In this document: in pieces, positions 1-64,000 of the stretch
Layout: the number at the start of each line of letters is the position of its first letter
How positions within the stretch are numbered: position 1 is the first letter of the stretch
NCBI RefSeq assembly: GCF_000317795.1
Contig: NC_019791.1
Location: forward strand, 372,001-436,000
Length of the DNA: 64,000 nucleotides
Direction of reading: 5' to 3'
Origin: Caldisphaera lagunensis DSM 15908
Lineage (GTDB): Archaea > Thermoproteota > Thermoprotei_A > Sulfolobales > Acidilobaceae
Made by a program: the position numbers and the translations under genes
Notes under the pieces: generated by a model
Databases searched by the model: none
The model's input: only the letters and a program-made list of their open reading frames with translations
What the model was told of the DNA's origin: nothing

Positions 1-83
1 AAAGAGATTTTAAACTTTTTGAATTAATCTATGAGGTCTTAAAAAGGTAGGATTTCAATTTGATTTTATGAAATTAATTCGTA

Positions 84-159
84 TGGACCCGCCGGGATTT
101 GAACCCGGGACCTCCGGCTCCGAAGGCCGATGCTCTGATCCTGGCTGAGCTACGGGTCC
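84..159 (-). tRNA. tRNA-Arg(TCG)
   Basis: A full cloverleaf reads on the minus strand: a 7-bp acceptor stem GGACCCG/CGGGTCC with discriminator A, a D-arm, the anticodon loop CTTCGGA (anticodon TCG, decoding CGA) closed by TCGGC/GCCGG, and a T-loop TTCAAAT in a GC stem. There is no intron and no encoded CCA. Confidence 0.95.
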
Positions 160-230
160 AATTTAATAATAGCACAATTTGTTATTAATGCTTTTTAATT
201 TAATTTGTCTTTTTAAATTTGGGATTAATA

Positions 231-980
231 ATGGGTGAAGATTTAGAAAAAATTAAAAATAAAATCAAAGAGACTTTAAAATTAAATAAATATGAAACAA
301 ATGCATATTTTACATTGTTAAAACTTGGAAAATCGAGACCAACTGATATAGCAAAAAATTCCAACATACCAATTCAAAGAATATATGATGTGCTGAAAAG
401 CTTGGAAAAAAAGGGATTAATAACGACAAAGGATCAAATATATTATGAAATTCTAGAACCCTCATTATCTTTTCAAACAATTGCCCAAAATTTAATAGCT
501 GATGCAAATATTAAAGCAAGGGAAATAGAAAACATAGGCCAATTCTTGTCAGGTATTACAACTATTAAGACGATTGATGAAATAAAAATAATATATGGAG
601 TTAAGGAAACCATAGGAAATACAATAACATACGTCAAAAATTGTAATGAAAAACCATATTTTATGGTTTATAAAGTTCTTGATAAACTGCTTGATCTTTG
701 GCCATTATTATATGAAATAATTTCAACAACCAAAAATGGAGCTTATCTTCTACTTCCTTATGATGCAAAAATCGGTGAAAAATATATTGAAGAATCGAAA
801 AAACATAACTTTGAAATAATTAAGAGCAGGGCAGTATTTATGGACCTTTATGTAGGATGCAAAACAGTTATAATTGGATTACCTAGCAAAATTTATGAAG
901 TTATAAGCATTGTTATAAATAACGAAGAATTTTCAAATGCACTTAAAGAAAGAATGAGAGAAATAATTAACAAATTTTAA
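231..980 (+). CDS. TrmB-family transcriptional regulator
   Basis: This is a predicted sugar- or metabolite-responsive transcription regulator of the archaeal TrmB type. The first ~75 residues form a winged helix-turn-helix: a helix around NAYFTLLKLG, the recognition segment PTDIAKNSNIPIQRIYDVL, then a wing. The remaining ~170 residues resemble a TrmB-type effector domain, whose ligand cannot be read from sequence. The ATG at 231 gives 249 aa. An in-frame TTG at 219 is an alternative, because the T-rich box near 191-203 is at TATA distance from it. The gene stands alone, followed by a second regulator on the same strand. Confidence 0.7.
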   Translation: MGEDLEKIKNKIKETLKLNKYETNAYFTLLKLGKSRPTDIAKNSNIPIQRIYDVLKSLEKKGLITTKDQIYYEILEPSLSFQTIAQNLIADANIKAREIENIGQFLSGITTIKTIDEIKIIYGVKETIGNTITYVKNCNEKPYFMVYKVLDKLLDLWPLLYEIISTTKNGAYLLLPYDAKIGEKYIEESKKHNFEIIKSRAVFMDLYVGCKTVIIGLPSKIYEVISIVINNEEFSNALKERMREIINKF

Positions 981-1029
981 TTAAAAAACTTATTTATTCT
1001 CTAGTTATAATAGAAAATTGTGAAAAAAT

Positions 1030-1494
1030 ATGTCATTTTGGGAGTGGAGAAGAAGATCTCAACCAAGATGGGCAAAGGCATGGAGACATAGAGGATGGCT
1101 ACGCCCAATGATAATTTCTTTGCTATACAAAAAACCCTTAAATGGAGTGGAGCTAATGAATGAAATAGAATTATTGACCAATGGAATTTGGAGGCCCTCC
1201 CCAGGTAGTTTATATCCTATAATAAATGAGCTTATTAGCGAAGGGTTAGTTTTTAAAAATCAGTATGGAAAATATGAATTAACAAATGAAGGCAAAGAAT
1301 TTGCAAAAGCTACCTTAACTGCTTTCTATTTATCACCAGATCCAAATTATATAATTGATAGAATTACAGATTTACTAAACTTTCTTGAAAGCTTAGAAAA
1401 AGAAAATAGGGAAATAATCAAATCTAATAAAGATAAATTAATCTCAATTAAAAATAAAATTGAAAATATATTAAGATATACAGATAGTTCTTAG
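1030..1494 (+). CDS. PadR-family transcriptional regulator
   Basis: A 154-aa protein with a PadR-type winged helix at about residues 24-80, including the family signature LNGVELMNEI and the segment SPGSLYPIINELISEGLV, followed by a C-terminal helical stretch (about 100-150) of the kind used for dimerisation. The N-terminus is rich in Trp and Arg, which is unusual for the family and may add DNA or RNA contacts (inference). It sits 50 bp after the TrmB-like gene on the same strand. The effector and target genes are unknown. Confidence 0.8.
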   Translation: MSFWEWRRRSQPRWAKAWRHRGWLRPMIISLLYKKPLNGVELMNEIELLTNGIWRPSPGSLYPIINELISEGLVFKNQYGKYELTNEGKEFAKATLTAFYLSPDPNYIIDRITDLLNFLESLEKENREIIKSNKDKLISIKNKIENILRYTDSS

Positions 1495-1572
1495 CTTTAT
1501 TTTGAAATAGATAATCTCTGAGCAATTATAAAAATGTTTTATAGACATATAATTTAAAACTTGAAAATACTA

Positions 1573-2529
1573 TTAAATGCCAGCAAAGCCTTTACCTTTA
1601 TTATATGATTGAGGATTAATATAGTAAGGTTGAAATGCATTATTATCTTGAATATAATTTTGTTGTGAAAATAATCTATTATATTCTCTCCTAACATCAT
1701 CATTTACTAGATGCAAATAAAGTTGTGTAATTTTTATATCGCTATGTCCTAGCAATCTTTGCAATGCAGGTAAACTCATACCTCTTCTTAACGCTTCAGT
1801 AGCAAAAGTATGTCTTATTATGTGAGGCCTAACTTTTCTTGGATCTAATCCTGCTCTTACAGCTAAACTCTTTAATCTCTTATAAACGGCTTGATAAGTT
1901 AAATCTATGATATTCTTTCTCTTGTTTCCATATAGATTATATGCCTCTATTAAAGCCTGTCTACTTAAAGGACCTATGAAAACTATTCTTTCTTTATTAT
2001 ATTTACCTATAACCCTAATTTGACCTGTATCTAAATTTATATCATCCCAAGTTAAATTCAAAAGTTCTCTAACTCTTAGACCTGTTTCGGATAATATTGA
2101 AACTATTAGCAAATCATCTAAATCCCTAACAGATGAAATTAATTTTGTTACTTCTTCCCAAGTTAATGCTTCGCTAAATGTTTGCCTCCTTAATGACATT
2201 ATTGGCAATTCTTGATCAGTTCCAATCCAGTTTAGGAATCTTCTAACAAAAATGGAATAATAATGTATAGTTGCTTCATAATTTCTCTTAGTTCTCTTAG
2301 ACATATTTTTCTTTAAATAATTAATCCAATTAGCGTAAATATCATAATTAATTTCGTCAATTCTTTTATTTTCTCCTATAAAATTAATAAAATTTTGTAT
2401 TGCAACTTTATAGGATTTTATAGTTAATGGAGAAGCTCCAGAAACTTCCATGCTTTTTATGAATAAATTAAATGCTTCTTTAATGCTAGATATGTTAGAT
2501 TTTATTTTAGGTAAATCAATTTTTGACAA
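1573..2529 (-). CDS. xerA: Tyrosine recombinase XerA
   Basis: A site-specific tyrosine recombinase expected to resolve chromosome dimers at a dif site. Residues ~15-105 are the SAM-like core-binding domain and ~120-290 the catalytic domain. The catalytic set is visible: R152 in TGLRVREL, a likely K176, H236 and R239 in PHIIRHTFA, H262 in LLGHSD and nucleophile Y271 in TQLYLHL. The 318 aa are slightly longer than characterised archaeal XerA proteins, with a C-terminal tail. The gene is convergent with the PadR gene. No dif-like palindrome was recognised in the adjacent 360-bp gap. Confidence 0.9.
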   Translation of the reverse strand: MSKIDLPKIKSNISSIKEAFNLFIKSMEVSGASPLTIKSYKVAIQNFINFIGENKRIDEINYDIYANWINYLKKNMSKRTKRNYEATIHYYSIFVRRFLNWIGTDQELPIMSLRRQTFSEALTWEEVTKLISSVRDLDDLLIVSILSETGLRVRELLNLTWDDINLDTGQIRVIGKYNKERIVFIGPLSRQALIEAYNLYGNKRKNIIDLTYQAVYKRLKSLAVRAGLDPRKVRPHIIRHTFATEALRRGMSLPALQRLLGHSDIKITQLYLHLVNDDVRREYNRLFSQQNYIQDNNAFQPYYINPQSYNKGKGFAGI

Positions 2530-2888
2530 TCTTTACCCCTTTATTATATATTTCTTTAGAAATTCTAAACAAAACAAGATAGTAATACACTTTTCTTATT
2601 TGTTTTAAGTTTTAATCATCTAATATTTGCTTTCCCCTCTCTAATCAAGATAAAACATGCATAAATTCATTTCTATACATAAATACAAAATTTAGAAGAG
2701 GTTAAGTAGAGCTTTTTGCTAATTTAACTCTAATACGCTGTATCAAGCACATACCTAAAATAAAAAAGGATAATATTTTATTCATCCCATCAGAGGCTTT
2801 CATTTTGTTGCAAAAGATTTCCCCTGTCTCAGTGTAGATAAAAATTTTAATTAAAAACTTACATATAAAAAATGACAAAATTTTAATT
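2530..2888. other. Intergenic gap, no gene recognised
   Basis: An AT-rich 359-bp divergent region between xerA and the TFB-like gene. It should carry both promoters: an ACATATAAAA box at about 2862-2871 fits the plus-strand gene. I see no RNA fold, repeat or convincing dif palindrome here. Confidence 0.5.
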
Positions 2889-3461
2889 GTGAAGAAAATG
2901 ATTAATATAAAATGCCCATATTGTGGATCTCATAGATTAGCGTGGAGCAATGAAACAGGATACCTAGTATGCCAAAATTGTGGTGCAGTTTTGCAATCTC
3001 TTATCGATGATAATGCATATCATATTGATAAAAGCGCAAAAGATAACAAAACAAATTATTTTAGGATTTATCATAGTAGTGAAAATTCCATAGATAAAAA
3101 ATTGGAAAAATCTATAAAAAAAGGTAAATTCTTTGAAGTAGATCTAACGGGTAAAGTTCATATATCATCAATTATTGATAAAAAATTGGAAAAATTAAAA
3201 AATTCAGATAAATTTAAACTCTCTTATGAAATTTTAAAAAATTATCCTATCTTAAAATCTAGAACTAAAAGAAATCAATATGCAATTGCATTATATGCAT
3301 TATATAGATCATATGGTTATTCAATAGAAAAATCTATTATGTTAGTTTCAAAAGAGTTGGGTGTATCTAAATTATCATTAAAAAGTATAATTAGAAAAAA
3401 CAAGAATATAATAAATAAATATGAGATTGAGGTTAGAAGAAGTTTTTTAAATAAAAAATGA
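2889..3461 (+). CDS. Truncated TFB-like transcription factor
   Basis: The 190-aa protein starts with a TFIIB/TFB-type zinc ribbon (C9, C12, C28, C31: CPYCGS...CQNCGAVL). Full TFB has two cyclin folds and ~300 aa. Here there is only a Lys/Asn-rich linker and one short helical region at about 105-185 (RNQYAIALYALYRSYGYS onward) that could be a partial cyclin fold. The architecture recalls the short TFB3 of Sulfolobales, which modulates transcription rather than replacing TFB, but homology to TFB3 is not shown. The GTG at 2889 fits a leaderless mRNA from the box near 2866; an ATG lies at 2898. Confidence 0.6.
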   Translation: MKKMINIKCPYCGSHRLAWSNETGYLVCQNCGAVLQSLIDDNAYHIDKSAKDNKTNYFRIYHSSENSIDKKLEKSIKKGKFFEVDLTGKVHISSIIDKKLEKLKNSDKFKLSYEILKNYPILKSRTKRNQYAIALYALYRSYGYSIEKSIMLVSKELGVSKLSLKSIIRKNKNIINKYEIEVRRSFLNKK

Positions 3462-3510
3462 GATTGAAATACTTAATAAGTTAAGAAAAACCTAATAAAT
3501 AGGAAGGAAA

Positions 3511-4533
3511 TTGAAAGAAACTATTATGGATCCAGCGGAAATAGTGAAGGAAATTCAAATACCATTATATGATGAAATAATGGAGAAAATTAAATCTAGG
3601 TACTCAAAAAAAGGAGGTAAACAATATGAAAAAGAAATAAAATCAATAGAGCTCATTTATAATATAATAAATTCAAAAACTGAATCAATAGTTGAATTAG
3701 AAAAAATGTTGAAAAAGCTACATAATTTTTATTGGGGACTAATTGAGGCAAACTATGATAAGAAAAAAATTTTTGAATCAATTGAATGTATCAAAAAATC
3801 TAGATTTTTTGTAAGAAAATTTTGGGTTGATTATAGAAACAAAATTTTAGCATCGGATACCCCTAAAGAAATGAGAATGCTTTCTAGAGAAGCTAGGGGT
3901 AGAATGATTTCTTCGATAAAAAAATGCAGTAAATCATTAGAATATCTTAGAAATCTTGTTATAACTATCATGTCATTTCCTGGTCTTGATCCTTCTAGAA
4001 AAACGCTTATTATCGCAGGTCCTCCAAATGCAGGAAAATCAACAATAGTATCATCAATTACAAATGCAAACACCAAGGTAGCCTCATATCCATTTACAAC
4101 AAAAGAAATCATTATTGGTCATTTAGAATATGACAAAAATAACGTAATCCAAATAGTTGATACTCCAGGACTTTTAGATAGAAGCATTAATGAAATGAAT
4201 GAAATTGAGAAAAAAGCAATAAGTGCGCTTACTCATCTAGATGGTATTATAATTTTTATCTTAGATCCTTCTAAAGATGCGTACATGCCCCTTGAGGAAC
4301 AATTTAATATTATAAATAACATAAAAAAATTAATTATAAATAAAAAAATTATATTAATTATAAATAAAATAGATCTGCTAAATGATAATGAATTAAAAGC
4401 ATTAGATCATTTATTAAATGAATACCTTGAAAAATTAAACATAAAAGAATTCTATAAAATAAGTGCATTAGATAAAAAAATTTTATTAAATACTATTAAT
4501 AATATAGTTAAATCCAGCCTCTTAGTTTCATAG
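3511..4533 (+). CDS. Nog1-type GTP-binding protein
   Basis: A GTPase of the OBG/NOG1 group, whose eukaryotic members assemble the large ribosomal subunit. The N-terminal ~165 residues form the helical NOG1-type bundle. The G domain follows: P-loop GPPNAGKS at 170-177, switch region YPFTTKE, G3 DTPG at 217-220, and NKID at 285-288. The TTG start at 3511 has a GGAAGG binding site just upstream; an ATG lies at 3526. The 3' end overlaps convergent gdhA by 26 bp. A role in 50S biogenesis is inferred from family. Confidence 0.85.
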   Translation: MKETIMDPAEIVKEIQIPLYDEIMEKIKSRYSKKGGKQYEKEIKSIELIYNIINSKTESIVELEKMLKKLHNFYWGLIEANYDKKKIFESIECIKKSRFFVRKFWVDYRNKILASDTPKEMRMLSREARGRMISSIKKCSKSLEYLRNLVITIMSFPGLDPSRKTLIIAGPPNAGKSTIVSSITNANTKVASYPFTTKEIIIGHLEYDKNNVIQIVDTPGLLDRSINEMNEIEKKAISALTHLDGIIIFILDPSKDAYMPLEEQFNIINNIKKLIINKKIILIINKIDLLNDNELKALDHLLNEYLEKLNIKEFYKISALDKKILLNTINNIVKSSLLVS

Positions 4534-5776
4534 CTCTAACTACTTTATCTACTGCAATGCCGTAGGCAGCCATCCTTAAATTATATTTCTCATGGTCTAA
4601 TTTGTTTTCCCAGAAATTCCAAATCATATCTAGATTGTTTTCCATCTTTTGTATTAATCTGTTTCTTGCTTCATCTTCTGTTATCCATCCACCCATTCTA
4701 TTGTTTACCCATTCAATGTGACTCATAATTACTCCTCCACTATTGGCTAGAGTATCCGGAACTATTACTACTCCCTTCTTTGTTAAGTATTCCTCTGCTT
4801 CAGGCGCAGTTGGACCATTAGCTCCTTCAACAATTAATTTTGCCTTTATTTTTGATACATTCTCTTCTGTTATAACATTTTCAATTGCAGCTGGAACTAA
4901 TATATCTACATTAAGTTGCAAGAGTTCTTCATTGCTTATCTTTTTCTCATAATTTGGATAGTCTGTAACAAACATGCTTCCTTTCTTGCTAATTGTTGCC
5001 TTTATTTCATCAGCATCGAATCCCTTGCTGCTATAAATTCCTCCCTTAACGTCTGAAATAGCTATAACTTTAGCTCCCATTTCATTTAAAAACTTAGCTG
5101 TATAAAAACCAACATTACCAAATCCTTGAACTGCTACAGTTCTTCCTTCAATTGATCCAAATATTTTCTTAGCTGCCTGTTTAGCAACAGTTGCAACCCC
5201 CAAACCTGTTGAGAAAATCCTTGTTTGTAATCCTCCCAATTCCAATGGCTTACCGGTAACCACACCAAATAATTGAGCATCGTTTCTATTTGAGTACTCA
5301 TCAACAAACCAGGCCATAGTTTGTGGATTTGTATTTACATCTGGTGCAGGCACATCCAAATCAACACCAACAAACTTGCTTATGCCAGCGAAATACTTTC
5401 TTGATAGTGTTTCAAGTTCTCTTGGACTTAGTTGGAATGGATCTACTTGTATTCCACCTTTAGCCCCTCCATATGGTATATCTGCTAGAGAGTTTTTCCA
5501 TGTCATCCACATTGCTAGTGCCATTACTTCGCTAAGATTTGTTTCTGGATGATATCTAACCCCTCCCTTATAGGGGCCTAGAGCACTATTGTGTTGAACT
5601 CTCCATCCAGTAAATATTTTTAATTTTCCATCATCCATCTTTACTGGTATTTTAACTTGAACTATTCTTTCTGGGGTTGACAACATTTCATAAATTTCAT
5701 CACTATAACCAAGAATATCTACAGCGCTTCTAAGCTGCTTCTTTGCCTCTAAATAAGGGTCCTTACTCGTTGCCAT
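4508..5776 (-). CDS. gdhA: Glutamate dehydrogenase
   Basis: NAD(P)-dependent glutamate dehydrogenase, interconverting glutamate and 2-oxoglutarate plus ammonia. The N-terminal substrate domain holds the catalytic-lysine motif GGAKGGI and the substrate segment GPYKGGVRYHP. The C-terminal Rossmann domain has the nucleotide loop QGFGNVG. Length (422 aa) is normal for the hexameric archaeal enzyme. The ATG at 5776 is preferred because GGGTGAT lies just upstream; a GTG at 5785 is also in frame. Coenzyme preference cannot be told from what I can see. Confidence 0.97.
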   Translation of the reverse strand: MATSKDPYLEAKKQLRSAVDILGYSDEIYEMLSTPERIVQVKIPVKMDDGKLKIFTGWRVQHNSALGPYKGGVRYHPETNLSEVMALAMWMTWKNSLADIPYGGAKGGIQVDPFQLSPRELETLSRKYFAGISKFVGVDLDVPAPDVNTNPQTMAWFVDEYSNRNDAQLFGVVTGKPLELGGLQTRIFSTGLGVATVAKQAAKKIFGSIEGRTVAVQGFGNVGFYTAKFLNEMGAKVIAISDVKGGIYSSKGFDADEIKATISKKGSMFVTDYPNYEKKISNEELLQLNVDILVPAAIENVITEENVSKIKAKLIVEGANGPTAPEAEEYLTKKGVVIVPDTLANSGGVIMSHIEWVNNRMGGWITEDEARNRLIQKMENNLDMIWNFWENKLDHEKYNLRMAAYGIAVDKVVRAMKLRGWI

Positions 5777-5902
5777 ACTTATCACCCTATTACAATAATA
5801 GTCCTCGATACTATAAAAATATTTTCAACATTAAATTAATAAAGTCTAAATTGTGTATTTTATGTAGATGAATTTAATGATTATGGGAAAAAGATGGGTA
5901 TA

Positions 5903-6259
5903 TTAAGGTTTTATATACACATAACCACTATTAACAAGATCTATTATTTTAACTATTCCAGATTCAACTAAATTTAGACCTTCTACTAAATCATTATAAG
6001 GGATTCCTAAGGATCTTAATGATATATTACAAACATTAAATTTAACCCCTGATCCTAGGAGTTCATTTATTGTCTCATAAGTATATTTATCCATGTTACC
6101 CTTCATGAAATTAATTATCCCCCTATCAGTTATAATAACCTCAACCTTAATTTCTGATCCTTTTAATGAATCAATTAAATTATAAATGCTTGAAAATAGG
6201 TTCTTTAAAGTTTCTTGACTATCTTCATTTATATGAAATACTGCCTTAACTTCCTTCAT
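5903..6259 (-). CDS. DsrE-family protein
   Basis: A 118-aa single-domain protein with the alternating strand-helix pattern of the DsrE/DsrF-like fold: KAVFHI, a long helix, VEVIITDRGI, then a Cys in FNVCNISLRSLGI. That Cys occupies the position where sulfur-carrier members bind persulfide, although many archaeal homologues have no assigned function. It lies between gdhA and an M24 peptidase on the same strand, with separate promoters likely. A sulfur-relay role is inference only. Confidence 0.65.
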   Translation of the reverse strand: MKEVKAVFHINEDSQETLKNLFSSIYNLIDSLKGSEIKVEVIITDRGIINFMKGNMDKYTYETINELLGSGVKFNVCNISLRSLGIPYNDLVEGLNLVESGIVKIIDLVNSGYVYIKP

Positions 6260-6313
6260 AGAATTCCCTGATAAAATTTTGTGAATAAGAATATAAAAGT
6301 TTTAATATCAAAT

Positions 6314-7441
6314 TTATAAAATCCTTGAAAACTTAGTTATTAACCTGGCTTTATTTTTGGTAATATAAACCATATCTTCAATTCTAACTCCATACAAGCC
6401 TGGATAATATATCCCGGGTTCAACTGTTACAATCATTCCTGGTTCTAATATTTCTTTAGAGTTTGGCCTTAAATATGGGGCTTCATGAATTTCAACACCT
6501 ACTCCATGACCTAAGCCATGATTGAAATATCTTGTAATATTTTCTCTATCAAAGACAAGCCTCGCAGCTTTATCAGGCTCCCACGCCTCAACACCAGGCT
6601 TTATAGAATCTATAGCCTCTGATTGTGCTTCAGCAACAGTTTCAATTAATTTTTTATATTCTTTACCTCCTTCGCCAAACCATAGAGATCTTGTCATATC
6701 GCTTAAATACCCGTTCATATTTGCTCCAAAATCTATAAGAACAGGCCCTGGTTTTTGCAATCTAACATTACCAGGATTATAGTGAGGTAATGCTGTATTT
6801 TCATAAAATCCAACTATTGTTGGAAATGCCTCACCCCAAGCATTTTGATTCATAAGGGATGAATAAAATACTGCTTCTACTTCGTTTTCCGAAGGATTAG
6901 ATTCTAATACATTTAATGCATCCCTTAATGCTTTTTCAGAGGCATTAATAGAATTTGTTATGAATTCAACTTCCCAATCATCTTTAATTTCTCTTATTTT
7001 TATAATATCATTACTTAAGTCCTGAATTTTTAATTGTTCATTTAAATAATTTCCTATAGTATAATTTGCCCATTGCAAATCAGCTGCTATCTTATTTCCA
7101 CATTGAGAAGATATGAGCTTTATTGCATCAATTAAACCCCCTTCCACTAAATCTGATTTGGGAATTGGAGGTTCTGTTCCTTTTTCTCCTGGTCTATAAA
7201 ATGCCTTTAATGAAATATCTTTTGGAGCTCTACTAAGCATTCTGAAATAATCTAGAGTTGATGTAAGCAGATAATCAGGACACTTATTTGATAATATTAA
7301 TACTTCTGTAGGATCCCTTATACCTGTTGAATAAATTATGTTTTCCTTCCCAGTTAATATAAGGACATCCAAATTATATTTATCTAAAAGAGATTTCAAC
7401 TTTTCTTTGTTTTTATCCCATCTACCTTCCAAACAAAACAC
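6314..7441 (-). CDS. M24 metallopeptidase (Xaa-Pro dipeptidase type)
   Basis: A pita-bread peptidase removing residues next to proline. An N-terminal creatinase-like domain (about 1-130) precedes the catalytic domain. The dinuclear-metal ligands are visible: Asp in LIDFGANM and in YLSDMTRS, His in HGLGHGVGVEIHEAP, Glu in TVEPGIYYPG and Glu in RIEDMVY. Length (375 aa) is typical for archaeal prolidase/Xaa-Pro aminopeptidase. It begins 2 bp after rpl37e ends on the same strand, so it may be the last gene of the LSm-L37e-peptidase transcript. Confidence 0.85.
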   Translation of the reverse strand: MFCLEGRWDKNKEKLKSLLDKYNLDVLILTGKENIIYSTGIRDPTEVLILSNKCPDYLLTSTLDYFRMLSRAPKDISLKAFYRPGEKGTEPPIPKSDLVEGGLIDAIKLISSQCGNKIAADLQWANYTIGNYLNEQLKIQDLSNDIIKIREIKDDWEVEFITNSINASEKALRDALNVLESNPSENEVEAVFYSSLMNQNAWGEAFPTIVGFYENTALPHYNPGNVRLQKPGPVLIDFGANMNGYLSDMTRSLWFGEGGKEYKKLIETVAEAQSEAIDSIKPGVEAWEPDKAARLVFDRENITRYFNHGLGHGVGVEIHEAPYLRPNSKEILEPGMIVTVEPGIYYPGLYGVRIEDMVYITKNKARLITKFSRIL

Positions 7442-7442
7442 C

Positions 7443-7631
7443 TTATACTATTCTAATTCTGTTAACCTTTTTATTTTGCCAACTATATTTTCTTATCCTT
7501 TTACTTTTACCAAAACCACATGCTGCACAATAGCCCTTTGATACATTAAATGCTCTTCTTCCGCATCTCCTGCATACTATATGTGTTTTACCTTTGCTAT
7601 GCAATCCCATTGAAGGTGTTCCTTTTGTCAT
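7443..7631 (-). CDS. rpl37e: Ribosomal protein L37e
   Basis: A 62-aa large-subunit protein with a complete zinc ribbon (C20, C23, C35, C38 in [10 protein letters not shown]...YCAACGFG) and a basic C-terminal tail that inserts into 23S rRNA. It follows the LSm gene by 6 bp, an arrangement conserved in many archaea, and shares a transcript with it. Confidence 0.95.
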
Positions 7632-7637
7632 AATTCA

Positions 7638-7877
7638 TCACCCTGCTGGACTTACTGCTATTACATTATCTCCTCTGAGAAGAACCAAACCCAATGGTCT
7701 TGAAACTTTTCCTTCGAGTTCTTCTGCCTTTTCTAAAATTAAATTTAAATGCTGATCATAACTTGTTAATATTCCCTTTACTTCTCTATTCCCTTTCATT
7801 TTAACTAATACGCTTGAATTCAAGTAATCTGCCATTGCCTTAAACGTATTTGCTTGTAAATGCGAGTTCTCTGACAT
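7638..7877 (-). CDS. LSm/Sm-like archaeal protein
   Basis: A 79-aa Sm-fold protein expected to form a ring that binds U-rich RNA. Sm1 is visible as VLVKMKGNREVKGILTSYDQHLNLIL and Sm2 as GLVLLRGDNVIAVSPAG, which has the RGDNV signature. A strong AGGAGGG ribosome site precedes the ATG. Gene order LSm-L37e fits a role tied to ribosome or tRNA maturation. Confidence 0.95.
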   Translation of the reverse strand: MSENSHLQANTFKAMADYLNSSVLVKMKGNREVKGILTSYDQHLNLILEKAEELEGKVSRPLGLVLLRGDNVIAVSPAG

Positions 7878-7997
7878 GATTTTCCCTCCTGAGTATTCAG
7901 AGCTGTTAGATTATTTAAAATCTTTGCTTTTTTATGACAATTAACAAAATTTTTAGCTATGAATAAGAATTTATAGCTTAAAATAGATATTATTAAA

Positions 7998-8080
7998 TGA
8001 CCCCTATGACTGCCGCTAGCTATTGCAGAGCAAAATGCTATGATGATCAACGGGTCTGCGAGGGGTGTATAGGAGATTAA
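7998..8080 (+). ncRNA. Candidate small structured RNA
   Basis: Within the 415-bp gap between the LSm gene and the PUA gene is one GC-richer patch. ACCCCT at 8000-8005 can pair with AGGGGT at 8061-8066. Inside it an AGCA/TGCT hairpin is followed by TGATGA at 8041-8046, which resembles a C box or kink-turn. A TTTATAGCTTAAA box near 7970-7982 is about 25-30 nt upstream. No matching CTGA D box was found, so the RNA class is not assigned. The rest of the gap is AT-rich with nothing recognisable. Confidence 0.3.
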
Positions 8081-8292
8081 AGTTGTGAATTGATCTATAA
8101 AAAATTGATTTTATTATTAATATATAAATTAAATAAAAATGAATTTTAATGTCGTACTTTAAGTGTTTTACTTCAATTAGATATATTATGGAACATTGAT
8201 TTTAGTCTTTAGCTTAGAAAATACCAATAAACTAAAATACAAGATAAAGCTAAATTTATTCTTTTTTATATTAATTATAGGGTTAAAACGGC

Positions 8293-8805
8293 ATGTCGGA
8301 AAAGATAAAAATAAGCAAAAGGCATTTATTGTCAAAAAAGGAAATTAAAGAGGTTAGAGATCAGATATTAAAAGAATATCCAAACTTACCCATGGAATGG
8401 GATAAAGTAGAGATAGCAGTTTATCAAGACATTAGTTTTTATTTGGATAACAACTTCCCATGCATAGTTAAAAAAGGTGATCTTATATTTCCAACGTTAT
8501 TATGCTTATTGAAAAGAGACAATTCATGGATGAATGGGGTAATAATAGATAGAGGTGCAACCAATGCTGTATCAAGAGGAGCAGACTTAATGCTTCCCGG
8601 AATTAAAGGTGTAAGAGGTGAATTTAAAGAGAAATCAATAATTGCTGCATATGATCAAGACAAGGGAGTTCCAGTAATGATAGGAAGGTCCTTATATAAT
8701 AGCAAAGAGATTTCTGACCTCATAAAACAAAAGGCCAAAGGTAAAGCTATAGAAAATTTGCATTATTCAGGAGATCTTATTTGGAAAATTTCCGTTTCTC
8801 TTTAA
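8293..8805 (+). CDS. PUA-domain RNA-binding protein
   Basis: A 170-aa protein of the MCT-1/Tma20-like archaeal family. The N-terminal ~75 residues form an alpha/beta domain (LSKKEIKEVRDQILKEYP...). The C-terminal PUA domain (about 78-165) includes IVKKGDLIFPTLL, VIIDRGATNAVSRGADLMLPGI and GVPVMIGRSLY. Eukaryotic relatives act in ribosome recycling and re-initiation. The archaeal role is not established, so RNA or ribosome binding is the supportable statement. It overlaps the end of the RpoG-like gene by 4 bp. Confidence 0.8.
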   Translation: MSEKIKISKRHLLSKKEIKEVRDQILKEYPNLPMEWDKVEIAVYQDISFYLDNNFPCIVKKGDLIFPTLLCLLKRDNSWMNGVIIDRGATNAVSRGADLMLPGIKGVRGEFKEKSIIAAYDQDKGVPVMIGRSLYNSKEISDLIKQKAKGKAIENLHYSGDLIWKISVSL

Positions 8806-9137
8806 ATCTTTCTTAAGCATAAATAATATTTAGTATTCTCTTTTAGCCCTAATGGGGGCTCGAATTGAAATATTATTCCCCATAAAGATAGTATAGTTAT
8901 TCTTGATTCTTCTTCAGGTTTTACCAAATATCCATGACCACAGAAGTCATATATGTCTAAGTTTTCTGGTTTATTTTCGTCTATAACTATTTGTATTTTA
9001 TCTTTTTCAGAAATTTTTATCATATCTTGAACTAAATCAAAATATATTTGAGTATTGCCATTACTAGCATTAACTATTTTAGCGCCTTGCAACTTTGATT
9101 GGATTATTTCTTTAACCTCTGCTTCTATATTAATCAT
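8802..9137 (-). CDS. rpoG: RNA polymerase subunit G (Rpo8)-like
   Basis: A 111-aa protein that fits the crenarchaeal RpoG/Rpo8 family, counterpart of eukaryotic Rpb8. Short strands IVIDENKPENLDIYDF and GHGYLV lead to the C-terminal segment SLWGIIFQFEP...KYYLCLRKI, which matches the Rpb8 pattern of an S-x-G-G-hydrophobic strand followed by a closing Y-L strand. Rpo8 is peripheral in the polymerase and is present in crenarchaea and Korarchaeota. Similarity is weak over the first 60 residues, so the call rests mainly on the C-terminal half and length. Confidence 0.6.
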   Translation of the reverse strand: MINIEAEVKEIIQSKLQGAKIVNASNGNTQIYFDLVQDMIKISEKDKIQIVIDENKPENLDIYDFCGHGYLVKPEEESRITILSLWGIIFQFEPPLGLKENTKYYLCLRKI

Positions 9138-9201
9138 AATTCTTCCCCATACTTAAATGAAATATAAATCTATAAAAATATTATGTGTTTAAACACTTAT
9201 A

Positions 9202-9549
9202 TCATATATCAATTTCTACAAAACCTTCATTATTAATTCTTACTTTATATGTTTTTAATGGAGTTTTTGAATCAGATTTGAATTCGCAAGGAACCTCAGG
9301 TTTTATTTGTGGAGGGGCTACCATCTCTCCAGTTATTACGTTAAATTTAGCCCCATGTAGGGGACATGCTGCTATATTATCAGTTACATCAGTTAATAAA
9401 CCGCATCCCATATGAGAGCAGATGGCATCCATACCATACAATGAATTATTATATTTTACTATTAATATTGGCTTGTCCTCAACCATTACAACTGCAGAAT
9501 TCCTTCTTTCAAATACTTTCCCTATTACAGAAATCTTTCTAAACACCAC
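9202..9549 (-). CDS. Rieske-type [2Fe-2S] ferredoxin
   Basis: A 115-aa soluble Rieske protein. Both cluster-binding boxes are intact: C44-x-H46 in CSHMGCG and C62-x2-H65 in CPLHGAKF. There is no transmembrane helix, and the second box lacks the extra Cys used for the disulfide in respiratory Rieske proteins, so it looks like the low-potential oxygenase/electron-carrier type. The redox partner is not evident from the neighbours. Confidence 0.9.
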   Translation of the reverse strand: MVFRKISVIGKVFERRNSAVVMVEDKPILIVKYNNSLYGMDAICSHMGCGLLTDVTDNIAACPLHGAKFNVITGEMVAPPQIKPEVPCEFKSDSKTPLKTYKVRINNEGFVEIDI

Positions 9550-9619
9550 CTTATATCACCATCTTGCTATATATATTTGGAATATATATCTTTTTACGCT
9601 AAAATTCATTAAAATGAAG

Positions 9620-11119
9620 TTATTTTAACCCCATTTTTTCCTTAAATGCTATATACCTTTCTTTTAAGTACTCATTATTAATAATATCCTTAATATGATC
9701 CCATGGAAACGGTTCGCTTCTTCCTTTTAACGCTATATCAGATAAACCATTTTTTAAAGCATTCCTATATGAAGATCTATTACCTCCCTCGATAGCCATT
9801 TGTATCAAATATTTTAAAACGTCCCTATCTGACAATGATATTGATGCTTGTACTAATGCTAATAAAGGGTCATAAGTTGTAAAGTCATCATAATTAGAAT
9901 TTCTTTTTAAATAATTTATTTTTATTTTCATTGCGTTTTCATCGCTCATAGGTAACCATTGTAGTGGTGTTCTAGGTTTTATAATTAAAGGGTTAACGCT
10001 TAGATGTATTTTTTTAACCCCTAATTTTTTTATTTTATATGTTAAATCGATTATGCTTTTTAAATCATCATTAGTTTCTCCAGGTATTGAGGTAATAAAA
10101 TATGCCTTAATATTCAAATTAAATTTAGATGCATATTTAGATACTTTTATTATATCTTCATCTTTTATTTCCTTCCCCAATGCAAACCTTACCCTTTCAG
10201 AACTTTCTGGGGCAATTGTAAGAGATTGTTGTCCTAATTTTGCGATTAACTCTATAGATTCTTCATCTAATAATTCAGCTCTTAATGAAGGTAAGGAAAT
10301 ATTTAATTTTCTTTCATTTATATTTTTTAAAATATTTTTAAATTCTGGATGGGAATTAACAGTTAGTCCAATTAATGAAATCCTATCGTTATACCTTTTG
10401 TTTAATTCCTCAACCTCATTAATAATATCATCAGATTTTTTATATCTTACAGGTCTTGATATGTAACTTTCCATGCAAAATAAACAATTAAATGGACAAC
10501 CTCTCATTACCTCGACTGCTAATGTAAAAGTAGTTTCATTAGTAAGTATCCTTTTAGTTAAGGAATCAAAATAATTTGAAAATGCAACTCTTACTTCATG
10601 TTTCCCTAAAGAAGGAACATATAATCCATAGCCTGCATCTATGTTTCCACCATAAATAATATCAATTATCCTTTCCCAAACTGCTTCCAAATCACCTATT
10701 ACTTCAATATCTGCTAATTCTGCTAAAGGTTCTGGATTAGCTGTAATTGTAGGTCCTCCAATTATAATTTTTGGTTTATTTCTTTTACTCGAGTAAATTT
10801 CTATATTGCTTCCAATTAATGCCTTAACTATATTTATATAATCTAGTTCATAATGCACAGGAATAAAGATATAATCAAAGTCTTTTAAAGGCATTCCGTT
10901 TTCAAAGCTTCTCATTGGTATTGGTTTACCTGTTAAACTAGGCATATAGAACCTTTGTAAATAAATATCATCAAGTTGGTTAAGTAAAAAATATAATTTA
11001 TGAAAAACCAATGATGACATTGCAACACTATATATGGATGGATAAAATAGTGCAACCTTTATCATATTCTTATTATATTTTTTATTAATCAATTCTTTTT
11101 CTATTATTTTATCTGGCAT
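9620..11119 (-). CDS. Radical SAM protein with B12-binding-like N-terminus
   Basis: A 499-aa Fe-S enzyme. Residues ~20-170 look like a cobalamin-binding-type Rossmann domain (DYIFIPVHYEL, KIIIGGPTITANPEP, VIGDLEAVW). The radical SAM core follows with cluster cysteines C208, C212 and C215 in GCPFNCLFC, plus the usual strands (ISLIGLTVNSHP, QSLTIAPESS). The C-terminal ~100 residues are helical. It belongs to the broad archaeal 'Fe-S oxidoreductase' group, and no substrate can be assigned. Neighbours are a Rieske protein and a Cys-rich small protein, which does not settle the role. Confidence 0.8.
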   Translation of the reverse strand: MPDKIIEKELINKKYNKNMIKVALFYPSIYSVAMSSLVFHKLYFLLNQLDDIYLQRFYMPSLTGKPIPMRSFENGMPLKDFDYIFIPVHYELDYINIVKALIGSNIEIYSSKRNKPKIIIGGPTITANPEPLAELADIEVIGDLEAVWERIIDIIYGGNIDAGYGLYVPSLGKHEVRVAFSNYFDSLTKRILTNETTFTLAVEVMRGCPFNCLFCMESYISRPVRYKKSDDIINEVEELNKRYNDRISLIGLTVNSHPEFKNILKNINERKLNISLPSLRAELLDEESIELIAKLGQQSLTIAPESSERVRFALGKEIKDEDIIKVSKYASKFNLNIKAYFITSIPGETNDDLKSIIDLTYKIKKLGVKKIHLSVNPLIIKPRTPLQWLPMSDENAMKIKINYLKRNSNYDDFTTYDPLLALVQASISLSDRDVLKYLIQMAIEGGNRSSYRNALKNGLSDIALKGRSEPFPWDHIKDIINNEYLKERYIAFKEKMGLK

Positions 11120-11177
11120 GCGATCACAACTTGTTTCTGTATCCTGCTAAAACATAATAGAAAGAGAAGTTTTATAG

Positions 11178-11459
11178 TTAAAATGATCCATATATTTCTT
11201 CTCTAACATCTGGATCAACATATGCTCCTAAGAAAACTCTATAACCATTTTTTAGAAAAATTTTAGCCTCATCTCCAAAAACCCTCGTTTTCATTTCAGG
11301 AATCCAATAAAATTCATTTGATTTTATGTTTACTTCTTCAAAGAAACTACACGTATCATCATCAACAGTCAATTTACCAAGCTTTATACATAAACCAATA
11401 AATGGGTATTGTACATGTGGTCTCCAGTTAACGCATCTATTACAAATTTTCTTGTCCAT
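11178..11459 (-). CDS. Small Cys-motif protein, unknown function
   Basis: A 93-aa protein with four cysteines in its first half (C6, C9, C24, C37; CNRC...GLC...DTCSFF) that could bind zinc or an Fe-S cluster, followed by a hydrophilic C-terminal half ending in DVREEIYGSF. I do not recognise a named family. It lies 59 bp upstream of the radical SAM gene on the same strand, so the two may be co-expressed. A metal-binding role is inferred only from the Cys pattern. Confidence 0.6.
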   Translation of the reverse strand: MDKKICNRCVNWRPHVQYPFIGLCIKLGKLTVDDDTCSFFEEVNIKSNEFYWIPEMKTRVFGDEAKIFLKNGYRVFLGAYVDPDVREEIYGSF

Positions 11460-11518
11460 TTTAATCTCCTTGTTTATTCATACGCATAAAAATTTATACA
11501 TTTTAAAAAAACTTATAA

Positions 11519-11995
11519 TTAATGGGATAATGAAGCTTTTATTTTCATTTCGTAATTAAATTTCCTTACCTGATACCATGCTATAACCATGAGTATACCA
11601 GGTATAACAAATAATATAGAAAATATACCTACAATGATTTCAATTATGCCGATAGCTAATGCTGGTCCAATAGCTTTTTCTGGCAAATTATGATATAATG
11701 GTAAATATACAAAAGGTATGCTAACTAAACCTAATATTAAAAATATAATACCATAGCCATATAATACATTAGCGGCTAATCTTATTATATCAGTACCAGT
11801 TAAATTTAATGAAGAAAGTTGACCATAAGTTTTTGTTATATTAGAAAAAATACTTGCTGGAAGAGTGCTTAATGAATAACCTGCATAAAGAACTATTAAG
11901 GAAAATAATATTGCTAACGCAATTGAAGCTATAACCAGTCCTTTACCAGGTACTTTTTCATTTACATTTTGCATATATTCCACCACATTAATCAT
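11519..11995 (-). CDS. Four-helix membrane protein, unknown function
   Basis: A 158-aa integral membrane protein with about four predicted hydrophobic segments: ~20-45 (LVIASIALAILFSLIVLYAG), ~72-100 (YGYGIIFLILGLVSIPFVYL), ~108-128 and ~129-145 (SILFVIPGILMVIAWY). The N-terminus is short and polar and the C-terminus is basic (KFNYEMKIK), which suggests cytoplasmic ends. No family was recognised. Confidence 0.65.
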   Translation of the reverse strand: MINVVEYMQNVNEKVPGKGLVIASIALAILFSLIVLYAGYSLSTLPASIFSNITKTYGQLSSLNLTGTDIIRLAANVLYGYGIIFLILGLVSIPFVYLPLYHNLPEKAIGPALAIGIIEIIVGIFSILFVIPGILMVIAWYQVRKFNYEMKIKASLSH

Positions 11996-12181
11996 TAAAT
12001 TTGAACATTTATAAGTTCATAAACAAATAATTAAAAAATTTTTAACAAATTAGATATTAATGATAAAAGCCCTAAGCCTTGAAATCTAAATCCTAAAATA
12101 AACTTTAATTAAATTTTTAGTCATAAAAATGTATCATTAATTCATTGTTAACCGGGGAGTTAACAATTAGTAATAAGGTCA

Positions 12182-12257
12182 CGGACCCGGGGGGATTTGA
12201 ACCCCCGACCTTCGGCTCCGCAGGCCGACGCCCTAATCCTGGCTAGGCTACGGGCCC
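12182..12257 (-). tRNA. tRNA-Arg(GCG)
   Basis: On the minus strand the acceptor GGGCCCG pairs with CGGGTCC (one G-U), discriminator G. The anticodon loop is CTGCGGA (anticodon GCG, decoding CGC/CGU) in a TCGGC/GCCGA stem, and the T-loop is TTCAAAT. No intron and no encoded CCA. It is the second Arg isoacceptor in the window. Confidence 0.95.
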
Positions 12258-12305
12258 TCAATAATTAAAATCAACAAAAAAGATTATAAACAAATTATCA
12301 ATTTG

Positions 12306-13322
12306 TTAAAAAATCTCTTTTCCGGAACTAATAATTTTGGCGGCATCTAAAGCAAAATAAGTAATTATCATATCTGCCCCAGCTCTTCTTATTGATATAA
12401 GGGATTCTATTATAGATTGGGTTTCATCAATTAACCCTAGCTTGATAGCAGATCTAATCATAGCATATTCTCCGCTAACATTGTATGCTGCTAATGGAAC
12501 CTCAGGATAATATTCCTTTACTAAACGGATAACATCTAAATATAATATGGCAGGTTTAACCATTATTATATCTGCTCCTTCATCTAAATCAAGCCTTACC
12601 TCTTTTAATGCCTCTTTAGCATTTCTTGGATCCATTTGATAGCTTTTCCTATTACCAAATCTAGGAGCAGAGTCCACAGCTTGCCTAAATGGGCCATACA
12701 TGGCACTTGCATATTTAACTGAATAGGCCATTATACCAACGTCATTAAATCCTGCGTCATCTAATGCTTCTCTTATTGCTTTAACCTGACCATCCATCAT
12801 ACCAGAGGGTGAAATGAAGTCAGAACCAGATTGGGCTTGTGATACTGCTATTTTTTGATAAACCTTTAAAGTGGAATCATTATCAATAACATCACCTTTC
12901 CTTGAATTTAATGGAATACCACAATGGCCATGAGAGGTATATTCACATATGCATAAATCAGTAAAAATTAGTGGATCCCAACCAATTTCTTTTCTTATAT
13001 TCCTTATCGCAACCTGAACTGGTCCATCAGGCGCATATGCTCTTATGCCATCTTCATTCTTTATTTTTGGGATGCCAAAAATTAAAAATGAACGTATACC
13101 AAGATCCAATGCTTCGCTAATAAAATTAACAAGATTGCTTGAGTCAGAAGGATATGTTAATTGACCCTCTAAGCCAGGAGTTTCGATAGGCTTTTCTATT
13201 GCTTCGCTAACAAAAACTGGTAATATTAGTTTTGATATATCCAACGAAGTTTCTGATATCAAATCTCTAAGATATTTTGACGATCTTAATCTCCTAGGTC
13301 TAATTCTAGGGAATGATCCCAA
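12306..13322 (-). CDS. hemB: Porphobilinogen synthase
   Basis: Condenses two 5-aminolevulinate molecules to porphobilinogen in tetrapyrrole synthesis. The Schiff-base lysines sit in MAYSVKYASAMYGPFR and in IMVKPAILYLD. The zinc-type cysteine cluster is present (DLCICEYTSHGHCG). Length is normal (about 338 aa from TTG 13322). That TTG is 5 nt after a GGTGA site; a GTG at 13331 overlapping the hemA stop is also in frame. It follows hemA directly, so the two first tetrapyrrole steps form an operon. hemL, hemC and hemD are not in the window. Confidence 0.95.
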   Translation of the reverse strand: MGSFPRIRPRRLRSSKYLRDLISETSLDISKLILPVFVSEAIEKPIETPGLEGQLTYPSDSSNLVNFISEALDLGIRSFLIFGIPKIKNEDGIRAYAPDGPVQVAIRNIRKEIGWDPLIFTDLCICEYTSHGHCGIPLNSRKGDVIDNDSTLKVYQKIAVSQAQSGSDFISPSGMMDGQVKAIREALDDAGFNDVGIMAYSVKYASAMYGPFRQAVDSAPRFGNRKSYQMDPRNAKEALKEVRLDLDEGADIIMVKPAILYLDVIRLVKEYYPEVPLAAYNVSGEYAMIRSAIKLGLIDETQSIIESLISIRRAGADMIITYFALDAAKIISSGKEIF

Positions 13323-13327
13323 ATTTT

Positions 13328-14521
13328 TCACCTCATGTTCTTCTTATAATATTGTATAATTAATTCTGATATGTTTTCATTATATGTATCATGCAACAAA
13401 TTAAAAATTGGTTTCATAGACTTCTTTGCAAAGCTTTCAAATGCTATTTTTAAAGCCTCATCTAAATCCATACCTTTATTAATATTTTTCTTTGTTTGCT
13501 CCATTTCATATTTTATAATTAAATCTATGTATCTCATAATTTCACTTATGTTTTCATCTATTGATCTTTTCTTTAAATATTCTATCAGCTTATCCAATTC
13601 CTCTTTAATTATCTTTTCAGCCAACTGAACTTGATCTAATCTATGATTAAAATTCTCCTTAACTAACTTATCAACACTTTCAATGTTATATATAGTATTA
13701 TCATTCATTATAGCACTTGGAGTTGATATATCAATGATTACATCGTTTTTATTTAATAAATTATTAAGAAAATCAAAAGGACCCCCTTTTATTGCAATTA
13801 AAACTGCATCAAATTTTTTGTTAGCAATTTCATTTAAGGTATTTATTTCAAAATTGCATTTATTGTTTATAATCATCTTAGCCTTTTCTAATGTCCTATT
13901 AGCAATTGTTATTTTACTTGGATTCCACTTAGAACATATGTGATCTACCATTATTTTTGCTGCATTTCCTGCACCAATTATTGCAATTTCCTTGTTATCT
14001 AGTGTACCTAAAAGTTTTGAAGCCAATTCTACAGAGGCCTGAGGAAATCCTAAAACTCCCTTGGATATATCTGTTTCACTCCTAACTCTTTTACCAACAA
14101 TTATTGATTGATGGAACACTGAATCAAGTAACTTGCTTGTATATCCTAAGTTCTTAGCTTCTTCCCATGCATCCTTAACTTGGGACAAAATTTCTGTTTC
14201 TCCAAGAATAGAGGATTCCAAGCCTGCAGAAACTCTAAATAAATGCTCTGCTGATTCTAAACCCGAATATTTATGAAAGAATTTTGAATAAATGCCCATA
14301 TTTTTGTTTATTTCTTCCTCTAAAATATCATTATAAGAATCTACATATATTTCAAACCTATTGCATGTAGAAAGAATAATTATCCCATTAGAAATATGGA
14401 ATATATCATCATAAATTCTCTCTTTAAGTTCATCTATCTTTTCCATATCATAAAAGCATGAATCTTTATAGGTAATTGAATATAGTTTTAGATTATTGAT
14501 ATTATATGTTTGATCGATCAT
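13328..14521 (-). CDS. hemA: Glutamyl-tRNA reductase
   Basis: Reduces glutamyl-tRNA(Glu) to glutamate-1-semialdehyde, the committed step of the C5 tetrapyrrole pathway. The catalytic Cys is in LSTCNRFEIY. The substrate domain has GLESSILGETEILSQVKDAW. The NADPH-binding Rossmann domain carries AIIGAGNAAKIM, and a C-terminal helical dimerisation region follows (~310-397). ATG 14521 is taken as start; in-frame TTG 14524 and GTG 14530 lie just upstream. It is the first gene of hemA-hemB. Confidence 0.95.
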   Translation of the reverse strand: MIDQTYNINNLKLYSITYKDSCFYDMEKIDELKERIYDDIFHISNGIIILSTCNRFEIYVDSYNDILEEEINKNMGIYSKFFHKYSGLESAEHLFRVSAGLESSILGETEILSQVKDAWEEAKNLGYTSKLLDSVFHQSIIVGKRVRSETDISKGVLGFPQASVELASKLLGTLDNKEIAIIGAGNAAKIMVDHICSKWNPSKITIANRTLEKAKMIINNKCNFEINTLNEIANKKFDAVLIAIKGGPFDFLNNLLNKNDVIIDISTPSAIMNDNTIYNIESVDKLVKENFNHRLDQVQLAEKIIKEELDKLIEYLKKRSIDENISEIMRYIDLIIKYEMEQTKKNINKGMDLDEALKIAFESFAKKSMKPIFNLLHDTYNENISELIIQYYKKNMR

Positions 14522-14748
14522 CAATAGCACCTACAGGTTTTTAACAAACCTTTGATATTAAGCGCATTTTATATAAAAAACCGGAATAAATATATACATT
14601 TATATACAAATCTTTATATAAAATCTAGAAAAAATTGATGATTTTAATAAAATCTCCTGTAATTGATAAACAAAACACTATATCAAAACTTAAATTGATC
14701 GCCTAATATTAATTGATATGGATTATAATAACTTCAGAGGAAAGACAA

Positions 14749-15324
14749 ATGATAATTGTTTATCATGATCCAGGAGATGAAAAAGAAGCTGAATTTTTTA
14801 TAAAAATGATGGAAGAAAATAAAATAAATGCTAAATTTATTCCTATTTCTAAAATTGACAATATAAACCCAGAAAAAGGAGAATTAATTGTTTCATTAAT
14901 ACCTTTTGGAGGAGGACATAATAAAAGCATTGAAGATATAGCTAAAATGAACAAAGCCATTTTTATCAAAATGCCTTTAAATATAATATATGATAATTTA
15001 AAATACTTTTTAAAGGGGATTAAATGCAAAGATGTTTGCTTCCTTTATTGGAAAGCGAAAAGGTTTGTTGAAATGCAAGAAAAAGACATTGACCTAATTT
15101 TAAACAATATTAGAAATGATTTAGGCATTAAAACTTATTCAAATTGCAATGAATGTCATGATTGCTTTGTTGCATTAACCATTATGAGAGGAATAATGTC
15201 TGAAAAAGCTAAAGAATTAGGAGAAAAATGTTCATCCCAAGTAATAGAAGAATTACTAAGTATAATAAAAGATGATTTGGTAAAGTGGGTCAAAAATTTG
15301 CAATATGCGGGGGGTGGGGTTTGA
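14749..15324 (+). CDS. Uncharacterised protein with CxxCxxC motif, next to hemA
   Basis: I do not recognise a named family. From ATG 14749 (GAGGAAAG upstream) it is 191 aa; an ATG at 14713 would add 12. The N-terminal ~110 residues alternate strands and helices (MIIVYHDPGDEKEAEFF, GELIVSLIPFGGGHNKS, KAIFIKMP, CKDVCFLYW), somewhat like a chelatase or Rossmann-type half-domain. A C-terminal helical part contains SNCNECHDC, a likely metal or Fe-S site. The last codons and TGA stop lie inside the tRNA-Leu gene on the opposite strand. It is divergent from hemA-hemB, so a tetrapyrrole link is possible but unproven. Confidence 0.6.
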   Translation: MIIVYHDPGDEKEAEFFIKMMEENKINAKFIPISKIDNINPEKGELIVSLIPFGGGHNKSIEDIAKMNKAIFIKMPLNIIYDNLKYFLKGIKCKDVCFLYWKAKRFVEMQEKDIDLILNNIRNDLGIKTYSNCNECHDCFVALTIMRGIMSEKAKELGEKCSSQVIEELLSIIKDDLVKWVKNLQYAGGGV

Positions 15325-15390
15325 ACCCACGCAGGCCTACGCCAACGGGTTCTGAGCCCGTCCCCTTTGGCCAGGCTCGGGCACCCCCGC
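15306..15390 (-). tRNA. tRNA-Leu(CAG)
   Basis: An 85-nt class II tRNA on the minus strand. The acceptor GCGGGGG/CCCCCGC has discriminator A. The anticodon loop is CTCAGAA (CAG, decoding CUG) in an ACGGG/CCCGT stem. A long variable arm is present, and the T-loop is TTCAAAC. No intron. Its 3' part overlaps the last 19 bp of the convergent gene ending at 15324. Confidence 0.95.
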
Positions 15391-15623
15391 GCATTTTTAC
15401 ATTAAATTCATTTAGAATAAAATATTATTTATATTCTTATTTTTAATATTTTTGTATCATCATAAATATAATATTATTTAGCTTTATATAATTCTTATTC
15501 AGAATTTTAATCAATTTTATACATATTTATTTACATTTCTTAACATCAATAGCTGACTTCATAAAGAGCTTAAATATACCCCTCCTTCCAAAAAATCCTA
15601 GATATAAACAGTGGTGCAAAAAC

Positions 15624-16988
15624 TTGGGAGCCTTAGATGTCCTGGCAAATTGGTCAAGCTATTTACCAACTATCAAAAAACCGAAACAGAAGCTTACATT
15701 ATATAGAAGGCTTGCTTGGACAGGTATTATATTGGTTATATATCTAATTATGGCTAATATACCTTTATATGGTGTTCCTACACAGGCATTAACTAGCACA
15801 ATTTCACTTCAAAATATAATATTTGCAAGCAGCGCAGGCACATTAATGCAATTGGGAATAGGACCAATAGTTACTTCAGGTTTAATATTAGAGGTTTTAG
15901 CAGGCGCTAAGATTATCGATATAGATTTGTCAAACCCAGATGACCAACTTAAGTTTACAGGGGCTATGAAAACATTAGCAGTAATTTTAGCAGTTGTTGA
16001 AAGCGTTGTCGTGATGCTAAGCGGTGAACTATTCCCTGTTGGATTCAGCGCTTCATTATTAGTTAAGGTTTTAATAGTAATTCAACTAACATTTGCTTCT
16101 TTTTTGGTAATTTTAATGGATGAGGCCTTACAAAAAGGTTGGGGATTGGGAAGCGCAATAAGCCTGTTTATATTAGCTGGTGTTGCACAAACAGTTATTT
16201 GGGATATGTTTGGCTTTATCCCACATATCGCTATGGACTTTGGAGTAATACCCGCTATAATAATTGATAAAAACTTATTGGTTTTTGCAAGACCTAATGG
16301 ATTCCCAGATTTAACAGGTTTACTATCAACGTTTGCAATAATTATTTTGCTTGTCTATCTAAATGGTATGAGAGTTGAGATACCAGTAACGTCATCTAGA
16401 CTCAGAGGAATTAGAAGCAGAATACCATTACAATTTATTTATGTTACAAACATACCAATCCTATTATTAGCTATATTAGTTGCAGACCTACAGCTTTTTG
16501 AAACCCCAATAGAAAGATTTTTGGGAGCAGGTTCTATTGTATATAAAGGCTATGCAGACCTAGTTTATTATCTATCTCCCCCTAATGGCATTATTAGCGC
16601 ATCAATAAATCCATTAAAGACTGTAATATTTGCTATAACATGGTTAATATTATCAATACTATTTGGTTACTTATGGGTTGAAGTTGCTGGACTAAATCCA
16701 AGCAGTCAAGCAGAACAATTAATATCAGGGGGAATGGAAATTCCAGGTATGAGAAGAAATCCAAAAATACTTGAATCAGTTTTGTCAAGATATATATACC
16801 CATTAACGGTATTAAGCAGTTTAATCGTTGGGGCAATTGCAATAGTTGCAGCAATATTTGGTTCATTTGGAACTGGAGCAGGCATTTTGCTAGCAGTAGG
16901 TATTATATACCAGTATTATTCTATGATAAGCTATGAGAGAGCGTTAGAGGCATATCCATTAATTAGGAGGATTATGGGTGAGAAATGA
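15624..16988 (+). CDS. secY: Preprotein translocase subunit SecY
   Basis: The protein-conducting channel subunit in the cytoplasmic membrane. It has about ten hydrophobic segments; the first (GIILVIYLIMANIPLYG) and the plug/TM2 region (QLGIGPIVTSGLILEVLAGAKII) are characteristic, as are MRVEIPVTSSRLRGIRSRIPLQFIY before TM7 and GGMEIPGMRRNPK before the last helices. 454 aa is normal. A TTG start gives MGALDVLANW. adkA starts within the secY stop (ATGA overlap), so they are one transcript. Confidence 0.97.
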   Translation: MGALDVLANWSSYLPTIKKPKQKLTLYRRLAWTGIILVIYLIMANIPLYGVPTQALTSTISLQNIIFASSAGTLMQLGIGPIVTSGLILEVLAGAKIIDIDLSNPDDQLKFTGAMKTLAVILAVVESVVVMLSGELFPVGFSASLLVKVLIVIQLTFASFLVILMDEALQKGWGLGSAISLFILAGVAQTVIWDMFGFIPHIAMDFGVIPAIIIDKNLLVFARPNGFPDLTGLLSTFAIIILLVYLNGMRVEIPVTSSRLRGIRSRIPLQFIYVTNIPILLLAILVADLQLFETPIERFLGAGSIVYKGYADLVYYLSPPNGIISASINPLKTVIFAITWLILSILFGYLWVEVAGLNPSSQAEQLISGGMEIPGMRRNPKILESVLSRYIYPLTVLSSLIVGAIAIVAAIFGSFGTGAGILLAVGIIYQYYSMISYERALEAYPLIRRIMGEK

Positions 16989-17605
16989 TGAGCCAATTAA
17001 GAAATAAATTCAAAGTAATAATAGTTACAGGTGTTCCAGGGGTTGGAAAAACAACAGTTTTATCAGTTTTACAAGAAAAAGCTAAGGCATCAAATATTAA
17101 ATTAAAAGTATTAAATTTTGGAACTTTTATGTTAGAAACTGCTCTCAAAGAAAAACTGGTTAACAATAGAGATGAGCTAAGGCATCTTACCCTAAGAAAA
17201 CAATTAGACCTGCAACAATTAGCTGCAAAACGCATTATTGAAGAGACACTTAAAGATCTCGATGAAAATGGTTATTTAATAATAGATACACATGCAATAG
17301 TAAAAACATCTTCTGGTTATTTACCTGGACTTCCTAAGCATGTATTAGACGAACTAAAGCCTGATATGATAACTGTTATAGAGGCCGATGCAAAAGAAAT
17401 TTTTAACAGACAGGTTAAGGATTCTTCAAGAAATAGATCTGACTTTGGAACTGAAAAAGATATAGAAAAATTAATGGAATATGCAAGAATGGCATCATTT
17501 AGTAGTGCAGTACATTATGCTTCTACTGTTGCAATAATAACTAATAAAGAGAATAAGGCAAACGAAGCTGCAGAAGAATTATTACAATTTATACAAAAAC
17601 TTTAG
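16985..17605 (+). CDS. adkA: Archaeal adenylate kinase
   Basis: Archaeal-type AMP kinase converting ATP + AMP to two ADP. The P-loop GVPGVGKT lies at residues 16-23, and the rest matches the trimeric archaeal AdkA family (LRKQLDLQQLAAKRI, LIIDTHAIVKT, DSSRNRSDFGTE). 206 aa is typical (about 190-200). It overlaps secY by 4 bp. The genes that often follow in other archaea (DUF106, L34e, Cmk, L14e, Cbf5) are not here; L14e-cbf5 is at 33 kb. Confidence 0.95.
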   Translation: MMSQLRNKFKVIIVTGVPGVGKTTVLSVLQEKAKASNIKLKVLNFGTFMLETALKEKLVNNRDELRHLTLRKQLDLQQLAAKRIIEETLKDLDENGYLIIDTHAIVKTSSGYLPGLPKHVLDELKPDMITVIEADAKEIFNRQVKDSSRNRSDFGTEKDIEKLMEYARMASFSSAVHYASTVAIITNKENKANEAAEELLQFIQKL

Positions 17606-17606
17606 T

Positions 17607-17774
17607 CTAATTAGTAGTTTTATATTTTAATTTATATCTATACTCAATATATTTATCATTAGGAGAGTATTTAGGAGGATGGGGAACTTTTAATTGACCC
17701 CCACAATATGGACATCTTTCTTGGCTTAAAGTGTACCTATTACATTTAATACATTTCCTTAAAAGCCATCTCAT
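17607..17774 (-). CDS. nop10: H/ACA ribonucleoprotein Nop10
   Basis: A 55-aa gene found by direct translation of the gap after adkA. It starts MRWLLRKCIKC and carries the archaeal Nop10 zinc ribbon (C8, C11, C21, C24: CIKC...RCPYCGG) followed by the conserved VPHPPKYSPNDKY linker and a basic C-terminal helix. Nop10 binds Cbf5 in H/ACA pseudouridylation particles. The ATG is 4 bp after the aIF2-alpha stop, the standard archaeal pairing, so it is translated from that mRNA. Its stop is 2 bp from the adkA stop on the other strand. Confidence 0.93.
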   Translation of the reverse strand: MRWLLRKCIKCNRYTLSQERCPYCGGQLKVPHPPKYSPNDKYIEYRYKLKYKTTN

Positions 17775-17778
17775 ATCG

Positions 17779-18582
17779 TTACGCCTTCACTCTCTCAAAA
17801 GAATATTCTACCTTAAGATCTTTTGCTAACTTTTCCCCTTTACTAATTAGCTTTTCTATAACATTCTCTAATGTTTTATAATCTGGACCTATTAAGTCAA
17901 TCCTATACTTTGGAGAACCAATAGTATATATTTTTATATCGATGCCATCGTATTTTTTAACCTCTTCTTTTATATCCAACAATATTTTTCTAATTCTATC
18001 GATGCCATCAGATTCTAATGATTTCAAATTAAAATACCCGCTTATTTGAACGTGCTTAACTTCAACATATTTCTTTGCATAATCCAATAGGATATCATGC
18101 CATTCTATTGGTATCTTAGCCCTTTTTAACGCATCTTTACCTTCAAGATTAATAGCCTCTAAACCTGACATTGCATCTCCAAAGTAGTCTTCAAGATGCC
18201 AGACAACTTCTTTATATGCCTCGTCTTCTGATTTATTAATTTGCTTTGCAGCCATCAATATTAGATTTACTGCTTTTAATGTTCTTTTCCAATACATCAT
18301 CTTTCTTTTCCTTTCATTATCATTAACCCTTTTTAGACTAACATCAACTTGACCTTTATTCCTATATACTCTTATTACCTTTACAGCAAGTTTTTGGTTC
18401 TCCTTTATTACTTCATTGATATTTTTTACAGCTTTTGTAGCAACTTCACTCCAAGGTAAAAAAGCTCTCAAATCATTATATTCATCTATAACCATATAAG
18501 CGCCAAAATCGTGAATTTCTTTTATAGTCCCCACTACAATTTCTCCAATGTCTGGCATTTCTTTTCTATTTTTTAGAGCCAA
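17779..18582 (-). CDS. Translation initiation factor aIF2 alpha
   Basis: Subunit of the heterotrimer that carries initiator tRNA to the ribosome. The N-terminal S1/OB domain (about 8-85) begins EIVVGTIKEIHDFGAYMVIDEY and includes AFLPWSEVATKAVKN. A central helical domain (~90-175) and a C-terminal alpha/beta domain (~178-265, with IDLIGPDYKTLENVIEKLI) complete the fold at the usual 267 aa. The start is TTG with GGGG upstream. It is co-transcribed with nop10. L44e-S27e, its frequent upstream partners in archaea, are 20 kb away. Confidence 0.95.
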   Translation of the reverse strand: MALKNRKEMPDIGEIVVGTIKEIHDFGAYMVIDEYNDLRAFLPWSEVATKAVKNINEVIKENQKLAVKVIRVYRNKGQVDVSLKRVNDNERKRKMMYWKRTLKAVNLILMAAKQINKSEDEAYKEVVWHLEDYFGDAMSGLEAINLEGKDALKRAKIPIEWHDILLDYAKKYVEVKHVQISGYFNLKSLESDGIDRIRKILLDIKEEVKKYDGIDIKIYTIGSPKYRIDLIGPDYKTLENVIEKLISKGEKLAKDLKVEYSFERVKA

Positions 18583-18738
18583 CCCAATCCCCTACTTATT
18601 TAATTCTATCCTATTTTTTATGTTCCTATGAAATTTTTGAATGTTTTGCTCATTTAACTATAGTTAATTTATACCATCAACATGTAAATATTAAAATAAT
18701 TTTAATATCTTTACATTCTTTATAATCAACAGGGCAGA

Positions 18739-19101
18739 ATGAGTATGGATAATGAATATATAAAAATCGAATCAAACAAGGCTACAATTTACGGAATAGG
18801 TAAACCGAAGATTATAGAAGTGCCGGAAGAAATTATACCTTGGTTAACTAGAAGCAAAATATTAAATAGAATATTATATATATTAATTAATCATGAAAGT
18901 TTTAAGAAAAGACTATCTAATCCTATGTCATTAAGAAGCCTCCTTGTTTATCTCTATGCTAAAAAGAAGAATATTCCTACCTATATAATGGCAAAGAGGG
19001 TTAATATAGCGCCAGAACAATTGTATAGAATAGAAAGAGGGTTAAAGAAGGACAATTTGTACAATGTAATTATGATTCAAATTGATTTAGATTCTTCATA
19101 G
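18739..19101 (+). CDS. Small protein with possible HTH, unknown function
   Basis: A 120-aa hydrophilic, basic protein. An N-terminal strand-rich part (YIKIESNKATIYGIGKPKIIEVP) is followed by helices. The segment IPTYIMAKRVNIAPEQLYRIERGLK looks like a helix-turn-helix of the XRE/Cro type, so it may be a DNA-binding protein. It stands alone between divergent aIF2-alpha and a RibD-type gene. No family name could be given. Confidence 0.55.
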   Translation: MSMDNEYIKIESNKATIYGIGKPKIIEVPEEIIPWLTRSKILNRILYILINHESFKKRLSNPMSLRSLLVYLYAKKKNIPTYIMAKRVNIAPEQLYRIERGLKKDNLYNVIMIQIDLDSS

Positions 19102-19219
19102 TACAATGTAAAAGAAATAATCAAATTTAATAAGGTAGAGAACTTATAGTTAATTTAATTAAAATTTTTATAAAAGACAAATTTATATCTCCTTAAAACT
19201 ATAATAAATAGGTGAAAGT

Positions 19220-19876
19220 TTGAGGCCGTATGTTATAATATTCTCTACAATGACAGTTGATGGAAAAATAGCCAATAGTGATGGATACTCTAAATTAAGT
19301 TGTATCGATGATTTTAGATTACAACATTATCTGAGATCAAATAGCGATGGCGTTATGGTTGGAGCAAACACTGTTATTAATGACGATCCTAGCTTAACTG
19401 TAAGACTTGTAAAAGGAACATCTCCATATAAAATTATAGTAGATTCAAAATTGATCGTCCCCCTATCATCTAAAATTTTTCAAAATCCAGCTAAGAGCAT
19501 TATTATAACATCTAACAATTTAAATAAAGAAAGATACGAGAAGTTTGAAAAAATAGGCGTTAGAATTATAAAAGTTGATTTTAATGGTGTTTTAGATATG
19601 GTTACTGCATTAAAAAATCTTTATGATATTGGCATAAAAAGATTAATGGTTGAAGGAGGAGGTCATTTAAATTATTCCCTCCTCTATAATGGATTAGTAG
19701 ATGAGCTATGGGTAACAATATCACCATTTGCTTTTGGTGGAGGGACATCAATCTTTGAAAAAGGTATTTTAAAAGAAATAAAAGCAGAATTTTATATAAA
19801 AGAAATAAAAAATTTATGCCAAAACTGGGTTAATATAAAATATAGTATTTTATATCCAAAAAAACCTTTAATTTAA
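19220..19876 (+). CDS. RibD C-terminal-type reductase (riboflavin/deazaflavin pathway)
   Basis: A 218-aa dihydrofolate-reductase-fold protein matching archaeal 2,5-diamino-6-(ribosylamino)pyrimidinone 5'-phosphate reductase, the NADPH step after GTP opening in riboflavin and F420 synthesis. Visible motifs are the N-terminal STMTVDGKIA, DGVMVGANTVINDDPSLTVR, the nucleotide-binding MVEGGGHLNYSLL and DELWVTISPFAFGGG. There is no deaminase domain, as expected for the archaeal enzyme. The TTG start lies 4 nt after GGTGA. It ends 1 bp from the convergent Tes-like gene. Confidence 0.85.
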   Translation: MRPYVIIFSTMTVDGKIANSDGYSKLSCIDDFRLQHYLRSNSDGVMVGANTVINDDPSLTVRLVKGTSPYKIIVDSKLIVPLSSKIFQNPAKSIIITSNNLNKERYEKFEKIGVRIIKVDFNGVLDMVTALKNLYDIGIKRLMVEGGGHLNYSLLYNGLVDELWVTISPFAFGGGTSIFEKGILKEIKAEFYIKEIKNLCQNWVNIKYSILYPKKPLI

Positions 19877-19877
19877 T

Positions 19878-21665
19878 TTAATATATGATTCCTTTATAAG
19901 CATTAATGTATAATGGATCATTATTTATCCTAATAATATACTTTGATCTGTTGTATTTTTCTCCAGGGTTAAATGATTTCATCTCACTTGATTTAAGATC
20001 TAACTTCTTGTACTTCGCTTGAACATAATCTCTATACAATGATTCCATTACATTAAATGTACAGAATGGTACAACTCTTCCATCTGGCATCAGATAACTT
20101 ATGTTGCATCTTCTAACTCTCTCAACATCATAGTTATATAGATCCATGAAGTGCATCATTCCTATAAATAGCATATGATAATGGAGTTGACCTAATGCAT
20201 CATAATTCCTCTTTAAGAATATACTAGCTAATAGCTTGTTGAACTTTAGATCTTTGGGCATGTTCTTTTCTTCTACAAACTTTCTTAAATCTATTACTCC
20301 TTTTAATAGATGTAGTTTCTTAAATTTACTATCTAATATATCAATCCTTTTATCATCTAAATATTCTAAGAACCCATCTACATCAAAGAATGAGCCTATT
20401 GGAATAAACTTTGTAGGTATACCATTAGCATCTCTTTCTATGAAGACATAGTTTGCTGATCCACACATTGGATGGTTAGACATGCAGAATTGGTTTGAAT
20501 CTGTTGCTGCCTCTACAAATTTAGCGAATTTCGCTGCGACTGGAATTGGGTACCAAGTATCTCTTGATATTTGACCATCAGTTTGTTTCTCTATTTCTAA
20601 TATAGCATCAGCAATCGTTATTCTCATCTTATCCCTTTCACTCTTTTTAAGCTGACCAGATAGGCTTACCGGCTGGAAGTTCACTGCCCTTACTATGTCT
20701 ATATGCTTACCTGCAAATTTCAATATTTTACCTATTTCCTGATCATTATGACCTTTTATAAGAGTTGGGACCAAAACTACGCTCGTCATACCTGATTTCC
20801 TAAATACCTCAAAAATGTACGGTATTTCCCAATGGTTCTTGAAATTAACTTTTGGAGATACTCCATCAAAGCTTAAATAAACAGTGTTCACTCCGGCTTC
20901 TCTTAATGTTCTTGAATAATTTATAGCAGCTTCTGGGTCATTAAGATACATTTCAGCAAATTTAATACCTGCAGTGTTTAATTGAATATGCCTAACACCC
21001 TCTTCTCTTAGCATTTTAACAATTTCAGGAAGATCTTCTCTTAATGTAGGTTCCCCTCCTGTTATTTGTATTGCCATTGTTACTCCTTGTTTTTTCAATT
21101 GTTGTATTTGGAACCTAAGTAATTCTAAGCTTGGTTCATAGATATAACCTGCTTTCTCAGCATAGAAGAAACAATAATAACAGCTAAGATTACATCTATT
21201 TGTTACAACCAAATTAGCTAATGCAGTATGATTTTCGTGCATAGAACAGAAGCCACAATTATATGGACAAGGGGCACTAAGACTTACATATGCTTTTATC
21301 TTACCTGCTCCTTTTCCTGTCTCTTCAAACTTCATCATTTTTGTATAAAGGTTTGAATCTCCATAGTAAAGCTCTTCATATTCTCCATGTTCTGGACAGA
21401 CTTTTCTAAGATATACCTTACCATCTCTTTCAAAGACCCTTGCAGGAAGTAATCTTAAGCATACTGGGCATAAGCTTGTTGTATAATGTAAATGTTTTTC
21501 TTGATCATTAAGTTTAGGCATTGGACCTCCTATAGGGATTTTCTTATCAGCAATTTCCACATATGCCTTGTCTCCTTCTGTTATAAATCTCCCAGGAGCT
21601 GGTAAAGTTCTATTAATCTGGTTCTGAGCCACTTCCTGCTTTTTACTTACCTGAACTACTGCCAA
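19878..21665 (-). CDS. tes: Radical SAM enzyme, tetraether lipid synthase (Tes) type
   Basis: A 595-aa multi-cluster radical SAM protein of the MJ0619/Tes family, which joins archaeol phytanyl chains to form membrane-spanning GDGT lipids. An N-terminal zinc site (C66, C69, C90, H93) is followed by CPYNCGFC (C133, C137, C140) for an auxiliary cluster and by the SAM cluster CNLSCYYC (C158, C162, C165), then ITGGEPTLREDLPE. A C-terminal Cys-containing region (CNISYLMPDGRVVPFCTFN) fits the third cluster. The TTG start is led by a strong AGGAGGT. The product is inferred from family resemblance. Confidence 0.7.
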   Translation of the reverse strand: MAVVQVSKKQEVAQNQINRTLPAPGRFITEGDKAYVEIADKKIPIGGPMPKLNDQEKHLHYTTSLCPVCLRLLPARVFERDGKVYLRKVCPEHGEYEELYYGDSNLYTKMMKFEETGKGAGKIKAYVSLSAPCPYNCGFCSMHENHTALANLVVTNRCNLSCYYCFFYAEKAGYIYEPSLELLRFQIQQLKKQGVTMAIQITGGEPTLREDLPEIVKMLREEGVRHIQLNTAGIKFAEMYLNDPEAAINYSRTLREAGVNTVYLSFDGVSPKVNFKNHWEIPYIFEVFRKSGMTSVVLVPTLIKGHNDQEIGKILKFAGKHIDIVRAVNFQPVSLSGQLKKSERDKMRITIADAILEIEKQTDGQISRDTWYPIPVAAKFAKFVEAATDSNQFCMSNHPMCGSANYVFIERDANGIPTKFIPIGSFFDVDGFLEYLDDKRIDILDSKFKKLHLLKGVIDLRKFVEEKNMPKDLKFNKLLASIFLKRNYDALGQLHYHMLFIGMMHFMDLYNYDVERVRRCNISYLMPDGRVVPFCTFNVMESLYRDYVQAKYKKLDLKSSEMKSFNPGEKYNRSKYIIRINNDPLYINAYKGIIY

Positions 21666-21940
21666 TTTCTAAACCTCCTAAATACATTGCTTGTTATATA
21701 TATTAAATCTCCTCTTATATATGTCTGGATACTGTTTTTTAAGATTTACTTATTAATTTATTATTGTTTGAAATATTTTTTAAATATTTTCCTGAATTTC
21801 ATTATACATATATGTACTCTTATATACAAGTCTATACAAAATCAGAGATGTATTTTTATTATTAGCTATATATTTTAAAAAAGGATAAAAGCTTATAAAT
21901 CTAGGTGTAATCTATATCTATAAAGAGATTGGTGATAAAG

Positions 21941-22192
21941 ATGGTTAGAGATAGGGTTGTTATGGCAAAAGAATTGAAGGGCAAAAAAGATGTAAATGGA
22001 AAATCTTATGAATATGAATATTACACTTTACCTCTTAACATATATGTTAAAAAGCACATCATTGAAAAGTTTGGCAAAAACTTCGTAGTCGAAATTGATG
22101 AAAATACTGGAGTAATATGTATAAAACCAAAACCATTAGAAGATTTTATAGGGATAACTAAGTGCCCTTCACCATGGGCCTCTAATTTATAA
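21941..22192 (+). CDS. Small conserved-looking protein, unknown function
   Basis: From the ATG at 21941 (GGTGA 5 nt upstream) this is an 83-aa basic protein. The pattern YYTLPLNIYVKKHIIEKFG followed by VVEIDENTGVICIKPK suggests short beta strands around a helix, loosely like AbrB/SpoVT swapped-hairpin DNA-binding proteins, but without a clear signature. It stands alone behind its own promoter region. Function not assigned. Confidence 0.55.
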   Translation: MVRDRVVMAKELKGKKDVNGKSYEYEYYTLPLNIYVKKHIIEKFGKNFVVEIDENTGVICIKPKPLEDFIGITKCPSPWASNL

Positions 22193-22278
22193 TTGAAAAC
22201 AAATAACAATGTTTTTTAATTGCCCGAATTAGTAAGATATAAAATATTTTTATTGTATAGTAATTTTGGGTTAATGAA

Positions 22279-23334
22279 TTGAACAATGATAAGGTATCAA
22301 TAATTATACCAACATATAACGAAGCAGAAAATATAGGAAATCTAATAAGAAATATAGAGAGTGAATTAAGTAATCATGTTAATGATTATGAGATTGTGGT
22401 TGTTGATGATAATAGCCCAGATAAAACATATGAAATTGTAGACAAAATCAGTAAAAACGATAACCATGTAAAATTAATATTAAGGAAAGAAAAGAAAGGC
22501 CTATCTTCAGCTATATTTGATGGTATAAAAAAATCAAGTGGAAATATAATTGTTGTAATGGATGCAGATTATCAACACCCTCCAGAAAAAATACCTAAAT
22601 TGATAGAATCCTTAAAAAACTATGATGTTGCTGTTGCCTCTAGATATACAAAAGGAGGGAAAACTGAGGGTTTTTCATTTTATAGAAAAATAGTCAGCAA
22701 AGGAGCTACATTATTAGCCAAAATCTTAGTTCCAGAGGTTAATAAAACATCTGATCCAATGTCAGGATTCTTTGCATTTAGAAAAGATTCTGTTAACTTA
22801 AATAAGTTAAATGTTATTGGGTATAAAATTTTATTTGAAATATTATATAAAAATCCAAATTTAAAAGTTATTGATGTGCCCTATACTTTTAAAAAGAGGA
22901 GTAAAGGTAAAAGCAAGCTTGGAATAAAAGAAATATTTGAATTCTTAATTCATGTAATAATAAATTCTAGAGTAATCAAGTTTGGAATTATTGGTGCTTT
23001 GGGAACGATTGTAAATTTAGGAATAATGTATTTATTAATTAGCAAGGGACTCTTTTATGATTATGCAAGTGCAATAGCAATAGAAACAAGCATATTGTTC
23101 AATTTTACCCTTAATGATAAATGGACATTTAAGGATAAAAAAGGAAGGCCTTTACTATCAAGAATTTTAAGATATAATTTGATAGTAGGTCCCAGTGGGG
23201 TAACAATATTTTTTGTAATGGAATTACTAACAAAACTATTAAAAATATATCCTTTAATGGGTCAATTCATAGGTATAATATTTGGATTCGTAGTAAACTT
23301 CCTTTTATCATATAGCAAAGTATGGAATGTTTAA
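22279..23334 (+). CDS. Family 2 glycosyltransferase with GtrA-like membrane domain
   Basis: A dolichol-phosphate mannose synthase-like enzyme. The N-terminal GT-A domain (about 1-225) has IIIPTYNEAENI, VVVDDNSPDKT and the metal motif MDADYQHPPEK. The C-terminal ~115 residues (FGIIGALGTIVNLGIMYLLI onward) contain four hydrophobic helices of the GtrA family, which flip or anchor polyprenyl-phosphate sugars. The fusion is common in archaea and supplies sugars for N-glycosylation at the membrane. The start is TTG 22279. The sugar specificity is not evident. Confidence 0.85.
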   Translation: MNNDKVSIIIPTYNEAENIGNLIRNIESELSNHVNDYEIVVVDDNSPDKTYEIVDKISKNDNHVKLILRKEKKGLSSAIFDGIKKSSGNIIVVMDADYQHPPEKIPKLIESLKNYDVAVASRYTKGGKTEGFSFYRKIVSKGATLLAKILVPEVNKTSDPMSGFFAFRKDSVNLNKLNVIGYKILFEILYKNPNLKVIDVPYTFKKRSKGKSKLGIKEIFEFLIHVIINSRVIKFGIIGALGTIVNLGIMYLLISKGLFYDYASAIAIETSILFNFTLNDKWTFKDKKGRPLLSRILRYNLIVGPSGVTIFFVMELLTKLLKIYPLMGQFIGIIFGFVVNFLLSYSKVWNV

Positions 23335-23413
23335 TTTTAAATTAATCATTTTAATTAGGTATAACAAATTCTAATTATTAAAGAAGATACTAAACATATT
23401 TGAAAGATTAATC

Positions 23414-24703
23414 TTAAAATATTAAAATTATATAAACTATATAAACAATGAGATTAATTAGTGTAATTGGAATTCCTATTTTCATGAAGTCCTTATAAGT
23501 AATTGTAATTCCATATTTTGACTCCAAATTATCTATAATTATAATGTTTGATGCTGCACCCAAAATCGTTAGGTTGCCTGCAATGGTTGTAGCCATAGCC
23601 AATGTAATCCAACTTATAACATTAGCATATGTATAACCAAGGTTATTCATATATACAATGAATAAGTTAGTGAAAGGAACATTACTTATTAATTGACTAA
23701 AAATTAAAGAAGAAGCAGAAATCCGCAAAATATTGTTAACCCCTCTCATATAATGAGGTAATAATAAATGCAAAGGCTCATACAATATGCCAGAATTCCA
23801 TATACCTTGTGTTGCTATAAACATAGTTATGAAAAATATTATTGTTCCCCAATTTACTTTAGAAAGGGTTTGTCTAGGGTCAGATACAAATATATAAATG
23901 AATGCAGCTATCGTGAATGGAATTAATCCTATCGATGTTACATGAGGTAGCTTGTATAACTCTAAGAAATCATTTACTAAGAGAGAAATTATTATAATAA
24001 TTATAGCAATTAATGATATATATGCATCTCTCTTGTTTTTAATATATTCTTGAGGAACCCCCATAAAAAATTCTTTTTTAAGTTCTTTTATTTTATAATA
24101 CTTAATAATAAAATATGTTGTTAAAAATAAATTAATTATTGTAGGAATAGCTAAATATTTCAAAAATGTTAGTAGGGGTGCATTTATATTGGTTTCTGTT
24201 GCAATAAGCATGTTTTGAGGATTACCTAACGGAGTCATTACAGAGCCTATTGTTATTGAAAATGCAACTAATATAATTAATGGTTCGAAGGGAAGTTCTA
24301 AAGACTTTGCTATTATTACAGATAATGAAGTGCCTACTATTGCTACTGCGTCATTAACCATAATACTTGATAATAACCCAAAAAATAACGCTAAAAGATA
24401 AAGTAACAATATTCTACTTTTAAAAGAAGATACCAAATATGCTGCCAAATAATCCAATAAACCAGATGTTTCTGCAATACTAATAATGCTGAACATACTT
24501 ATTAGAAACAAAATAACGTTCCAATCTATAATATTACTTACATTATATATTGGAACTAACCCAAATAATATTGTTATAGAAGCAGCTAAAGACATTATAG
24601 ACCATGAAGGAATTTTGGTAAACTTAGCTCTCATTATTAGGCCTATAATTATAATTAAAAGAATGATCCCACCAAAAAATTCTTTAACATTCATCAATTC
24701 CAT
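23414..24703 (-). CDS. ArsB/NhaD-superfamily ion transporter
   Basis: A 429-aa polytopic membrane protein with roughly 11-12 hydrophobic segments from residue 8 to the C-terminus. The ion-transporter (IT) pattern is seen in two repeats: LSSIMVNDAVAIVGTSL with TPLGNPQNMLIATETN, and QLISNVPFTNLFIVYM with ILGAASNIIIIDNLE. N-D and N-P motifs in broken helices at these places are typical of ArsB, NhaD and SLC13-like carriers. Substrate (arsenite, Na+/H+ or dicarboxylate) is not predictable. No regulator or ArsA neighbour is present. Confidence 0.75.
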   Translation of the reverse strand: MELMNVKEFFGGIILLIIIIGLIMRAKFTKIPSWSIMSLAASITILFGLVPIYNVSNIIDWNVILFLISMFSIISIAETSGLLDYLAAYLVSSFKSRILLLYLLALFFGLLSSIMVNDAVAIVGTSLSVIIAKSLELPFEPLIILVAFSITIGSVMTPLGNPQNMLIATETNINAPLLTFLKYLAIPTIINLFLTTYFIIKYYKIKELKKEFFMGVPQEYIKNKRDAYISLIAIIIIIISLLVNDFLELYKLPHVTSIGLIPFTIAAFIYIFVSDPRQTLSKVNWGTIIFFITMFIATQGIWNSGILYEPLHLLLPHYMRGVNNILRISASSLIFSQLISNVPFTNLFIVYMNNLGYTYANVISWITLAMATTIAGNLTILGAASNIIIIDNLESKYGITITYKDFMKIGIPITLINLIVYIVYIILIF

Positions 24704-24760
24704 TTCCCTTAGGATATTTTCTTAATTAGTATTAAAAGCATTACTGCATTTTAGCATCTT

Positions 24761-25981
24761 TTATTCAAAACTTAAAAGATCAGACTCAATAACGTCACAA
24801 TTATTTTCTAAAATGCTTGAAACACTTGGATTACTTTTATTACCGTTTATAAATTCTTTTATGTATAAATTTTGATCCATCGAAATAAGACATTCTATAA
24901 CATTACTGGTAATACGATAACATTTTATTTCTCTACCAATTCCCTTTAAGTTTTTCCTATTTACTTTTTGCTGAATATTTATATTATTTATGTTATTTAA
25001 TTTTTCAATATATTCATCTTTTATCTTATTTTCACATAAAATTAATACTCTATATATTTTGATATAATTTCTATTTGATAGACTATTAAGTTGGCCTCTT
25101 TTCCTTTCAATTTTATCAATATTTATTATAGATGAATGTCCTTCAATCAAATTAATATTAATATCTTCTTTTTTACTTCCTTTTACTTCAAGAATAATGG
25201 AGGAACCTTTTCCTAAGGTTCTGAATTCAGATTCATCTCTCTCAGGTACATGAACCACAACTCCTCCCGCATTAAAAGCTTTGCTGATATCATTTAGTAC
25301 ACTATTTTTACTTTTTGGTCCAATTATGCTAATTCCTCTTTTAAATTTCTTATATCTACCATATATCAATAACGATACAATTTGTTCTCTAATCTCTAAA
25401 TTTGGAAATGAAACTTCATATATTACTTCAGGGGAATTAAAATCAGCCCTATGTTCTGGATCTAGTTGTTGAATTCTTTTTCCTATTTCTCTCTTCAATT
25501 CATTTTTTATAGATTCTCCATATGATAATTTAAAAGTAGATTTTAATTTTTCTTCTTTTGATATAATATCCTCATCAACCTTCACCCCTATTAAAAATTT
25601 CTTAATCTTATCATTTTTCATTTTATTTGAAATCTCTATTGCAGTATCATAAATGTACTTATCTAAAGTATCTTTACACAAATAACACTTCTTATATGAA
25701 GGTTCATTTCCAAACAAATTTTTATAAAAATTATAAGATATTGAGCCCATATTAATTAATAAATCATTAATTTTCTCTTTCTCTAAATTTTCATATTTAA
25801 TTTTTTTATGTATATGCATTAGCAAAACCATTTTTATTGATTTTCCTCTATCAACATTTGAGTATCCTATACCAAGCTTTGCGAATTGCCTTCCTAGGCA
25901 CCTATCGCATAATGGAAAATTTTTTAGTATATTCATCGCTGGATTTATTATTTCATCGTTTATTTGACTATCATCTTCCAT
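24761..25981 (-). CDS. pus10: tRNA pseudouridine synthase Pus10
   Basis: Archaeal Pus10 makes pseudouridine 54 and/or 55 in the tRNA T-loop. The N-terminal zinc/THUMP part has C25, C28 (CDRCLGRQF) and C99, C102 (CYLC). The catalytic domain runs about 170-400. 406 aa is normal. The expected catalytic block (family pattern RED-x-D-x-R-x-LG-x-GRPF) appears as RDESEFRTLGKGSSI at 248-262, so the usual Asp position looks like Glu250 and GRPF is altered. It may have changed activity, or I may have misaligned a variable loop. Divergent from the Lhr helicase gene. Confidence 0.85.
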   Translation of the reverse strand: MEDDSQINDEIINPAMNILKNFPLCDRCLGRQFAKLGIGYSNVDRGKSIKMVLLMHIHKKIKYENLEKEKINDLLINMGSISYNFYKNLFGNEPSYKKCYLCKDTLDKYIYDTAIEISNKMKNDKIKKFLIGVKVDEDIISKEEKLKSTFKLSYGESIKNELKREIGKRIQQLDPEHRADFNSPEVIYEVSFPNLEIREQIVSLLIYGRYKKFKRGISIIGPKSKNSVLNDISKAFNAGGVVVHVPERDESEFRTLGKGSSIILEVKGSKKEDININLIEGHSSIINIDKIERKRGQLNSLSNRNYIKIYRVLILCENKIKDEYIEKLNNINNINIQQKVNRKNLKGIGREIKCYRITSNVIECLISMDQNLYIKEFINGNKSNPSVSSILENNCDVIESDLLSFE

Positions 25982-26097
25982 AGATTATTTCACCATTAAG
26001 CATTAAACCTAGCTTATAATGACCTAGTAAGCTATTATAGCTTTATAAAAATTCTATTTTAAACATAATGAATCTATACCTTGAGAAATAAAAACGG

Positions 26098-26126
26098 AGA
26101 GTTAATAAGAACTGACTGCTAACTCT
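26098..26126 (+). promoter_or_regulatory. Hairpin followed by T-run in the pus10-lhr gap
   Basis: AGAGTTA at 26098-26104 is perfectly complementary to TAACTCT at 26120-26126 with a 15-nt loop, followed by TTTT. It lies 46 bp before the Lhr start, where no upstream plus-strand gene needs a terminator. It could be a leader hairpin or a small RNA 3' end. Function unknown. Confidence 0.3.
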
Positions 26127-26172
26127 TTTTAGGTTAACCAGATGTGGCTAGCTGTAGAATGGTAGATGCAAA

Positions 26173-29007
26173 ATGGAAGAAATTCAACAATCTATAATAG
26201 AAAAATTACATCCGAGCATTAGAAAATTGATAAATGAAAGAGGTTGGAATAAACTTACTGATATTCAAGAATTATCTATACCATATATATTGTCAGGAAA
26301 TAATGTATTAATAATGGCTCCAACTGGGGAAGGAAAAACAGAAGCAGCCTTATTACCGGTTTTATCCATGTTATTAAATAACTTACAAAACCCTGTAGAT
26401 GTATTGTACATAACTCCCATGAAAGCCCTAATAAACGATATACATAAAAGAATATCATGGTGGGCTGAAAAATTAGGTTTTAAGGTATCTAAGAAACATG
26501 GAGATACTCCAGCAAGCGAAAGAACAAAAAGGATCAAGCAAGTTCCTAACATTTTAATAACAACCCCAGAAAGCTTAGAGATCGATCTAGATTGGGCTCC
26601 AAAATTCAGACAGTTTTACAAAAATGTAAAATATGTAATTATAGATGAACTTCATGAATTGCTTAGCTCAAAAAGAGGAGCGCAACTTTTATTATTACTC
26701 GAGAGATTGAGATATATTTCCGATTATGATTTTCAAAGAATAGGTTTATCAGCAACGATCGGATCTCCAAAAAAAGCATTAGATCTATTAAGTGGAAGTA
26801 GCAAAAGAGAAAAACAAGTTATATCTGTTGACTTTTCAAAGGAATATAAGTTTGAAGTTAAATATATAAATGAAGAAAACGAGGATCCATGGCTTATTGT
26901 GGCAAAAACCTTAACACAAACTATAGAAAAGCCTAGTTTAGTCTTCGTTAATAGTAGATATATAGCGGAAAGAGTTAAGCATTCATTAGAAACGATTGGT
27001 GCAAAAGATATATTTGTTCATCATTCAAGCGTGTCAGCTCAATTGAGAGAAGAAGCAGAAAATAGATTAAAGCAAGGCGAACTCTCAGCAATAGTTTGTA
27101 CAAAAACATTAGAATTAGGAATTGACGTAGGCTCAGTTAAAAAAGTAATTCAAATTAGATCGCCTGGAAAGGTTTCAAACCTAATTCAAAGAGTTGGAAG
27201 AAGTGGACATATCTCAGGTGGATTATCGATAGGAGATATAATATCAATAGGACCAATAGATTTTGCAGAAGCAATTTCTGAAGCGAGCCTTGCTAAACGA
27301 AGCTTTGTAGAAAATGATATAATTAATGATGCACCTATTGATGTTATTGCAAAAGAGATCTTAGGTTTTACTCTAGGCGAAGGACCAACAGATTTAAACG
27401 TTATTTATGATGTATTTTCTCAATCACCTATATTTAAGATGAATAATAAGCAATTCAATGAACTAATAAAATATATGCAACAAAACGGAGTTATTAAAAA
27501 TGAAGATGGTATAATATCTCCAGGAAATACTTTTTACAAGATATGGAAATTCAAATCTAAAGACCAAATGAAAGCGTGGTGGTCTAGGAGCTTCTCAGAA
27601 TTCTTTACCACAATACCTGAAAAAGATGTTTTTATTGTAAAAAATGGTGATGATACAATTGGCTATGTTGATTCTATTTACGTTTACAGAAATTTAAGAA
27701 TAGGTGATGTAATAAGGCTAGCAGGAGGATCATGGGAAATAAAAAGAATAGATGATATGAATGGTAGAATAGATGTAATTCCATCTTCTGGAATTGCAGA
27801 GATACCATTATGGAAAGGGGAGGGAGCTAAAAGAAATCAAGTTATATCAAAGCAATTTTTAAGAGTTGTTATGGGAGAAATTCCTAACGATATTACTATT
27901 GATAAAAATGGTCTATACGAACTTTCCAAAATAAAAGAAAATTACGTTAAAAATAAGGTAACGATTGATGAAAATAAGATTATATATGAACAGCATGATG
28001 GAGAACATATTTTTATTTATCCTATAGGTAGTGGAGCAGCAGAAGCAATTGCCCTCATTTTAATAAATAAGGCATCTAAAATAGAAGGACTAAACGTTTA
28101 TTATAGACCATCATTTTATGGATTCAGCATTAATGTAGGAAACCAAAATCCTTTTGAACTAATTAAAAGTATAAATGTTGAAAACTTATATGAAGAATTA
28201 AATGAAGCGTTAAATAAGAGTCCCTACTTATATCAAACTTTAAGAGAGATTCAATTACATTTAGGTAAAATAGGTTCAATTGATGAAGAAAAGGATCAAT
28301 TCTTAATTGAAGAAGCAAAAAGGCAAGTAATAAACGATTATTTGGATATTGAGGGGGCAAAGGCTTTTTTAAAATTATTAGTCTCTAATGAAATAAAAAT
28401 TATTAATTTAAATAGTGGAAATCCATCACCTCTAGCTCAAGGAATATTAGAATTACCAGCCGTTAGACCATGGATTCAAGACTTAGCTATAAAAATTGGT
28501 AGACTACTAGAAAATAACAGCTTAACTATATTTGAAATTGCTGATATATTGGAGCTTGCAGAAAAAACAATCGAAAATAAGCTTAAGGATATGAGAAAAC
28601 CTGAATATAATGATATGAGAGTTGTAAGGTTTTTAGATGTAGATGAAGATGAGTACAGGTGGACTTTATTAAAATCTCTAGATAATATAGTAGGATCTGA
28701 TGAGTTTAGAAGTTATTTTACTCCTAAAAAAGCTGATGAACCTTTAAGAGTATATATAAGAATTTCTCCACAGTCAAAGCCAAAAGAATATATAATAACA
28801 CCAAAGTTTTTAATGGAAAGATTAGAAGACCTAGAAAAGCTTTTACCTGAAGAAATATATGAGTTAAGGATTACATCTGCCTATGAATATGGAACAAGAG
28901 AAGACAGCAACATATTGCACTATTTTGTGAATATAAAAAGTTTAAAACCATTAATCTTGAATGCTGCTACGTATATAGAGAAAAAACAAATTAGAAGATT
29001 TTTCTAA
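26173..29007 (+). CDS. lhr: Lhr-type ATP-dependent helicase
   Basis: Large superfamily 2 helicase (944 aa). RecA domain 1 has the Q-like LTDIQELSIPYI, Walker A APTGEGKTEAALLP, motif II DELHEL and motif III LSATIG. RecA domain 2 has TLELGIDVG and the Arg-finger motif QRVGRSGH. The C-terminal ~500 residues form the Lhr winged-helix and Lhr-specific domain. Archaeal Lhr unwinds DNA forks and DNA:RNA hybrids in repair and recombination. The gene is monocistronic behind a hairpin-containing leader region. Confidence 0.9.
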   Translation: MEEIQQSIIEKLHPSIRKLINERGWNKLTDIQELSIPYILSGNNVLIMAPTGEGKTEAALLPVLSMLLNNLQNPVDVLYITPMKALINDIHKRISWWAEKLGFKVSKKHGDTPASERTKRIKQVPNILITTPESLEIDLDWAPKFRQFYKNVKYVIIDELHELLSSKRGAQLLLLLERLRYISDYDFQRIGLSATIGSPKKALDLLSGSSKREKQVISVDFSKEYKFEVKYINEENEDPWLIVAKTLTQTIEKPSLVFVNSRYIAERVKHSLETIGAKDIFVHHSSVSAQLREEAENRLKQGELSAIVCTKTLELGIDVGSVKKVIQIRSPGKVSNLIQRVGRSGHISGGLSIGDIISIGPIDFAEAISEASLAKRSFVENDIINDAPIDVIAKEILGFTLGEGPTDLNVIYDVFSQSPIFKMNNKQFNELIKYMQQNGVIKNEDGIISPGNTFYKIWKFKSKDQMKAWWSRSFSEFFTTIPEKDVFIVKNGDDTIGYVDSIYVYRNLRIGDVIRLAGGSWEIKRIDDMNGRIDVIPSSGIAEIPLWKGEGAKRNQVISKQFLRVVMGEIPNDITIDKNGLYELSKIKENYVKNKVTIDENKIIYEQHDGEHIFIYPIGSGAAEAIALILINKASKIEGLNVYYRPSFYGFSINVGNQNPFELIKSINVENLYEELNEALNKSPYLYQTLREIQLHLGKIGSIDEEKDQFLIEEAKRQVINDYLDIEGAKAFLKLLVSNEIKIINLNSGNPSPLAQGILELPAVRPWIQDLAIKIGRLLENNSLTIFEIADILELAEKTIENKLKDMRKPEYNDMRVVRFLDVDEDEYRWTLLKSLDNIVGSDEFRSYFTPKKADEPLRVYIRISPQSKPKEYIITPKFLMERLEDLEKLLPEEIYELRITSAYEYGTREDSNILHYFVNIKSLKPLILNAATYIEKKQIRRFF

Positions 29008-29098
29008 TTTTACATTTAAATTTTAATTTTTAACAAATAATAAAATAATTTCATAAGAATTAAATAATTTTAATTAAAATACTATAGTTGGTGCTAAA

Positions 29099-29698
29099 AT
29101 GAAAAAGTACTGCATTGATATGTTGCAATATTTATATTTTGCAAACGCGTTAGTCAATGAAAAGAGTGAAGAATGGGATTACATAAAGAAAAAATTAAAT
29201 AATACTATAAATGTTTTTGAAAAATATTGTAACAATGATGCTTTAAATGACCATGAAATTTTAGAAAAGAAAAGTCTAGACTTTCTTGAATCAGTAAAAA
29301 ACGATAATATTTTAAACGCAAATAATAATTTGACTGATATAGAAAATCTTATAAGAAATCAATCGAAAAAATATGTAATAAATGAAACGTTTAAGTTATT
29401 TAGGCTTTTTATATCTCTTACCCTAATTATTACTTCATTAATAATCCTTTTATCTTCTGCAATCAACATATATCAGTGGCTTTTAAATTTATTTTTATTA
29501 GGAATATCTATTGGGCTCGCAGCCTTAGTATCTTATAGCATGATACAGTTACCCTTATTCTTTGTTTCTTTGCTAGAAACAATAAACATTTATTTATCTG
29601 ATAACTTACCACTCCTCTTTAGTCAAATATTAATTACCATTATCAGTTTATTAGGCATCTTTTTAAACAGAAAAATCAACTCATCAAAAACACCATAA
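29099..29698 (+). CDS. Membrane protein, unknown function
   Basis: A 199-aa protein. The first ~100 residues are hydrophilic and helical (DYIKKKLNNTINVFEKYC..., possible coiled coil). The C-terminal half has three or four hydrophobic segments: about 101-123 (LFISLTLIITSLIILLSSAI), 126-150, 150-170 and 172-192. A short basic tail ends the chain. No family recognised. It begins 92 bp after lhr on the same strand and could share its transcript, which does not reveal its role. Confidence 0.55.
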   Translation: MKKYCIDMLQYLYFANALVNEKSEEWDYIKKKLNNTINVFEKYCNNDALNDHEILEKKSLDFLESVKNDNILNANNNLTDIENLIRNQSKKYVINETFKLFRLFISLTLIITSLIILLSSAINIYQWLLNLFLLGISIGLAALVSYSMIQLPLFFVSLLETINIYLSDNLPLLFSQILITIISLLGIFLNRKINSSKTP

Positions 29699-29934
29699 GT
29701 TTATGAAATTATATAACAATTATTTTTATATTAATTTTAGTCACTGAATCTTCATAGATCTAGAGATTATAACTAGAATTAGTCTATCAACGAACAAGTT
29801 AACTTTACGATTTGTGATATTTCTTTTCTTAATGATAACTTAATTACCAATACCAATAACTAAGATTCATCTAAGAGACTTTTATACAACCCCTTGATAA
29901 GAGTTTTATGAATAGCGTATTCTCAATAGGTTTA

Positions 29935-30249
29935 ACTTTATGGGGGTTAAGGGGGCGAAAGTTCCCTCCCGTGAGGGAGAGGATGAATAACCCCTTATAG
30001 AAGGATTTATTATTTCGGGGAGAAGATTATTAGGCCTTGGCTGAAAGCGCTGGGAAATACCCTAGGGACTGGGGATTAAACCTGTGGTGAGCAAACTCTC
30101 CATAACCTCTCTTCCACATGGGGCATAACGAAACGGTTCCGTTCAATAGAGCCTCTACTGTGTGTGTAAGGGGACCGAGGTTGCTCTATGAACCAGGAAA
30201 TCCTCACCGCGAGGTGGGGATGCCCCGCCGTAAGAGCGGGGTAATTCAC
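29935..30249 (+). ncRNA. GC-rich structured element with IS200/IS605-like 3' end
   Basis: The gap 29699-30494 holds no credible protein but contains ~315 bp much richer in G+C than its flanks (30181-30240 is about 62% by count). Helices include TCCCTC/GAGGGA and an enclosing GGGGTTA/TAACCCC near 29942-29995, GGTTC/GAACC plus ATAGAGC/GCTCTAT, and CCTCACC-GCGA-GGTGGGG with a GNRA loop. The last hairpin CCCCGC/GCGGGG runs into TAATTCAC ending at 30249, the form of archaeal IS200/IS605 right ends that also make TnpB guide-RNA scaffolds. No TnpA or TnpB reading frame exists. It could be an orphan guide-RNA-like gene, a MITE-like remnant or another ncRNA. Confidence 0.5.
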
Positions 30250-30494
30250 TTCTTCCTTTCCTAAAAACATAATAAGGCTTTTCAGGGAAAATATTTATTA
30301 TCGCTATCAATACATAAAAAATTTTCTTAAATTAAATATACATCAGCTCCTTGAGGAACTAGGACTAATTCCAATTAATCAAAGCAATTAATTGAATTCC
30401 ATTTAATAATCATCTAAAATGTTTATTTCAATAAATTTGCTAATAAAAATAAATAAGCTCTTTACAATATTAAAAACACAAAGGTAAGAAAGCT

Positions 30495-31418
30495 ATGCCA
30501 GAAAAAGTCTTCGTAGAAACTGGTAGTAGATTGCATGCGGGATTTTATTATGCAGGTAATGAATGGAATGTTAAGTGGGGATCGGCAGGCTTTTATATTA
30601 AAGATCCTTCGTTTATTGCTGAATTTTCTTATGGACAAAATGAATTCATAGGACCTGATTTTATTAAGAAAAAAGTGGAAAGGATATCTGAACTTTTAAA
30701 AATTAATAATTATAGAGTTAAAGTATTGTCTTATATTCCAGAGCATATAGGTTTGGGAAGCGGTACCCAGATAGAGTTGGCAATTATAAATGCATTCAAA
30801 AAATTATTTAATTTAAATGTAAATATAAATGAAATTATAAATGAAATGAATATAGCTAAGTACAGTGGTACCGGTTATTTGCTTTTTTATAATGGTGGAT
30901 TCGTTGCTGATGCTGGAAGACCAGAAAATGGCGAACCTAAAGTCTTGATTCATCATAATATTCCAGAAAAATGGAGATTCGTTTATGTTACTCCAGATTT
31001 AAAGAAGGGATTAGATTATAACCAAGAGGAAAAAATATTGAAAAATCCATGGGAACCTTCAGAGGGGGTAAAAAGACTAATGTCCTATGGTCTTTTAAGA
31101 CTAGCTTCTGGTATTGCTAGAGAAGATATAGAAGATGCATTAGAAGGTTTGAGAATGATACAAGAAGGGACAGGACTTTATTTCTCCAAGACACAAGGTG
31201 GATCGTATAGAGAAGATTTATCAAAAATAGTTTCAGAATTATGGAGGTCTAGGATGATTGTTGCCCAATCAAGCTGGGGACCTACATTATATACAATTTC
31301 ACGCGAAGATGAGGCAGAAGGAGACGCTGATCTTATAAAATCTGTTTTGCATGAACTAAGAATTAATGGAAAAGTATACATAACACAACCAAGAAATATT
31401 GGATTTACAATATATTAA
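30495..31418 (+). CDS. Beta-RFAP synthase family protein (GHMP fold)
   Basis: A 307-aa protein matching beta-ribofuranosylaminobenzene 5'-phosphate synthase, which condenses 4-aminobenzoate with PRPP in archaeal pterin cofactor synthesis. It opens with the family RLHAGFYY segment, and the GHMP-type glycine loop is PEHIGLGSGTQIELA. YSGTGYLLFYNGGFVADAG and the C-terminal AQSSWGPTLYTI are also family-like. In non-methanogenic crenarchaea the product would be a modified tetrahydropterin C1 carrier (inference). It stands alone after the structured RNA element. Confidence 0.8.
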   Translation: MPEKVFVETGSRLHAGFYYAGNEWNVKWGSAGFYIKDPSFIAEFSYGQNEFIGPDFIKKKVERISELLKINNYRVKVLSYIPEHIGLGSGTQIELAIINAFKKLFNLNVNINEIINEMNIAKYSGTGYLLFYNGGFVADAGRPENGEPKVLIHHNIPEKWRFVYVTPDLKKGLDYNQEEKILKNPWEPSEGVKRLMSYGLLRLASGIAREDIEDALEGLRMIQEGTGLYFSKTQGGSYREDLSKIVSELWRSRMIVAQSSWGPTLYTISREDEAEGDADLIKSVLHELRINGKVYITQPRNIGFTIY

Positions 31419-31464
31419 ACTTTGCTTTAATTTAAAATTTTTATAAAGATTTAAAATTAAAAAT

Positions 31465-31677
31465 TTAATCTTCGTTTAAACTTTCAATGCCTGATTGATT
31501 AAAATTGAATAACAAATTGTTTTCTTCATTGGGCATCTCCCCCCATAATTCCCGTTTAAGCAATTCTCTTATTGCAATTCTTATAACCTCGCTTCTGCTT
31601 GAATATCTTTCAGCCTTAACTAATTCATCAATTCCTTTTACATAGAGATCCGGCATCTTAACAGTTATTAATTTCAT
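31465..31677 (-). CDS. Ribbon-helix-helix (CopG-type) regulator
   Basis: A 70-aa DNA-binding protein. The beta strand LITVKMPDLYVKGIDELV is followed by the second helix RSEVIRIAIRELLKRE, the standard MetJ/Arc/CopG fold that dimerises to bind operators. A short acidic tail follows. It is convergent with the beta-RFAP synthase-like gene. No toxin partner is visible next to it. Confidence 0.85.
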   Translation of the reverse strand: MKLITVKMPDLYVKGIDELVKAERYSSRSEVIRIAIRELLKRELWGEMPNEENNLLFNFNQSGIESLNED

Positions 31678-32075
31678 ATATAGACCACCAGAGTAAAATT
31701 TATAAGAACGAGAAATATAAGGTTACAAACTCTATTAAGACTAAAACCTTTAAAAATCCCTCAAAATTCTTGATATTAGCTGATAAGTTAGAGTTAATTA
31801 AATTTATTTTTATAATAAAAATAAAAACATTATCGTATACATTATTTATAATTAATTAAAATTGAGTTTTTCGCTTTCAATATAGAAGGGAACGATTTTA
31901 TTACATCAATATTCATTTTTGATGCCAATTCTTTTCCTTTTCGTAATAGATTTTCTATATTAAATGCCTAATCATTATTAATGTATCTTATATAATTGAG
32001 CAATAAGTCTAAATTTAAAGGTTAATACTTAGATCTTATTAACCCTATATCTCTAATTCATTTTTGGAGATAAGT
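31678..32075. other. Intergenic gap, no gene recognised
   Basis: About 400 bp of AT-rich sequence between divergent genes. A minus-strand stop-free stretch of about 41 codons near 31855-31975 (it would read FNIENLLRKGKELASKM...) has no proper start and may be a decayed gene fragment. Nothing else was identified. Confidence 0.4.
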
Positions 32076-32321
32076 ATGGTTAAACAAGAATATGAATGTA
32101 TAGTTTGCGGGAAAAAATTTAACGAAGGACAGGGAATAGTTTTAACAAAGGGTTCATTAAAACTTACTTTTCATAGCAGTAAATGCGTATCAAAATTCTT
32201 CAAACTTTATTTAGAAAGATTGGATGAATCGTGTTCAGAAAAAAGTGCGAGAGATCTAATAAAAGAGCTAGAAAAAATTAGAGAAGAAAAACAAAAGCAG
32301 ACAAAAAAGGTGATATCATGA
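32076..32321 (+). CDS. L24e/TRASH-like zinc-finger protein
   Basis: An 81-aa protein from ATG 32076; the GGAG ribosome site at 32065-32068 overlaps an in-frame TTG at 32064, so the ATG is preferred. The zinc site is CIVCGKKFNEGQG...TFHSSKC, a C-x2-C...H-x3-C version of the L24e/TRASH finger. A charged helix (residues ~55-81, EKSARDLIKELEKIREEK) follows. It may be an RNA- or metal-binding protein rather than ribosomal L24e itself. Its stop overlaps the start of the MoaD-MoaE fusion by 4 bp, suggesting co-translation. Confidence 0.65.
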   Translation: MVKQEYECIVCGKKFNEGQGIVLTKGSLKLTFHSSKCVSKFFKLYLERLDESCSEKSARDLIKELEKIREEKQKQTKKVIS

Positions 32322-33043
32322 GATACATAAAACTTAAACTTTATTCCATACTTAAAGAAATATTCAACAATAATGAGATAACTGTTGAATTCAAAAATGA
32401 CAAGATCACTGTAGAAGATATATTAGAATATTTAAATAAAAACATCAAATCACCTCAATTTAATCAATTGTTCAACTCTCTTCGATTTATAGCAAATAAT
32501 AAGATATTAGAGAAAAAAGATATAATTCCAAAAGAAGTTGATGTAATTCATGTCCTTCCCCCATCTTCTGGAGGTGTTATAGACGTAAAAGTTTTAACAA
32601 ATGAGCATGTAGATCTTAATGATTTAATAAAAAATTTATATATTGATGGAAATGTTGGTGGGGTAGCAATATTTATTGGTGTTGTAAGAAAAGTTAATAA
32701 AAATGAAATCGTGCAAAAATTGCAATATGAACATTCAGAAGAATTGATAACTAACAAGCTAAAAGAAATAGCTATGAAATATATCAATAAATATAATTTA
32801 TTTTCAGTAGTGATTTATCATTACGTTGGTGAAAGAAAACCCGGAGATTTGACAATGATAGTTGCAGTTTCTGGAGAATCTAGAAAAAATGTTTTCCCAG
32901 CATTAGAAGAAATGGTTGATGATGTAAAACATAATGCTCCTATTTGGAAGCAAGAATATAGAGAAAGTGGAAGGTATTTTATTCTTGGTGAAGACCAAGT
33001 TAGAGCAGAAGACTTAAAAAGAATTAGTTTTAGCAATAAATAA
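32318..33043 (+). CDS. MoaD-MoaE fusion, molybdopterin synthase
   Basis: A 241-aa fusion of both molybdopterin synthase subunits. Residues 1-86 form a MoaD ubiquitin fold ending HVLPPSSGG (G85-G86). Residues ~87-241 are MoaE, with VGGVAIFIGVVRKVNK, LQYEHSEELITNKL, HYVGERKPGDLTMIVAV and APIWKQEY containing the active-site Lys region. MoaD must expose its GG end to carry thiocarboxylate sulfur, so internal cleavage after G86 is expected, as described for mycobacterial MoaX. It would convert cPMP to molybdopterin for Mo/W cofactor. No other moa genes are in the window. Confidence 0.9.
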   Translation: MRYIKLKLYSILKEIFNNNEITVEFKNDKITVEDILEYLNKNIKSPQFNQLFNSLRFIANNKILEKKDIIPKEVDVIHVLPPSSGGVIDVKVLTNEHVDLNDLIKNLYIDGNVGGVAIFIGVVRKVNKNEIVQKLQYEHSEELITNKLKEIAMKYINKYNLFSVVIYHYVGERKPGDLTMIVAVSGESRKNVFPALEEMVDDVKHNAPIWKQEYRESGRYFILGEDQVRAEDLKRISFSNK

Positions 33044-33133
33044 TCTAATTTCAAATTGATAATAGTCCATCATTTCTTTGGCAATTAAATTTTTAAAACA
33101 GAAACTTATAAAGAAAGATTAGGTGATAAAAAG

Positions 33134-33418
33134 ATGCCTGCAATTGAGATAGGAAGAGTTTGTATAAAAACAACAGGAAAAGAATTAGGTAGGAAATGCG
33201 TTATAGTAGATATAATAGATCAGAATTTTGTTTTGATTACAGGACCTAAATCATTAAGTGGAGTGAAAAGGAGAAGAACAAATATTAAACATTTAATGCC
33301 AACTGATAAAATCATCAATATTAAAAAAGGGGATAGCGATGAAGAAGTATTAAATCAATTAAAAAATTCAAACCTAACAGATTTTATGAAAACTAAAGAA
33401 AAAATTGTATTAGCTTAA
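33134..33418 (+). CDS. rpl14e: Ribosomal protein L14e
   Basis: A 94-aa large-subunit protein with a KOW-like beta barrel: IEIGRVCIKTTGKELGRKCVIVDIID, then FVLITGPKSLSGVKRRRTNIKHLMPT. The promoter shows TTATAAA at about 33106 and GGTGA 7 nt before the ATG. It sits 30 bp upstream of cbf5, the usual archaeal pair. Confidence 0.95.
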   Translation: MPAIEIGRVCIKTTGKELGRKCVIVDIIDQNFVLITGPKSLSGVKRRRTNIKHLMPTDKIINIKKGDSDEEVLNQLKNSNLTDFMKTKEKIVLA

Positions 33419-33448
33419 AAAATTATATTTTATATGCGGTGAATATTT

Positions 33449-34554
33449 TTGGAAAAATCTCCAGAAGAAGGTTTAAAATTCATTAATGAAATAAACAAGA
33501 TTTGTAATAATAAAAGACCATTTTTGGAAAAATTTCCTGAAGGCACGGATGACGCTTATGGCTATTATCCCTTAAAAAGACCTTTAAATGAGTATCTAAA
33601 ATATGGCATTATTGTTCTAGATAAACCTCCAGGTCCAACGAGCCATGAAGTAGTAGCATGGATTAAAAGATTGCTTAATGTAGATAAGGCAGGACACGCA
33701 GGAACCCTAGAGCCTGACTCTTAAGAGAGAGGCGGGGATATCCTAGAGTATCGGGAGTCCTGCCTGTTACATTGGGTCATATGACAAAAATAATTGGCTA
33801 TATAACACATTCGAACAAGACCTACGTTTGTGTGATGCAACTTCATAAAGATGTTGATCAAAATGAATTAAAAAGAGTAATAAATGATTTTATTGGTACT
33901 ATTTATCAAAAGCCTCCAATCAGAAGCCATGTTAAGAGAACTCTTAGAACAAGAAAAATATTTAATATTACCATAAATGAAATAGTAGATAGAAAAGTTC
34001 TTCTAACAATAGAATCTGAAGCAGGTACTTATATGAGAAAATTATGTTGGGATATAGGCCTTATTTTAGGAATAGGAGCTCATATGAGAGAATTAAGAAG
34101 AATAAAAACAGGACCTTTTAATGAAGACTATTATTTAGTAACCATGCAAGATTTAACAGAAGCTGTTTATAGATTTAAAACTGAAGAAAAAGATGATCTA
34201 TTAAGAAAAGTCATTATACCAGGAGAATATAGTGTTTGTGAATTACCTAAAGTATTGGTTAGAGATACAGCAGTAGAAAGCGTAATAAATGGCTCACCAT
34301 TGGCTATACCTGGGATCTCTTATTATAATGAAGGTATTAACAGAGGAGATTTAGTAAGTCTTTTAACATTAAAGGGAGAGCTTGTAGGATTAGCAAAAGC
34401 ATTGATGAACTCTAATGAAATCAAACAAAATGAAAAGGGTCTAGCTTTCCAACCAATTAGAATAGTTATGGAAAGAGGTCTTTATCCAAAAGCATGGAAG
34501 AGCTCTGGAAAATTTAAAAAGAGTGGGGACGGGAACGCCGGGGGTGGGATTTGA
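33449..34554 (+). CDS. cbf5: Pseudouridine synthase Cbf5, intron-containing gene
   Basis: The catalytic subunit of H/ACA guide RNPs, acting with Nop10 (also in this window), Gar1 and L7Ae. The frame is interrupted: exon 1 is 33449-33710 and exon 2 is 33740-34554. Removing 29 nt gives a 358-aa protein with [16 protein letters not shown], the TruB-family catalytic motif with Asp88. Unspliced, it would read LEP and stop at 33724. The TruB domain is followed by a C-terminal PUA domain (about 265-345; [22 protein letters not shown]). The TTG start follows GGTGA by 6 nt. The last 19 bp overlap tRNA-Ser on the other strand. Confidence 0.93.
33711..33739 (+). other. 29-nt bulge-helix-bulge intron in cbf5
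   Basis: The RNA can fold into the archaeal splicing-endonuclease motif. The central 4-bp helix is CCCU (33705-33708) with GGGG (33734-33737). The 3-nt bulges AGA (33709-33711) and AUA (33738-33740) are each cut after the second base. The intron helix GCCU (33712-33715)/AGGC (33730-33733) is extended by CUCU/AGAG around a UAAG loop. An outer AGGA/UCCU exon helix lies at 33700-33703/33741-33744 with one unpaired A. Splicing restores frame and the catalytic GAT codon. Introns at cbf5 are known in Crenarchaeota. Confidence 0.9.
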
Positions 34555-34621
34555 ACCCACGCGTCCCGCATGGGACAACGGGTCTCAAGCCCGTCCCCTT
34601 GGACCGCTCGGGCACCCCGGC
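34536..34621 (-). tRNA. tRNA-Ser(TGA)
   Basis: An 86-nt class II tRNA. The acceptor GCCGGGG/CCCCGGC has discriminator G. The anticodon loop is CTTGAGA (TGA, decoding UCA) in an ACGGG/CCCGT stem. The long variable arm is a GTCCC/GGGAC hairpin, and the T-loop is TTCAAAT. No intron. Its 3' portion overlaps the cbf5 C-terminal codons. Confidence 0.95.
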
Positions 34622-34777
34622 TCGTTTTATATTATCTACTACGGGGTTTTTAACTTAATGGCCGATTAATATAAAAAGGCTAGTTTATTAACCAAATTTT
34701 AACTATAAGAATACGATTTATAGCACCGCAACAAATTTTTAATTTTAAACTTAAAATTTGCTTATATTTTAAATATT

Positions 34778-35587
34778 CTAGGGATTATTTTTATTAACAA
34801 CCAAATTATGATTTTTTACCGGTTTCAATTTATGCGATTCAAAGCTTTCCATTTTATATTTAGCATCCTTTGTAATAACTAAATCTGTTAATGCATCTAT
34901 TGATTTTTCTAAATCTTTCCAATAAATCTCATATGTTATCCTCTTTATAGAGTTTATGGCTTCTTGTGAATAATTCGAGAGAGTATCTGCTATAGCAAAG
35001 GCCTCTTTTTCTAGGTCTACTTGTGGGACAATCTCATCTACCAATCCCATATTCTTTGCCTCTTGAGCTGAGAACCTTGTACCAGTTAAAGCCAGATATT
35101 TTGATCTCCTAAATCCCAAAGCTCCTCCTCCAACGCTAATCAGTATAGGTGGTATTAATCCAAGACTTATTTCTGGAAAGCTAAACCAAGAATTGTCCGA
35201 AGCTATTACAATATCTGATGCTAATAATATCTCTGCACCCCCACCTACTGCTAATCCATTTACAAGAGAAATTATTGGTTTTTCGCAAGAAATCATTATA
35301 TTTAATGTTTGCTTTATGCCATTAAAAAATTTAATTGCTTCTTCTTTAGTATTAAGCTTTAGCATTTCGTTTATATCATCACCTGTACTAAATGCTCTCC
35401 CTTTACCTGTTAAAACTATTGCAACGCTATCTGATTTGCAACCTTTATTCAATTCTTCTATTAGTTTGTTCCATGTTTTTGTATCTAATGCATTTAATTT
35501 TTCAGGTCTATTCAGATAAATCCAATAACATAACTTTCTCTTTTCTGACATCACAATTTCATGAGACGCTGCCAACTCGTACTGCAC
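34778..35587 (-). CDS. Enoyl-CoA hydratase/isomerase (crotonase) family
   Basis: A 269-aa crotonase-fold enzyme. The oxyanion-hole segments are GRAFSTGDDINEML and SLVNGLAVGGGAEILLASDIVIA, followed by FPEISLGLIPP, where a catalytic acid would lie, and a C-terminal helical region. It could act in fatty-acid or aromatic CoA-ester turnover. Starts at 35587 (GTG), 35575 (TTG) or 35551 (ATG) are all possible. No other beta-oxidation genes are adjacent, so the substrate is unknown. Confidence 0.85.
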   Translation of the reverse strand: MQYELAASHEIVMSEKRKLCYWIYLNRPEKLNALDTKTWNKLIEELNKGCKSDSVAIVLTGKGRAFSTGDDINEMLKLNTKEEAIKFFNGIKQTLNIMISCEKPIISLVNGLAVGGGAEILLASDIVIASDNSWFSFPEISLGLIPPILISVGGGALGFRRSKYLALTGTRFSAQEAKNMGLVDEIVPQVDLEKEAFAIADTLSNYSQEAINSIKRITYEIYWKDLEKSIDALTDLVITKDAKYKMESFESHKLKPVKNHNLVVNKNNP

Positions 35588-35686
35588 CCATAATTGTATA
35601 CTAAGAATAGATTAATAAACATGTTTTATAAAAAAACTATATCTCATTATAGAGAAAGATATAAATATTATAGAATAAAAAAGAAT

Positions 35687-36316
35687 TTAAATATTGTCTT
35701 CTTTTATGCTCTTATTTCCTTTTAAGATATTATAAATACCATTAACGGCGTCTTGAACTTCACTTTCTCTCTTAGCCCCAGTTATTACCATTTTTCCACT
35801 GCTAAATATTAACAGCACGACTCTCGGTTTTTCCATCCTATATATTAAACCTGGGAATTGTTCAGGCTCATACATACTTTTTGGAAGTGTAAAAGCCGCT
35901 TTTTCTAAATCAACATCTACATTTAAGTTTGCCGATGCAACAATGTTTTGTATTTGTATTTGTGGTTTTCCTTGCATTGGTACCCCTTTTATCATTAGTT
36001 TTTTAAGAATTGTTTTAACTGCCCATACAAGCTGCTTAACGCTTTTTGCTCCAGTTACCACCATTTTTCCCGATTTAAATATTAATGCTGTTATTTTAGG
36101 ACTTTGTAACCTATAAACTAGACCTGGGAACTGATCAGGATTATAATCTACATCAGGTATTCTAGTTTCAATTAAGTTTAAATCTAAAGGTGTATCCAAT
36201 ATCACAGTTGCAACGATGTTTTCAATTTTAACTGTTGGTTTTCCAAATTCCTCTTTTTCATCCATAGTTTTTTCTTCCCCAAAAAATTCTTCATCTTCTT
36301 TCTTCTCATGCTCCAA
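35687..36316 (-). CDS. tbp: TATA-box binding protein
   Basis: The general transcription factor that bends promoter DNA. The two-fold saddle repeats are clear: [16 protein letters not shown]...[12 protein letters not shown]...[10 protein letters not shown] and [16 protein letters not shown]...[12 protein letters not shown]...[11 protein letters not shown] ~30-residue Glu-rich N-terminal extension precedes them, and a short tail ends it. TTG 36316 is 5-6 nt after GGTGA; GTG 36325 is also in frame. Two TATA-like boxes precede the gene, which may allow autoregulation. Confidence 0.97.
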
Positions 36317-36365
36317 AATTTTCACCTACTTTTAAGCCTATTTAATTTAAAACCTATTTGAGATA

Positions 36366-36401
36366 TATAAACCTTTTTAAAGCGTTTATAAACCTTTTTA
36401 A
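36366..36401 (-). promoter_or_regulatory. Tandem TATA-like boxes upstream of tbp
   Basis: The 15-bp sequence TATAAACCTTTTTAA (plus strand) occurs at 36366-36380 and again at 36387-36401, 21 bp apart, or about two helical turns. On the tbp strand each reads A-rich BRE-like bases followed by TTTATA. The nearer box is 50-65 bp before the start codon. The arrangement suggests alternative starts or cooperative TBP/TFB binding. Confidence 0.55.
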
Positions 36402-36507
36402 TATTAAAATTTTACAATGATTTTCCCAACTTTAAAGGGCATGGTCCTCATTATACTGTAAATAAGAAGATGCTTTTAAATAAATAATTTATTGAAAATC
36501 ACTAGTA

Positions 36508-37251
36508 TTAATCAATTCTTGGTGAAATATAAAAAGTAATTCTTCCTCCATTTTGATATTCCATATCAATTTTCGCTGGAGCATCTTGAGAATACATTAA
36601 TGTTATTAAGTCAGCTTCCTTTGCAGCCATAAGCATATCAGACAAATATTCAATACTATAAGTAGATGAATCTGGAGAATCTATGCTAAGCTCGATTAAA
36701 TTTTGTTTTTCTAAAGAAAGCTCTATTTCTGCGCTTTCTATATCTCCCTTCCCTGTTATTATTAATTTATTTTCATTATCATCTGCCCTTATTGTAATAG
36801 ATTCGCCTATAGCCTCAATATCATTTATTATATCAATAAATGTGTTATTTGTCAATTTTGCTTTAACAGTAAACGTTATTTTTGGTTCAGGCAACTTATC
36901 TTGACTTAAACTTATTTGAGGTATTTTAAATAATCTTTCTCCCTTCCCAATATATTTTAATGTTATACTATTTTCATCACTGATCATCTCAAGCTCATCA
37001 TCTTTTTCAGCTCTCTTTAAAATATCTGATAATGTTGAAAATGAAACTCCTATGTTTTCTTCCTTATCAACATCAAATTCTTCAAATGACGATTTAGGAT
37101 AGATAAAGTCAATCATTACAATTCTACTTGTATCTAATGCCCTAAAGTGAAGTCCTTCTTCATTTATTGTAAAAACACCTTCATCAATAATTTTTTCAAT
37201 AGATCCTATGATGTATCTCCAAGTTCTAGGCTCTTTAAATTTTATTTTCAC
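36508..37251 (-). CDS. pcn: DNA sliding clamp PCNA
   Basis: Processivity clamp for DNA polymerase and a platform for ligase and FEN1. The two-domain PCNA fold is evident: FKEPRTWRYIIGSIEKIIDEGVF, LDTSRIVMIDFIYPKSSFEEF, DELEMIS, the interdomain connector around LPEPKITFTVKAKL, and the C-terminal AKIDMEYQNGGRITFYISPRID. From GTG 37251 (GGTGA 5 nt upstream) it is 247 aa. Crenarchaea usually encode several paralogues that form heterotrimers, and only one is in the window. It is divergent from priS. Confidence 0.95.
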   Translation of the reverse strand: MKIKFKEPRTWRYIIGSIEKIIDEGVFTINEEGLHFRALDTSRIVMIDFIYPKSSFEEFDVDKEENIGVSFSTLSDILKRAEKDDELEMISDENSITLKYIGKGERLFKIPQISLSQDKLPEPKITFTVKAKLTNNTFIDIINDIEAIGESITIRADDNENKLIITGKGDIESAEIELSLEKQNLIELSIDSPDSSTYSIEYLSDMLMAAKEADLITLMYSQDAPAKIDMEYQNGGRITFYISPRID

Positions 37252-37445
37252 AATTTTCACCAATATATAAAATTGTTTCTACCACTATTTTAGATTTATT
37301 GCATTTACAATATTTTTCTACAAATTAAAAATACAAATTAAAAATAAATAATTCCACAATATTCATGTTTAACAAACTAAATTTTATCATTAGCTAAACA
37401 CTTTATAAATTCTTATAAATATTATTTTAAAATGAAGGAATAAAA

Positions 37446-38510
37446 ATGGTTCAAGAAGAAAGAGAAATTAAAATAAAGGAGTGGAAAGGAGAGCAAACAA
37501 TAAAATATCTTTATAAAGAATATTATTCACTCATACCCCCTCTAATTTTACCGAAGGATATAGAAAGAAGAGAATTCGCTATCCAACCATTTGATAAGCA
37601 ATCATACATTAGACATTTATCATTTGATAATCAACAAAAATTTTACGATTTTTTAATTAAAAGTACACCAAAACATGTTTATTATTCAATAGGCATCTAT
37701 GATTTACCAGAAGCTAATTCTATGGAAGAAAAAGGCTGGAAAGGGTCAGATCTTTTGTTTGATATAGATCTTGATCATGATAAGAGCTGTCAAACTCAAG
37801 ATGATATTACTGACGATTTATGTATAGAAAAGGGGTTAAAATATGCTGAGACTATTGCATCTATGATAAATAATTATTTTGGAGGATATCATCAAATTTA
37901 CTTTACTGGTAATAGAGGATATCATGTAAGAGGTATTTGTGAGAATTGCAGACTATTAGGAAGAGAAGAAAGAGCTGAAATTGCGAAATTTGTAATGGCC
38001 CAAGATTTAGACTTAGAAATAATTTTTCCTAAATCATCAAAAGGGAAAAAATCTGCTCCTCCTTCGCCAAAAGATCCTGGTTGGAGAGGGTTAATCGCAA
38101 GTTATGGAATTAAAGAGGTAGATGCTGTCGAAATAAAAAACGCCATAGAAAATATAAGAGTAGAAATAGACTCTATGGTAACACAAGATCCAAGTAGATT
38201 AACTAGAATACCTGGAACATTAAATGGCAAATCATCATTGCTTGTTGTTCCTATTTGCGGAGAATTTAAATTAGGTAAATGGCTTTCGCCATTTTATGGA
38301 GAAATAGAGGTAAAGGCCTTAAAGGATCTGCAAAAACTCAAAATCCTAGGAATTAATATCGAGTTTAGAAAAAATGAAGAACTTAGCATTCCTTCACAGC
38401 ATGCTATTTATTTAGCTACTAAAGGCTACTTAAATATATTGGGAGGGAATCTAGTTGTCAGAAAAAATACCGGCTGGTGGCCCATACAAGGCTGCAATTG
38501 GAATTCATGA
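37446..38510 (+). CDS. priS: DNA primase small (catalytic) subunit PriS
   Basis: Synthesises RNA/DNA primers with PriL. The archaeo-eukaryotic primase fold is seen: YYSLIPP near the N-terminus, REFAIQPF, the metal-binding aspartates in LLFDIDLDHDKS, YFTGNRGYHVRG and TQDPSRLTRIPGTLNGKSSL. A Cys cluster between SCQTQD and ICENC may bind zinc. 354 aa is normal. It is followed by a GINS gene overlapping its 3' end by 56 bp. Confidence 0.95.
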   Translation: MVQEEREIKIKEWKGEQTIKYLYKEYYSLIPPLILPKDIERREFAIQPFDKQSYIRHLSFDNQQKFYDFLIKSTPKHVYYSIGIYDLPEANSMEEKGWKGSDLLFDIDLDHDKSCQTQDDITDDLCIEKGLKYAETIASMINNYFGGYHQIYFTGNRGYHVRGICENCRLLGREERAEIAKFVMAQDLDLEIIFPKSSKGKKSAPPSPKDPGWRGLIASYGIKEVDAVEIKNAIENIRVEIDSMVTQDPSRLTRIPGTLNGKSSLLVVPICGEFKLGKWLSPFYGEIEVKALKDLQKLKILGINIEFRKNEELSIPSQHAIYLATKGYLNILGGNLVVRKNTGWWPIQGCNWNS

Positions 38511-38934
38511 ACAACTTAATGCTGATGATATCAAAGATTCGAGAAGGTTATGGAGTACATATTGCACTAATGATTTAGAGTTGTGCAAAAAATTCTATGA
38601 TATAATAATTAATATATCAAACCTCATAGCTGAAGCAAGAATAGAAGATATAGATTCTTCTACATATCAGGGTATAGATAAGGATTTTTTAAATATAATG
38701 AATTCAATTAAAAATAACTATTCATTATATTTATCAGGGAGCATAATTTCATTTGGAGAGTTTGTGTTAGTGAAATTCAATAGGGGTATATCGTTACCTA
38801 ATGGAAAATTCATTGAAAAAAATGAAATATCATTGATTCCATTAGAAGAAGCAATATTGCTTTCATCCTTAAAATACGTAGATCCTGTAACTACTTTATC
38901 GTATAGCATCATTAATAAACAAAAGAAAGATTAA
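38455..38934 (+). CDS. GINS complex subunit (Gins51/Gins15-like)
   Basis: A 159-aa protein directly after priS, the position of Gins15 in Sulfolobales. A helical A domain (about 25-115, [21 protein letters not shown]...) is followed by a small beta-rich B domain ([43 protein letters not shown]), the A-B order of Sld5/Psf1-type subunits. GINS activates the MCM helicase at forks. The only plausible start is TTG 38455 with GGGAGGG upstream, so it overlaps the priS C-terminus by 56 bp and is probably translationally coupled. Confidence 0.7.
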
Positions 38935-38983
38935 TAAGGTACTTTTTCTAAGCCAATACAGGAATAGTGAGCGTGAGTCCAGA

Positions 38984-39271
38984 ATGAAGTTTCCAAAGAA
39001 GATAAGAACCTATTGCCCTAAATGTAATGAACATACAGAGCATAGTGTAGCGCTTTATAAATCAGGAAAGAGGAGAACATTGTCTGAAGGCCAAAGAAGG
39101 TATTTAAGGAAAAACAAAGGTTATGGTAGTAAAAGAAAGCCTGAACAGAAGAGATTTGCTAAGACAACTAAGAAGATCACATTACTTATAACATGTAGTA
39201 AATGTGGCTATAAGAGAACAATACTAGGCATAAGACTTAAGAAGATTGAGCTTGTAGAACCCACAAGGTGA
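38984..39271 (+). CDS. rpl44e: Ribosomal protein L44e
   Basis: A 95-aa E-site large-subunit protein (L42A/L36a family) with the zinc ribbon [12 protein letters not shown]...[10 protein letters not shown] and the conserved [23 protein letters not shown] block. The stop overlaps a GTG of the next gene, and S27e follows, so they form one operon. In many archaea aIF2-alpha and nop10 come next; here those are elsewhere (17.6-18.6 kb). Confidence 0.95.
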
Positions 39272-39276
39272 TTCTT

Positions 39277-39486
39277 ATGAAATCAAGCTTATTAAGGAAT
39301 AGATTATTAGTACCACAACCAAGAAGTAGGTTCCTTATCGTAGAATGCCCAAATTGTGGACATAAGCAAATTGTTTATAGTCACTCTTCATTTTCAGCAA
39401 GATGCTTATCTTGTGGAGCACTATTAGTAAAGCCTACAGGTGGAAAGGCACAAATCCTTGGAAAAGTAGAAAAAATTCTAAGCTAA
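39277..39486 (+). CDS. rps27e: Ribosomal protein S27e
   Basis: A 69-aa small-subunit protein with a C4 zinc ribbon (CPNCGHKQIVYSHSSFSARCLSCGALL). ATG 39277 is chosen because GGTGA lies 6-7 nt upstream, overlapping the L44e stop. A longer GTG start at 39268 is less likely. It is the last gene of the priS-GINS-L44e-S27e run. A ~280-bp AT-rich spacer follows before tRNA-Asn. Confidence 0.95.
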   Translation: MKSSLLRNRLLVPQPRSRFLIVECPNCGHKQIVYSHSSFSARCLSCGALLVKPTGGKAQILGKVEKILS

Positions 39487-39732
39487 TTTCATTGAAAAAT
39501 TAAATTTTATCGATAATTTTATAGTCATAAATTTTATGTGAATTATTTATATATATAATTTATAAAATTTATGTTTATTAAAAAATAAAAGAAAATTATT
39601 TTTGTTTAAGTTAATAATTAGAAATATATTACATTAATTTACTATTAAAAATATTTTAACGTAGCCTCTCAAAAAACGCTTAATTGTTAAGACACAAATA
39701 TAAAAATTAATTGCAAAAATAATGTTAGCAAA

Positions 39733-39742
39733 GTCTTTAAAC
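39733..39742 (+). promoter_or_regulatory. TATA box for tRNA-Asn
   Basis: CTTTAAACCC at this place is about 30-35 bp upstream of the tRNA 5' end and matches the archaeal TATA pattern, with A/G-rich bases before it. Confidence 0.5.
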
Positions 39743-39770
39743 CCAAATTATTAACTCCAATTCTAGGCAA

Positions 39771-39843
39771 GCCGGGGTAGCTCAGCAGGTAGAGCGCCCG
39801 GCTGTTAACCGGGCGGTCGAGGGTTCGAGTCCCTCCCCCGGCG
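39771..39843 (+). tRNA. tRNA-Asn(GTT)
   Basis: A 73-nt tRNA: acceptor GCCGGGG/CCCCGGC with discriminator G, anticodon loop CTGTTAA (GTT) in a CCCGG/CCGGG stem, T-loop TTCGAGT. No intron. CC follows the discriminator but not A. A T5 run right after (39846-39850) is a likely terminator. Confidence 0.97.
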
Positions 39844-40215
39844 CCTTTTTAGTTGCCAAGTACTTCTAACCTCTGATTTTCATATAAAGCAAAATGAATT
39901 CTATATATTATTAAATAAACATAAAAGCGTATTTAGAATCAAATAAAATCTTTTAGGAGAAATAAGACTAATCTTTTTAACTATTTAAAATAATTTGTTT
40001 ATATTAATTCCTAATCGTAAAATAACAATTAATTTATTTTAACAAAAGATATAAATACTAAAATAAAATAAAGAACCTTCAAAGCTAATATAAATAACCT
40101 AGATTACTTCATGTAATAAATGGTGGCTTTTGCTTTTTATATGATCGTATAAATCAAAGCTCCTGAAAGAATATATTTAATCTAGTTAATGTAAATTTAT
40201 TTAATAGGAGAGAAA
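39844..40215. other. Intergenic gap, no gene recognised
   Basis: A 372-bp AT-rich spacer between tRNA-Asn and thioredoxin. It starts with the tRNA T-run terminator. Around 40120-40170 the sequence is slightly less AT-rich, but no box motifs or stable long hairpin stand out. Confidence 0.45.
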
Positions 40216-40632
40216 TTGGTCAATGAAAATGCAGAAAATTTAGGAAAAGAACTTTCAAGGTTATTGATGTCAAAAGCTGAAGCACTAGAAAATTCTTTGA
40301 AAGAAATAGTTGTTGAAGTTAAATCAGATAATTTTAACGAAATAATAAATAAAAATAAACTAGTTTTCTTATTCTTTACAGCAGAATGGTGCGGTCCATG
40401 CATATCATTTTTACAAACATTTAGGGAAGTAGCTTCTCAACATATAGTTCCAAACGTTTTTTATGGAAAAGTTGACGTTGACTCCAGCTATGCTATTGCC
40501 GATAAGTATAAGGTAAAGCATATACCATCAATTTTAATTATAGTAAATGGTGAAGTTGTTGATTCTATAGTAGGTCAAACAAACAAAGAAAAACTTGAAA
40601 ATAGGATATCCTCTTACATAAAATCTTTATAA
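40216..40632 (+). CDS. Thioredoxin-like protein
   Basis: A 138-aa thioredoxin-fold protein with redox site C59-G-P-C62 (FFTAEWCGPCISF), the cis-Pro region KHIPSILIIVNGE, and the C-terminal helix. A ~35-residue N-terminal helical extension (LSRLLMSKAEALENSLKEI) is longer than in ordinary thioredoxin. There is no signal peptide, so it should act in the cytoplasm on disulfides. The TTG start is led by GGAGAG. It stands alone. Confidence 0.9.
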   Translation: MVNENAENLGKELSRLLMSKAEALENSLKEIVVEVKSDNFNEIINKNKLVFLFFTAEWCGPCISFLQTFREVASQHIVPNVFYGKVDVDSSYAIADKYKVKHIPSILIIVNGEVVDSIVGQTNKEKLENRISSYIKSL

Positions 40633-40730
40633 TTTCTATAAATATTTTGAATTTACCAATTAACTTTAAAAATTCCTCTTGTAACTTAGAGTATAGAAGA
40701 AAGATAAAATAAATGTTGAGGTAGAAGGTT

Positions 40731-41381
40731 ATGTCTAAATCTATGTATCATTACATCGCAAGCGCATGGAAAAAACCATACGAAAACGAGCATGTAGCAT
40801 TAATGAGAGAGCGATTGATTAAATGGAGAAGTGAACCCACGATAGTCAGAGTAGAGAAACCAACTAGATTAAACAGGGCTAGAGAGATAGGTTATAAGGC
40901 AAAACAAGGAGTCATAGTTGTTAGAGTTAAAGTGAGAAAGGGAGGGATGAGAAAACAGAGACCAATATCTGGAAGAAGACCTAAAAGAATGGGTGTTAAT
41001 GCAATTACATTAAGAAAAAGCCTTAGACTTATAGCTGAAGAAAGGGCACAAAATAGATATCCAGATTTAGTAGTGTTAGGTAGCTATTATGTAGGAGAAG
41101 ATGGTACCCATAAATGGTATGAAGTTATTTTAATTGATCCTAGTAATCCTTCAATTAGAAATGATAAGGATTATTCATGGATACTTAATTCCCCAAGCAG
41201 ATCGGGCAGACCAAACCGTGGCTTAACTCATGCCGGAAAGAAAATGAGAGGATTAACAAAGAATAGAGGTTTAACAAATACGCACAACCATAAATGGAGT
41301 AAGAAAGAGAAAGAAAGAAAGCTTAAAAAAGGCCATGAAGCAAGTAAATATATTAGATATTTCAATACTAGAGAAAAATAA
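40731..41381 (+). CDS. rpl15e: Ribosomal protein L15e
   Basis: A 216-aa basic large-subunit protein: MYHYIASAWKKPYENEH at the start, the core VRVKVRKGGMRKQRPISGRRPKR and the rRNA-binding tail RPNRGLTHAGKKMRGL...NTHNHKWSKKEK. Its order with the COG1325 protein and Rpp30 downstream is a standard archaeal cluster. Confidence 0.97.
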   Translation: MSKSMYHYIASAWKKPYENEHVALMRERLIKWRSEPTIVRVEKPTRLNRAREIGYKAKQGVIVVRVKVRKGGMRKQRPISGRRPKRMGVNAITLRKSLRLIAEERAQNRYPDLVVLGSYYVGEDGTHKWYEVILIDPSNPSIRNDKDYSWILNSPSRSGRPNRGLTHAGKKMRGLTKNRGLTNTHNHKWSKKEKERKLKKGHEASKYIRYFNTREK

Positions 41382-41412
41382 TTAACCGCTTTTTCTTATT
41401 CGGTGGAAATTT

Positions 41413-41844
41413 TTGATTAAATCCTTAGAAATAAGAGTTTTTGTACATGCAACTGAAGATAAGGAGAAGATAGTTTCTTCCTTAAAAAATATTATAAAAG
41501 AAGATTTTAATATAATAGAAGAGCAATATGAGGGATATTATGGAAACTCTATATTAGTTATATCTAGTATTATTGAGGGATCAAAAGCGGAAGAGATATT
41601 AAATAATTTGCTTGACAGCCTTTCAAGACCAGATAAGGATGAGTTAATAAAAACTTTTTATGATAGAATTGAAGAAAAAAATAATACATTCCATTTAAGG
41701 CTAAATAAGCAAAAGGCCTATTCAGGGCAATTAACATTAAGCGACTCAGACGATGTTATAAAATTAATATTTAAATTAGAAAACAAGTTTGAAATTGAGA
41801 AGCTAAAAAACTTAATAATAGAAAAATATAATAAAGTGGGATAA
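41413..41844 (+). CDS. RNA-binding protein of COG1325 (exosome-associated family)
   Basis: A 143-aa alpha/beta protein beginning IKSLEIRVFVHATEDKEKIVSSLKNI and containing YYGNSILVISSIIEG and FHLRLNKQKAYSGQLTLSDSDDVIKLIFKL, matching the family often labelled a predicted exosome subunit. TTG start after GGTGG. It sits between L15e and Rpp30 and shares one base with the latter's start codon, pointing to a role in RNA processing, though its biochemical activity is not established. Confidence 0.8.
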   Translation: MIKSLEIRVFVHATEDKEKIVSSLKNIIKEDFNIIEEQYEGYYGNSILVISSIIEGSKAEEILNNLLDSLSRPDKDELIKTFYDRIEEKNNTFHLRLNKQKAYSGQLTLSDSDDVIKLIFKLENKFEIEKLKNLIIEKYNKVG

Positions 41845-42473
41845 TGAAATATGTAGATCTTTCAATAAACCCTAGAAATTATGAAGAATGGATTAAGATA
41901 ATACCAATGCTTAAGAAGTTTAATTTTGAGATAATTGGAATGGATTCTAACTTTATCAATGATGATGTTTTAAAAGCTGCAAAAGAAAATTCTATAAAAG
42001 TAATAAAAAGAAAGTATTTTAAAATAAGCAATAAGGATGAATTGAACAATATATTAAAAAGTTCAAATAATTCTTTTTTAGTTGTAGAACCTGAAAATAA
42101 TTATCTCCTTAATATTATAAGCCAAACAAAAACTATAAATGCAATAAGGATTAATCTTGAAAAAAATATAAAAATAAATAAAACTATAAAAAATTTGTTT
42201 AATATAAATAAAAACGGAGTAATAGAAATTAGTTTAAAACAACTATTAAATAATGATATATTTTTGTGGAGAGAAATGAATAATTTACTTAAAAATATAA
42301 TAAAATTTGGATTAAGATTTTATGTAGTAAGTGATGCAAGTAATATATTTGAATTATGGCATCCTTTTCATGTTAAGAGTTTATTTGAAATCCTTGGCGT
42401 TGATAATACTTATGCAACATTATCCATGACAACTTATCCTTATTATGCGATCTCTCCTATTCTGAATAAGTAG
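41844..42473 (+). CDS. rnp3: RNase P protein component 3 (Rpp30)
   Basis: A 209-aa TIM-barrel-like protein of the Rpp30/Rnp3 family, a partner of Pop5 in tRNA 5' processing. The pattern of strands (KYVDLSINP, FEIIGMDSNF, IKVIKRKYFKI, SFLVVEPENN, AIRINLE, VIEISLKQLL, LRFYVVSDAS) and the family segment WHPFHVKSLFEILGV support the call. Its start codon overlaps the preceding gene by one base. No RNase P RNA was found in the window. Confidence 0.8.
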   Translation: MKYVDLSINPRNYEEWIKIIPMLKKFNFEIIGMDSNFINDDVLKAAKENSIKVIKRKYFKISNKDELNNILKSSNNSFLVVEPENNYLLNIISQTKTINAIRINLEKNIKINKTIKNLFNINKNGVIEISLKQLLNNDIFLWREMNNLLKNIIKFGLRFYVVSDASNIFELWHPFHVKSLFEILGVDNTYATLSMTTYPYYAISPILNK

Positions 42474-42530
42474 GTTTATATTGATAAAATCTTTTAAAAT
42501 TTAATTGTAAATAAAGATCTGGTGAATTTA

Positions 42531-43466
42531 GTGGAAGAAAAACTAAACCTTAATATAAAAGTAACCTTAGTCGAATATACAAAAGCATCTCCAAAAATTA
42601 TAGCCTCAGCATCTAAAATGAGTACATCAAGAAAAAAGGTTGAGGATCTTTTAGAGATAAATAAAGAAGAAATAGATACATGGATTAAAGAAACATTTAA
42701 AAGAAATCATTTTAGTCCTTGGGAGCATAGCTCATATACTTTCATGATCGAAGGATGTTCCAGGGTATGCTCCCATCAATTGGTAAGACATAGGATAGCT
42801 AGTTTCACGCAACAAAGTATGAGATATACTGAAGCATCATTGAGGGAAATGGCTCTATACATGGCTTCTAAACTAAAAATGGATTGCCCTAATAAACCTA
42901 AAAAAGGCGATAGAGATGCATACAAATGCTATAGTAAGGCCCTAAAAGATTCTATTAATGCATTAGAACCAGATGAATTAATAAAGGTAGCAAATGTAGC
43001 TTATGTGTTCCCCCCATTGATGAAAAAGGATAGGGCTTTAATATATGCTAATTCATTAATTGATGCAACTGCTAATTATTATCAACTTCTATCAACGGGT
43101 CTATCAAAAGAGGATGCTAGATTTATAATACCAATGTCTGTCAGAACTAAAATTACTGTTACAATGAATGCAAGGGAGCTTATTCAAACCTTTTTCCCTT
43201 TAAGAATGTGCACAAGAGCTCAATGGGAAATTAGAAAAGTTGCTTGGCTATTATGGGTTGAATTAATGAAAATACACCCAGAATTATTTAAATATGCTGG
43301 CCCAAGTTGTGTGCATTTAGAAAACATAAATAGGGATGAGCCAGATACTTTACAGAATTTTATTGATGGCAAAAGCCTTTTCACTATAAATAGGTGTCCA
43401 GAATTAGTAAAAAATAGCGGAATAAGACCATGTTTATTAAATGCTTATAACACGTTAAATTTATAA
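42531..43466 (+). CDS. thyX: Flavin-dependent thymidylate synthase ThyX
   Basis: Makes dTMP from dUMP using FAD, NADPH and methylene-tetrahydrofolate. The ThyX signature RHRxxSxxQxSxR is present (LVRHRIASFTQQSMRYTE), as are FSPWEHSSYTFMIEGCSR and the C-terminal NARELIQTFFPLRMCTRAQWEIR. It is longer (311 aa) than the ~220-aa bacterial form because of an insertion around residues 110-165 and a C-terminal tail, which is common in archaea. GTG 42531 is 5 nt after GGTGA; GTG 42522 is also open. Confidence 0.95.
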   Translation: MEEKLNLNIKVTLVEYTKASPKIIASASKMSTSRKKVEDLLEINKEEIDTWIKETFKRNHFSPWEHSSYTFMIEGCSRVCSHQLVRHRIASFTQQSMRYTEASLREMALYMASKLKMDCPNKPKKGDRDAYKCYSKALKDSINALEPDELIKVANVAYVFPPLMKKDRALIYANSLIDATANYYQLLSTGLSKEDARFIIPMSVRTKITVTMNARELIQTFFPLRMCTRAQWEIRKVAWLLWVELMKIHPELFKYAGPSCVHLENINRDEPDTLQNFIDGKSLFTINRCPELVKNSGIRPCLLNAYNTLNL

Positions 43467-43484
43467 TTTTCAATTTAGCCCAAT

Positions 43485-43498
43485 AAAAAGATTTAAAG
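43485..43498 (+). promoter_or_regulatory. BRE/TATA promoter of tRNA-Gln
   Basis: AAAAAGATTTAAAG combines a purine-rich BRE with a TTTAAA TATA element centred about 29 bp before the tRNA-Gln 5' end. Confidence 0.6.
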
Positions 43499-43522
43499 GA
43501 AAATTGCTAATATTAAATAATC

Positions 43523-43612
43523 AGCCGGGTCGTCTAGCGGCCAAGGATTCGGGGCTCTGGACCTTAAATGGGGAGAACCCCCGAGACCGGGGTTCGAATC
43601 CCCGCCCGGCTA
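43523..43612 (+). tRNA. tRNA-Gln(CTG) with 17-nt intron
   Basis: The acceptor AGCCGGG pairs with CCCGGCT, discriminator A, and CCA is encoded at 43613-43615. The anticodon loop is CTCTGG/C with anticodon CTG. The intron 43561-43577 lies at the canonical 37/38 site. It folds as a strict bulge-helix-bulge: anticodon stem CGGGG/CCCCG, central helix CTCT/GGAG, bulges GGA and AAC, intron helix CC/GG. The mature tRNA is 73 nt. Confidence 0.95.
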
Positions 43613-43701
43613 CCATTTCTTTAATCAAATGGTACTATTAGATACTAGAAATTTCTTAACAATTTTATGTTATCCACAAATTTAGTATATATGGATTAAT
43701 T

Positions 43702-44157
43702 TTAATTATTTTTACCAATAATAGGTTCCAAAACTTTATAGAGCTCTGGATCTGAATTCCTTATTTTATCCATATTCCAAGGCTTCCACTTTCCATTTTT
43801 TACTTTACCTATAACATTAATAATCCAGGATTTGTATATCTGAGAACAATTATTATAGTTCTTACAGCTATTATTAATAAATTCATTGATTTGATTAAGA
43901 GCTTCTTCATCGTTCAATTTTTTTACATTTATAAGATACCTAGAAATCACGTAAAGAATTAGCCTTGTTCTGCCATCTGGAACACCATTCTTTATTATTT
44001 TTTCGATCCAATTAAATTTTTGAACTAAGTTTTCTCTATAAATCGATATAGAACAATCTGATGGGTTTGGACAGTATTTTTTTAATAACTCCTTAATAGA
44101 TTTTTGGCAATCAATTTCTGATCTTTGACAATTATTAATTACATCTTCAAATACCAT
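43702..44157 (-). CDS. priX: PriX-like primase accessory subunit
   Basis: A 151-aa protein resembling the Sulfolobales third primase subunit PriX, a relative of the PriL C-terminal domain without its Fe-S cluster. The best-matching block is FNWIEKIIKNGVPDGRTRLILYVISRYLINVKKLNDEEA, followed by a helical region ending WKPWNMDKIRNSDPELYKVL. The N-terminal ~45 residues carry five Cys and may form a small separate module. It lies 5 kb from priS and is not in a primase operon. The call rests on motif resemblance, not a search. Confidence 0.65.
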   Translation of the reverse strand: MVFEDVINNCQRSEIDCQKSIKELLKKYCPNPSDCSISIYRENLVQKFNWIEKIIKNGVPDGRTRLILYVISRYLINVKKLNDEEALNQINEFINNSCKNYNNCSQIYKSWIINVIGKVKNGKWKPWNMDKIRNSDPELYKVLEPIIGKNN

Positions 44158-44391
44158 ACATCAGCACCTTTTTTGCTCGAAAACTTCTATAAACCCCTAT
44201 AAAATCTAGTATTGCAAACAATATTAGGCTTTTTCAATATGTTAATTAATGTGCTAATATTATTAAAACAAAAAATTGAATTCTATAAAAATTTATAAAA
44301 ATAATTCATTAACTAATCATAAATTATTTTATATAAATTTTGGAATCTAAACTTTAACTAGAAGATCAATACGAATTGGTTAATACCAAAT

Positions 44392-45066
44392 TTAAGCGCT
44401 AAATACCATCTGTATCCTAGCTATTTCGGGTCCTGTAGTATCTTCACCTACAATTGCTCCTTTAGTATTAACTATTAAGCCTGTTTTAATAAATGAAACA
44501 CCAAAATTAACTGTACCAGTTTTGAAAGGCACTTTAAATATATCTTCTAAAAATTTAATTTCTTCATCTGTAACATCTGGATGAACTAAGCCTCCTACAT
44601 TAGTTACTGCTATAATTGCTCCAACTGTTGGTATACCTACTATACTTCTTCTAAAAACTTCCACCCCTAAAGTATCCTGTATTTGTTTTATAACATCATC
44701 TTCAAAATAGGGATAAACCAATGCTGCCTTATCGTTTGCAACTATTAAATTTCCCACAGCATTATTTCTACTTGGTAAGACATATAAATTTAGATCTTTT
44801 ATAGATTTCTTTATAATATCAACCTCATCATCTAGTGCACTCCTGGATAATATAATACCATTGTTATTTCCTGCCATCAAAACCCCCAAAAGTTTTGTAT
44901 TAGCTAAAGAAGTTTCCATTATATCAGTTTGTAATATTTGGGAAATTCCATCTAAATCCTTTTTCTGAAGACCTTGAGGAACAAAAGTTATCTTATCATT
45001 CCCATATATATAAACACCTATATTACTATTACCAAAAATCGACATTTTTACTATTTCAAAAGGCAA
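44392..45066 (-). CDS. Translation initiation factor aIF6
   Basis: Binds the 50S subunit and blocks premature joining to 30S. The five-fold pseudo-repeat of the IF6 fold is visible (GNSNIGVYIYGNDKITFVP, NTKLLGVLMAGNNNGIILS, NAVGNLIVANDKAALVYP, VGAIIAVTNVGGLVHP, TGLIVNTKGAIVGEDTTGPE). 224 aa is normal. The TTG start follows GGTGA by 6 nt. It is the fourth gene of PDCD5-L39e-L31e-aIF6, a conserved archaeal operon. Confidence 0.95.
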   Translation of the reverse strand: MPFEIVKMSIFGNSNIGVYIYGNDKITFVPQGLQKKDLDGISQILQTDIMETSLANTKLLGVLMAGNNNGIILSRSALDDEVDIIKKSIKDLNLYVLPSRNNAVGNLIVANDKAALVYPYFEDDVIKQIQDTLGVEVFRRSIVGIPTVGAIIAVTNVGGLVHPDVTDEEIKFLEDIFKVPFKTGTVNFGVSFIKTGLIVNTKGAIVGEDTTGPEIARIQMVFSA

Positions 45067-45080
45067 AAAAATTCACCTAT

Positions 45081-45410
45081 TTATTGTTTGTTTTTTATTT
45101 CATATTTACCTACTCTTACCTTTTCTCCTGCTAACCTTACCAATACTTTTTTATAAGCCTCTCCTTCTTCTGGTTTAAATTCTTTCATCTCAACCAATAT
45201 TTTTACCCTTCTAGGAGGTTTTTCTATACTATTACTCCATATATAGGAGTTTACATCATCCATAATTACTACATCTTCTAAATTTACTTTTGCATGCCTT
45301 GAGACAAATTTTCTAATATAATCTATTGCTCTTTTTGCTCTATTACTTTTTCTGCCAAAATAAATTCTCTTTAATGGGACTACGTATACAAATGCTTCCC
45401 CTATTTCCAT
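45081..45410 (-). CDS. rpl31e: Ribosomal protein L31e
   Basis: A 109-aa large-subunit protein near the exit tunnel: FVYVVPLKRIYFGRKSNRAKRAIDYIRKFVSRHAKV is the family core. A C-terminal extension (RLAGEKVRVGKYEIKNKQ) makes it somewhat longer than many archaeal forms. It lies between rpl39e and aIF6 with short spacers. Confidence 0.95.
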   Translation of the reverse strand: MEIGEAFVYVVPLKRIYFGRKSNRAKRAIDYIRKFVSRHAKVNLEDVVIMDDVNSYIWSNSIEKPPRRVKILVEMKEFKPEEGEAYKKVLVRLAGEKVRVGKYEIKNKQ

Positions 45411-45422
45411 AATTTAATCCCC

Positions 45423-45578
45423 TCAAACCTTTAATTTAGATGTTCTCCAATTTCTACTTTTTGGATTCCTTGTAAACTTCCTAACAGTTTTTACTACTAC
45501 CCATACTGGCACTGATTCATTACTTTTTCCTGCCTTAGCAAGTCTCAGTTTTCTAGCCAAATGTTTATTTCTAGCCAT
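45423..45578 (-). CDS. rpl39e: Ribosomal protein L39e
   Basis: A 51-aa gene recovered by translating the gap: [20 protein letters not shown], then [20 protein letters not shown] and NWRTSKLKV. This is the complete L39e sequence pattern lining the peptide exit tunnel. It starts 6 bp after the PDCD5 stop and ends 12 bp before L31e. Confidence 0.97.
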
Positions 45579-45584
45579 AGCTAC

Positions 45585-45953
45585 TCACTTCCACTTAAAT
45601 TTGAACTCATACTCCTTTCTAGATCTGTTATCTAGTTCTATTAATATATTTTTTACTATATCATCTGTTACTGGTGTAGATAATCTTCCCATTTGAACTA
45701 ATCTAATTATTGTCTCCTCCGCAATATTAGCCAACTCTGGCTTTACCAACTTTAAATTACTTAATCTATCTAATGCCTCTGGTTCCATTATTGCCCTTAA
45801 TACAGCTAGTTTTTGCGCTTCTTGTTCTTCTTCAAGTTTTTTTCTCCTTTGTTCTTCTTCAAGTTTTTTTCTTAATTCTAGCAATCTCCTTTGCTTTAGT
45901 TCTTCAAGTTCATCATCGTTATAATCGCTATAGTTATCGCTCAAACATCTCAC
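45585..45953 (-). CDS. PDCD5-family DNA-binding protein
   Basis: A 122-aa three-helix-bundle protein of the PDCD5/TFAR19 family. A long charged N-terminal helix (LKQRRLLELRKKLEEEQRRKKLEEEQEAQ), the core LRAIMEPEALDRLSNLKLVKPELA, and the C-terminal VTDDIVKNILIEL are all present. Archaeal members bind double-stranded DNA in vitro. It leads the L39e-L31e-aIF6 operon. The start is GTG 45953 or TTG 45944. The repeated KKLEEEQ unit causes a short local DNA repeat at about 45835-45875. Confidence 0.9.
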   Translation of the reverse strand: MRCLSDNYSDYNDDELEELKQRRLLELRKKLEEEQRRKKLEEEQEAQKLAVLRAIMEPEALDRLSNLKLVKPELANIAEETIIRLVQMGRLSTPVTDDIVKNILIELDNRSRKEYEFKFKWK

Positions 45954-46225
45954 CGCAATTAATTAGTTAAAAATAGACCTAATAAACGATTTTTGTTAAT
46001 TCCCAGAGCTTAAGAGATATAAGAAACAATATCATTAAAAAATAAGTAGGAACTCTATGAAGGGAAGCCTAGGTCATTATTGCATTAATTTTAATACAAT
46101 AATCATGTTTTATAATTAAAGGCATCGTTATTGTTTAAGATGATATCTGATGATAAGGAATATTAGAAATCCAAGTCAATAAATATTAACCTTGTTTCCA
46201 ACTTAAGTATAATAGATGATAAACA

Positions 46226-46513
46226 ATGATAAAATATCAAAAATTGATTAAATTTATTGAAAATAATCCCGCTTATTCATATAAAGAAGAAGGAAATATA
46301 ATAGAAATTATCTTTAATACACCTTCGATTCAAGAAGCTGCTGAATCCGATGATGTATCGGAAACTGGAAGAAATATGCATATAATGCTTAGAAGAAATA
46401 AAAACGATGAAATAGAAGTAATTGATGCAGAAATCGAAGGTCTAAATTATCATAAAAAAATGTCTAAAGAAGAAATAGAATGGTGGTTGAATACAATCGA
46501 TATGATGTATTAA
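46226..46513 (+). CDS. Small acidic protein, unknown function
   Basis: A 95-aa protein with strand-like segments (NIIEIIFNTPS, MHIMLRRN, EIEVIDAEIEG) ending in a helix rich in Trp and acidic residues (MSKEEIEWWLNTIDMMY). It has no Cys and no membrane segment. I recognise no family. It has a clear intergenic region on both sides and stands alone. Confidence 0.55.
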   Translation: MIKYQKLIKFIENNPAYSYKEEGNIIEIIFNTPSIQEAAESDDVSETGRNMHIMLRRNKNDEIEVIDAEIEGLNYHKKMSKEEIEWWLNTIDMMY

Positions 46514-46646
46514 AATTGAGTCAAAAAATCAATATTTAATCTCTCTAAATTAAAGTAGAAGTGTAAGTTTAATTAAATTATTTTTAATAATAAAATAAGA
46601 GACTTTAAATAACTTTTTTAATAAATTAAAATAAGGGGGTAGTATT

Positions 46647-47843
46647 ATGGACGGAAACAAAGAACCTAAGATATATATGGCAAGCCTAGAGGAAATTCTA
46701 AATGGGGAGGCTACTGATATTTATTTTAAAAGAACAAAAGAAGTTTTAGAAGAAGCTGGATTAGCTGATGTAAAGGTTAGAATGGAAGTCCATTTATATG
46801 GTAATCCTCCTGAAGGAAGGAATTGGGCAGTATATGCTGGCCTTGAAGAAGCAATTGCATTATTAAAAGGAAAACCATTCAATCTTTATTCAGTACCAGA
46901 AGGCACTTTATTTATTAGAAAAATGCCCTTAATGATTGTTGAAGGTAAATATATAGATTTTGCTTTGTTGGAGGCGCCTCTACTTGGTTTATTAAGATTT
47001 TCCTCAAGCATTGCTACAAAGACTGCAAGTTTAAAAAGAGTAGTTGGTAATAAAATATTACTATTTTTCGGAATAAGAGCTTTACACCCAGCTGTTTTCC
47101 CAGCAGCAGATAGGGCAGCATTTATTGGGGGAGCAGATTCTATAAGTGGGGTTTTATCAGAAAAGTATCTTGGTTTAACACCTCAAGGCACTATGCCTCA
47201 TGCCCTCATCTTAGTTTTTGGAGATCAAAAAGAAGCATGGAAGTGGTTTGCTAAATTATATGAAGGTAAGATCAATATTGTCGCTTTAGCAGACACACTT
47301 GATGATGAAAGAAAAGAGGCACTTATGGCAGCAAACCTTTTAGGGGATAAGCTATGGGGAATCAGACTTGATACCCCTGCAAGCAGAAGAGGAAATATGA
47401 AGGATATTGTAGAGGAGATTAGGTGGACTTTAGATCTTAATGGATTTAAACACGTAAAGATAATAGTAAGTGGAGGGCTTGACGAAAATAGCATTCTTAA
47501 CCTAAAAGATTTAGTTGATGGTTTTGGTGTAGGAACTTCTATAGCAACAGCTCCTAGCGTTGATTTAAGCATGGATATAGTTGAAATAGATAGGGGAAAT
47601 GGATGGGAGCCTTATACGAAAAGAGGTAAATTACCTGGGGCTAAAAAGGTCTATTCATGCAAACCACTTGAATATTACATAAAATATTGGAATGATAATG
47701 AAATTCCAACTTGTACAGATAAAAATGATAAACCAGTTAATTTGATGAAGCTTTACTTAAATAATGGAAATTTAGTAGAACCATTACCTAGTTTAGATGA
47801 TATCAGAAAATACGTTTTATCACAGCTACAATTCGTTAAATAG
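46647..47843 (+). CDS. pncB: Nicotinate phosphoribosyltransferase
   Basis: Converts nicotinate and PRPP to nicotinate mononucleotide in NAD salvage. The family type II fold is seen: WAVYAGLEEAI, EGTLFIRKMPLMIVEG, LLRFSSSIATKT, FFGIRALHPAVFPAADRAAFIGGADSIS, GLTPQGTMPHALI, IRLDTPASRRGN, IIVSGGLDENSI and DGFGVGTSIATAP, which includes the phosphate-binding loop. A Cys pair near the C-terminus (CKPLE...PTCTDK) may bind zinc. 398 aa is normal. The flippase-like gene starts 10 bp later on the same strand. Confidence 0.9.
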   Translation: MDGNKEPKIYMASLEEILNGEATDIYFKRTKEVLEEAGLADVKVRMEVHLYGNPPEGRNWAVYAGLEEAIALLKGKPFNLYSVPEGTLFIRKMPLMIVEGKYIDFALLEAPLLGLLRFSSSIATKTASLKRVVGNKILLFFGIRALHPAVFPAADRAAFIGGADSISGVLSEKYLGLTPQGTMPHALILVFGDQKEAWKWFAKLYEGKINIVALADTLDDERKEALMAANLLGDKLWGIRLDTPASRRGNMKDIVEEIRWTLDLNGFKHVKIIVSGGLDENSILNLKDLVDGFGVGTSIATAPSVDLSMDIVEIDRGNGWEPYTKRGKLPGAKKVYSCKPLEYYIKYWNDNEIPTCTDKNDKPVNLMKLYLNNGNLVEPLPSLDDIRKYVLSQLQFVK

Positions 47844-47852
47844 GGGATTTTA

Positions 47853-49370
47853 TTGGAATATGAAATGAAACAAGAAGAAACGAAATCACAAAGGCTTGAA
47901 GCAATTAGAATAACCACATCTAGAACTGTTTTATATTTTTTATCAATTCTTATAAACATTGTTGCAACCATTGTGTTAGCAAGAAAACTTGCTCCTACGG
48001 ATTATGCAATTTATCAATTAGCAACAAAAAGAATAATACAATATGCAACAATCCCTTTAAGTCTAGCCGGATTATGGATTTATAGATATTTGGTAGAAAG
48101 ACAAAAGGGGTCATACATAGCAAGCTTTGCATTTGCAACAATTCAATTTCTTATCACATTAATTATAGGTTCTTTATTAATATTTATTTATGCTAAACCT
48201 ACACCATTGCTCTTAGTTATAGCCAGCTTATCGATCGCTTTTCAATCATTTTACTATGTTATAAGGACAGCAATAGATGCCGTGAGACCTGTTAGACTTT
48301 CTCTATTAGAGTTAATATATAGAACTTCCTATAGTCTCTTAATTTTTATTGCATTATATATAATATCGAATTCATTAATATTAGCTTTCGTATCAACATT
48401 GATTTCTTTTATTCTTACCTCTACTATTGGAATGCTTTGGTTAAAAGATAGAATTTTAAAAGATGACTCCAAAAATGCTAAAAAAACATTAAAGGAATGG
48501 TTTTTAGGGTCTCATGCAACAGCTGTTGGGGTTGCATTTGGTTTAATGCCATCACTAGACGCTTTAATAGCATATCCTTTAATAGGTTCATTAATAGTTG
48601 CTGCCTTTTTTGTTGTGTCATCCGTTTCTACATTATTAAGAGATTCAACAAATGTAGGATTAAGATACCTACATTCATATGTTTTAAGAACAGGTGATTT
48701 CAGGACAGCTTTAAGAAATTTAGAGGTTTCATTAGCATTGGTAATTCCCTTTTTAGTTTATGGAATAATGCATCCCGTATATGTTATTTATGTATATAAT
48801 CCCATATATTCTTGGGCGTCTTTTAGTATCTCAATATTTTTAATAACTGCTATTATTGAAATAATAAATAATGGTATTTCACAAATAGCGTCTGGAAATA
48901 TTAGAGAAAGTGGAATAAAAGGTGCAAGCAAATTCACTAAAATGAGTTTGTTAGGAGTAATACCATCAATAATCTACTTGGCTTTAATCGCATTTGCATT
49001 CTTTGTGTTTAGAGGTATGCCAATTCAAGATATTTTAATAATTTGGTCAATTATATATTTAATAAGGTATTTATTATCTGTTTTAATAACTTCTCATTTC
49101 TTTATACCAAAAAACGTAAATAAAAATTTTGCAACACAATTATTACCAAAATTGATTTTTTATATATCTATATCATTAGCATTATCTTATTTCATAAAAC
49201 CTATTGGACCGCCATCAAGTAGATTATTAATTGATATAAAGAATTTAGCTATACCCGGCATAATTGAGGCTATTATATTTTATGGCATTTTAATTGCAGC
49301 AGATAAAGGTATAAGAAGAAATCTAACTTTATTTATAATTAATTTTTTCAAAACATTTCATAAATCTTAA
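47853..49370 (+). CDS. Polysaccharide flippase-like membrane protein (Wzx/MATE superfamily)
   Basis: A 505-aa protein with about 14 hydrophobic segments, matching the Wzx/MVF type of lipid-linked oligosaccharide exporter. Characteristic is the first-helix start RTVLYFLSILINIVATIVLARKLAPTDYAIYQL, near-identical in style to other family members. It probably moves lipid-linked sugars across the membrane for S-layer glycosylation, which is inference. TTG start after GGGG. It is only 10 bp after pncB but is unlikely to be functionally linked to it. Confidence 0.85.
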   Translation: MEYEMKQEETKSQRLEAIRITTSRTVLYFLSILINIVATIVLARKLAPTDYAIYQLATKRIIQYATIPLSLAGLWIYRYLVERQKGSYIASFAFATIQFLITLIIGSLLIFIYAKPTPLLLVIASLSIAFQSFYYVIRTAIDAVRPVRLSLLELIYRTSYSLLIFIALYIISNSLILAFVSTLISFILTSTIGMLWLKDRILKDDSKNAKKTLKEWFLGSHATAVGVAFGLMPSLDALIAYPLIGSLIVAAFFVVSSVSTLLRDSTNVGLRYLHSYVLRTGDFRTALRNLEVSLALVIPFLVYGIMHPVYVIYVYNPIYSWASFSISIFLITAIIEIINNGISQIASGNIRESGIKGASKFTKMSLLGVIPSIIYLALIAFAFFVFRGMPIQDILIIWSIIYLIRYLLSVLITSHFFIPKNVNKNFATQLLPKLIFYISISLALSYFIKPIGPPSSRLLIDIKNLAIPGIIEAIIFYGILIAADKGIRRNLTLFIINFFKTFHKS

Positions 49371-49546
49371 TTTTTTATAAAAATTATTTTAATTTATTAT
49401 TTATTACAAAATTTTAAATAACTTTCGAAATAAATTTACTTCAATTTTATAAAACGTACGATTTCTTTATAACATAGATAGGTAATGATGTTTAATAATG
49501 GTATATATTATTTGATCAAAATGTTCTTTATCGCAGAAAAAATATT

Positions 49547-50332
49547 TTATATCCCTTCATGGTTCTTTAACTGCTTTTTGAGTTTTTCTGGCATAGATAC
49601 ATCCTCTTGCCTTAATTCCGTAGCTTCCTCTATTTTCATACCTATCTTATCTTCAATAGTAATATAATGAACTCTCAAGTCGTGTGGTGTTTGCCTCATC
49701 TTTTCAACTAAAACATATCTCTTAAGTTCACCACCAACTATTCTTCTTCCAAATCTAATAATTCCATCAGCTACATGCTCAACTCCCCAACCAAAAGCAC
49801 TTGATGTTGTTATTGCATATTGACTTGTTAACAATGCAGTAAAGTCCCACTTGTAAAGTACCCTTTTAATATTATAGCTATAAATTCTTGCCATTGCAGG
49901 TTTGTCTAACCAAAATGTCGACATGCTATCAATAACTAGTCTTGCACGACCATAACCTAATTTTTTCTTTGCATCTATAATTTTCTTAACTAATTCATCA
50001 ATATCGGTTTCATTAAGAGTCCATTCATCGTTTGTATTTTTCATAAGAGCATCGATGATTATCATTTTATTGCTGTCTACAGCTTCATCAAGATTCATCC
50101 CGAACATCTTAGCCTGTCTTATTATACTTTCTCTGCTTTCTTCAGTAGTAACATAAATTATTTTGTCATTTTCTTTAACCCCTTGCCATGCATAATGTAT
50201 TCCGAAAATTGTTTTGCCAGTACCAGGCTCTCCTACAACAGCCACAAAAAATCCTCTTGGTATACCTCCTGATATTAACTTATCAAAACCCTTTACTCCA
50301 GTGGCTAATCTTTCAATTTTAACTAAACTCAT
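49547..50332 (-). CDS. KaiC-like RecA-superfamily ATPase
   Basis: A single-domain 261-aa KaiC-type ATPase. The signature GVKGFDKLISGGIPRGFFVAVVGEPGTGKT contains Walker A (GEPGTGKT); Walker B is RLVIDSMSTF; a catalytic Glu pair appears in YVTTEESRES. Crenarchaea encode several such proteins of uncertain role in signalling or regulation. It is not linked to a response regulator or flagellar cluster here. The C-terminal ~40 residues are charged and helical. Confidence 0.85.
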   Translation of the reverse strand: MSLVKIERLATGVKGFDKLISGGIPRGFFVAVVGEPGTGKTIFGIHYAWQGVKENDKIIYVTTEESRESIIRQAKMFGMNLDEAVDSNKMIIIDALMKNTNDEWTLNETDIDELVKKIIDAKKKLGYGRARLVIDSMSTFWLDKPAMARIYSYNIKRVLYKWDFTALLTSQYAITTSSAFGWGVEHVADGIIRFGRRIVGGELKRYVLVEKMRQTPHDLRVHYITIEDKIGMKIEEATELRQEDVSMPEKLKKQLKNHEGI

Positions 50333-50689
50333 CTTTATTCACTTCCAAAATATATTTTAGTAAAATTTAAGGTTAAAATTATTATATAAAAGTTAAAATT
50401 GAATATATTTGTTATGATTATAACAAAAATTTAAAAATATATTATAAAATATTATTAAACTCTCTATACACATGAAGATCATCCTTTTGTAATTAGGATT
50501 TCATGTTTCATAGTTTCTTAAATATCCTCATTGGTTATAGGGCCTTTGTAGAAGTATAGTTACTTAATAAATTTTGTATGAAATATATGGGAAGATTTAG
50601 GCTTAATAGGTCTACCTATAGTTTCATCTATATAATAAGCTAGAACCATTCCTAGCTAGAAGAGTACGTAACAATAAAATAATTTGGGT

Positions 50690-50830
50690 AAAGGATATAA
50701 ATCCTGAAATGACTCCCCAAGGGGAGAAGTTCACATGAAAGCGTAGATAGAAAGTTAAGCATAGCTCATGCCTTAATGAGAGGTATGAGCCGAGGTATGT
50801 CATGAATGTACGGGAACTCCAAAGTTCTGT
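50690..50830 (+). ncRNA. Candidate structured RNA / IS-end-like remnant
   Basis: The 627-bp gap 50333-50959 has no credible protein. Its GC-richer part shows CTCCC/GGGAG (50713-50726) followed by GAAGTTCAC, which resembles an IS200/IS605 right end. A 9-bp stem GCTCATGCC/GGTATGAGC (one G-U) at 50764-50772/50782-50790 and a GAAC/GTTC hairpin at 50814-50827 follow. GGATATAAATCC just before it could hold a TATA box. No transposase frame is present on either strand. The rest of the gap is AT-rich. Confidence 0.35.
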
Positions 50831-50959
50831 TAATAGGACCGGATACTTTACTATATAGCATAACTTTTCTATCTTATATTGATTTTCCTTTATGTATTTC
50901 TAATATTTTTATAAGAAGAGGCTTTTGCTGATTATTTACTATCAGAGAATATACAATAG

Positions 50960-52120
50960 TTATATTTTGTTTAAAGCCTGTTGTATATCATTTATTAGAT
51001 CATCAGTATCTTCTAGCCCTACTGATAATCTAATTAATTTTTCAGAAATTCCAAGTTCTTTTTTGTCGCTTTCATCAATATATCTGGATGCTGTAATCGA
51101 TGGTAGAGTAGCTATGCTTTCTGTCCCACCTAAACTTGGTGATGGCTTAATTATTTTTAGATTTCTTAAGAAATCCTTTGCTTGATTCAGATCACCTTTA
51201 ATTTCAAATGATAAGACACCTCCAAAATATGGTTTTTCAAAAATCTTTAATGCTATTTTATTATACTCACTATCTTTTAATCCAGGATATAATACCCTTG
51301 ATATTTTGCTATTATCAGCCAAAAATTCTGAAATAGCTAATGCATTTTCTGATTGTTGCTTAATTCTTATTGGTAATGTCTTTATTCCGCGCAGCGTTAA
51401 ATATGCTTCAAATGGTTGTTGAATATTACCTAATAATCTTCTCCATTCCCATAACTCATTAATCAAATCCGATTTACCTGATATTGAACCACCCATTGTA
51501 TCGTTATGACCTGATAAATATTTAGTTGTACTATTAAGTATTAATTTAAATCCATATTTTGAAGGTTTCAATAATATTGGCGTTGCAAATGTATTATCAA
51601 CCACTACATTTGTATCTAATTTTTTAATAATATCACCTATTTTAGAAATATCAATAACTTTTAGTGTAGGATTAGTAATAGATTCTATAATGGCTAAATC
51701 ATATGTGTTTTTCTCAAGCTCCTCAATAATATTTTCATGATTTGGATAAACCTTTTTTATAGTTATGTCAAATTTATTAGATAAGTTTTCAAATAATTGT
51801 ATAGTAGATCCATACATCTCTTTCAATAGTAAAACCTTTGATTTCTTTTTCAAAAAATTCATTGCTATTGTAGAAATTGCGGCCATACCACTGCTAAATA
51901 CTAGCGAATCTTCAGAACCTTCTAGAGACGATAATACTTTTTCTAAAATCCTTAATGATGGATTTTCTTCTCTATAATATTTTATTGTAATGTTTCTATC
52001 ACTTTTTTTAGATGTATCTTCATCTATATATCTATAAATAGAACTAATATAAATTGGAGGAATAATAGAACCAAATTCATCTGAATACTCACTATTAATT
52101 GATTTTGTACTATCTCCCAT
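50960..52120 (-). CDS. Cys/Met metabolism PLP enzyme (cystathionine gamma-synthase/lyase type)
   Basis: A fold-type I PLP enzyme of the trans-sulfuration group. The N-terminal YREENPSLRILEKVLSSLEG, the PLP-contact loop FSSGMAAISTIAM, VVDNTFATPILLKPSKYG and the Schiff-base Lys200 in NSTTKYLSGHND are the family hallmarks. The C-terminal SLGGTESIATLPS and IRLSVGLEDTDDLI also fit. 386 aa is normal. Synthase and lyase cannot be separated by inspection. It is divergent from a phosphoesterase gene and alone on its strand here. Confidence 0.9.
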   Translation of the reverse strand: MGDSTKSINSEYSDEFGSIIPPIYISSIYRYIDEDTSKKSDRNITIKYYREENPSLRILEKVLSSLEGSEDSLVFSSGMAAISTIAMNFLKKKSKVLLLKEMYGSTIQLFENLSNKFDITIKKVYPNHENIIEELEKNTYDLAIIESITNPTLKVIDISKIGDIIKKLDTNVVVDNTFATPILLKPSKYGFKLILNSTTKYLSGHNDTMGGSISGKSDLINELWEWRRLLGNIQQPFEAYLTLRGIKTLPIRIKQQSENALAISEFLADNSKISRVLYPGLKDSEYNKIALKIFEKPYFGGVLSFEIKGDLNQAKDFLRNLKIIKPSPSLGGTESIATLPSITASRYIDESDKKELGISEKLIRLSVGLEDTDDLINDIQQALNKI

Positions 52121-52280
52121 TTTAATCCCTCTTATACATAGAAATCAATAAAAATTTAAATCTCAACATGAATTTAATATATTTTTTATATAAATAGAGA
52201 TTTTAATAAATCATTAGTTTAAGTGATTATTAAGAAAAGATGTTTATAAACTTTATAAAAAACAAATATATCGAGTAAAG

Positions 52281-53036
52281 ATGTCATTTAATGAAAAACT
52301 CAAAATACTCAATAGATTGCCGGTATTGGCATATGAGAAAGAGAAGATAGCTATAATTAGTGATATCCATCTAGGATACGAAGAAGCTATGTCATCTCAA
52401 GGAGTATATTTACCTAGGTTGCAATTGAAAAAAGCTAAGAATATAATAAATGAAATAAGTAAACTTAATTTTAAAAAATTGGTAATAGCTGGAGATCTTA
52501 AACATGTATTCGAAAAATTGATAAGGCAAGAAAGAGCGGAAATATTAGAATTAATGAGTTTTGCAGCGAAATCTAATATAAAGGAGGTTATCTTGGTTAA
52601 AGGAAATCATGATACATATATATCCAATTTATTAAAAGATCTAGGAATACAAGTTGAAGATAATTTTTTAGATCTTGGAGATGGGATTGCAGTTACTCAT
52701 GGACATAAAATATTTGATGACATAGAAAAATATCAATTCATTGTTATGGGCCATGAACATCCAAGCGTTGAAATTAATCTATCAGGCAGTAAAGTAAGAT
52801 TACAGGCATTATTAAAAATGCCCTTGAAAAATGGTTCTACTGCATTAGTACTCCCTCCTATTGGGTTATATCAAACAGGAACTGTTGTTAACCTTGATAA
52901 GAGCTCTTATTTATCTCCAATTTCAAGGGAATTAGGTGATATAGAGAATACTGTACCTATAATAGTAGATAGAGAAATTGGAGTTATAGAACTGCCCAGG
53001 CTAATCCATATTTTTGGAGATAATAAATCTATATAA
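52281..53036 (+). CDS. Metallophosphoesterase, COG1407 type
   Basis: A 251-aa calcineurin-like phosphoesterase. All metal motifs are present: ISDIHLGYE, AGDLKHV, KGNHDTY, VTHGHKIF and MGHEHPSV. It fits the archaeal ICC-like group sometimes associated with Lhr helicases and possibly DNA repair. Here lhr is 23 kb away. The substrate is unknown. Confidence 0.85.
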   Translation: MSFNEKLKILNRLPVLAYEKEKIAIISDIHLGYEEAMSSQGVYLPRLQLKKAKNIINEISKLNFKKLVIAGDLKHVFEKLIRQERAEILELMSFAAKSNIKEVILVKGNHDTYISNLLKDLGIQVEDNFLDLGDGIAVTHGHKIFDDIEKYQFIVMGHEHPSVEINLSGSKVRLQALLKMPLKNGSTALVLPPIGLYQTGTVVNLDKSSYLSPISRELGDIENTVPIIVDREIGVIELPRLIHIFGDNKSI

Positions 53037-53065
53037 CCCATTAAATCCTTAAAAACATTTAAAAG

Positions 53066-54523
53066 CTATTTGTTTTCATTTCCCATTTCAACATATTCTT
53101 CTATACCTTTTATTTTAATGGAATATTTATTTAAAACTTGAATTCCTATTTCTTTTGCCTTTTCTATTAATTCTTTTAATTTATTTTTTTCATAAGATTG
53201 TATATAAAACCTTATCTTATTTTCTGTTCCGCTAGCTCTAAATAATATCCAGCTTTTGTCTTTAAAATTAATTCTATACCCATCAATATCGATTATATTA
53301 TAAGAATCCTTATCTAATTCTGATGCAAAATTATCTAAAATTTGTTTAACTATAGATTCTTTGTTTAAATTGAAGTCTTCAGGTATACTTAAGTTAAGAG
53401 AAATCCTTGCGCTTGGATAAATTTTAATATCTTTAATTATTTCAATAGGTTTTCTTTTCTCCTCGGCGAATATTTTTGATATCAATGCTGCCTCATAAAT
53501 ACCATCAACCCATAAACCAAACGAAGGGTCTATTAGTTTCCAAGGTTCAGCTGCCATTAATACATTTTTTGATTCAATAGCTTTTTCATGTATTTTTCCT
53601 AATTTTGCCCTAATAATTTTTCCTCCATAATTTTCAACCAGCTCTTCAACTTCATTACCAACATCTAATGAGACCACAATATCTCCTTTTTTATTAGATA
53701 GGAAATATTTTGCAAATAAAGCAATAACAATATCTTGTTTCACAAATCCTAACCCGGGGACAGCAATAGCCATCCTATCAGCATCACCATCGTGTGCTAT
53801 AAGTAAATCTGCTCCCAATTGATTCATAACACTGATAGATTGTTGTAAAACATCTGGCCTTGGCTCAGGAAGCCTTGCCTGAAACTTACTATCGTAATTA
53901 CAATTTATTCCTATAATTTGACCTACTTTGAGCTTCGTTAAAATTGTTGGTGTAATATTTGATGCAGATCCATTTGCACAATCGATTAATATTTTAAGCT
54001 TTCTTTGATTTGATATAAAATTAATATGATTAACTATATCTTCTTCATATTTCTTTTCAATATAATTATTAAAAGATAAGCTTCCAACTTCTTCCCAACT
54101 TTTTTGCAAATCACCTTCTTTTCCATTTAGAATTATTTCCTCAATCTTATTTTCATCTAATTCATTTATTTCTATACCATTTTGCCCAAAGATCTTAATA
54201 CCATTATCCTCAGGAGGATTATGACTTGCAGTTACAGATACCCCAACTTTTGCATTAAGTCTATCTGTTGAATAAGCAACTAATGGTGTTGGTGATATAC
54301 CTATATATGTGACATTCATACCCCCTGCCATCAAACCTGATGATAAAGAAAATGATAATACATCGCTTGTATTCCTTACATCCTTTCCAACAATTGCTTC
54401 TCCTTTACCCCCATAATAATTAGCTAATGATAACCCAGTCTTATATGATAAAATTGGATTAATTTTAACTGGATACAAACCTCTTATTCCAGCAGTGCCA
54501 AATAATTTCAATTTTATCTCCAT
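53066..54523 (-). CDS. Phosphoglucomutase/phosphomannomutase
   Basis: An alpha-D-phosphohexomutase interconverting sugar 1- and 6-phosphates. Four domains are recognised by the N-terminal FGTAGIRG, the phosphoserine loop TASHNPPEDNGIKIF, the Mg loop HDGDADRMA, the sugar-binding block AAEPWKLIDPSFGLWVDG, and the C-terminal phosphate-binding FRASGTENKIRFY. 485 aa is slightly longer than most archaeal members. It would supply sugar 1-phosphates for nucleotide sugars used by the glycosyltransferases here. Confidence 0.92.
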   Translation of the reverse strand: MEIKLKLFGTAGIRGLYPVKINPILSYKTGLSLANYYGGKGEAIVGKDVRNTSDVLSFSLSSGLMAGGMNVTYIGISPTPLVAYSTDRLNAKVGVSVTASHNPPEDNGIKIFGQNGIEINELDENKIEEIILNGKEGDLQKSWEEVGSLSFNNYIEKKYEEDIVNHINFISNQRKLKILIDCANGSASNITPTILTKLKVGQIIGINCNYDSKFQARLPEPRPDVLQQSISVMNQLGADLLIAHDGDADRMAIAVPGLGFVKQDIVIALFAKYFLSNKKGDIVVSLDVGNEVEELVENYGGKIIRAKLGKIHEKAIESKNVLMAAEPWKLIDPSFGLWVDGIYEAALISKIFAEEKRKPIEIIKDIKIYPSARISLNLSIPEDFNLNKESIVKQILDNFASELDKDSYNIIDIDGYRINFKDKSWILFRASGTENKIRFYIQSYEKNKLKELIEKAKEIGIQVLNKYSIKIKGIEEYVEMGNENK

Positions 54524-54581
54524 TTTATTAAATAGAAGCTTATTTAATAAATTTTATTCTTAATCTTACTAAAATAAATAT

Positions 54582-55427
54582 TTATTTAAAATCTACTTTT
54601 ACGCTTTGTTCCTTATGTTTAATTTCTTTTATATCATCAGTATTTATAAGAACTATTGTTTTTGTATTATATTTAAGTTTAGTCTTTGCTAGCTCTTCTA
54701 TTTTGCTTTTTGAACCCATAACAGCAACAATTCCTTCTACATGGGTTTGCCTTGTTATAGCTAAATCTATCATTGAACTTAATAATGCTGTCTTATTTCC
54801 ATCTATTGTCACTATTATTATTTTACTCTTCCTAGAGATGCATTCTCTTGGCAATAACAAAACATCAAAGAATTCAGAACTTACTTTATAGTTCTTAGAT
54901 ATGATATGTTTTGAATAAGGGCTATGAGATGCAGCACATAATTTTGCATGAAATAACGATGAGAATGTAGCCCCTAAAGCTGCTGCATAGCTATCAGGGG
55001 CTGAGACTATTACATTAATTTTTTGATCTTTTAAATCGTCTAAAGCCCTTAATCCTGCTAACGTCATTATACCAGGATTGCTTAAAAGCGACCATAATTC
55101 TTCATTCTCAATATAATACTTTGATAATATATCATCTATTATATGTGAAGACCTTATCTTATTTAAAATCTTTTCAGCTGTTGATCTTTCTGGCACTGTT
55201 CTTAATGTAACATATCTCCATAAAATCTGAGCGGGGACATTAAGTCTTTCTTCCAATTCCTTAAATGAATAAAAATATTTGAGCGCTCCAAGCAATCTAA
55301 ATACCATTAGTTTAACATTTTTTGATGAATCCAGCATATCAAAAAAATTATTTTTACCATCCTCATCTTGTTTATGCCAGCTATCATGACGCTCAGACAT
55401 AGTGTTAACTCTCTCTAATATTTCCAC
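54582..55427 (-). CDS. HTH plus phosphoribosyltransferase-like regulator
   Basis: A 281-aa protein with an N-terminal helix-turn-helix (about 45-90, YSFKELEERLNVPAQILWRYVTLRTVPERSTAE) and a C-terminal type I PRTase-like fold (about 120-270) with VIVSAPDSYAAALGA and a loop IIIVTIDGNKTALLSSMIDLA at the place of the PRPP motif. The acidic PRPP motif is degenerate, suggesting ligand sensing rather than catalysis, as in archaeal GfcR/PurR-like regulators. The start is GTG 55427 or ATG 55400. Confidence 0.7.
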   Translation of the reverse strand: MEILERVNTMSERHDSWHKQDEDGKNNFFDMLDSSKNVKLMVFRLLGALKYFYSFKELEERLNVPAQILWRYVTLRTVPERSTAEKILNKIRSSHIIDDILSKYYIENEELWSLLSNPGIMTLAGLRALDDLKDQKINVIVSAPDSYAAALGATFSSLFHAKLCAASHSPYSKHIISKNYKVSSEFFDVLLLPRECISRKSKIIIVTIDGNKTALLSSMIDLAITRQTHVEGIVAVMGSKSKIEELAKTKLKYNTKTIVLINTDDIKEIKHKEQSVKVDFK

Positions 55428-55593
55428 TATTAAGTTCGTAACAGTGCTTTATATATGTTTATTGAGAACCAGACATAGTGTTAAATCTCTATAAGTAAAA
55501 TACTAACTTAATTATTACAATTAAATGTAGAAATTATCATGATATGGGGCAAAAGATGAAATTCCAAAAATTAAATTAAAAAATTTTATATTC

Positions 55594-55758
55594 TTAGAAT
55601 TCCTCTTCTTCACTTTCTTCCTCGCTTTCTTCTTCCTCGCTTTCTTCTTCCTCGAATTCCTCTTCATCATCTAGATCTTCAAATTCTTCTTCATCTTCTT
55701 CCTCGAATTCCTCTTCATCATCTAGATCTTCAAATTCTTCTTCATCTTTCTTGGGCAT
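55594..55758 (-). CDS. Ultra-acidic repeat micro-protein
   Basis: A 54-aa gene found by translating the gap between the PRTase-like gene and spt4. After MPKK, residues 5-21 and 22-38 are identical 17-residue units (DEEEFEDLDDEEEFEEE), followed by three E-rich units with Ser and a final EEEEF. About three quarters of residues are Asp or Glu. A GAGGT site lies 11 nt before the ATG, and no alternative frame is better. Function is unknown. Possible roles include nucleic-acid mimicry, histone or basic-protein chaperoning, or ion binding, all inference. Confidence 0.65.
   Translation of the reverse strand: MPKKDEEEFEDLDDEEEFEEEDEEEFEDLDDEEEFEEEESEEEESEEESEEEEF
55645..55746. repeat. Perfect 51-bp tandem duplication
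   Basis: Two identical 51-bp units, 55645-55695 and 55696-55746, lie inside the acidic micro-protein gene. Each contains EcoRI- and BglII-like hexamers GAATTC and AGATCT. Identity at the DNA level implies recent duplication or active homogenisation. Shorter TTCTTCCTCGC-type repeats continue on the 3' side of the gene. Confidence 0.95.
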
Positions 55759-55983
55759 ATCTCATCTACCTCTTTAATAGACAATTAAGGGAATAATTAG
55801 GGAAATAGATATTTTAGTATCTGTTAGCATAAATATATAATATATCAAGTAATCGATTTAAATATAGCCTTACTTAGAGATATATATTTGAAAAAATTTC
55901 TAAAATAAATAATTAATTTTTAGTAAAATTTTTTATAAAAACATATTAGCGTATTTTATAATTTATATACATAGGTGAAAATA

Positions 55984-56217
55984 TTGCCAAGAAAAATGCC
56001 TACGAAGAAAATTGCAATGAAGGCATGTAAGAATTGTGGAGCTTTAGTTCCAAAGGAGGCAAATATATGTCCAGTTTGTGGCAGCAATAACTTTACTGAA
56101 GATTGGGAAGGTATTTTTGTTGTAATAAGCACGGATTCAGAAATAGCAAAAGAATTAAAGTTTAACAAGAAAGGTACATATGCTATTAAAGTATCAGGTT
56201 CTTACATTATAAAGTAA
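55984..56217 (+). CDS. spt4: Transcription elongation factor Spt4
   Basis: A 77-aa zinc-ribbon protein (ACKNCGALVPKEANICPVCGSNNFTEDWEGIFVVIS), partner of Spt5 on RNA polymerase. The TTG at 55984 is chosen because GGTGA is 5 nt upstream; GTG 55975 overlaps that site and ATG 55996 is further downstream. The pairing with the dephospho-CoA kinase gene downstream is conserved in archaea. Its usual upstream partner rpoE is not adjacent here. Confidence 0.93.
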   Translation: MPRKMPTKKIAMKACKNCGALVPKEANICPVCGSNNFTEDWEGIFVVISTDSEIAKELKFNKKGTYAIKVSGSYIIK

Positions 56218-56232
56218 ATAGATGATATAAAT

Positions 56233-56766
56233 ATGAAATTCGTTGGCCTAACCTTACCTGAGAATGTAAGATATGATTTTTCGCAACCAAGAGGAAGGGT
56301 TATTTCTGGAGAACTTAAATCATATATAGAAAGTCGTGAATGGAATTTTGTTATATGTGTAGGGGACGTAGTTACATATTATTGTCTTAAAGCTAATAGA
56401 AAACCTGATATTATTATTATAGATGGTAAAACTCTTAGAAGTAAAGAAGGCTTTTCTTTTGATAGCAATCCTATCGATTATAATCTCATAAAAATAAAAA
56501 ATCCTCCCGGGATGCTCACTTATGACAACATAGATTTATTGTGTAACATATTGAAAAGTAAAAACAAAGAGAAAATCTTAATTTATGTTGATGGAGAAGA
56601 AGATCTATTGGCGTTACCTACATTATCATGCGCTCAGGATAATTCTCTTGTTATATATGGAATACCAAATAAAGGAGCTGCATTGGTTAATGTAAACAAT
56701 TATATCAGAAGAGAATTACAGAATAAAATTCTTGTATTAAAGCCAGGAATAATTGAAACAAAATGA
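56233..56766 (+). CDS. GTP-dependent dephospho-CoA kinase
   Basis: A 177-aa protein of the archaeal DUF359 family, shown in Thermococcus to phosphorylate dephospho-CoA with GTP in the last step of CoA synthesis. Characteristic segments are LTLPENVRYDFSQPRGRVISG, FVICVGDVVTYYCLKANRKPDIIIIDGKT, ALPTLSCAQDNSLVIYGIPNKGAALV. The DGEEDLLALP segment holds the conserved acidic residues. It follows spt4 by 15 bp. Confidence 0.9.
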   Translation: MKFVGLTLPENVRYDFSQPRGRVISGELKSYIESREWNFVICVGDVVTYYCLKANRKPDIIIIDGKTLRSKEGFSFDSNPIDYNLIKIKNPPGMLTYDNIDLLCNILKSKNKEKILIYVDGEEDLLALPTLSCAQDNSLVIYGIPNKGAALVNVNNYIRRELQNKILVLKPGIIETK

Positions 56767-56866
56767 TTTAGTTTAATAATCCATTTTAATGTTAATTAGC
56801 TTCTAATAGGAATAAGGCTTATCAATAAAACTTATCCAAATTAATATGAAATACTATGATAAAAAA

Positions 56867-57082
56867 TTATTTTTTATTTAGGCTTTTACTATATTTTCTT
56901 AACATCCATGCTGGTATTTTCTTTATGAACTCATAAGCTTCCTCCCAACCATCTAAACCAAGTTCTTTTGAAAGTTCATCTAAATTCATTTCTGTATTAA
57001 CATACTTTCTAACTTTTAGCAGTACTTCATCATTTATCTCTATTTGCTTTCCTCCTACTTTTATTATATTTTCTGAACTCAT
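56867..57082 (-). CDS. Small helical protein downstream of tRNA-Pro
   Basis: A 71-aa acidic, helical protein (SSENIIKVGGKQIEINDEVLLKVRKYVNTEMNLDELSKELGLDGWEEAYEFIKKIPAWMLRKYSK). Its second half could be a small helix-turn-helix-like fold. No family was recognised. The ATG at 57082 has GGTGA 7 nt upstream and lies only 17 bp after the 3' end of tRNA-Pro on the same strand. A tRNA-mRNA co-transcript is likely. An open frame continues upstream through the tRNA but is not coding. Confidence 0.65.
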   Translation of the reverse strand: MSSENIIKVGGKQIEINDEVLLKVRKYVNTEMNLDELSKELGLDGWEEAYEFIKKIPAWMLRKYSKSLNKK

Positions 57083-57099
57083 ATATTGTTCACCTTTAA

Positions 57100-57203
57100 T
57101 GGGGCCGCGGGGATTTGAACCCCGGACCACCAGCGCTCTAGGCATTGGTGGAATAGGGAAATGCTCCCCAGGCTGGCATCCTACCAAGCTAGACGACGGC
57201 CCC
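57100..57203 (-). tRNA. tRNA-Pro(GGG) with 30-nt intron
   Basis: The acceptor GGGGCCG pairs with CGGCCCC, discriminator A. The anticodon stem is CCAGC/GCTGG and the anticodon GGG. The intron 57136-57165 sits at 37/38 and forms a strict bulge-helix-bulge: central helix CTGG/CTAG (one G-U), bulges GGA and AGC, intron helix GCATT/AATGC. The mature tRNA is 74 nt. No encoded CCA. Confidence 0.95.
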
Positions 57204-57477
57204 ATCCTTTATATTTATTACATTCTATAGGATTAAAAATTCTACGCATAGTTAATAAATAACTTGCTATACTCCCAATTAATGATTTAACATTTTATAT
57301 ATCTAAAAATTTTTAGGTCTAAGCTTTAAAACTTACAGAATATAAGAAAGCCTTGTTATTAATAAGGAAGATGGATAAAGTAAATTATTTTTATTACTTA
57401 ATTTAATGAGAGAAATATGAGTAACGTGTAATTTATAGCTATATTAGATATGAAAGTTCTCTTACTCAGCTTTCTAA

Positions 57478-57510
57478 CTGACCTCTTCCCCGCCCTAAAG
57501 GGTGAGGTTT
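57478..57510 (-). mobile_element. Solo IS200/IS605-like right-end hairpin
   Basis: Inside the 57204-57900 gap (otherwise AT-rich and without genes) the minus strand reads AAACCTCACCC-TTTA-GGGCGGGG then AAGAGGTCAG. The hairpin arms are 57500-57507 and 57488-57495, with one A-C mismatch. The form strongly resembles the 3' ends of archaeal TnpB elements (hairpin with TTTA loop, then a GAGG..GTCAG-like terminus). No tnpA or tnpB remnant is readable upstream to ~57625, although a GAGAGGTTC motif occurs twice there. Probably a decayed element or MITE. Confidence 0.45.
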
Positions 57511-57912
57511 GTTGATCTCTTATATCAATTCATGAATATTTATAAGAGTGTTCTCTGAACCTCTCGATGTTCTCATATAAGATTTATAATAAGAATCAAT
57601 ACGCAGAACCTCTCCTTTTGAGCTGATAGAAAATCTATTATATTAATAATTATTATGATATCAATAATTATTAAATAGTTATAACCTTAAACTTAATTGT
57701 TACGGTTATTAAGCTTGTATTATGTTTACCTAAAATTTTACTCAGATTTATAAACAAATTTTTTTATAACTATCAGGTATACTTTCAATTAAGTTCTATT
57801 AATAACTTCTAAAATTCATTGATACTAAAACTTTGTTATATTAGACTCAATTATTAAAAGAATTTGTTAACATTAGTATTACTGAGGAACTGATCGACTC
57901 TTGGTGATTAAT

Positions 57913-58263
57913 TTGAATCATATGTCCAATGAAGGAAAAATATTAATAGTATGCAAAAATTGTCAAACAATTCTATATAGGTATGTAATAGGAGATAAAA
58001 ATGATAAAAATAAATTTAATGGACCCCCCATACCAAAAAAGGCCCTGAGCGGATTTGATAGACTAACATGCCCTGTTTGTGGTGAACCTTTAAATTTAAA
58101 GCCAAAAAGCATAAGATTCTTCTCATTTCAAATGTTTAACAAACTTTATGAAGAAAATGGATACAAATTAATTGATAAAACTAAGGGTAGTATTTTGAAT
58201 AATATGAAAGGAATAACCCAATCGAGCTTATCTAATGAAGCAAGTGTTGATGATAAAGAGTAA
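57913..58263 (+). CDS. Zinc-ribbon protein, unknown function
   Basis: A 116-aa protein with two CxxC pairs, VCKNCQTILYRYVIG and LTCPVCGEPLN, spaced as a zinc ribbon (about 35 residues apart). A hydrophilic C-terminal half (IRFFSFQMFNKLYEENGYKLI) follows and the tail is low complexity. TTG 57913 is 5 nt after GGTGA; ATG 57922 is an alternative. It is convergent with, and overlaps by 36 bp, the kinase gene. Family not identified. Confidence 0.6.
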   Translation: MNHMSNEGKILIVCKNCQTILYRYVIGDKNDKNKFNGPPIPKKALSGFDRLTCPVCGEPLNLKPKSIRFFSFQMFNKLYEENGYKLIDKTKGSILNNMKGITQSSLSNEASVDDKE

Positions 58264-59019
58264 TTCTTTTATTATTTTATCAAAAAATAAAGGATCACAA
58301 TTTTTGTTTTTATATTCTGCTAAGAGCTCTAACAAATTTTTTGAAAATCTAGTTATATTAAGTTTTCCAATTATCCCCCCAATAAATTTATTTAAATTTC
58401 CACAACCTTCAGAATATGATTCAAAGTCTATAATTAATGCAGGAAAATAATTTGGGTAATTAGGAAAGTAAATATTTTTCCATGGCCTATTCAACTCATT
58501 ATGTATTATATTTGTGTAATCTAATAATTTAATGCTTTTAAGACTTTCTATCAAAGAGTTTATTATATTGGATTTGTTCTCATTATTTAATACATAGCCT
58601 AAATTTATCTCTCCCACATAATCCATAATCAAAAAATCTCTAGAATAGCCATAAACTTTAGGAGAAATACCGTATTTAGACAATTTCTCAAGAATTTTAC
58701 CCTCATTTATTAGTTCAGACCTTTTGCTATCAACCCTTCTTATTTTAATAACTTTTAAACCTATTTTTTTAACGTATCCAAGCAATACAATACTAGAATG
58801 CCCTTTTCCTAATATGTGAAAATTCCTATATTTGTTACCATTTATCATAATATTTCCATAATTGCATAATTTTTCTATTCCTAACGTATCAATTTGATTT
58901 AACCTATAGTATGTATCGCATTTGTTTGAATTTGGATAACAAATTAATGATATTGTATCTTTTTCATTTATATGTTTATCATCCAAGCAGGAATCGAGTA
59001 GAGAGAGTTTTTTATCCAT
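58228..59019 (-). CDS. Predicted Ser/Thr protein kinase, COG2112 type
   Basis: A 263-aa small kinase-fold protein. Gly-loop GKGHSSIVLLG, ATP Lys in LKVIKIRRVDSKR, an alpha-C-like Glu in SELINEGKILEKL, a hinge around FLIMDYVGEINLG, catalytic loop TNIIHNELNRPWKNI and metal Asp in IIDFESYSEG. The catalytic loop has HNE in place of HRD, as in other atypical archaeal kinases of this group. The first ~65 residues are an extra N-terminal segment. It overlaps the end of the CCA enzyme gene by 52 bp. Confidence 0.75.
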   Translation of the reverse strand: MDKKLSLLDSCLDDKHINEKDTISLICYPNSNKCDTYYRLNQIDTLGIEKLCNYGNIMINGNKYRNFHILGKGHSSIVLLGYVKKIGLKVIKIRRVDSKRSELINEGKILEKLSKYGISPKVYGYSRDFLIMDYVGEINLGYVLNNENKSNIINSLIESLKSIKLLDYTNIIHNELNRPWKNIYFPNYPNYFPALIIDFESYSEGCGNLNKFIGGIIGKLNITRFSKNLLELLAEYKNKNCDPLFFDKIIKELLFIINTCFIR

Positions 59020-60329
59020 TCCTTAATTTCACCTTTAATATCTATATCATCAAAGTTATTGTAAACTCTGGTTTCAATTTTATTATTAAATTTAATTCCA
59101 GATTCCATTACAGAATTATTAACAAAATCTATCAAGTCTTTAATTTTTTTATTCCTACCACCATAAACTTTGCTATCGTTAATATAAACTATTCCTTTCT
59201 CATCTAACCTTTTTTTAATAAATGATTTAATGCTATTTATATCATCATAAACACTTGGTCCTTCCATTATATCTGTTTTAGGCAATGCGTCTCTATCTAT
59301 CAAAAACCCAATAGCAATCAGATTTGATTCATTAGTATAATAAGAACTTTTAATAATTCCAATTCCAAGTTCATTTATTTTATTTTCTAAATTTTCAGTA
59401 ATCTTTTTTAATTTTCCCCAAATATCTGTTGGTGGATAATTATAATATACCCCATGGCCTATAGTTAATAATAAAGGTGTATCTATATTAGATTTTACAT
59501 TATGAGAAAACTTATGGAAAAAAACAATGTTTGGCTTTTCCAAAAAAAGTTTTGATGCAAGAATTAAAGTTGAAATGCTTTTTTGACTAACTGCAGCTGC
59601 TACATTTCTATAAGGATCTATTGGATCCACTACAATAAGCTTTGATTGAGGATATCTTTTAATTAATACATCCCTATTTCCATTACCTTCTATATCTATA
59701 TAAATTAAATCCTTCCAACCTGAAATATTCTTTAATGCATTAAAGAAATTCCCATAATAAGCTATTAATAATTCTGAAAGATATCCAGAAAATCCTTCAA
59801 TATGACTTTCTGCTCCATATATTGATAACCCCTTGAAAAATGATTTAAGCAACCTGACATCGTCTTTTTGGCAAGCATTAAGTTTTGAATTAATATATCT
59901 TGTATGAAAAGGCGTTCTTTCAACCCCCATTCCATTTTTTCTAGGCTTTTCAACGAACACTGTTGGTACAACGTCTGCCTCTAAACCCATATATGATACT
60001 GTTACATACGGGTGTTGGCTATACTTTATTATAGTTGGAAAATCATTTAAGCATGATAATAAGAAGTTCTTACCATTATTATTTATCCATTCATTATCTA
60101 TATCTTTTAATAAAACAAATATATCTAATTCCCATTTATCATTTAACAATGTGCCTTTTGCAAAGCTTCCCACTTCTTCTACTACACCGTCTAAACCATT
60201 GCCTTTCATGCAATAGCTTATTTTTCTTTTAATAATATTCGAAAACCTTTCTAGAATTTTTATTTGAAATGGAGTAGGCTTAATCTGATTTAATATATTT
60301 TCTTCTAAATCATTTCTATTGCAACTCAT
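58968..60329 (-). CDS. cca: Archaeal CCA-adding enzyme
   Basis: Class I tRNA nucleotidyltransferase that adds or repairs 3' CCA. Most tRNAs here lack an encoded CCA, so it is essential. The nucleotidyltransferase motif is GSFAKGTLLNDKWELDIFVLL with the catalytic acidic pair, then YSQHPYVTVSYMGLEADVVPTVFV. The central domain has LLKSFFKGLSIYGAESHIEGFSGYLSELLI and VDPIDPYRNVAAAVS. 453 aa is normal. It overlaps thpR by 4 bp upstream and the kinase by 52 bp downstream. Confidence 0.95.
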   Translation of the reverse strand: MSCNRNDLEENILNQIKPTPFQIKILERFSNIIKRKISYCMKGNGLDGVVEEVGSFAKGTLLNDKWELDIFVLLKDIDNEWINNNGKNFLLSCLNDFPTIIKYSQHPYVTVSYMGLEADVVPTVFVEKPRKNGMGVERTPFHTRYINSKLNACQKDDVRLLKSFFKGLSIYGAESHIEGFSGYLSELLIAYYGNFFNALKNISGWKDLIYIDIEGNGNRDVLIKRYPQSKLIVVDPIDPYRNVAAAVSQKSISTLILASKLFLEKPNIVFFHKFSHNVKSNIDTPLLLTIGHGVYYNYPPTDIWGKLKKITENLENKINELGIGIIKSSYYTNESNLIAIGFLIDRDALPKTDIMEGPSVYDDINSIKSFIKKRLDEKGIVYINDSKVYGGRNKKIKDLIDFVNNSVMESGIKFNNKIETRVYNNFDDIDIKGEIKEWIKNSLYSIPAWMINI

Positions 60330-60883
60330 TTACAATTAGCCTCCACTAAATTTTCGTAAATAGGTCCTTGTCTTGTTAAGGTGCTCTTTTTCAACTTAAC
60401 TGAATTTACTTTAATTGTACCATAATCAAAGTTTCTGTATTGTTCTAATAACTCCTTTAATGCACTGGATTTACCAAATTTTATTCTACCTATTGTTAAA
60501 TGCGCAACAAATTCTTCATGCGATAATTTAAATCCATTTTTGATTAAAAGATCATCAATCTGAATTTTTAGTTTTTTCAAAAAATCAAATCCTTCTGATA
60601 TACCTATCCAAATTACCCTTGGATTTTCATTATTTGGGAATGCCCCTAGACCTTTCAAAACTATATTGAATGGCTCACATTTTAATTTGCTGATCACATT
60701 TTCTTTTATTGTTAAAACATCCCCTTCGCTTATTTCCCCTAAGAATCTTAGTGTTATATGCAAATTTTCTGTTTCAACAAATTTTATTTTTAAACTAAGT
60801 TCACTTAATGCCTGAATAGTATCATTTATTTTATTGATTATACTATTATCATTTACATCTACTGCAATAAATGCTCTAACCAA
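60326..60883 (-). CDS. thpR: RNA 2',3'-cyclic phosphodiesterase (ThpR/LigT)
   Basis: A 185-aa two-histidine phosphoesterase. Both H-x-T/S motifs are present: NLHITLRFLGEI and VAHLTIGRIKFG. MVRAFIAVDV at the N-terminus and AFPNNENPRVIWIGI are also typical. It opens 2',3'-cyclic phosphates, possibly those left by tRNA intron cleavage, though archaeal RtcB ligates them directly. It is the first gene of thpR-cca-kinase, joined by overlaps, pointing to tRNA end maturation. Confidence 0.9.
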   Translation of the reverse strand: MVRAFIAVDVNDNSIINKINDTIQALSELSLKIKFVETENLHITLRFLGEISEGDVLTIKENVISKLKCEPFNIVLKGLGAFPNNENPRVIWIGISEGFDFLKKLKIQIDDLLIKNGFKLSHEEFVAHLTIGRIKFGKSSALKELLEQYRNFDYGTIKVNSVKLKKSTLTRQGPIYENLVEANCK

Positions 60884-61279
60884 TGTTTTCTTCGCCCATA
60901 CTTTATAAATTCTATAAAAATATATTAAAACTTATTTATCAATTCCTATATAAACATCAGCTAATAATTTGCTGGTATTTATCTGAGTTATGCATATCAC
61001 AAAGTCTTTCATTAATTGAGATTATGATTTCTTCATTTCGTATCCATTCAATTGAGCACAATAGAATTTTCATGAAATGGCCTAATGAGATCTAAAAAAC
61101 TCAAAAATGCTAAAAAGTTTTCCAAGTGCAAACTTAACTTCTATGAAGAGATGAATGGATCAACTGAATTCTTGGTATTCCATTCATTTACTATAGTTAT
61201 ATTTTTAATTTTTTATATAATTTATTAATTAATAAAAATTAATATTAGCCCTTTAAAGCTCTAGTTAATAATTGATATA
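60884..61279. other. Intergenic gap with a 9-bp inverted repeat
   Basis: A 396-bp divergent gap between thpR and the UbiA-type gene. ATGAATGGA at 61151-61159 is perfectly repeated inverted as TCCATTCAT at 61179-61187. An open frame covering 60883-61095 has no family resemblance and looks non-coding. TATA-like AT tracts at about 61205-61225 fit the plus-strand gene. Confidence 0.4.
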
Positions 61280-62179
61280 ATGATAAAAATGATATCGAGC
61301 AAATTGGTTAAGGTCTTAAAGGGTATTAGGCCATGGAGCCTACCTATGACAATATTTGATTACATAGCGGTAGTGTTAGTAACATATATAATTTACTTAA
61401 AGATAAATTTAACATTAATTGTGTTAGGCATAATAGGATCAATTTTTCTGCACATCGCATCAAATATATTTAACGATTACTTTGATTTTAAGAAAAACAT
61501 AGACAAAGAAGGTAATGTAAGACCTTATCACTTAATTATTGATAAAATATTAAGTCCAAATATAACTTTGATTTTTGGATTTATATCATCAGCAATCGCA
61601 ATATTTATTGGTTTATTCTTAACATTTAATGGAAGACCGTTATCTATAATTCTAGGCTTACTAGGTTTTTTGCTAGCTTATGGATACTCAGGCTTCCCAT
61701 TTTATTTAAAGTATAATGCCCTAGGAGAGATAACAGCATATTTAGCTTGGGGTATTGTTGTTCCATTAGGTGCTTATTATCTAGCAACCGATAAAATAAG
61801 CTTCGTACCTCTTATTGTTGGATTGCCTACCTCAGTATATCTCTTTACTGTTATGAACATAAATAACATAAGAGATATAAATTACGATAAAAATTCTGGC
61901 GCAAAAACTATTGCAATAATTTTAGGAAAATATAAAGCTAAGATGTTATTTTTCTTTGAGTTGTTTATGCCATATTTATTTGTTATGATGGGCATATTTG
62001 TTTTTAAAGTATTGCCAATTACTACACTATTATCAAATATAACAATATTATATAATTACGTCATTATAAGAAATGCAATTAATGATAACCTAACAAAATT
62101 AGATGTAAACACAGCAATGCAAGCTTTACTTTTTGGAGTTATGTATACATTTAGCATAGGACTAACTAAATTTTTATAA
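61280..62179 (+). CDS. UbiA-family prenyltransferase (MenA-like)
   Basis: A 299-aa membrane prenyltransferase with about eight hydrophobic helices. The first Asp-rich motif is NIFNDYFDFKKNID and the second is NNIRDINYDKNSGAKT, which bind Mg and the prenyl diphosphate. RPWSLPMTIFDY at the N-terminus resembles MenA, so it may prenylate a quinone head group. Other members attach geranylgeranyl to lipids, so the acceptor is uncertain. It stands alone and is convergent with pcc1. Confidence 0.85.
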   Translation: MIKMISSKLVKVLKGIRPWSLPMTIFDYIAVVLVTYIIYLKINLTLIVLGIIGSIFLHIASNIFNDYFDFKKNIDKEGNVRPYHLIIDKILSPNITLIFGFISSAIAIFIGLFLTFNGRPLSIILGLLGFLLAYGYSGFPFYLKYNALGEITAYLAWGIVVPLGAYYLATDKISFVPLIVGLPTSVYLFTVMNINNIRDINYDKNSGAKTIAIILGKYKAKMLFFFELFMPYLFVMMGIFVFKVLPITTLLSNITILYNYVIIRNAINDNLTKLDVNTAMQALLFGVMYTFSIGLTKFL

Positions 62180-62192
62180 TATGAATTTATAT

Positions 62193-62423
62193 TTAAACAG
62201 ATAATGAATTAATTATTGCATAAATTAGATTAAGATATGAATTTGATATTGCTCTTAATCCTGATAATGTGTTGCTGCTAATAAATAAATTTATACAGTT
62301 ATCATTTAATTCAACTCTTACCTTACCTTTTTTTGGTGATGATTGATTGACTTCAGCTAATAATGATTTATATAAAGGATCAATTTTATCGTTTGAACAT
62401 ATTTTAAAATTTACTTCCATCAT
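62193..62423 (-). CDS. pcc1: KEOPS complex subunit Pcc1
   Basis: A 76-aa dimerisation subunit of KEOPS, which makes t6A37 in ANN-decoding tRNAs. Pcc1 fold segments are NFKICSNDKIDPLYKSLLAEV, KGKVRVELNDNCINLFISS and LSGLRAISNSYLNLIYAI. It overlaps the Brix gene by 20 bp and ends an exosome/ribosome cluster, the usual archaeal place for this gene. Confidence 0.88.
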   Translation of the reverse strand: MMEVNFKICSNDKIDPLYKSLLAEVNQSSPKKGKVRVELNDNCINLFISSNTLSGLRAISNSYLNLIYAIINSLSV

Positions 62424-63012
62424 TTATATCATCACCAAACTTTAATTTAAAATTAGGGCCTATATTCACATTTCTATTAAAAACTTTGATATCAATATAA
62501 GGAAAATCAAATTTTACTAAAAAATAAGCAATATTATTTTCATCAATTAATCTATCATTTACATTTAGATCTAGCATGGTTGATAGTTTATTTATATAAT
62601 CATATTTTACATTATCTTGTTTTTCATCAATTAACTTTATTGCAGCATCTCTTACGCTTATTTTTTTATTAAATCCTAGTTCTTTTCTCAAAGAAACCCC
62701 ATAAATTATTGCATATAAAATCAAATCAGGTCTTTTACTATTTTCATTTGGTTTAAATAACTGAATTTTACCCGGATTACCTTTATATTCATTAATTACA
62801 ATCAATTTTGGAATATTATACCTTAAAATGATCTGATTTAGTTCTTCTAATGATAGTTTACCTCTCCCAATCTTAATGCTTTTAGGTAAAACGCTGGATA
62901 GCTCATTTATAAATGTCCTAGTTCTTGTACTTGGATCTCTACTGCTCGTTAATAAAATCGAAGACTTATTTTTATTATATATCTTTTCAAATCTTAAAGG
63001 AACACTAGGCAA
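62404..63012 (-). CDS. Brix-domain ribosome biogenesis protein
   Basis: A 202-aa IMP4/Brix-like protein: ILLTSSRDPSTRTRTFINELSSVLP and IGRGKLSLEELNQIILRYNIPKLIVINEYKGNPGKIQLF are the RNA-binding Brix core. Archaeal members consist of the domain alone, as here, and are thought to help rRNA assembly. It lies between L37Ae and pcc1, overlapping the latter. Confidence 0.88.
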   Translation of the reverse strand: MPSVPLRFEKIYNKNKSSILLTSSRDPSTRTRTFINELSSVLPKSIKIGRGKLSLEELNQIILRYNIPKLIVINEYKGNPGKIQLFKPNENSKRPDLILYAIIYGVSLRKELGFNKKISVRDAAIKLIDEKQDNVKYDYINKLSTMLDLNVNDRLIDENNIAYFLVKFDFPYIDIKVFNRNVNIGPNFKLKFGDDINDGSKF

Positions 63013-63026
63013 AATACATCACAAAA

Positions 63027-63293
63027 TTAATCTGATTTAAAATATCTAGGCAGATATATTGATAACTCTGATCTTGGAGTATATGAAGCGCCTGCCCACT
63101 TATGACCGCATTTCTTACATATCCAAATTCCAACACTTTCCCTCTTAACTGTGCCTATGCTTCCGCAAAATGGGCATTGATGATCTTGATACATTTTTTC
63201 CATTACTGCCTTTGTTCTTTTCCTTAGAGTAGATCCATATCTAGGACCATATCTACCTGCTGGACCGACTATTTTTGTATGGCTATATACCAT
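63027..63293 (-). CDS. rpl37ae: Ribosomal protein L37Ae (L43e)
   Basis: An 88-aa large-subunit protein with GRYGPRYGSTLRKR and a zinc ribbon C40, C43, C59, C62 (CPFCGSIGTVKRESVGIWICKKCG). Its start codon shares the last base of the rrp42 gene. rpoP (Rpo12), which often follows in archaea, is absent. Confidence 0.95.
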   Translation of the reverse strand: MVYSHTKIVGPAGRYGPRYGSTLRKRTKAVMEKMYQDHQCPFCGSIGTVKRESVGIWICKKCGHKWAGASYTPRSELSIYLPRYFKSD

Positions 63294-64000
63294 TATTTAC
63301 CACCTTCCTCCTTCTTTTCACTTACTAATGCATTATTTAGCAATTTAAAATATACTTGCGCCGCCTGACTTGATATGTTTACTATATTATCTAATTCTTC
63401 TTGAGAAACTGAGCCCATACCGGTTTTTTGAACTCCGACTATATTTCCATTTTCGTCGAATGAAATAACAGACCTTGTATCTGATATTATTTCTTCATCA
63501 AGATTAGGATCAACTATTATATAATTTTCAATTTTTGCTGTTGTAACAGTTACTATCCTTTTATTTAACTTAATTGGTATATCTGAGATTTTATTGGTTA
63601 GCTTAATTTCTCCGGTTTCCATTTCCTCAAACTCAGGCATTCTTGCTGTAGATAACGCAGCCATTGATGCAAGCATGCTCGCATCAAATAAATTACCATC
63701 ATAGTCTAATATATATAGGTCAAGCCATAGCATCCAAACCTTATCCCCTGGTCTTATTACAAGTGATTTTAAATCAACTGCTTTAGGATCTCTAAGACTT
63801 CTATCAATAACTCTTGCCAATTCTATTGCATTTTCATCAGGAGGACCTGGCTCAAATTGTGGAGAAGCTAATGGTACAAGTTCTGCATGAACTTGCAATA
63901 CACCTTCATCTGGCATATCAGCAAATGGTTCTCCTGGTTCTATTTTTATTCCTGCCAAAACTTGGGTATTGCCTAGCTTAACAAGAGCAGATCCATTTGC
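63293..64000 (-). CDS. rrp42: Exosome subunit Rrp42 (5' end outside window)
   Basis: RNase PH-fold structural subunit of the archaeal exosome core, pairing with Rrp41. The frame stays open to base 64000, so the N-terminus lies beyond the window. Visible parts are ANGSALVKLGNTQVLAGIKI, PLASPQFEPGPPDENAIELARVIDRSLRD, VWMLWLDLYILDYDGNLFDASMLASMAAL and a C-terminal domain ending in KKEEGGK. It heads the Rrp42-L37Ae-Brix-Pcc1 cluster. Confidence 0.93.
   Translation of the reverse strand, partial: ANGSALVKLGNTQVLAGIKIEPGEPFADMPDEGVLQVHAELVPLASPQFEPGPPDENAIELARVIDRSLRDPKAVDLKSLVIRPGDKVWMLWLDLYILDYDGNLFDASMLASMAALSTARMPEFEEMETGEIKLTNKISDIPIKLNKRIVTVTTAKIENYIIVDPNLDEEIISDTRSVISFDENGNIVGVQKTGMGSVSQEELDNIVNISSQAAQVYFKLLNNALVSEKKEEGGK

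Follow-up and report, generated by a model that had tools for sequence, protein, structure and literature searches.

A GC-rich island in the chromosome of Caldisphaera lagunensis is probably a non-autonomous miniature of the IS200/IS605 group (SMN1/PATE type) that brings its own omega RNA, to be used by a TnpB acting in trans, and that is now dormant in this genome. We established the anatomy of a mobile element, homology to tnpB 3′ ends, covariation of the internal helices, loss of the partner genes, and an empty insertion site in a congener. In the window (the whole stretch of 64,000 nucleotides analyzed), the island has a GC content of 51%, whereas its two flanks have 25% and 23% and the window as a whole 29%. 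It occupies a 796-bp gap (29699-30494) between an upstream ORF of 199 aa with no assigned function (29099-29698) and a downstream GHMP-kinase-type gene (30495-31418). The preliminary description, which had placed an orphan structured RNA at 29935-30249 in an AT-rich gap of about 800 bp without a TnpA or TnpB gene, was correct on the gap and almost exact in its coordinates; boundaries common to 10 copies set the element limits at 29937-30249, a length of 313 bp immediately 3′ of TTTAAC (29931-29936) and terminating in TTCAC, of which the structured 3′ part makes up 190 nt (Table 1). Neither tnpA nor tnpB is present at the locus, as had been stated, although the genome nonetheless contains one broken cognate element.

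Table 1. Features of the element and its immediate surroundings (window coordinates)
Feature	Position	Strand	Basis
TTTAAC target site, outside the element	29931..29936	+	Found before the left end in own copies (TTTAAT in one) and, across the order, in most copies and tnpB-linked elements; TTTAA is the TAM of S. islandicus SisTnpB1 (PMC10640517)
Complete miniature element, non-autonomous and of IS200/IS605 type (SMN1/PATE type), 313 bp, without target duplication	29937..30249	+	Same limits in 10 copies of this genome and 4 of G030, with unrelated flanks; S. islandicus plasmids carry copies of 320 bp
Left end with nested subterminal hairpins	29937..29999	+	89% identical to the corresponding end (G000:C1:1274377-1274465) of the tnpA/tnpB element
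Putative BRE/TATA-like promoter motif GAAGGATTTATTA (GAAACGTTTTTATA in relatives)	30000..30012	+	Position conserved directly after the left end in most copies; promoter function inferred
Omega-RNA-like scaffold, model R1, 51 pairs, 50 intact in this copy	30060..30249	+	Covariation; homology to tnpB 3′ ends; weak match to the Rfam family sot0042, full-length (30045-30242)
Right-end hairpin 1, ATCCTCACC-GCGA-GGTGGGGAT	30200..30221	+	Helix 8 of the 14-copy alignment; two right-end hairpins also in S. islandicus omega RNA (PMC10640517)
Right-end hairpin 2, GCCCCGCC-GTAA-GAGCGGGGT	30222..30242	+	Helix 9 of the 14-copy alignment; common to tnpB-linked right ends
TTCAC, site of right-end cleavage and 3′ terminus of the element	30245..30249	+	Kept in nearly all copies
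Flanking DNA, putative guide of the omega RNA	30250..30269	+	Position by analogy with ISDra2 TnpB (PMC8612924)
Antisense ORF of 64 aa, probably spurious	30076..30270	-	Mechanical ORF listing; runs through conserved hairpins

Rather than the lone orphan RNA first described, the island proved to be one member of a multi-copy non-autonomous transposon family with a left end of its own. The genome (G000; 1.55 Mb, one contig, 99.7% complete) harbors about 11 dispersed and diverged copies, some ten of them in addition to the island. Nine aligned copies are 67-88% identical to the island copy and the others are more diverged; all begin after TTTAAC (one after TTTAAT), nearly all terminate in TTCAC, and their flanking sequences are unrelated. 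Both ends of the island (query 76-164 and 341-404) match a 1.6-kb element with tnpA and tnpB remnants (G000:C1:1272841-1274465), and we therefore classify it as a non-autonomous element of IS200/IS605 type. Membership in this class is further indicated by the lack of inverted terminal repeats and of target duplication, by a fixed left target sequence (TTTAAC) that precedes miniature and full elements alike, and by the combination of multiple copies, no transposase gene, and polymorphic insertion sites. Copies consisting only of the ends, with no scaffold between them, were found at about 75 bp in this genome and about 55 bp in G042, so the middle of the element is dispensable for insertion. 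The former, a left end fused to a right end at G000:C1:1001408 (L016), lies 1.5 kb from the full copy c8. An exact-pattern scan of named genomes returned a single record, Sulfolobales archaeon HS-7.

The identity of the internal sequence was addressed with two covariance models, R1 for the 3′ 190 nt of the element and R2 for the middle without the right-end hairpins. TnpB is the nuclease from which CRISPR Cas12 descends. In its systems the omega RNA (reRNA) is located at the 3′ end of tnpB (PMC8612924, PMC10640517), and R2 matched all ten cognate tnpB 3′ ends as well as the short G042 miniature (E = 1e-10 to 1e-6), with no match at any of nine more distant tnpB loci searched alongside them. 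As expected of an omega RNA scaffold, R1 and R2 thus show homology to the tnpB 3′ end and right end of autonomous relatives, and the TTTAA at the left junction, the target site of the element, coincides with the TAM of SisTnpB1. A permissive Rfam search matched 30045-30242 weakly, though over the full length, to sot0042 (E = 0.0029; 20.2 bits against a gathering score of 88). This is the sole omega RNA family match here and lies below threshold, as did every other hit of that search; no curated crenarchaeal omega RNA family appeared among the Rfam results, and the other copies gave only isolated weak hits to omega RNA. A BRE/TATA-like spacer follows the left end in most copies. When 30250-30269, the candidate guide region, was compared with possible target sites by searching the genome for TTTAAC plus guide, the site itself had 2 mismatches, both in the TTTAAC part, and there was no strong second match beyond the reversed-pattern control: all other hits had 3 mismatches, and the totals were 5 against 4 for the control.

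As a single sequence, the island folds at -115.6 kcal/mol (z = -2.15, with 2 of 100 shuffles as good), which is only mildly unusual, and the case for structure consequently rests on comparison. Among 14 copies, standard pairs fill 91.9% of pair cells as opposed to 43-54% with a slid partner, and there are 29 two-sided changes against 12.7 in shuffles. A larger alignment of 79 sequences, which was fitted to the model and is biased towards structure for that reason, has 90.4% of pair cells paired and 266 two-sided changes against 75.6 in shuffles. Covariation is strong in helices 1-7, which reach as far as about 190 nt from the right end, and helix 1 has been swapped whole, from CCC/GGG to GGG/CCC, between the miniature and tnpB-linked forms. 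The element therefore has the conserved, covarying secondary structure of an omega RNA scaffold, for which the comparative evidence is far stronger than single-sequence folding. Homology to the tnpB 3′ end and covariation together bear out the earlier reading of a TnpB-element-like right end that resembles omega RNA.

What this pairing says about the present locus is a separate matter. The island copy retains 50 of 51 pairs and has no copy-specific change at a paired site; pairs have been lost in copies c8, c9, and c11 (40/47, 41/49, and 37/51 on the same count). Across the seven best copies in the genome, copy-specific changes affect 1.7% of paired and 1.3% of unpaired sites, and they break 10 of 12 pairs against a neutral expectation of 70%, small numbers in both cases. 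Because copy-specific changes are near neutral and the lineage covaries, it is the propagating lineage that is selected and the inserted copies apparently are not. The argument that preserved pairing speaks against simple decay holds in one respect, in that passive decay would not yield compensated pairs, but the pairing reflects selection on the propagating lineage and not on this locus.

Across the order, R1 matches occurred in 28 of 214 genomes. Eight of the 60 loci read overlap a cognate tnpB at its 3′ end, with short matches of 145-149 nt, whereas the remaining 52 do not and have matches of 172-195 nt in all but one case (134 nt); most of these 52 are preceded by a left end some 130 nt upstream. 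The miniature scaffolds have an insert of about 45 nt that is in no tnpB-linked copy read, and in a tree they separate from the tnpB-linked ones, with one short copy (L174) placed beside the tnpB clade. The miniature lineage spans three families. The 266-bp G042 miniature falls inside the tnpB clade and has kept exactly the left end and the tnpB tail, and its placement points to an independent origin that retained the same two parts. Copies of exactly 320 bp following TTTAAC are found on the Sulfolobus islandicus plasmids pARN4 and pHVE14 (R1 scores of 203-205 bits), and one copy is found in Acidianus tailed spindle virus. In that virus, ORF D57 (L207 1354-1527) runs antisense within the element and is unlikely to be a genuine gene. 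At a further locus (L154, G201:C1:371938-374113), a miniature copy begins where a decayed tnpB remnant ends.

The partner genes are in poor condition in the C. lagunensis genome. Its only cognate tnpB has three stops, its only cognate tnpA has lost the first half (the match covers residues 63-139 only), and its other two tnpB genes, at G000:C1:86909 and 318556 (L023, L024), are short, truncated fragments that are nearly identical and belong to a different TnpB group. With the cognate tnpA and tnpB both broken, the copies here are probably dormant and decaying neutrally, and the orphan status ascribed to the island extends from the locus to the genome. Many other copy-bearing genomes are also without an intact cognate TnpB, and some relatives (e.g., G191, with a tnpA of 139 aa and a tnpB of 410 aa) have both genes intact. 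The suggested use of the RNA by a TnpB encoded elsewhere could occur in relatives, but this genome offers it no intact cognate.

Since the ends of IS200/IS605 elements are recognized by TnpA as hairpins, we considered that structure might matter only as single-stranded DNA hairpins for TnpA, with the middle carried along without RNA function. Such elements do move as single strands via TnpA (PMC8612924), and SMN1 moves with the ISC1733 transposase (PMC3718332). We nevertheless judge this rather unlikely, given that the covariation in helices 1-7 extends through the part homologous to the tnpB 3′ end, and that minimal copies made of left and right ends occur, so the middle is unneeded for insertion. 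It is less likely again that the island is a plain relic of an IS605 element, its pairing passively inherited from tnpB-linked elements and never of service to the miniature. The broken tnpA and tnpB, the lost pairs of c8, c9, and c11, and the neutral appearance of copy-specific changes would all suit such a remnant, but the miniatures form a lineage of their own across three families, with many compensatory changes and a common insert that tnpB-linked copies lack, and compensated pairs argue against passive decay.

The preliminary description had also proposed a domesticated, stand-alone host RNA at this locus, and the good preservation of the island copy could be taken that way. Conservation at an orthologous locus was not found, however: the syntenic locus in the congener G004 is empty, no copy shares flanks or insertion sites with the copies fetched from congeners, the genome has about a dozen similar copies, and changes that break pairs are approximately neutral, all of which makes domestication highly improbable. 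The gap itself is about 190 bp in G004, and the element accounts for 313 of the approximately 600 extra bases, with about 290 left over. As for membership in some other, unrelated family of known RNAs (RNase P, SRP, riboswitch, or intron), nothing beyond the presence of structure recommends it, while Rfam at gathering scores reports only tRNAs in the window and the best permissive match by E-value is the haloarchaeal omega RNA sot0042, leaving it a negligible prospect. RNase P and SRP RNA gave no covariance-model match and are ruled out at Rfam sensitivity.

In the cycle that we favor, the two ends of the miniature would be the substrate of a Y1 transposase, TnpA, acting in trans at TTTAAC, and the sequence between them retains a putative TATA-like promoter and a full scaffold of omega-RNA type, akin to the cognate tnpB 3′ end. 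While the element was active, transcription from the TATA-like motif through the right end would yield an RNA whose 3′ end lies in flanking DNA, and a TnpB supplied in trans would load this RNA and cleave the donor site, TTTAA plus flank, once TnpA excision had emptied it. Repair from a copy still holding the element would then copy it back; selection on propagating copies has kept the scaffold lineage. For the miniature we infer transcription, TnpB loading, and donor-site cutting; for tnpB-linked elements, guide loading and RNA-guided cutting are established, and their retention through cutting of the donor site has been proposed or demonstrated (PMC8612924, PMC11870625, PMC10640517). Loading by a known TnpB is not assured because the miniature scaffold differs by the insert of about 45 nt. 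More tentatively, we suggest a gene-less transposon lineage with a separately evolving scaffold, never tnpB-linked in the loci examined, that may borrow both TnpA and TnpB in trans and ride plasmids and viruses, where cutting of the donor site by the borrowed nuclease would drive the spread of the miniature itself, as a gene drive does.

The usual description of miniature IS605 elements is of empty ends relying on a borrowed transposase. Miniatures with a selected guide RNA that borrow TnpB as well would mean that RNA-guided retention can be parasitized, and would give crenarchaeal omega RNA both a comparative structure from 79 sequences and a natural test of the scaffold parts required by TnpB. 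Experimental work exists on SMN1-type elements and on an S. islandicus TnpB, which makes the idea directly testable. We found no report of omega RNA in such miniatures in a literature search that left out key SMN1, TnpB selfish-spread, and OMEGA-nuclease papers.

Several other features of the window were noted in passing. Two ORFs at 33449-34554 resemble one Cbf5-type pseudouridine synthase gene split at ...HAGTLEPDS, and the junction (33680-33790) folds strongly (z = -3.09); this would fit the known archaeal cbf5 mRNA intron. Rfam reports a 104-nt tRNA at 57100-57203 that ARAGORN does not, probably an intron-containing tRNA, and the tRNA at 43523-43612 is also long.

Among the closest known systems is SMN1 of S. 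islandicus, a 320-bp MITE mobilized by ISC1733 (PMC3718332), with SMN2 (PMC3839810) as a related Sulfolobus miniature type. The island shares with SMN1 its length class, IS200/IS605-type ends, multiple copies, and order, and the pARN4 and pHVE14 copies have the published SMN1 length, their identity as SMN1 being judged solely from length, host, and family. It differs in being diverged and in another family of the order, and in the cited papers SMN1 is described only as a MITE and not as an omega RNA carrier. The PATEs of Haloquadratum (PMC3119063) are likewise derived from IS605, with subterminal palindromes and without a transposase, inverted terminal repeats, or target duplication, but some are described as fused ends only, whereas the island keeps a covarying internal scaffold; a PATE-like element of Halanaerobium kept the last 58 nt of tnpB together with the right end (PMC7290912). 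SisTnpB1 of S. islandicus REY15A is active, with TAM TTTAA and two right-end hairpins in its omega RNA (PMC10640517), and the island resembles it in both, in a scaffold that corresponds to the tnpB 3′ end, and in a guide that would come from the right flank. The SisTnpB1 RNA is linked to tnpB, unlike the island, which has no tnpB and whose scaffold is longer than the tnpB-linked scaffolds read. With sot0042 (RF02656), identified as a haloarchaeal omega RNA (PMC12558985), the likeness is the full-length covariance-model match and the difference its low score, 20 bits against the gathering score. What is new relative to these systems is an SMN1/PATE-type miniature with what its sequence indicates to be its own, separately evolving, covarying guide-RNA scaffold.

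Follow-up and report, generated by a model that had tools for sequence, protein, structure and literature searches.

A 54-residue ultra-acidic protein of Caldisphaera lagunensis and its probable kinship with the Glu/Trp microproteins often encoded beside ABCE1 in Thermoproteota

The acidic open reading frame studied here lies in a stretch of 64,000 nt from Caldisphaera lagunensis DSM 15908 (contig NC_019791.1, positions 372,001 to 436,000; "the window") and appears to be a translated, selected gene: the Caldisphaera type, with Phe in place of Trp, among the 18-90 aa microproteins of Thermoproteota that are called EW microproteins in this manuscript. We assign a probability of about 40% to the reading that this gene is a relocated Phe-type member of a trans-acting EW family whose place of work is the translation machinery, with ABCE1 as the most plausible partner. 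The components of this reading differ in strength. Membership in the EW family is quite probable and was judged from composition, C-terminus and copy number rather than from alignment; sequences of such low complexity cannot establish that the window gene is homologous to the EW set. Action of the EW product in trans is very probable, the assignment of its site of action to translation or ABCE1 is tentative, and the mode of docking proposed below is unlikely.

The ORF (55594..55758, minus strand; from the ORF listing and searches in relatives) encodes 54 aa, beginning MPKK and ending EEEEF. The protein contains 32 E, 8 D, 5 F, 3 S, 2 K and 2 L, so that 40 of its 54 residues are acidic and its net charge is -38. 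Cys is absent, Trp is absent from the core, and Phe is the only aromatic residue, occupying the C-terminus (...SEEEEF) behind at least three acidic residues. An earlier note on this DNA had described a 54-aa ultra-acidic protein of MPKK plus almost only Glu, Asp, Phe, Leu and Ser, built from a perfect 51-bp tandem repeat and preceded by a good ribosome site. The residue counts bear out the composition, TRF reported a 51-bp period with 2.1 copies and a 100% match (55643..55748, minus strand), and a ribosome-binding site, GAGGT (55768..55772, minus strand), was read from the sequence 9 nt before the ATG. Comparison of printed upstream sequences also identified a 5' element, GCTAACAGATACTAAAATATCTATT (55804..55828, minus strand), which is partly palindromic, near-identical in the nearest relative (L034) and recognisable in L033; this conserved element putatively has a role. 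The window genome is a single contig of 1,546,846 bp, in which a protein search found no second copy of the acidic protein, the Trp-type EW codon pattern had 0 matches, and a pattern for five Glu codons had one match, within no ORF having five consecutive Glu. Rfam gave no match across the ORF.

Downstream of the acidic ORF and on the same strand is an HTH plus phosphoribosyltransferase (PRTase)-like gene (54582..55427, minus strand; profile search), which matches the adenine PRTase model NF006328 weakly and has its own TATA-like element between the two genes. On the other side lies spt4 (55975..56217, plus strand; profile search). The ORF had been placed just before spt4, which is correct as to adjacency; however, the two genes are divergent, on opposite strands with start codons about 220 nt apart, and the ORF does not precede spt4 in an operon. 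A role as operon leader of spt4 was rejected for this reason. ABCE1/RLI was found neither within 1.8 kb of the ORF nor anywhere in the window by tblastn. Two side observations concern this region. In two species, part of the start region of the PRTase-like gene recurs as a duplicate upstream of that gene (window ~55430-55500; L034 ~3915-4050), where it forms a short uORF (starting with MSG.. in the window and MSERHD.. in L034). In addition, a tRNA gene of 104 nt (window 57100-57203, minus strand; Rfam RF00005, 51.5 bits; without a report from ARAGORN) probably has an intron, given its length.

A search of relatives between the PRTase-like gene and spt4, as the earlier note had proposed, found an acidic ORF in eight genomes of two genera: four of the window genus (G000, G001, G002 and G004) and four of the sister genus g10 (G013, G022, G072 and G077). 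Since the ORF is kept at this place in eight genomes, it is more than a chance reading frame and is judged, from sequence comparison, to be a real gene, which supports the claim of a real small acidic protein at spt4. The assembly of G003, the fifth genome of the window genus, is without a close PRTase match and without spt4, and no spt4-adjacent acidic ORF was present in other genera of the family among the loci read. The spt4-side ORFs range from 18 aa (MPRKEEEEEEEESSEEEF, in L033, whose PRTase-like gene is 86% identical to that of the window) to 68 aa, and their C-termini are EEEF in six of eight, EEKF in one and EDEE in one (G002). Frame-disrupting changes in relatives had been named as grounds for refutation; instead, the frame and termini are kept across genera.

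Comparison with L034 also bears on the age of the repeat. The two genes share 32 identical codons, with 13 synonymous and 8 nonsynonymous differences, and the L034 gene also contains two repeat units, which are non-identical. Both window copies carry CTA and TTC and both L034 copies carry TTA and TTT; this codon identity within each species points to concerted evolution or renewed duplication. Because these codon states are common to both window copies and absent from both L034 copies, homogenisation or renewed duplication of the repeat took place once the two lineages had diverged. The repeat, described in the earlier note as young or maintained, is not simply new, as L034 also has two units. 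Other small ORFs were observed beside PRTase genes. In genus g4, ORFs of 40-47 aa (L045 2290-2433; L046 2269-2391) are basic in their first half and acidic in their second, and lie tail to tail with the PRTase gene. A 25-aa ORF rich in Arg/Lys (MAKRRRRRRRKEKK...; L047 ~1318-1395), opposite in charge to the window ORF, was observed in genus g2 upstream of the distant PRTase homologue.

EW microproteins, that is, small ultra-acidic aromatic ORFs, occur in the family of C. lagunensis, in its order and in other classes of the phylum. With the window protein as query, one genome besides its own was reached at E<=10 among 40, and composition-aware codon patterns were therefore used. The patterns were self-chosen, and the composition cut-off (free-standing ORFs no longer than 95 aa in which some stretch of 18 residues contains 12 or more D/E) was fixed after the data had been seen. 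The set so defined comprises at least 125 distinct proteins at at least 129 places, including two basic-acidic bipartite ORFs (L045 and L046) as well as L035, whose end is not aromatic, and excluding the 18-aa ORF of L033, which falls just under the cut-off. The window ORF has the size and composition of the set. N-termini of the longer ORFs are uncertain, as starts were assigned mechanically at the first start codon.

The first pattern, EEEEF with a stop or Trp codon after it, was run on 197 genomes of the order and found Glu/Phe/Trp ORFs of 44-77 aa in further genera of the window's family. A pattern neutral to the C-terminus (four Glu codons, a T-initial codon, any codon, an acidic codon and two Glu codons) matched 142 of 214 genomes of the order, against 10 of 214 for the reversed control (rows counted), and 187 of 398 genomes of the phylum, with none in f15, the most sampled family. 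A small acidic ORF was present in 25 of the 30 order loci listed (first cut-off), another being the 18-aa gene of L033, in 29 of the 30 phylum loci listed (later cut-off) and in 28 of 29 new loci from a further search. Family f11, which we take to be Sulfolobaceae-like, required a separate pattern, EEEW plus stop; this matched 23 of 31 f11 genomes, and 15 of the 30 loci read (14 genomes) held a small ORF, the members being about 31-34 aa long. A pattern for any run of five Glu was dropped as too unspecific. In viral contigs, EEEEWEEEEW had no match, and the single match to EEEWWEEEE was part of a longer ORF and hence no EW gene.

The cores of the 125 proteins have a median length of 29 residues and consist of 71.9% E, 12.0% W, 4.0% D and 3.7% F. 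These proteins usually terminate in ...EEEEW or ...EEEEF. The C-terminal residue is aromatic in 91 of 125, compared with a mean of about 22 and a maximum of 40 after shuffling, and is preceded by at least three acidic residues in 88; 28 of the 125 end in E. Among the 109 proteins from searches that did not select the C-terminus, 78 end in W, F or Y. Aromatic residues are mostly spaced 4-8 residues apart, with many adjacent pairs, a spacing that would keep no single helical face. Phe-only forms were found in the window genus, in part of the sister genus and in the two g4 ORFs, and FW/W intermediate forms in other genera of the window's family.

Substitutions were counted in close EW pairs. Of 22 pairs listed, 5 of unequal length were skipped, and the remaining 17 showed 98 synonymous against 30 nonsynonymous differences; one pair, L263/L265, compares the same genomes as L291/L293 and contributes none. 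In the absence of selection about one third synonymous would be expected, even counting only transitions in GAR codons, and the counts thus point to purifying selection on the EW proteins.

In other families the EW gene is linked to ABCE1/RLI. The latter follows the EW gene on its own strand at 51 of the 129 EW places listed, mostly at gaps of 40-302 nt (exceptions: 385, 454, 602 and 1354 nt), and is within 1.8 kb in another arrangement at 12 more. At 66 places, including every member read from the window's family, there is no ABCE1 within 1.8 kb. The model NF009945 confirmed the identity of RLI at two loci from different classes, L184 and L315. The two genes directly adjoin each other in f2, f3, f7, f10, f11 and f14 (10-kb loci; f14 belongs to another class of the phylum) and in f28, f29, f32, f41, f44 and f46 (shorter loci). 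In f12, one TFS-like gene lies between them, and in f9 the EW gene is mostly inverted relative to ABCE1. Surrounding genes include those for eS17, Urm1-like and Cgi121-like proteins, PRTase, FBP aldolase/phosphatase and triose-phosphate isomerase. In the window's family this link has been lost: in most genera read, the EW gene is beside t6A methylthiotransferase, methyltransferase and CdvB/CdvC genes, or an EamA transporter gene, and in two genera beside spt4. Some EW genes, for example in L131, L134 and L137, have both flanking genes on the opposite strand. Such members, together with the relocation, argue for a trans-acting product, and the linkage to ABCE1 makes the recycling machinery the leading candidate site. 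Two further settings were observed: a beta-aspartyl-peptidase gene is also beside the EW gene in two distant families (L315 and L241), and the Sulfolobaceae-like genome G198 has two EW genes (L277 and L302), one before ABCE1 and the other beside a molybdenum dehydrogenase subunit gene.

Several other explanations were weighed, among them the nucleic-acid mimicry and the shielding of basic proteins that the earlier note had named as things small acidic proteins can do. That the window ORF is no gene, being a purine-rich repeat open by chance, would suit its low complexity and possible slippage at the 51-bp repeat, and is strongly disfavoured by the frame and termini kept across genera, the mostly synonymous change, the ribosome site and the conserved upstream element. 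A doubtful explanation, though one to be taken seriously, is a general polyanion that solubilises or shields basic proteins (chromatin, ribosomal) at high temperature with no specific partner, much as poly-D/E chaperones do; the extreme composition-driven conservation, the variable length at one locus (18 aa in L033 to 68 aa) and the varied neighbours outside ABCE1 lineages agree with it, but the conserved C-terminal aromatic residue and recurrent ABCE1 linkage suggest a more specific role. Convergence, in which the spt4-side ORF of the window and sister genera would be an independent low-complexity gene unrelated to the Trp-type, is unlikely. It would account for the lack of alignable similarity, the F, S and G in place of W and the different neighbours; however, FW/W intermediates occur in other genera of the same family, the terminal F, size and copy number agree with the EW family, and the window genome holds no Trp-type match, its lone five-Glu codon match lying outside any five-Glu ORF.

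That the protein mimics DNA, with the machinery of transcription or replication as its target, is quite improbable. The spt4 gene in the window and the TFS-like zinc-ribbon gene in f9 and f12 are neighbours of a suitable kind, and the acidic, Glu-rich C-terminal tail of PBP1, a small crenarchaeal protein, modulates PolB1 (PMC5418573). However, EW genes are linked to ABCE1 far more often, just two genera have the acidic ORF next to spt4, and PBP1 is a different gene with a separate Zn-finger domain. A cis-acting leader peptide, whose D/E-rich translation would destabilise ribosomes and so set the expression of downstream ABCE1, has very little probability. The many genomes in which an EW gene precedes ABCE1 by 40-300 nt on the same strand agree with it, and D/E-rich nascent chains do destabilise ribosomes in E. 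coli and yeast (PMC9718836), although the same paper gives no apparent N-terminal D/E bias for the archaeon Pyrococcus furiosus. About half of the EW places have no nearby ABCE1, the f9 genes are mostly inverted, and members such as L131, L134 and L137 have no same-strand downstream gene, all of which stand against it.

In the preferred reading, that of a relocated member of a trans-acting EW family, the EW gene, which in many lineages immediately precedes ABCE1/RLI in the same orientation, would have moved in the window's family. Its product would be a soluble polyanion, flexible or singly helical, whose spaced aromatic residues and C-terminal EEEEW/EEEEF may dock on some part of the translation machinery whose surface is basic and has hydrophobic grooves; a polyanion that carries aromatic stickers and ends in an aromatic carboxylate would suit a basic surface with hydrophobic pockets. 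The dock would most plausibly be ABCE1, or else the site at which the stalk protein aP1 is bound by its acidic tail with a hydrophobic end, and docking would tune ribosome recycling. The boldest form of this proposal, on which we remain sceptical, is that Thermoproteota possess an unrecognised, widespread recycling cofactor of 20-60 aa Glu/Trp, ancestrally encoded with ABCE1, whose EEEEW/EEEEF end docks on ABCE1 or competes with the stalk, the Caldisphaera protein being a relocated Phe-type form with a self-homogenising repeat. The EW protein, with about 72% Glu and 12% Trp, is kept across archaeal classes, and its gene is linked to that of ABCE1. Should it prove to bind either ABCE1 or the ribosome, a process that archaea share with eukaryotes would gain a new factor; whether or not it does, it tests how strongly selection can act on composition as opposed to sequence. 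The members in Sulfolobaceae-like genomes make genetic testing feasible in laboratory strains of that family.

The EW family matches no curated family searched and is too short and low in complexity for standard annotation. Pfam and NCBIfam gave no curated profile match for the window protein or its relatives; one Trp-type protein scored 9.4 bits (E 1.1) against DUF4796_C, below the cut-off of 28. EW queries and profiles drew no PDB chain at E<=10. The statement of the earlier note that no protein with this exact unit was known was too narrow, as L034 has an imperfect unit and an order- and phylum-wide Glu/aromatic set exists. AlphaFold modelled the window protein as one long helix (pLDDT 75, pTM 0.40), which is uninformative for a poly-Glu protein. 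Among the papers listed by searches of open-access literature (PMC), none dealt with small acidic or ABCE1-linked archaeal proteins of this kind, a hypothetical-protein entry in subscription papers or arCOG tables being conceivable, and the string EEEWEEE was confined to two plant NAC papers.

One of the known systems nearest in form is the tail of the stalk protein aP1, which like the EW proteins has a Glu run with a hydrophobic C-terminus, as seen in the L318 protein that we take to be aP1. The archaeal ribosomal stalk protein is reportedly crucial for the action of ABCE1, to judge from the title of work by Imai in 2018 that is cited in PMC6791870. EW proteins differ from aP1 in being free-standing ORFs of 18-90 aa without an N-terminal dimerisation domain or the AGLGALFG ending. 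DSS1/Sem1 is a small, very acidic, Trp-containing, disordered protein; it shares small size and high acidity with the EW proteins but no detectable similarity, since no PDB chain, presumably including those of DSS1/Sem1, was matched at E<=10. Acidic leader peptides that destabilise ribosomes resemble EW genes as short D/E-rich ORFs upstream of another gene, whereas many EW genes have no downstream gene to control in cis. PBP1 is also a small crenarchaeal protein with a Glu-rich C-terminus but has a 78-residue domain with conserved Cys and a Zn-finger motif (PMC5418573), none of which is found in the window protein.
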